The position numbers and the translations under genes were made by a program. This document shows, one piece after another, positions 1-23,653 of a stretch of DNA of 23,653 nucleotides. Origin of the DNA: Rodentolepis nana (lineage: Eukaryota; Platyhelminthes; Cestoda; Cyclophyllidea; Hymenolepididae); NCBI GenBank assembly GCA_900617975.1, contig UZAE01013330.1, positions 1-23,653 of the forward strand, given 5' to 3'. The notes under the pieces are model-generated. The model was not told the DNA's origin, searched no databases, and saw only the letters and a program-made list of their open reading frames with translations. The stretch's first letter is position 1; every line of letters begins with the position of its first letter.

Positions 1-40
1 CCCAGAGTGCACCACGTGGAGGTAAGTCTATCGCATACCC
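1..40 (-). mobile_element. SINE-like repeat, copy A (5' end only, cut by window edge)
   Basis: These 40 bases match the conserved 5' end of the dispersed repeat seen at 10046, 12467, 13635, 15226, 22278 and 23605. The element's sense strand is taken as the one ending in the LINE-like tail, so this copy is on the minus strand. It includes the CACGTG palindrome and, on the plus strand, the GAG-GTAAGT string. The rest of the copy lies outside the window. Confidence 0.8.
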
Positions 41-1264
41 GTATCGTTAAAAATAAAAGTGAATGTTGATCTACTATTGGAACAAAGATGGACTAAGAGG
101 CTAGTAAAAATTGAAATCAGATTAATAAAGTTAACAAGAAATTTCCACTTTCTTACATGGAGTGCACAACACTTTCAAGACCAACTGAAATGCTGTGGAA
201 AATGCAGTCACAAATGCAGATGTCTTCCCAGCTAATTCCCAATTAATATTGGTCCATAGTTTCGTTAAGCCCACTGATACTGTCTCCCAGTTGATCATAT
301 TGGTAATAAATAGGATTCACTCAATATGCTCTGGTGTAATTTTTGATTGTCAAGGTTTAGTCAAGACAGATTTACGTGGTAAATACTACACTTATATTCC
401 ATCATGCATCCGCCATTGCTACTTAATAGAAAAATGCGTCAAAGTTAGATAATTTTTCAGCTGGTTAAAACAAAAGGCTATTTTGTATCACCATGGCAAA
501 AATGAAAAATAAATTCAGAAAAGTCGATCCATAATGGTATTAGCGAATTAAAGGTAAGGAACCACAGGCTTCTAGATTCGCATAGGCCATTTTGTATAAA
601 AGGAGAGCAAATTTTCCGATCAACCGTCTTCTGACTGTATATTATTAAGAAACAATTCAGTCAATTTAGTGTTACCATAACAACCAAAATAACAAAAGGG
701 GCAGAATATAAGAACAGTGCCATATGAGGCAAAGTTTTAGGAAATACTAAAGAGGATAAGGACTTAGAAATTTGAATATGTTTGAGAAACTCAAGGAAAT
801 TTTCGTAGTTAAAAAGTCCAATCAGGACTACATTACCGTTTGATGGTGTACCCTTAATAATTGAAAAATAAAATCAGGAAACTCGCAACAAATTTTCACT
901 ATCACACGAAAGTAAACATAAAACCGTTAATTTCAGTAGGCGTATTTCTTAAATCAACAGCAATATTTATTAATTAAGGGGAAAATATATCACTTTTAAT
1001 TAATTACTAGTTTCGGGCCTATGGATAGAATTCAACTTTATTTGAGTTCGCGCTCTCACATCGTGTCACATTCTGATTACTCAAATTCAAATGAACGATT
1101 TGATGGGTTCCAGGAGAAATTTACGTCTTCGATGTTTATTAAATGGAATTTTACTCGTACCTCTGGAGAAGTATGTCTTTTCAAAGATTTCTTATTCATT
1201 TTGTGATATTTTAATGCTTTTGTAGCGGATTGCTACCTACAATCCGCTGGCAATCCGCTACACT
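41..1264. other. No gene recognised; AT-rich sequence
   Basis: Short open frames at 195-452 and 1021-1206 have no recognisable motif, a biased AT-rich composition and no convincing splice partners. The only structure I see is the hairpin at 1221-1262, listed separately. The 3' untranslated region of the minus-strand gene at 1326-1939 probably runs into this stretch; a TTTATT (AATAAA on the minus strand) lies near 1136. Confidence 0.5.
1221..1262. other. Perfect 13-bp inverted repeat, potential stem-loop
   Basis: The left arm TGTAGCGGATTGC (1221-1233) and right arm GCAATCCGCTACA (1250-1262) are exact reverse complements around a 16-nt spacer. The spacer holds a further partial copy (AATCCGCT). 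It lies downstream of the 1326-1939 gene on the minus strand, in its likely 3' untranslated region. In the alternative spliced form of that gene it begins two bases after the stop codon. The function is unknown. Confidence 0.7.
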
Positions 1265-1325
1265 TTAGTCCGGGTTCCTCTTCAAGTAAAGCTTGCTTTC
1301 CTGTGGGTAATAACATAGCAATACC

Positions 1326-1939
1326 TCACAATATCGTATTTAATGAATGCAATACCTCTTCGGTTCGGTAACTAAAACGGGAATCGCATGAAGGTGCATC
1401 ACTGGTTGGAACTCGCTGTGGCGTGTGGTACTGCAGCGAAAGACAGCCTCTACCGCGACGCCAATTTTCAAGACTTTCTTCTCCACGAAGACAGGGACTA
1501 GATGGTCTGGTTGTGCAAGGAATTGGTGAAAGGTCGGGCTGAAGGATTCTAAAATGAAATGTACAGTAAAATAATGACATATTGCAATTTGACCATATTT
1601 CAATAAAATATAAAATTACTTAGCCATAGGACTAGAACTGTTTCGAGTTAAAGACGAAAAACTTCTGGTTAATGAATCCTGATGCATTTTATTAGTGCTT
1701 CTATAGTCATGGTACTGTTCCCTGAGATGATCGAACTTTCCTTTTTCTGCAAAACGATGCGCCTCTTCACCAAATATTCGAAAATTTTCCCTCTTGATTA
1801 CATCAAATTTAGGTTCAACAAAGCGAATTCGGGGATTTTTCTTCGGCCTTGTTTCACCAAGTTGACTAAGAGTGGGACGGATATTGTCGGGGTGGTTAAG
1901 AAGGTCAATAGTTTCCAGTTTCTTCACACCATTCGCCAT
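1326..1939 (-). CDS. Small two-exon gene, unknown function (about 180 aa)
   Basis: I do not recognise this protein. Exon 1 (1620-1939) starts MANGVKKLETIDLL and ends with two bases of a codon at a CTAA-GTAATT donor. After a 71-nt intron ending TTTTAG, exon 2 (1326-1548) continues in the same frame, giving 180 residues. The product is basic and polar, with no signal peptide or membrane segment; the middle (IRFVEPKFDVIKREN onward) is charged and probably helical, and the second half is rich in Ser, Pro, Arg and Cys. Support is the phase-correct splice, GC-richer exon sequence than its surroundings, and same-strand position downstream of PITRM1. An alternative 3' end is possible: donor at 1355, 55-nt intron, and a 12-codon last exon at 1265-1300 ending KRNPD. 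The plus-strand frame over the same bases (1682-1942) is a shadow. Confidence 0.5.
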
Positions 1940-3537
1940 TAATTATAAGTAATTTGAAAAGCATTTACTTATTAATAATCCAAAATAACATAGAAATATA
2001 TGACTGAGGTGTTTATTAAAACAGTTCAATTGTCCTCCAGGTAGAATATTGATTCAGCATTCAGAACATCAGATAATCGTTGGCTGCAAATTTTCCATTG
2101 ATAATTGAACATTCGACGTATCATAAATGACCTTGAATTGATTAGCATAAACTAATTATGAAATTCAATTATTTACGTTAGTAATTTAAATTAAATAATT
2201 GCAGTTTATTCACTGATGAAATTGAAGTGGCATAATTCAATAGTTTGATTGAAAACTGAAGTTATCCGCTTTATATATATATATATATAAAGCGCAAAGT
2301 AGTGACACCGTTTCATATCTTACTCGTTCTCCAATGGAATAATGTGTTAATTAAATTATTATATTTATTGTATAACTAGTTAATGTCATACACTGATCAT
2401 AACTCATTACATATCCTCCTTCTACTCCTATATTACTTGATACTACCCTCCTGAACAAGTTAATACTTTTAGGCACGCTTGCAAAACTGTTTAACCAATT
2501 AGTAATGATCGGATCATTACTTTGGATCCTCATAAAAAATTGAGCAATATATATGCAAAAATAATATATTCTTAGCTTTATTCCAAAATAGTTTCAGCTC
2601 ACAGCCTGAGAGTTTAACATTTATTTAGCGGCTTCAAATACGGAGGCACATTCGATGCATTTATTGGGGAATATCACTAGGAATCTCAGTGACATTAAAG
2701 ATTGGAAGAAAATTTTCGGAGATAGCTACAGGTTTAAAATATATCTAAAACCACAGAGTTTATAAAAGAAGAAAAATTTGAATTTGATTTTCTTCTATTT
2801 TAGGTAAGGACTTTAGTACTCTTATTGAATTCCCCAAGTTATTAAGGTAGAACCCATTTCAACTTGTTACGAAAGAATTGTTCAGACTTGTATTCGCAAG
2901 GGAAATTCTTTACAGATATAAAAGAAGATAAAACAACTTGGATAATATGAATTATTAGATACAAGTGAACAACATTTTAGGCTAACGAAGTTATTCTTGG
3001 AAAAATAATTCTAAATTTATTGTACACTTGAAATTATAATTGATTTCAAACGGCCATTCAATAAGTTGGTATCCGTTACACTCACAAAATCCGACTTTTT
3101 ATATAAGCACAATTTAGTTGCCACTATACACACAACAAAAGACCAAATAAGAAAAACTTTAACCAGAAAAAAGCTCATTGACTAACATTGAATTGGAAAC
3201 GCCTACTTTGCCCCTTAAAGGTACATTGAATTTAGTACATTTCTCTGAAAAAAATTCAGGATCTACCATAAAGTACGATAACGAACCAAGCGGGAGCACT
3301 GAGTTTCATTCTAAAGCACCAGCTCGCCAAAGTTCCTCTTAACACTTAAGCTTGCAACTATAACCTTTCCATCAACTATCAATTGGAATCACACATCTTA
3401 TAGCAGATTCTAAGTGCTGCAGCGCCCAAGTTGGCGAAGACCGAAATGCCCAAGCGTGAAAAGGGGATATGGATCAATTGAAATAATTGATTATTTACTA
3501 CAAAATACCGCTTCAAAGTGTATTTAATCTACACGTT
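1940..3537. other. Intergenic AT-rich DNA between the unknown gene and the PITRM1 stop
   Basis: There are no open frames with protein-like composition and no repeat family shared with the rest of the window. The stretch nearest 3537 is the expected 3' untranslated region of PITRM1. No canonical AATAAA is visible close to the stop; a weak AGTAAA variant lies near 3495 on the minus strand. A 28-bp palindrome at 2267-2294 is the one notable structure. Confidence 0.5.
2267..2294. repeat. Perfect 28-bp palindrome with (TA)n core
   Basis: CGCTTT and AAAGCG flank an alternating TA core, and the whole 28 bases equal their own reverse complement. Because non-TA bases continue the symmetry at both ends, it is more than a plain TA microsatellite. 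It could form a cruciform, or be a simple-repeat expansion inside a short palindrome. Confidence 0.8.
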
Positions 3538-6424
3538 CTAGTCAAATTGGGAGAGGTCAACAATGTTCCACTTGGCAGCCTGTTGTTCCCCATCCTGCTC
3601 AAGCTTTGCATCCTTAGGTCCAAGCACAGCTCGTCCAACATGCGTCTGACTTGCCAACTGGTCACGAAGACACTGAGCTGCTTGCTTCAAGGCTGGTTCA
3701 TCCACTTTGAAAAGAAGTTCACGATGATTCTGACGCTCTTCATCGCCGATGGTAGTCAAGAAAGCGTTCAACCCACGTGAGCCTGCTGAAACCGGACTAT
3801 CCAACTACAGATAAGGAGGAAAAAATGACAAGTTAGATGAAACCGCCATCTATTTCAATGATTGCATTCAGTTGCCTAGAGACCCTAACAGCTCATTAAT
3901 TTGCACATCAAACAGATACTGACAGTATTCAGCTGCTCATGGCTTTGAAAATACATAATTGAAAACAATTTGATCTAATTTTAAGAGGGGAAAAATTGAA
4001 TATTTAATTACCTCTTGGAAGACGGATAACTTGGCTTCAACGATATCCTGTTGCTTGAATTCGGTAGAGAGTGCAAAATCAAGAGATTTTTCAAACACTT
4101 TCAAGGTAGGTCCGGCAGATGGATCTCTGTAGGAAATAACGAACAAAAAGTTAAACACCAATTACATCTTACCACCATCATTATTGCATGCATTAATGGC
4201 AAAGTAAAAAAATTCGCTATATTTATTTTGAAGATATTTAATTTAAAAATTCTCATCGTCCTTGAATACGAGATTCATCAGATGGATCGCCTTTTTTGGT
4301 TTCATGGGTCAACTCCAACACGTCATGTTCAAATATTCGAACATCAATAAACACAATTGGAAGCAGAGAGCCACCCAAAGCAGCTGAGATAAAGGAATGT
4401 AGAAAACTCTATGAGCTGCTGAGAGAGAAAAACAAAACAGTGGTCCTACAATGGATTCCTGGTCGCTGTGGCATTAAAGGCAATGAGCTTGCTGACACAC
4501 TTGCTAAGAAGGGGACAACGATTTTGCAATGCATGGACCGGCCGATGTCTTTCCACACAATGAAGGCCTTAATCAGAAGAGAATTCCAGACCTCAAGGTG
4601 CAACGAACTTAAAGCTTGAACAAAGGAGAAACAGTGGACAGTGGCACTCTCCGATATAGCTGACTGACCAAGAATCGAAGCCGTTGGTGAGTTTAGACTA
4701 CGTACCGGACACGATTGCTTGGCAAAACATCTTCACAAATTGGGAGTATGCACTCAACCCACATGCCCCCTATGTAACCTACAGGAGGAAATGGAGAAGA
4801 CCCACCTGATTCGATGTCCAGCCCTAAAGACAACGACGGAAAGCCAGAGATACTGGGAAGCAAGAAGACGGCTAATGAACTGCTATATATGTACCCCCAC
4901 CCAAGGGGGAAGCTGAAGTCAAAGTTTGAGGGCTAATGATAAATATCATAAAGCCTGCCATTTGAAATAATAATAATATTCGAACATTCACACCCCAGAA
5001 TGTGCTACCATCCAGTGAAGTGGTTGGAGTAACCGAATTTGACGTTGGCAAATTAGGAGCGACAAAATCATAGGAACTAATGAACTAGAAGCCCATTATA
5101 GAAGAGCAAAGATTAATGTTGCAAGCAAACAATAGTTTCAAAGAGTGCAACACAAAGAATTGTGGAAGTCGTGCATTGAATAAATCAGGTCGAGAAGCTG
5201 AGCGAGTGAGAGAGGAAAGCGAACGAAGAGATAAAAGAAAAGTGTGTGTGTGCGAAAGTTGGAAATACACGCACAGTGTCTATATGATGGGTACATGAGT
5301 AGATAACTACAGCATACTTTTAAATGAAAATTGACGCCGTCATTGAAAAAAAGGAGAAATAATAAACTTCTCAAGACATGCACATGGGGTTGAACCACAA
5401 GAGTCCAAAGACGTTAGCGCAGTTTTGTGGACAAAAACCCAAAAAGTGTGTTGAATCATTCTTCTAGTTCAGGCAACCCAAGTACAGAGCACATAGAACA
5501 ACTGATTAATTATGAATCCCGATACACCTAACTGCTGCTTTAACGTCCTTAGGGGACCGTACAGTCCTCCTTCGAAATAGGCTCCATTGGTACAACAGAC
5601 TCGTAACAGAAGCGGCGCTACTATTGGCGTTTGAAACATGTTCAACACGTGTCTATGTAGCCTTCACCTGTTACCGCCAAAACTCATCACATCGGCGGCA
5701 TCACTCCGATGTAGGACGCGCGTGAGAGAGGTTGGGTGCATTTTTCACAAAACATAAATAATTCGGGCTTTAAAGGGTTAACAGCCAGGAGCAACTATAA
5801 ATGAATCTAGCTGATGAATAATACTCAATTTGGGGGTAGGTCGATTGTCGAACCTTACATAAACCATGAGACTCTCGACTTACCTATAGGAGTAGAAGGC
5901 AAAACGACCGGGGTTGACACAGCTGCCCCCACCATAGGCGCCACCCTGTTCTCTGATAGCTGTGTGAAGGAATGAGGAATGCAACCACTTCGACAATACT
6001 CGATATCTAATAAAGCAATGAGATGAAAAAAAGAACCTCGTTCATATTTAAACATGGGATGTACACATAAAGCATCAATTTTCCAACGTCCAGGGTTAGA
6101 AAATTTAAAAAAAGCATCAACTTAACACTCCACTGCAATATTATTATGGCAAACTCACGCGGGAAAATCAGGGGAGGTGTAGTAAGGTGCAGGTAGAGCC
6201 AGACTGGTATAGTGAACTGAGTAGGGGAGGGCAACATGGGCGCTGTTTGATTCCAATGGAGTCGGGTCAGGAGTCGATTTCACGCTCTCGACCTCCGCAG
6301 AAGTTTCCTTAAGTGGAAGGGTTTTGAGGAATGCTTCCAATTGTTGACATGCTGGGGCAAGATTGTTTTGCTCGGCGTGAAGGCTGAACCTAGAACACAA
6401 AATCTTTACATTTCAATTTTTAAG

Positions 6425-6461
<37 letters not shown>

Positions 6462-9400
6462 TAGGACAATAAAATGTCTAGATTCATGCAGGAAACGGAT
6501 TTCGTAACTATTTCTCCTCTCTGTGTCAATGATGTATCAAAGATACACACTAGAGTAATAAAAGTCGTAATCAGATTATTTCCGTTGAAGGGTATTAGTC
6601 AATACGGTTGGTCATTTCAATTACTGAATATGCGCACAACCGACTAACCTGAGTCTGCTCGGATTGAGCAGCAGATGATCGGCGATCGTTCGGAGCTTGT
6701 TGATGAAGTCCTCAAAAGCGCGGTCACAATCGGTGGAATCCGCATTGGTAAGAAGACGAGCAGCAAGGTGGCGCATGAAAGCTGCTTGCTCCACTCCACC
6801 CCAGAGCTCAGAGATTCGCCCGATTGAGTTGAGATTGGCGGAGGCACGACGCATTGCAAAACGATGGGCTGAAAAGAAGAAGAAGACGAATAATTAGACA
6901 CAGTGATTTGGCAAAGGCTGGACTGATAAAACATGGCGGTTCATCATTGCTCCTATTGCCAAATAAAGGCGACTGTCACGGATAAACCACCTCAACGGAT
7001 TTCTCCTCAAATTCCCGAATTGGTAGCTTAGTCGCGCTCTTCTACCTACGACTCGATCGTACGGTTCCCTGGGAGGAACGTCGAATAAGTGTCCTCTTAA
7101 CACAGTTAATCGTTGCATCTTTGCCCGTAGTGTGAAGAAGGAAACATATTAGCTTGAAGGATAGGTAACTTATATGACTACCAAAAGTACTGACAGAACA
7201 CAAGTCCTGTGGATTTATTTCCCACTTTCCCATATACAGGGTGTCTCAAACTGACGCCCATTTTGATCCAGACATTGCTGACAACGACAAGCAATGGAGT
7301 AACATACATTGTGAAATAATTCCCTTGGGATTTGGACGCATTCATGCCCAATGGCTTCTCTTAATTCAGTTAATGCTGTAGGTTTTGTAGCGTAGACTTT
7401 GTCTTTTAAACAGTCCCATGGGAAAAAATGTTAGTGATGTGGGGTCTAGTGAACGGAGAGGATATTCAACAAAACCTCTTTGTCCAAACCACCTGTTTGG
7501 CAAGACCTAACGTGGAGTTGTTAATGTGGGGGTGCCCCATCTTGCTGAAAGAAAAACTCTTCATCTTCAAAGTCTTCTCTAAAGCTTGGCATAACAGACT
7601 GCTACGGAATAAAGAAATAATAATAAACACAGTGTTTACAATTATTTTAAGCGTGCATACATTTTTAAGACACACTGTGCAACTGCATTTTGATTACTGA
7701 TTGACCCACTCTCACTTTTGCTTTACTTTCACCAACAGACGCATTATTTCCACTCTCATCTCAATCTAATTATATATCCTAATTGTTATCCAACATTGTT
7801 CTTCATTCCACTATTGTACGGTCACATTTGCGAGGTCTACGGTTTTCTGTTAGCTACCAGGAAGATCATAGTTCCATAGGTGGTTTAACCCTACAAAATT
7901 GAATTGGGAAATGTAAAAAATTGGTGACTAAAATAGAAGCTAACTTATTCCCCGAAATTCTTAGAGCTTCTTCACGTCTCCACGCAAAAACTACCAGTTT
8001 TAGATAATAGAAGTGACAAGATTAATGAATGGGATAAGCCACAAACCATCATGTGAGAGTGCATTGGCAGACCACTGGCCCGAAGCATCCGCAGCCAGTA
8101 GAGTTGCAATCCTTGTCCTATCAAGCCAATCATTTCCACGCAGACGCTTCTCCACCAGTTCGAGCATCTTCGGCACTCTGTCAGACAGACAGTAAGATGA
8201 GATATGAACATGGCGAGTGCAGGGCTCGGTCTCAGGGGTTGTCAAGCTAATCATAGCATGGGGAAAGGCTGAAAGGGTCCCAGTATTAAGTTCTTGTTGA
8301 AGGTCCATTTCTTGATAGGTAAGACCATCAGCCCCGAGTCTAAAGTGTAAGGAAAACAACAACTAATACAAAAGATTCAAAATTTGAAAGCTTAACTAGC
8401 TCCCCTAAAGATAAGAGTAGTAAAAATGAAAGAACAAAAAAGAGTCCAACTTACTGTGAGAAGAGAGATGTAAAAACAGGGACGTAGACGAGAAGGTCCT
8501 GTGATAGATCCGATATATTAGCGAGTGTGTGGAAATAAACAAGGCCATTAGTTGGTGCTTCATTCAACTGGACAGATGATCCACAAATGTCAGTCTCAGT
8601 GAAGGGTTCTGGTCTGCAATTCGGGGGGATATCAACGAGACCGAGAGAGGGTAGACAGGAGACATCCTCATTTTCTTGGCTCTTTTGCTCCTCCGCTAGT
8701 TCAATAGCTGAAAATAAACGAAGTACACTACTTGCAAATCAGCTCAGTAGTGGAGTAGAAAAAAAACAAGACAGCAGTAGAATTGACGCACCTTCCTTGA
8801 TAATCACTTCTCTCTTTTCTGGTGTGAGATCTTTAACAGCCCTTTCTTGTCGCTGTGCCTCCTTCACTTTCTGCTTAGTCTCAAACGTCTCATCAGGCAC
8901 CATAATCACCGAAAGACGGTGTGGATTTTTCACCAAATACTGATCGATGAGTTTCTCAAGCATATGTGGATCCTCAACAAGTTGAGATTTAAATGTATCC
9001 ACGAGTTGTTGAACTGAAAGAGCTCTCTGAATATCTCCACCATGGTTCACGATTCCTGCAAGACCGAGAATAGCTGACAAACCGAATCTCGTATTGTCCT
9101 GTTTTAGGGCGATTTCTTGTTGGTGTAATACAGCTTCAATGCGCTCCTACGAAAACAAATAGACCAGTGATATTTGTAGTAAGCAGGCCTACATATAACA
9201 AGACAAACCTTTTGGAATCCGGTTTTAATAGTGTTCTCAAGGATCTCCATCACTGTCCTCTCAACACGCTCTGTATCAGGGCCAGGTCGAACACCCTGGA
9301 GACCAACGTGAAAACAAGTTGTACGATTATTGCGATCCATTCCATTAATAGGAGAGGCCCAGTCAACACCCAAACCGGATTCGATGAGACCCTGGTAAAG

Positions 9401-11645
9401 GGGTGCACTGTCACCGTCAATTAGGAGAGAGGTTGCGATGGCAAGAGCAAAATTGGTGTAGATATCACAGATGCTGCAAGGAATGAGGAGCATAAAGCGA
9501 CACTATTCACCTTCTGGCAGACCTTAGAAACTAGTCCAATTGAAGTCTTGGACAATAGCATAGTAGGCACTATGGGCTTATGGCTTTTAAATAATTGTGA
9601 TGGCGTTAGTACTTACTCGATGAGTGCGAAGCTAACGGAAACCACACCCGTTCTGGTGGGATCAGCTAAAGTTGAATCCGGTTGGCAGGCTACTTGCATT
9701 CGTCTCTGAAGGACGAAAAAAGGGGCAATGATTAAGAAACCAATTTTTACAGAATAATGAAAAATATTTTCAAATAGAAATGTTTCCTAACAAGTGGACA
9801 ACGGCCTGCGTGCATCAGGTGGCAAAATTAATGATTTATTAAACGAAGTTGTGGTGTTATTTTAAGCAATTGCAGCAAATTTGGAAAGAATACATCAAGT
9901 AGCCTACAAAGGAAAATAATGACACCAACTCCTCAAAGCCACTACGAAGTAGTCAAAGACAACAGCAATTCCACGGAATAGTATGAAGAATGACTCCCTA
10001 AGCGTTTTGAAGTTTTTATTTCATCGCACTCTATTATTCAAGTACGGGGTGTGCGATAGACTTACCTCCACGTGGTGCACCCTGGGGAACGTATACTCAT
10101 ACGGCAAAAAAGTCTAAACTGGCAGTTGACTTCTGACTTCAAATTGCCATCACCCCACTGTATGTCATATTCGACCCCTTCCACAGTACTCAACTTACCT
10201 TTTCTCTGCCTTTTTGTCTGTCTCTGTTACATCTGTGAATCATTATTCTGTCCCCCCTCTCGACTTTTTGTCACTTTGATGCTCCTCCTCCTCTCTGCGA
10301 AGCCCGAAGTCAGCTAAATGGCTAATGATAACTATCAAAACGCCTGTTACTCTAATAATATGGATAAGAAAAAAGAATACATCAAAATCATAAATTATCT
10401 AATAAATAAATAGGTACCTAATACACCACAAAGAATGGACACTTTTATGACCCATTTATAGAAATATAAAAGCAAAACAAGACTTAAATCAACCAAGTCA
10501 CAATTAGTGACGAAATAACTACCGGCTCTGTCCATCTAGGTTCTAAAGGTACTTTCGGCGATGGATCTTGGGCATCGAATTTCGAGAGGCACTGAGCATC
10601 CAAGTATTCCAAGCACCCATCCAACTCCATATTTCCGTAAGTATAGAAGCTGCAATCGAAATTAGATTAATATAAAAATGCCTTCAGATGTACATAGTAG
10701 ACAAAGTACACACTTGGCGTTACTGGGATGGTAAAAAGTACTATGGAATTTCTTCAGATCCTTCCAGGTAAGATTTGGAATACAATCAGGATGGCCTCCA
10801 CTAACATATCCGTAACTCACTGGGAGCAGATTATTCTCCACAACTTGAGCCAAATGATTTAGAGAGTTGGACTAAAGAACAAAAGATTCCTTCAAAATAC
10901 ACCCTAATCAAGATCTAATGTTATAGAGAAAATGGATCAAAACTTACAAATACACCCTTCATTTCGTTGTAAACAACGCCTTTAAGGATAAGTTTAGAAG
11001 AAGAATCTGTAAGATTTTCAGGTTCCAGACGCCAGCCTTCTTGCCTGAAAAGCAGGATTAGTTAAAACAAAGAAAGGGCAAAGTGATTATACACTAAAAT
11101 AACCCACATGAAATCTAATTTTGTTAATTTAGGGAAGAATGCTGCATCTACGTATACAGACAGAAGATTTTCGTAATCCGTACTATTCATCGTGCTGAAG
11201 GGATACATAGTCCAATCGTTAGCTGTGTAAGCGTTCATGAAAGTAGCCTGACTTCGACGAAGCATTTTCATGAATGGGTCTCGAACAGGATATTTTTGAG
11301 AACCGCAAAGTACGGTGTGCTCAAGAATGTGAGAAACTCCAGTACTATCAGATGGTGTCGTCCTAAACTGGACACTAATTGAAAAAAACACGCGGTAGTC
11401 TCACCAACAACATTTGTGTAAATTACTGTTACTATCTACTTACCTAAATGCTCGATTAGGGTCATCACGGAACAAATGAACTAAATTAGCCCCGGATTTT
11501 TCATGGTGCATTTGCACAACAAACAATTTAAACTCGTCAATGTTAAATGACTGAAGAATGAATAAGAATAATAGTATTTTACTTTAAGCACCCGAAACCC
11601 TCGAAGTAAATTACCGCTATTTAAAGCGGCGATTTTTTCCAACAT
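3538..11645 (-). CDS. PITRM1: Presequence protease, mitochondrial (M16C metalloprotease), 16 exons, complete
   Basis: PITRM1/PreP degrades cleaved targeting presequences and other short peptides in the mitochondrial matrix. Exons in transcript order: 11583-11645, 11444-11550, 11108-11374, 10948-11044, 10714-10871, 10523-10649, 9617-9705, 9209-9473, 8792-9146, 8455-8707, 8047-8339, 6649-6868, 6159-6389, 5884-6006, 4012-4126, 3538-3804. All have GT-AG borders and matching phases, summing to 3030 nt and 1009 residues (human about 1037). The inverted zinc motif HILEH is at residues 72-76, and the third ligand is E173 in YNEMKG, 98 residues after E75. The C-terminal half has [11 protein letters not shown] with R860 and Y866, the conserved Arg/Tyr pair of the family. 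The end ([16 protein letters not shown], then ...[12 protein letters not shown]) also matches. The start is the first in-frame ATG; little or no targeting peptide precedes the conserved region, so a 5' exon could be missing. Introns hold a LINE, a mariner remnant and a SINE-like copy. Confidence 0.95.
4332..4344 (+). repeat. Target-site duplication, left copy, of the LINE insertion
   Basis: AATATTCGAACAT occurs here and again, with no mismatch, at 4975-4987, directly flanking the LINE fragment. A 13-bp direct repeat at both ends of a 5'-truncated element with a simple (AAT)n tail is the hallmark of target-primed reverse transcription. It fixes the insertion limits at 4345 and 4974. Confidence 0.9.
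4345..4916 (+). pseudogene. LINE polyprotein 3' remnant: RNase H and CCHC zinc finger, two stops
   Basis: One frame runs from 4345 to the natural stop TGA at 4914-4916, broken by two internal TGA codons (4617-4619 and 4668-4670) and no frameshift. The first part ends an RNase H fold: [19 protein letters not shown] carries the His-region loop and the last catalytic Asp (GNELAD). The position usually written GHCG has Arg here (GRCG). After the second stop come [17 protein letters not shown] and a CPLC...THLIRCPAL zinc finger, then YWEARRRL, the standard end of this protein type in arthropod LINEs. The copy cannot encode a working enzyme because everything upstream (endonuclease, reverse transcriptase) is missing. 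Confidence 0.9.
4345..4974 (+). mobile_element. 5'-truncated non-LTR retrotransposon (LINE) with RNase H domain
   Basis: This 630-bp insertion lies in PITRM1 intron 14, opposite in strand to the gene. It contains the last part of a LINE open frame (RNase H end plus a C-terminal zinc knuckle), a short 3' untranslated region and an (AAT)n tail. It is bounded by a perfect 13-bp TSD. A C-terminal RNase H places it among I/Jockey-related LINEs, but the clade cannot be fixed from this fragment. Its last ~50 bp (from about 4912) match the 3' end of the SINE-like repeat in this window. Confidence 0.92.
4975..4987 (+). repeat. Target-site duplication, right copy, of the LINE insertion
   Basis: This is the exact second copy of AATATTCGAACAT (first at 4332-4344). 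It follows the (AAT)n tail directly, and the last AAT may belong to either the tail or the duplication. Confidence 0.9.
4988..5883. other. Rest of PITRM1 intron 14; unassigned GC-richer block
   Basis: About 900 bases of intron between the LINE and exon 14. From about 5100 to 5260 the plus strand is purine-rich (GAGAG/AAG runs plus a short GTGTGT). From about 5510 to 5730 the base composition is clearly less AT-rich than in other introns, with a short inverted repeat ACATCGG/CCGATGT at 5689-5712. I find no splice-compatible exon or known element there. Confidence 0.4.
6429..6459. repeat. (AG)n microsatellite in PITRM1 intron 12
   Basis: About 15 uninterrupted AG units. In the direction of PITRM1 transcription it is a (CT)n tract 39-69 nt upstream of the acceptor of the exon at 6159-6389, so it may act as an extended polypyrimidine tract. 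Confidence 0.95.
7237..7612 (-). mobile_element. Decayed mariner/Tc1-like DNA transposon, 3' part
   Basis: The minus strand in PITRM1 intron 11 encodes the C-terminal half of a mariner-type DDE transposase. It has [11 protein letters not shown], whose Asp is the second catalytic residue, and then, in a shifted frame, [11 protein letters not shown], matching the usual SPDLTPLDFF block around the third acidic residue. Next come [20 protein letters not shown] and [14 protein letters not shown]. Stops and at least one frameshift interrupt it. The outer end reads CAGGGTGTCTC just inside a TA dinucleotide (7235-7236), as expected for a terminal inverted repeat with a TA target. The opposite end and the first half of the transposase are missing or unrecognisable; the left limit near 7612 is approximate. 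It runs in the same direction as PITRM1 and is inactive. Confidence 0.82.
7613..8046. other. Remaining PITRM1 intron 11 sequence next to the transposon remnant
   Basis: AT-rich sequence without exons. A short inverted repeat, CACAGTGT near 7628 and ACACTGTG near 7672, could be a worn transposon end, but it does not match the CAGGGTGTC end at 7237. Confidence 0.4.
10046..10359 (+). mobile_element. SINE-like repeat, copy B, in PITRM1 intron 6
   Basis: It begins with the conserved GGGGTGTGCGATAGAC and CCACGTGGTGCACC, passes through a long pyrimidine-rich middle, and ends with GCTAATGATAACTATCAAAACGCCTG and an AT-rich tail. The usual CCATTTGA after GCCTG has been replaced by TTACTCTAATAAT. In PITRM1 RNA the copy is antisense, so it supplies the string GAG-GTAAGT inside an 817-nt intron. 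No clear TSD was found; a possible pair near 10028 and 10349 is too weak to claim. Confidence 0.85.
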
Positions 11646-12453
11646 GCTGATAATAATGCCAAAACCAGATGACAAGCTTATAAAGAGCGGCGTTGCTTTG
11701 GTATATATAAATAAGTTGGGGGAGATTTTATACTACTGAACATTAACTTAAATAAAAAATATTATTATCGATTAATATTATTGCACAAATTAATTAAAAG
11801 AGCGTTAATTACACCTAAAGCAACTTTCAGCGAACACCAAAACGCCCAACAGATGATAATAAGGAGTCAAGGTAAGAATCGAAAGAAACGACAAGATGAA
11901 TTTGTTGGATACTAACTAAATATGCGTTTAAATCAAAAAATAGAATTTCAGGAGGTATTCACTTTATTTCAACGACAGCTTCAATGTATGGCAAATATTC
12001 GCCAGTATTATTTTGTCAAAGTGATAAGATCCTAATTAAACCTTGTCATTTTAATTAAATTTTTCAAAGAATGATTGCGTGTATAAATGTTTGCTTCCGG
12101 CTGTTCAGTAAATGAAATCTTAAAATGGCAACGTTAAATACGTTAATTTTGTTTCATCTTTAAATCCGAAAGTTCTAGACACTCAGAATATTTATTAATA
12201 AATTTAAAACCTAACTATTGACTTAAGAAACAATTTTCAAGGCGCGATAAGTGCGGATTGCAAAATTTTACGGGAGAAATGCAATTCTTTTCGTAAATTC
12301 CGACAAGTTTGTCGGTCGCAATTATTTTTACCACTGTCCGCTCTATTAAATTTTTCTTAATTTGCTTTTCTTCAATGATATTATCTGTTGTTTCAATTAA
12401 ATATTCGATAAATAAACTTCGGTTGGTAAATTTTTCTCATGTTATAGAGCCAT
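11646..12453. other. Upstream region of PITRM1; no gene seen
   Basis: AT-rich sequence immediately upstream of the PITRM1 start codon. It should contain the PITRM1 promoter and 5' untranslated region, and possibly an unseen 5' exon with the targeting peptide. No open frame of note was found. Confidence 0.4.
11727..11733 (-). promoter_or_regulatory. Possible TATA box of PITRM1
   Basis: TATAAAA reads on the minus strand about 82 nt upstream of the start codon. If used, transcription would begin about 50 nt before the ATG with no upstream intron. In sequence this AT-rich such a match is expected by chance, so confidence is low. Confidence 0.25.
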
Positions 12454-12466
12454 CAAACGCAAATAA

Positions 12467-12921
12467 GTTATTGATATCAAATGGCAGGCGACTCGATTGT
12501 TATCATTAGCCCTTTAGTTGACTTCAGGATTCACAGAGGGGAGGAACATCAAACTTCAAAAGTCGAGAGGAGGGAGAGGGGAACGAAAGGGTGTTTCAAA
12601 GATGTAAAAGAGACAGACACAAAGGTAGAATAGGTGAGGTGAATACTGTGGAAATAGTCGAATTTGGCATAGAGTGAGGTGATGGTGAGGAGAGTACTGT
12701 GGAAATAGTCGAACATGGCATAGCGTTTTCAAAGATGTAAAAGAGACAGACACAAAGGTAGAAAACAGGTGGGGCGAGAAATGTAGAAGTAGTGGAATAT
12801 GACATGCAGTGGGGTCATGGTAGTTTGAAGTCAGAAGTCAACTGCCGAATAATGGACTTATTTCATATGAGTATACCTTGCCAGGGTGCCCCACGTGGAG
12901 GTAAGTCTATCGCACACCCCT
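12467..12921 (-). mobile_element. SINE-like repeat, copy C, longest copy with internal duplications
   Basis: This full-length copy runs from the LINE-like tail (GATATCAAATGGCAGGCG on the plus strand) to the GGGGTGTGCG end. Candidate TSDs are 12454-12466 and 12922-12934 (CAAACGCAAATAA and CAACCGGAAATAA, 11/13 identical). It is longer than its relatives because the middle is duplicated with a 133-bp period. It keeps CACGTG and, on the plus strand, GAG-GTAAGT. Confidence 0.88.
12594..12860. repeat. Internal 133-bp tandem duplication within SINE-like copy C
   Basis: TTTCAAAGATGTAAAAG occurs at 12594 and again at 12727, followed each time by AGACAGACACAAAGGTAGAA. Nested in the first unit, ACTGTGGAAATAGTCGAA occurs twice about 50 bp apart (near 12645 and 12695). 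The shorter copies have one of each, so the duplications arose in this copy or its source. Confidence 0.8.
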
Positions 12922-12934
12922 CAACCGGAAATAA

Positions 12935-13634
12935 CGAGGGCAGTAGAAATTCATCTATCTCAAAGGACATGTTATTATAAATTTGATCATATTTGCTATA
13001 AGCGACCATTTAGTAAATAATGGAAAAAGGCTATCTCATATAAATCATTATTTCAGGTACATGCTCTATTTTAATGAATGAATTTTTAAGTTGATAAATA
13101 ATCCATTTTTGTTAATATTTCATCCATTAATCCATAAAATATCCACTTAATTAAGCAAATTTTCGGCGTTGGTATTGTTGGGTTAAATAAAACTCAGAAT
13201 TTCCAATTTTTATTTTTCTTAAAATTTTTGATCCTTTCAGTCCGGCCGCCATTAATCAATTTCATATGCACACTACATGCATGAATTTAAAATATTTTTT
13301 CTAGCAATATATTTTGGTTTATTAATAACAAATTAAAAAATCATGTCATGTATTACCAAGTACATTCTTACTAATATGTTAATAAGAAGCAAGTATGGAT
13401 GTGATTGAGAGTTCAGGAAAATCCTGGTTTTCATTTTTCGATGTTTTCACTTGAAATATTCAGTCTATAATTAAGCTTTCATAATCTACGAACAATTTTA
13501 GTTTTTGAAAACGTACATTATGAGGCTTTTCTCAATTAAATAATCAAATAAGGTCATTTTTTTCATGAAATGAAAGAAGTGTGCAATAAATTTCCAGAAA
13601 TATTTAATGATTGTATTTACTTATCTTTTTGTTC
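12935..13634. other. AT-rich spacer between SINE-like copies C and D
   Basis: No gene, no shared repeat and no RNA gene recognised. Confidence 0.5.
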
Positions 13635-13944
13635 ATATCAAATGGCAGGCCTCATGACAAGTATCATTAGCCCTTTAGTTCACTTCGGGCTTCGGAGAGG
13701 GGAGGATCATCAAAGTCATAAAATGAAGAGGGGAGAATAGAAGAGTGATTCACGGTTTTAAGGGGGACAGACATAAAGTTTGAGGAATAGGTGGGGTGAG
13801 TGCAGTGGAAATGGTTATATATGATAACCAGTCTAGTCACGGTAGTTTGAAGCGAGAATTCAACTTCCGGTTAATAGACTTTTTTGCTGTATGAGTATAT
13901 GTTGCCCAGGGTGCACCTCGTGAAGGTATGTCTATCGCATACCC
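13635..13944 (-). mobile_element. SINE-like repeat, copy D, the most diverged full copy
   Basis: It matches the family along its whole length, from ATATCAAATGGCAGGC to TCTATCGCATACCC on the plus strand. It has more substitutions than other copies, including loss of the CACGTG palindrome (CCTCGTGA) and a change of GTAAGT to GTATGT. No TSD was found, in keeping with greater age. Confidence 0.85.
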
Positions 13945-15210
13945 AGTGCCATTGGAAGAATTGTTAAAGTTATTTAAAATTAGTTCGTGGTTTACTTAGT
14001 TTTTTTTAACTTTAATTCTGTAGAGATGCAAAATCCTAACTGACTAACTATCAAAAGATTTCGGTCAAATAAAAAAATAACAAAGGAACTGAATATACCA
14101 AGCTTAAAATTGTCCATGTGATAATTATTTCCAGGATCTTTAATGCGCTAGTGGTAATTTAATTTGTATAACAAGCAGTGTGTAAATGGAACAAAATTCT
14201 ATACAAACGAGTACTTGTAAATCGTGCTTCTTAATTTTATGCTTACATGTTAAGTTGAAACTATAGTCATTACTGAATTTGTTGTCCATCTATTTTGTGG
14301 TTTAGAAATCAAGATGATGGTTAAAAATGAGAAAATTATTTCTTTGAAATGAAATACAAGCAAATGTCATGAGAATTTTAAATATAATTTAGAGATTAGC
14401 AAAATTCGCAACCATGGTAACAAGATTTTAAGAGTTAGAGCCAAGTTCACTGGTTTGCTGTAGGCCCACTTTCGTTAGTGTTGACAAAAACAGCAGCAAA
14501 GCCAAATAGCTAATAATGGCAAACGGCAGACAACGCCCACTTTCAGATAAGAATGTGGAAAGTTGGGGTGAAAAAAACAATAACGGCGTTTAAAATCAAC
14601 GAAAATCCAAGAGAATCAAAATCGATACAACTGCGATTGTGATTTGGACACAAGGTGGAAGGAGTTCAGTGATTGTGCCTTATTTGCATAAACCTTCGAT
14701 TATAAAATCAAATTTGCTTAAACAAAACTTTAGGTCAATAGTTTGCTTAAAAAATAACTTTCAAATTGAGTGCGGTGTGCAATCATTTAAACAAAAATAC
14801 TTTATTGCAGATTATTTCGGTTATAGTCATGACTTGATTCTCTTCTCTATGCGGCCAACAATTGGTGATTTTACAACGAGGTTAAGAAAAAATAACTTTC
14901 CAGAAATCATCCTCCTTCCCACTTTCTTCCTCCAAAATTTCCTCCTCCTAAACTGGCATAAGCACAACGCTACTAATAATAGCATGAAACTGCTGGCAGT
15001 CCTAACTTTATCCTTTACAAGACAAAGTGCAACTTGCCAATACGAACTTCCACTTATTTACGCAACTGCCTATTGGCTCATTTTTGTCATCGGCGTTATA
15101 TACAAGTCACACTCATTCCTCACGTATTAGTTATTTCCAATTTAGAAGAATAATAATTCAGTAAGTTTGCCTGCTTTGAGCTAATTGCGTCTAAATTGGA
15201 ACCTCTCCAT
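13945..15210. other. Intergenic; long but unconvincing open frame
   Basis: A 163-codon open frame (14639-15130, plus strand) lacks an ATG at its start. It is rich in Phe, Leu, Ile and Asn as expected from AT-rich noncoding DNA, and shows no motif. I see no other content. Confidence 0.5.
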
Positions 15211-15225
15211 ACATAGTCGAATATA
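15211..15225 (+). repeat. Target-site duplication, left, of SINE-like copy E
   Basis: ACATAGTCGAATATA here matches ACATAGCCGAATATA at 15625-15639 in 14 of 15 bases, directly flanking copy E. This is the clearest sign that the family moves by retroposition. Confidence 0.85.
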
Positions 15226-15624
15226 GTTATTTCAAATGGCAGGCGTTATGATAGGTATCATTAGCCCTTTAGTTCCGGCGCCCTGCTTCACAAAAAGGAA
15301 GAGGAACACCAAAGTGGCAAAAAGTTCACAGAAAGGAAGATAAACATCCAAGTGGTAAAAAGTCGCTTCACAGAAAGGAAGAGGAACAGCAAAGTGAAAA
15401 AAAGTCGAAATGGGGACAGAATAATGATTCACAGACGTAAATGAGGCAGACAGACAAAGGTAGAAAAAAGGTGATGTGAGTACTGTGAAATTAGTCGAAT
15501 ATGAAATGCAGTCGGGCCATGGTAGTTTGAAGTCAGAAGTCAACTGCCGGTTAATAGACTTTTGCCGTATGAGAATACGTTGCCCAGGGTGCACCACGTG
15601 GAGGTAAGTCTATCGCACACCCCA
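15226..15624 (-). mobile_element. SINE-like repeat, copy E, full length with 15-bp TSD
   Basis: A complete copy of about 400 bp. In sense direction it has the conserved head (GGGGTGTGCGATAGACTTAC, then CCACGTGGTGCACC), a pyrimidine-rich middle with a local triplication, and the tail GGGCTAATGATACCTATCAT...GCCTGCCATTTGAAATAAC. The head bears no convincing tRNA A and B boxes and no match to 5S or 7SL RNA that I can recognise. The promoter type therefore stays open, and a LINE-derived non-autonomous element is an alternative reading. Confidence 0.9.
15286..15407. repeat. Three tandem units of about 40 bp inside copy E
   Basis: Units start near 15286, 15325 and 15366, each reading roughly (C)TTCACAGAAAGGAAGAGGAACA followed by CAAAGTGGCAAAAAGT. 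Other copies have one unit. Expansion is local to this copy. Confidence 0.8.
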
Positions 15625-15639
15625 ACATAGCCGAATATA
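15625..15639 (+). repeat. Target-site duplication, right, of SINE-like copy E
   Basis: ACATAGCCGAATATA, partner of 15211-15225 with one mismatch. Confidence 0.85.
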
Positions 15640-18026
15640 TATTTACCCCGTTTATTGTTATCGCTGATTTAATTTTAAATGCCTTTAAAGTAATAAAAAA
15701 ATCCACCTCAAACTTCAACAAGACTCAATTCAAATAATTTTAGGCATAAAGGTGACGTCGAAATTTTCAAAATATCATTCACACGACTCCGTACTTAGTT
15801 ACCCATACCGTGCGACACAACGCGTTAGTACACAAAATAGGCGAGTAAATAAAAACAAAAGTGTTTTCATGTCTCGTCTATTACTTATAAAAAAAATAAT
15901 GCATTTATGACTGGAATTGTTGAAAATGCAAATAGTTGCAAATAGGATGACATTGCCAATACAAAATAAAATTAGAAAATTCATGTTTAAAATGCATGTA
16001 AATTAAGTTCAATTACAAACTTCAGAATACTAAATGCCCTCAACTTATTGATCTGCCTTAGAGTCGCAAATTATTGACTACTTTATCATTGCTCTGGTGT
16101 TTGGCATAACTTCAAAGTTGCGCAAAGCAACGTCCTAGCAATTTAGCGCACTTTAACAATTGATAATGGCAATTGCTAATTAAGAATTGTTAATTATTTT
16201 TTTTCCTATATAAGGCTGATCATTTTTATCCGAGTACCTCTAATCTCGCCGTAGAGACACCGTCATTCTTTTTCGCCTTATTTGGGCGTAGGCCTGGTCT
16301 CCAAGCGGACGGCTTAAGTAAATCTGGTAAAATGTTTTCATTTGCTTCCATGATTGCAACCTGTCGGAGGATGTGCTACAAGGAGATGCAGTCTGTATAT
16401 TGTCCGCCACCCCCCGCCCACCCCCCTGCGAAGTCCTTTGTGCGGGTCTTATTTCCTTACGCATCATATTTATTATTCATAAAATTAGCATATTTGTTAA
16501 AGTGCGCTACATTACAGAGACGTTGTTTTGCATAATTTTTAAGCAAAGCCTGCCATTAAGGCAATTAAGTGGTATTATTGGGTTTCATGATTTGTGGTTA
16601 TTTCAGAGACCAATCAGATTGCAGAAAAATATAAAAACGCGCCATTTTTAACCACTAAGGATTTTCACAATTTTAACAGCAAAGAGTCTTCTTTTACTCA
16701 GAAAACAGTTAATTTATCTATTCTTGGAATCTAATTAGGAAGTTCATTTGCAGAAATAAAAGTTCTTCAAGCAAAGATGACTTCATATGTCTCTAGAATA
16801 TCTAGATCTAATGTTCATCGAAATTATTACATAATTTTTGCAAAATCTCAGGCTGCACCTGCCTCTCATAATGTGTTTCCTCACATAATTCTAATTCAGA
16901 TAAACAAACAATGACACAAATTTGCACATTTCATGCCTTAAAATCGATCCAGCATGACTTGCCTTTGCGATTACCCGCGTTTGAGCAACAATCACCCCCA
17001 AAATCCTGCCTTTTTGTTCACTAGATGTAATAAATATGCCTCCTAAACGGACATAAGAAGGGATTTTGTACTTTTGCCTCCTTACATGTCTCGCACCATG
17101 AACAAATCCCCGAATGTTATTCGAGCTCAAGGCACGTTCGCTTGACATCCAAAGTGTTCGACAATTGGTGAAGTTAAATGCAATTAATCTGAGGAAATAA
17201 GTCATGCTAAGTCCCTTTGTCTGACAAATGGAAGAGGGTTGAAAGAGGTGGCACAAAAATGCAAGCGAATCTGCACTTCCTTACAGTCAATATCTTATTG
17301 GCTCTCGAACTGACGTTATCCCTCCCCATCAGTCTTAGAGGGTCTATTCGATGACTCCCTTTGTAGTCGTGATTGATTTGCATTTAAAGTGACCCGAGGT
17401 TTTATTCATCAAATCTGCCACAATCAGTGTCTATCATCGCCAGATGAGACTTTTGCCCAAGTCTAAGTTACAACCTTTTACACTCCTTCAATTTTAAATG
17501 CTTCGGATGGGGAAATGGTTGGCAATATGAGAGGACAACTTCTCGGGTGACAAGTTGAGGGGCGAAGAAGAGACCTTGAATACTTTACAACTTTTGCGGC
17601 TGACGGCGTTAACAATGGCAGCCTTGTCTTTTAAAACAACGAAAATTGCACCTCAATTCGCATTTGAATTTTTACAAAATAATCATAAGCTCATCCATAG
17701 GAATAAAGTAAAAATTTAAAATTACTATTTAAAGATATTAATTATTGAAAATACGGGAATGTTTCTAAATTGTGGGGCCACTACCCGCAATAATTTTTAG
17801 ATCAAGCCTCAAAAATTGAGGCGATGGCTTAATATTGTGATGTTTTGAGATTTTTAGCTATTTGAGGTAGCAAATCAGGTTACAGCGATGTTGAGTCTAC
17901 ATTTTGGTAACGTGGTAACTAAGACCTTCAAACCATATAAACAAAGGTACGCATAGTGCGTAATTTGATTTGAAGGAATTACAAAAGACTTGTACGCCAA
18001 TTAAAAGTAAAATTATTTTCCTCACT
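15640..18026. other. Intergenic, no gene assigned; higher-complexity block 16.2-17.65 kb
   Basis: No exon could be supported. About 16210-16470 and 16890-17640 are less AT-rich and more complex than the surroundings. A 121-codon minus-strand frame at 16891-17256 has no recognisable domain and no splice-compatible neighbours, so I do not call it. The block could hold regulatory DNA, a noncoding RNA or a decayed gene. Confidence 0.4.
17370..17383 (+). promoter_or_regulatory. Overlapping HOX/PBX-like and POU octamer-like motifs
   Basis: TGATTGAT (17370-17377) overlaps ATTTGCAT (17376-17383), the exact octamer ATGCAAAT on the other strand, in the more complex block upstream of VPS13. Motif matching of this kind gives many false positives. 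Confidence 0.2.
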
Positions 18027-18038
18027 TACCGAAATATT
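18027..18038 (+). repeat. Candidate TSD, left, of the split SINE-like copy F
   Basis: TACCGAAATATT lies directly outside the tail end of the partial copy at 18039-18153. It matches TACGGAAATATT at 22399-22410, directly outside the head end of the partial copy at 22278-22398, in 11 of 12 bases. Confidence 0.65.
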
Positions 18039-18153
18039 TATTAATATCAAATGGCAGGCGTTTTGATAGTTATCATTAGCCCTTGAGTTAACTTCAGGCT
18101 TCACAGAGGAGGAGGGAGAACATCAGAGTGTCAAAATTTCGAGAGAGGGTGGG
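18039..18153 (-). mobile_element. SINE-like repeat, copy F, tail half, ends at an N
   Basis: Matches the family from the LINE-like tail (ATATCAAATGGCAGGCGTTTTGATAG... on the plus strand) through CATCAGAGTGTCAAAATTTCGAGAG, then stops abruptly at the N at 18154. The head half is missing here. The piece at 22278-22398 has exactly the missing end and probably belongs to the same insertion. Confidence 0.85.
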
Positions 18154-18154
18154 N
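18154..18154. other. Ambiguous base / unsized assembly join
   Basis: A single N interrupts a SINE-like copy and is followed by a (GT)8 tract. A lone N at a repeat break suggests a gap or contig join of unknown length. Confidence 0.7.
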
Positions 18155-18170
18155 GTGTGTGTGTGTGTGT
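18155..18170. repeat. (GT)8 microsatellite
   Basis: Eight GT units directly after the N at 18154; none of the other repeat copies has them at this point. Confidence 0.9.
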
Positions 18171-19594
18171 AAGTATGGTGGTCAAAATAGTTTCAGATGG
18201 TGCTTTTGTCTCCATAATAGTTTTGGTCAACTCAGGAATGCTGGGTCATACAAAAACTACATAATATCACGCATTGTCATTCAATTTTGATAATCTTCGA
18301 AAGGAGAAAGGTCAACAATACCCGTCAATCCGTGAAAGCTGACCTTTTGCACTTAAACGGACAAATAAGTAGATATTGCTCAACCCAAAATTGAGCATCA
18401 AGAGAAGTAAGAGTCTTCTCTGTCATCAAAATTTTTCAACAAATAAATTTTTCAAGTCTAAAAAATTATTCAAAATTCATACTATTAGTCAAGCCTACAT
18501 CGCCACTGATGATGGTGCAGTCTTGTCAGCCAATTGAGCTCATGAATAGACGAATGTTTATTCATATGGAGCTTAAATAACTCACTGATCTTTAGAAACC
18601 TAAATAATATTATCAACACTTAACTCACTATTCCCAACTATTTCTCTATCAACTGTTACCGATCCTAAATAAAAAACATTCAGCCACATGTCCTCTCCTT
18701 GATACATTATTTGATAGCATGATCGATTACAAACTAGAGTGAGTAAATGCTTAATATTAACGAAATTATTAAGTCAATAGCGATATATCGGTTGGTCATT
18801 TGAAGGCTAAAATTAGTGAAAAAAACTCTGATTATTCGAATTCTGACAAATAAATGGAAATAAGGTGATCTCACAAAAACTTAAAGCTGTCATAGGAAGC
18901 ATTGAAGATGGGAGAATTTTTTTCTAAAATGCAATACCATCTAATTGAGTTCAACAAATTTGTCAAGCAAATCAAAATTTTCTTTATTATCGGCACTTTT
19001 GTTTTAGATAAAACAGTAAAACAGAACCTTATTCAATATCATATGCATGAGCAAAGCATAAAATAACCACTTCAAGTAATTCCACTTAGTCAAATATATA
19101 TTTCATTAAACAAAAGTTCTTACAAGCTCTTTGGGATAATTGAATCGATATCTAAAAGATTTCACCAAGGAGGGTTTAAAACTCCTGATGGAGTTAATTA
19201 CATTTATGTTTTTAGATCACAGAATGTAACACAAGAGCAACAATAAAACTGAAGTATTAAGATAAGCACATAATTGATCATTCATATGGCAAATATTTGA
19301 AAAATGAGACCCTTCTCTTCGACACGAATAAGCCAGATAATACTTAAAATGAAGGTATAATATATTTCATTGAGATAGGATAAATTTTAGAAAACCAGAA
19401 TATTACTAAATAAAAAAAGTAAAATAGAGTTATTGAAATATTAATTTTTCTGCAAGCTATATGTTTCGTTAATAATTATAATATTTTAAATATGCCACAA
19501 GCACTGCGCATCTATAAAAATATCATTACCTAATTGAAGGTCAAAATAAGTAATTGGCTAGCCTGTAGAAACAATTTTCGCTTAACTTAACCTT
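18171..19594. other. VPS13 upstream region; no gene seen
   Basis: AT-rich sequence with no convincing open frame. It should hold the VPS13 promoter and 5' untranslated region. A weak inverted repeat, AAAGGTCA (18307) and TGACCTTT (18340), resembles paired nuclear-receptor half sites but may be chance. Confidence 0.4.
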
Positions 19595-19606
19595 ATGGGA
19601 CTCTGA
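19595..19606 (+). promoter_or_regulatory. Minimal upstream open reading frame (Met-Gly-Leu-stop) before VPS13
   Basis: ATGGGACTCTGA forms a four-codon upstream frame whose stop lies one base before the VPS13 ATG at 19608. If included in the 5' untranslated region it would affect initiation at the main start. Transcript extent is unknown. Confidence 0.35.
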
Positions 19607-19607
19607 T

Positions 19608-21555
19608 ATGGTTTTTGAGACACTAGTTGCTGATCTCTTAAATCGATATCTTGGCAGCTACTTGGAGACCCTTAGTGCCTCACAACTCAGTTTGGGTCTG
19701 TTATCTGGTCAGTATATTCCTTATATCGAAGAGTTTGATTTTTAAGGTAACGTATCCCTAGAAAATGTCGATGTGCGAGCTACCGCATTCGATGATTTTC
19801 AAATACCCATCAGGGTTATACAAGGCCATATTCGTACGTTTGCTTGTTACTTTAATCTTTAGGTAAACTAAAACTTAAAATACCATACAAAAATCTGTAC
19901 ACGGAACCTGTGGTTGCTGAATTAGAGGGCTTATACATCCTTGCTGTTCCTCGAGCTGGTTTGCAATGTTTTTTTGGCTTGAATGTTTATTTATTAGCTG
20001 CTGTTTATGATGAAAATAAGGAGCGTCAATATCGTCGTGAAGCTAAACGAAGGACTCTTCAATCCATTGATGAACTTCGTCAAGTGAAACAGCTGCAAGA
20101 AAAAGAGTCTTCAGATACATTTTTGGAAAAACTTGCCTCTCAGATTATTAAAAATGTTCAAGTTATAATTGAAAATATTCACATTCGTTATGAGGATCAG
20201 ACTACTATTCGTGGGATGCGATTTTCTGCCGGTATAACTTTGAATCGATTAGCTTTTCAGGTAAATTTTATTTTACCAATTTTAATCTTCCTAGACCTGT
20301 GATAGCTTTGGTCAGCCAGTTATTCTTGCGAATGATTCGTCGAAAGAGTTCTTCAAGGTATGTGTCTTTCGTATTTTATTATTATGCTAGCTTGCTGAAC
20401 TGGATTCGCTTGCTATTTACTGGAATCATAATTCGGCAATTTATGGAAATCTCCCAACCGGGCCTCTTAGAGTAGGATTTGTTTGTAAATTTATCGGAAT
20501 AAATTCTAGAATGTTATGAGTTCCTCCATTGCAAGCTTTGATAAAACCAAAACAGGAATGGATTACAGTATGTTGATTTAATGGTCATAATATTCCTAAT
20601 CTCATAGTTATTCGACCGATTTCATTCAACTCACTTCTTCATGTACATATGCAACCTGAAAAGGCTCAATTTAAGATCCCTCAAGTCGGAATAGACATTA
20701 AATTCGAAGAAATTGAGGTAGACCTCCAGCATAATCAATACGTCGACATTCTTCTTCTTCTCGACTCTGTTGATCGATTGATCCTTCAAAATAAATTCTT
20801 GAAGTATAAGTCAGTGGTTGATTCCAAGAAATATTCTAAAACTAGGTAAGGTTTTAATCTTATGTAATTGACTTAATCTATTCAATTATTTTTGTTGATC
20901 TTCGATGATCTTAATTTCTGCAGCACCTCAAGGTGGATGTTTGCCTATAATGCAGTGTTGGAGGAGATTGTTCGACGTCGAACACGCGTATGGTCTTGGG
21001 AACATATCAAAGAACATCGACAGATGATTAAAGACTACACCAACTTGTGGACCAAAAAACTGTTGAATGAGACCCTTACTCCCCAAGAGTTGGAAATGAT
21101 TGATGTAATTTATCCTCCTCCTCCTCCTTCTCCTCCCCCGCCCTCCCGTGCTATTAAGTCGTTCCAGTTGCAGCCCTTTTAACGCACTTCTTTTTCCCCT
21201 CATTTTAGACCCTTGAAGATGAGCTGGATGTGATGAACTTGACCTTGACTCGTCAGCGAGCAGAAATTCAGGTAAACTTGAGTTGAATTTCTAATGATCT
21301 TCCGTCAACTTTATCCATTATCCCGGTCTTAAATGCGTATGCGTATGAGGTCGATATTTCTCTACCTTTTTTTGCTTGCTTTGGACAGTTGACCATTCAA
21401 AAGAAGGTAAATATTTTTGTTGTCTTTGTCCTCCATACGTCGGTGATTCCTCGTTTTCGTCCTTACTTGTTTTCTGAGTATGCCTTTTCTTCCCAAAATC
21501 TCAATTAAAAATTGCTTTACAGTCCCATAAAACGAAGCGAAGTCGTTTCCATGCG
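19608..21555 (+). CDS. VPS13: VPS13A/C-type bridge-like lipid transfer protein, N-terminal 430 codons (partial)
   Basis: VPS13 proteins carry phospholipids along a hydrophobic groove between membranes at contact sites. Exons: 19608-19707, 19747-19833, 19863-19967, 19998-20260, 20295-20357, 20391-20471, 20510-20567, 20608-20845, 20924-21104, 21209-21271, 21389-21406, 21523-21555. All phases agree. The start MVFETLVADLLNRYLGSYLE is the classic Chorein N-terminal motif. GHIRKLKLKIPYKNLYTEP, the IIKNVQVIIENIHIRYED block, LAELDSLAIYWN, IIRPISFNSLL and VWSWEHIKEHRQ follow in family order; the last two favour VPS13A/C over VPS13D. The final two exons (18 and 33 nt) are less certain. The first seven introns are only 29-40 nt, then 78, 104, 117 and 116 nt. 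The family is about 3000 residues long, so most of the gene is missing. No later exon is visible up to the N at 22277, beyond which continuity is doubtful. Confidence 0.95.
21105..21208 (+). other. VPS13 intron 9 with (CCT)n tract
   Basis: This 104-nt intron contains a CCT/CCC-rich run at about 21114-21147, far from the acceptor. The open frame through it, which would read as a run of prolines, is an artefact of the unspliced sequence: skipping it joins LEMID to TLEDELDVMN as in other VPS13 proteins. Confidence 0.75.
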
Positions 21556-22276
21556 GTAAGAATGGTGCAGTCAGTGTTGTGATGTTTTCTTGGTGTTGTC
21601 GCTTGCCATAACAACACTTAATACCTTTATGCCATTTATTGTGGTATCGTCAAGAGCGCTTCTAAATTACCCAAAGGTGTTTCTGATAGTACCTAAAATG
21701 AGTTCTCTTTCGTAACTTCTAATTCGCTTTTTGTAGTATTCTAATTCGTTAAATTAAGCTTTGCACTTTGTGAGGCTTTAGATGAGGGACTAATTATGCT
21801 AGCCTGTTTATCACAATTTTATAAACAAGTATGTCGTCGTTTGAGTTCAGGTCTTGACTACACGCAAAACAGTCATTCTTCCCAAATAGGCCAGTAATTT
21901 TATGGTTAATGCCTCTAAAGTCACTAAGCCGATTGGAATTGAATTTCACTTAACCGATTAGGCGGAGACAAAGTCAGCCTTTTTTTACAGAGAACAATAT
22001 GATTAAGGCTTGTAGAAGTGTACTTTGCTCGTGAATAAACTTTGCTTTACGGCCTTTAAAGCATTTTTTGAGACTTTGCTGAAGAATTGTGTTCTTTTTA
22101 TCTTAACTATAACTATAACAATGCATATGCCACAAGTGTGAACTACTGCATTTGCTATGAAGCATTTCTTGTGTGGAGCGCGTTTCTTTCACCCAGGACA
22201 ACTTCTCTCTCTCTCTCCCTCCCTCTCTCGCATTGATCGCCTTCTTTTGGGTATGACGCTCGTTAAGACCGGGGAG
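21556..22276. other. Sequence downstream of the last visible VPS13 exon
   Basis: Presumably VPS13 intron 12, from the GTAAGA donor at 21556 up to the N. No further exon is recognisable. It contains a CT-rich tract near its right end. Confidence 0.5.
22203..22229. repeat. CT-rich simple repeat
   Basis: CT and CCT units over 27 bases, about 50 bases before the N at 22277. Low-complexity DNA of this kind often ends contigs. Confidence 0.9.
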
Positions 22277-22277
22277 N
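22277..22277. other. Ambiguous base / unsized assembly join
   Basis: A single N marks the point where SINE-like sequence resumes, matching the break at 18154. Confidence 0.7.
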
Positions 22278-22398
22278 ACAGTGGGGTGATGGTAGTTTGA
22301 AGTCAGAAGTCAACTGCCAGTTGATAGACTTTTTTGCCGTATGAATATACGTTGCCCAGGGTGCCCCACGTGGAGGTAAGTCTATCGCACATCCCCCC
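22278..22398 (-). mobile_element. SINE-like repeat, copy F', head half, begins at an N
   Basis: It runs from ACAGTGGGGTGATGGTAG to CTATCGCACATCCCCCC on the plus strand, which is the head third of the element. The tail part is missing on its left, where the N stands. It keeps the CACGTG palindrome and GAG-GTAAGT. It complements copy F (18039-18153); together they make one element lacking about 100 bp. Confidence 0.85.
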
Positions 22399-22410
22399 TA
22401 CGGAAATATT
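22399..22410 (+). repeat. Candidate TSD, right, of the split SINE-like copy F
   Basis: TACGGAAATATT, partner of TACCGAAATATT at 18027-18038, directly follows the head end of the element. Confidence 0.65.
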
Positions 22411-23576
22411 AACTCACCACGCTGTATGCATAATCCTGGAGAAAATTTAAAAGATATGGAAAATGACTCCTTAGCTGAAAAATGTCATGCTCCCATTCCA
22501 TTTAAATAGTTGAATAGGCTAAATTACCATAAATAGCAATATTAATAGTATATATCACACACCATAAACGCCTCACACCTCTTAAATTTTGATCTGATTA
22601 TGTTGTGACTAAATGCATTACCTCAATATACTCTAAGATGGAGGTAAATTGATCTTTAATTAGGAAGACTTGCAACTCTCAGTACCACAGTTTTAGGACA
22701 GATTTGTGTCACTTAAAGTGTCCAATCTTTTCAATCTTTTTGGCAACTTTTTGTCAATCTTTTTGTCTTATCTTTAAGCATCAATTGTCTTTTGATTAAT
22801 CAATAATTTATTTATTTTCTTATGTCACATGCCCCATTTCACATTTTCAAGGTGAAATCAAGCATTTTATTTGCCTATTTGCTTCGATCACCCTGGAGAG
22901 GATTTTAATTTTAAATGTCAGCCCAAATACTTTACATGGGAGCTTAAAAAAGCATTTGGTAATTACTAAAACATCACATTTAGGGAAGAAATTTAACAAA
23001 TGAACTCACTTAATTGTCTCATTTTACATATCTATGGTGTGTTAGTGTTACATGTCATTGAAAAGGAATTTTTTAATATAAATTATCTTGGAGCATTTTA
23101 ACATATTTGCGTAATCTTGAAACACTTTTATATTACTAACAAGTTAATAAAAGATAAAAAATATTAAAAAAGAGAAAGACAAAGGTAAACCAGACTTTTT
23201 AACGAAATATCTGCTCCATTCACAGCAGCTCAAGCCTAAGAGTGAATGATTTCGGGTCACTCTTAAGAGGGATGTCCATGCTTGAAGAACGCCTTCAATA
23301 CTTTCTATCCAATTCACCTAGCACTTAACAAACATATTCAAGAAATCTACAATATGAGGAAGTAATGGAATATCGTCTAGTAAAGTATGTGGAAGAGTGT
23401 GTCGATATAGTATCTCAATGAATATGCAACCCCCACCCCCCAATCCTCTAAAGTCAAATTGCTAAAAGGAATGGAAAAAACAGGATCAATTAGATTTAAT
23501 ATTCCATCTGAAAATCTGGGAAATATTTGATGTTGAATTTTGGCATATGAAAAGGATGCAAAATTTCTGAAAATAA
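22411..23576. other. AT-rich, no gene recognised
   Basis: No open frame of note and no VPS13 exon. Around 22723-22768 there are repeated TCAATCTTTTT words, a small T-rich degenerate tandem. A C-run (CCCCCACCCCCC) sits near 23431. Confidence 0.5.
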
Positions 23577-23597
23577 AATAATAATAATAATAATAAT
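23577..23597. repeat. (AAT)7 tract next to SINE-like copy G
   Basis: Seven AAT units, eight bases before the start of a SINE-like copy. The same trinucleotide forms the LINE tail at 4963-4974. The sequence before it does not match the LINE or SINE 3' end, so it is either a plain microsatellite or the tail of another element. Confidence 0.85.
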
Positions 23598-23604
23598 CTT
23601 AAAT

Positions 23605-23653
23605 GGGGTGTGCGATAGACTTACCTCCACGTGGTGCACCCTGGGCAACGTAT
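23605..23653 (+). mobile_element. SINE-like repeat, copy G (head only, cut by window edge)
   Basis: Starts GGGGTGTGCGATAGACTTAC and continues through CCACGTGGTGCACCCTGGG to the end of the window, matching the head of copies B, C and E nearly exactly. The shared start point after unrelated flanks confirms that this is the true 5' end of the family. Confidence 0.9.

Follow-up and report, generated by a model that had tools for sequence, protein, structure and literature searches.

The abundant short repeat of the tapeworm Rodentolepis nana is, with good confidence, a non-autonomous LINE derivative with a ribozyme head, that is, a short internally deleted element (SIDE). Five observations form its basis: the short repeat shares both of its ends with the LINE, its head matches a ribozyme fold, its copies have exact 5' ends, they are flanked by target-site duplications (TSDs), and the patterns that define it were counted at sites across the genome.

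Copies of the LINE and of the short element

We analysed a contig of 23,653 nucleotides, which in its whole length is termed the window. It contains the following copies of the two elements and of their parts:

4332 to 4344: left target-site duplication AATATTCGAACAT of the LINE insertion, 13 bp, repeated at 4975 to 4987
4345 to 4974, plus strand: 5'-truncated LINE copy with the end of the RNase H domain, the C-terminus, the 3' UTR and an AT-rich tail
4909 to 4970, plus strand: 3' block common to the LINE and the short repeat
4975 to 4987: right target-site duplication AATATTCGAACAT of the LINE insertion
10046 to 10346, plus strand: short element copy (SIDE type), delimited by BLAST; tail at ~10319 to 10346
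10046 to 10117, plus strand: candidate HDV-like ribozyme head; RF02682, 41.2 bits, E 8.3e-7 in a 161-base stretch and 1.2e-4 in the whole window
12474 to 12920, minus strand: internally duplicated short element copy; no Rfam match of the head at E ≤ 5, no TSD at a score of at least 10
13635 to 13945, minus strand: diverged short element copy; head RF02682, 23.0 bits, E 2.1, no TSD at a score of at least 10
15226 to 15623, minus strand: short element copy containing internal duplications; TSD of 15 bp, one position mismatched
15554 to 15623, minus strand: candidate HDV-like ribozyme head; RF02682, 42.1 bits at 15621 to 15554, E 7.8e-5 in the whole window
18044 to 18149, minus strand: 5'-truncated copy of the short element that retains the tail and the last part of the body
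22279 to 22395, minus strand: short element head, remainder missing beside an N; RF02682, 35.6 bits at 22393 to 22324, E 0.0024
23605 to 23653, plus strand: short element head, cut by the contig end; RF02682, 24 bits, E 1.2
1 to 40, minus strand: short element head, cut by the contig start

The LINE copy at 4345 to 4974 shows a PF00075 RNase_H match in 4266 to 4616 (27.6 bits, cut-off 25.8), and we take its C-terminus to be a CCHC-like motif. It has at least 39 further matches in the genome, with an identity of 91–94% among the matches listed. The internal duplications of the short element copies at 12474 to 12920 and 15226 to 15623 fall within the body of the element.

Two of the insertions, the LINE copy and the short element at 10046 to 10346, lie between the exons of a presequence protease gene, and both are antisense to it. 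The exons in the window yield a protein of 974 residues that matches the presequence protease of Rodentolepis nana at 97% identity over 99% and that of Hymenolepis diminuta at 86%. In this antisense orientation a ribozyme would be unable to cut the pre-mRNA, but two cases prove nothing. A further translated stretch, on the minus strand at 7218 to 7430, presumably resembles the C-terminus of a degenerate DNA-transposon transposase.

The short element and the LINE share their 3' end

A preliminary description of this DNA claimed that the short repeats carry the tail of the LINE at their ends, and our searches bear this out. BLAST with the window segment 4861 to 4985 recovers 15268 to 15227, 18083 to 18033, 13674 to 13635, 12527 to 12468 and 10320 to 10346, at an identity of 77–93%. 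When the two consensus sequences are compared, the block comprises 62 nt in the LINE and 61 nt in the short repeat and is identical in 54 of 63 columns. Its local score is 35, compared to 10 for the best of 500 shuffles; the shuffles used here, as well as those for the 5' block, the body and the box tests, preserve single-base composition only. The positions that had been listed for the repeat have to be amended. All of them have tails, but in the plus-strand copy at 10046 the position given is that of the head, the tail being at the other end, and the repeat at 18039 has the tail but is 5'-truncated. Moreover, the list was incomplete, as it lacked the heads at 22279 to 22395, 23605 to 23653 and 1 to 40.

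The block is also retained by the LINE. In the loci recovered with an endonuclease query that does not contain the tail, it is present wherever the 3' end is readable (L070, L072 and L076) and in part at the edge of L078. L069 is positive as well; it is the query's own locus, which was first found by a tail-containing query. The 30 LINE loci collected earlier are the best matches of that tail-containing query, and their tails are therefore no test of sharing; the LINE copies it recovered are strongly 5'-truncated. Since the short family is non-autonomous and has the 3' end of the LINE, it very probably borrows the reverse transcriptase of its partner. When the folds of the LINE and short-element 3' blocks are predicted, only an inner hairpin is common to both (z -2.5 for the LINE, -1.1 for the short element), so that any feature recognised by the LINE enzyme stays putative.

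The head of the short element is the 5' end of the LINE

The LINE copies L016, L025 and L033, all of which have TSDs, begin with the same ribozyme head, which lies directly at the target duplication or at most one base from it and is followed by ~30 nt and then by the endonuclease reading frame. The head is also found upstream in all 16 endonuclease-bearing loci, L016's own included. These loci were retrieved with the endonuclease DNA of L016 without the head as the query and are the best 16 of 40 that were scored out of 943 candidates. Starting at G1 and extending across the start codon of the LINE, the 5' blocks of the LINE and of the short element agree in 92 of 108 columns. For the ribozymes proper of the two consensus sequences, 67 of 73 columns are identical; three of the six differences concern paired positions, and all three retain a pair. 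The earlier reading as a SINE with an independent head is thus not supported, since the LINE itself has this head at its 5' end in these three copies and in the 16 loci. The comparison of the LINE 5' end with the head of the short repeat had itself been proposed before, and the match is the outcome that had been associated with a deletion derivative.

The LINE pieces match the endonuclease profiles PF14529/PF03372, the reverse transcriptase profile PF00078 and the RNase H profile PF00075. The endonuclease is closest to proteins of R. nana (best 76% over 85% of the query) and of H. microstoma; next after the tapeworm proteins come named spider proteins with 34–48%. A search for relatives of the LINE among solved structures gave one irrelevant match (E 0.2) and was discarded. 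In L033 the reverse transcriptase part is missing and both ends are present, which shows that internal deletions of such a kind do occur in the LINE family. No gap-free complete LINE copy could be established among the 16 endonuclease loci, since 12 of them contain at least one single N and the others reach the edge of the locus. Such single Ns occur, e.g., at L016:2634, which is L069:1594, and at L083:2692, and in some loci they lie inside the reverse transcriptase part. They are perhaps assembly gaps that were closed with one N, in which case complete LINE copies may be under-represented.

The shared 5' end looks like an HDV-like ribozyme

When the window is searched against all of Rfam, RF02682 (HDV-like ribozyme) matches at the starts of the short repeats, three heads having E values of at most 0.0024 and two more E values of 1.2 and 2.1. 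The best of them scores 42.1 bits, which is below the RF02682 cut-off of 44 (the Rfam gathering score). All matches of the window heads are of the HDV type, and none is of the hammerhead type. This agrees with the earlier remark that the head lacks a clear tRNA, 5S or 7SL origin: no tRNA is found in it, and its Rfam matches at E ≤ 5 are HDV ribozymes only. Genome-wide, 59 places with E ≤ 0.001 were found among 61 that were scored out of 25,212 first-look candidates, and 37 of these 59 pass the cut-off (best 54.5 bits), whereas none of 14 control genomes was matched by RF02682. In the short-element loci L040 to L059, the gathering score is reached by eight heads in seven of the 20 loci. The heads of the LINE match RF02682 at E ≤ 0.1 in nine of the 12 loci tested, with a best score of 40.2 bits that stays under the cut-off of 44; those of L074, L083 and L084 give no match at E ≤ 0.1.

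In our own reading, the fold would consist of P1 (GGGGUGY/GCACCCU), P2 (GAUAGACUU/AAGUCUAUY), P3 (ACC/GGU) and P4 (CGUAU/RUACG), and all four helices can form in the consensus sequences of both the LINE and the short element. P1, P3 and P4 are as in RF00094 and RF02682, whereas P2 is paired in neither model and is read by us. RF00094 scores 33.6 bits versus 50 on the head at 10046 and places the start of P1 there, on the first G of GGGG. The P1 register of RF02682 starts two bases inside ours and includes one or more non-standard pairs; on both strands P1 deviates from the RF02682 consensus with the pairing retained. The GG of P1.1 and the C at the catalytic position in J4/2 presumably have the roles that they have in the HDV core. 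Overall, the head of the short element looks like an HDV-like ribozyme fold, for which self-cleavage is predicted.

By our rule, the ribozyme core and its pairing are kept by 23 of 52 unique short-element heads and by six of 17 LINE heads. From 75 heads, 69 were left after identical ones and any with an N had been dropped. These 69 show no covariation beyond permutation (two double changes versus a permutation mean of 2.65), as is expected of copies that decay neutrally. Covariation among copies was dropped as a proof of the ribozyme, since decaying copies offer no independent proof of activity.

Anatomy and insertion of the short element

We extracted 57 two-ended copies of the short element with a modal length of 319 nt, and 44 of them, those of 250–340 nt, gave a consensus of 321 nt. 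Forty of the 57 come from the loci L040 to L068, which were picked by similarity to the window copy. The loci L009, L039, L069 and L073 overlap the window, L016 or L027 and were excluded from the counts of copies, TSDs, consensus, covariation, boundaries and identity; L073 overlaps L027 in part only, and one LINE head was lost in this way. Along the consensus, the ribozyme and 5' UTR (1 to ~112) are followed by a pyrimidine-rich body of ~140 nt (~113 to 252), the LINE 3' block and an AT-rich tail. Positions 1 to ~112 are the LINE's own 5' end, made up of a candidate HDV-like ribozyme of ~73 nt and a short 5' UTR that extends to the start codon, and the last ~60 nt are the LINE 3' end, which leads into an AT-rich tail such as (ATAA)n.

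Compared with the LINE pieces that were fetched and examined, positions 113 to 252 do not score above shuffles on either strand. The body was thus not recovered as a part of these pieces, and simple internal deletion does not account for everything. The suggestion that the repeat is an internally deleted LINE keeping both ends holds for the ends; the central ~140 nt could not be traced to these pieces.

Copies of 281–359 nt have a mean identity to the consensus of 89.7% (n=14) when their loci were not chosen by the short element and of 91.4% (n=32) when they were. At a score of at least 10, TSDs are detected for 36 of the 57 copies, compared to 0 of 560 mismatched control flank pairs, and the other 21 two-ended copies have none at this score. 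In a boundary test, in which the boundary was movable, 25 of 36 copies with a duplication adjoin exactly the first G of P1 and the others are 1–3 bases off; this test and the TSD test are separate routines, and their two sets of 36 are not matched. The first G of P1 is the site at which HDV-like ribozymes cut. Where the loci had been selected without the short element, copies with body and tail extend to the 5' end in 19 cases, are truncated in four and lie at edges in three. A further 39 matches in these loci consist of the tail only and may be LINE.

Abundance in the genome

In the 107-Mb assembly that was surveyed, the 31-base ribozyme core is found at 15,713 sites and the 36-base tail of the short element at 10,619 sites, each with at most three mismatches and with a reversed-pattern control of 0. 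These numbers are sites rather than elements and include partial and tandem units. The LINE-specific 41 bases that adjoin the start codon occur at 136 sites, which is a low estimate of the number of LINEs, since this pattern is stricter. From the three counts, most ribozyme heads seem to be those of short elements.

The ribozyme head is partially duplicated in tandem, with a spacing of 40 or 80 nt, in L085 (G000 C12:64800-65400), L086 (C26:49250-49750), L087 (C10:26000-26400) and L070:9-194. L085 and L086 have one composite array in common, at two contigs, and L087 is a LINE copy in which the 5' half of the ribozyme and a later stretch are each doubled. Near a short element, at L044:2110-2315, there is also a match to the U3 snoRNA (RF00012, 50.9 bits).

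Transcription, mobilisation and rival explanations

The head had also been proposed for a check of Pol III boxes, and these are at chance level: the A and B boxes are no better than in mononucleotide shuffles, 358 and 320 of 500 of which are as good. Runs of four or more Ts, which stop Pol III, are present in 56 of the 57 copies. A classic SINE, which would have a Pol III head derived from a small RNA and only its 3' end from the LINE, is therefore very improbable. The length, the site counts, the shared 3' end and the TSDs would all be compatible with it, and stringent-type SINE/LINE pairs do have a common 3' tail, as the tapeworm pair has. However, the tapeworm head is not of tRNA, 5S or 7SL type: it matches the ribozyme 5' end of the LINE, LINE copies with the same head at their start contradict a separate origin, and the Rfam matches and Pol III signals described above argue in the same direction. 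Even less probable, to the point of being negligible, is a retrozyme-like element that spreads via circular RNA. At some loci, partial ribozyme units of 40 or 80 nt lie in tandem, which would fit such an element, but retrozymes have hammerhead ribozymes in flanking direct repeats, whereas the ribozyme found here is of the HDV type and the two-ended copies are single-headed in their modal 319-nt form, with TSDs of the LINE type and AT tails.

Two further explanations leave the anatomy as described. The 5' block might contain a promoter of its own, which is somewhat unlikely and yet the strongest of the rivals. It has a precedent in Pr77 of L1Tc, which is promoter and ribozyme in one (PMC4035085), and the entire 5' block rather than the ribozyme alone has been retained; the box check made here covers boxes of the Pol III type. 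The LINE might instead have acquired the ribozyme and tail from the short element, or both elements might have received them from a third LINE that also supplied the body. That the body is not traced to the LINE pieces examined speaks for such a history, and the three differences at paired positions that keep their pairs would fit long upkeep in both lineages. We consider it improbable, as it requires an unseen donor and the LINE has an endonuclease, a reverse transcriptase and an RNase H of its own.

We thus favour a LINE-derived SIDE that would have arisen by deletion and would be co-transcribed without an own promoter. The element would be transcribed within a longer RNA, either a host pre-mRNA or read-through, and an active ribozyme would cut directly 5' of the first G of P1, producing the exact 5' end of the element RNA. 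The LINE protein would then recognise the shared 3' end in trans and insert the RNA by target-primed reverse transcription, generating duplications of ~10–17 bp. Co-transcription and ribozyme processing as in R2 would be the simplest reading, and the TSDs and AT tails of the short copies agree with a putative mobilisation by the LINE protein in trans.

Relation to known elements

The closest likeness is to R2Dwi_SIDE of Drosophila willistoni (Eickbush and Eickbush, 2012; PMC3414825). That element, 529 bp long, combines the ribozyme of R2 with the R2 3' end; the 197 bp between them show no identity to R2 or to anything else in D. willistoni, and self-cleavage of the head was demonstrated in vitro. 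The paper describes SIDEs with a 5' ribozyme as rare, and its animal examples are located in rDNA. R2Dwi_SIDE and the tapeworm element both have an HDV-like 5' ribozyme and a LINE 3' end around an unmatched centre (197 bp in R2, ~140 nt in the tapeworm) and precise 5' ends, and both would use the machinery of their partner. In contrast to the R2 SIDE, which sits in rDNA and whose self-cleavage was measured, the tapeworm insertions that we looked at are dispersed, and the tapeworm ribozyme is a candidate predicted from its sequence. The tapeworm partner LINE has an APE-type endonuclease and RNase H, unlike the partner of the R2 SIDE, and the number of tail sites sets the family apart as well.

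Shared ribozyme ends are also known from trypanosomes. According to PMC4035085, NARTc/L1Tc and RIME/ingi are pairs in which a 77-nt HDV-like ribozyme forms the 5' end common to the LINE and the short element, L1Tc has an endonuclease, a reverse transcriptase and an RNase H, and SIDER2 of Leishmania has two tandem 5' hallmarks. On this basis, the tapeworm pair is alike in its common ribozyme 5' end and in the domain content of its LINE, and the tandem hallmarks of SIDER2 are comparable to the tandem heads of the tapeworm. It differs from the trypanosomal pairs in that their hosts are unicellular and Pr77 is also a promoter; the tapeworm LINE is likened to ingi by its domain content only.

As it has the same anatomy as R2Dwi_SIDE, and shares its ribozyme 5' end as in NARTc/L1Tc and RIME/ingi, the tapeworm family belongs to the SIDE kind. 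Judged by the copies, it is unusual in its number and in its dispersal through an animal genome. In the H. microstoma genome paper (PMC7653826), LINEs are put at 1% of the assembly, and the word SINE is absent from the main text. No such tapeworm family is described by the titles and abstract starts of the full-text matches, and nothing in the full-text literature searched, which leaves most subscription papers outside, brings HDV-like ribozymes and tapeworms together.

Significance

With this assignment, an abundant tapeworm repeat now has a name. As a dispersed family with thousands of copies, it offers a natural experiment on the minimum that LINE mobilisation requires, which would be a self-made 5' end and a 3' end recognised by the enzyme. 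The genome also makes it possible to measure how thousands of candidate self-cleaving RNAs affect introns. Tentatively, and with less than even confidence, we suggest that a promoterless ribozyme-headed SIDE may be the LINE's most successful product, leaving ~10^4 HDV-like ribozymes, or ~1 core per 6.8 kb, many of which may still cut host transcripts. If they do, self-cleavage would free the element and at the same time put a cost on introns that depends on orientation.
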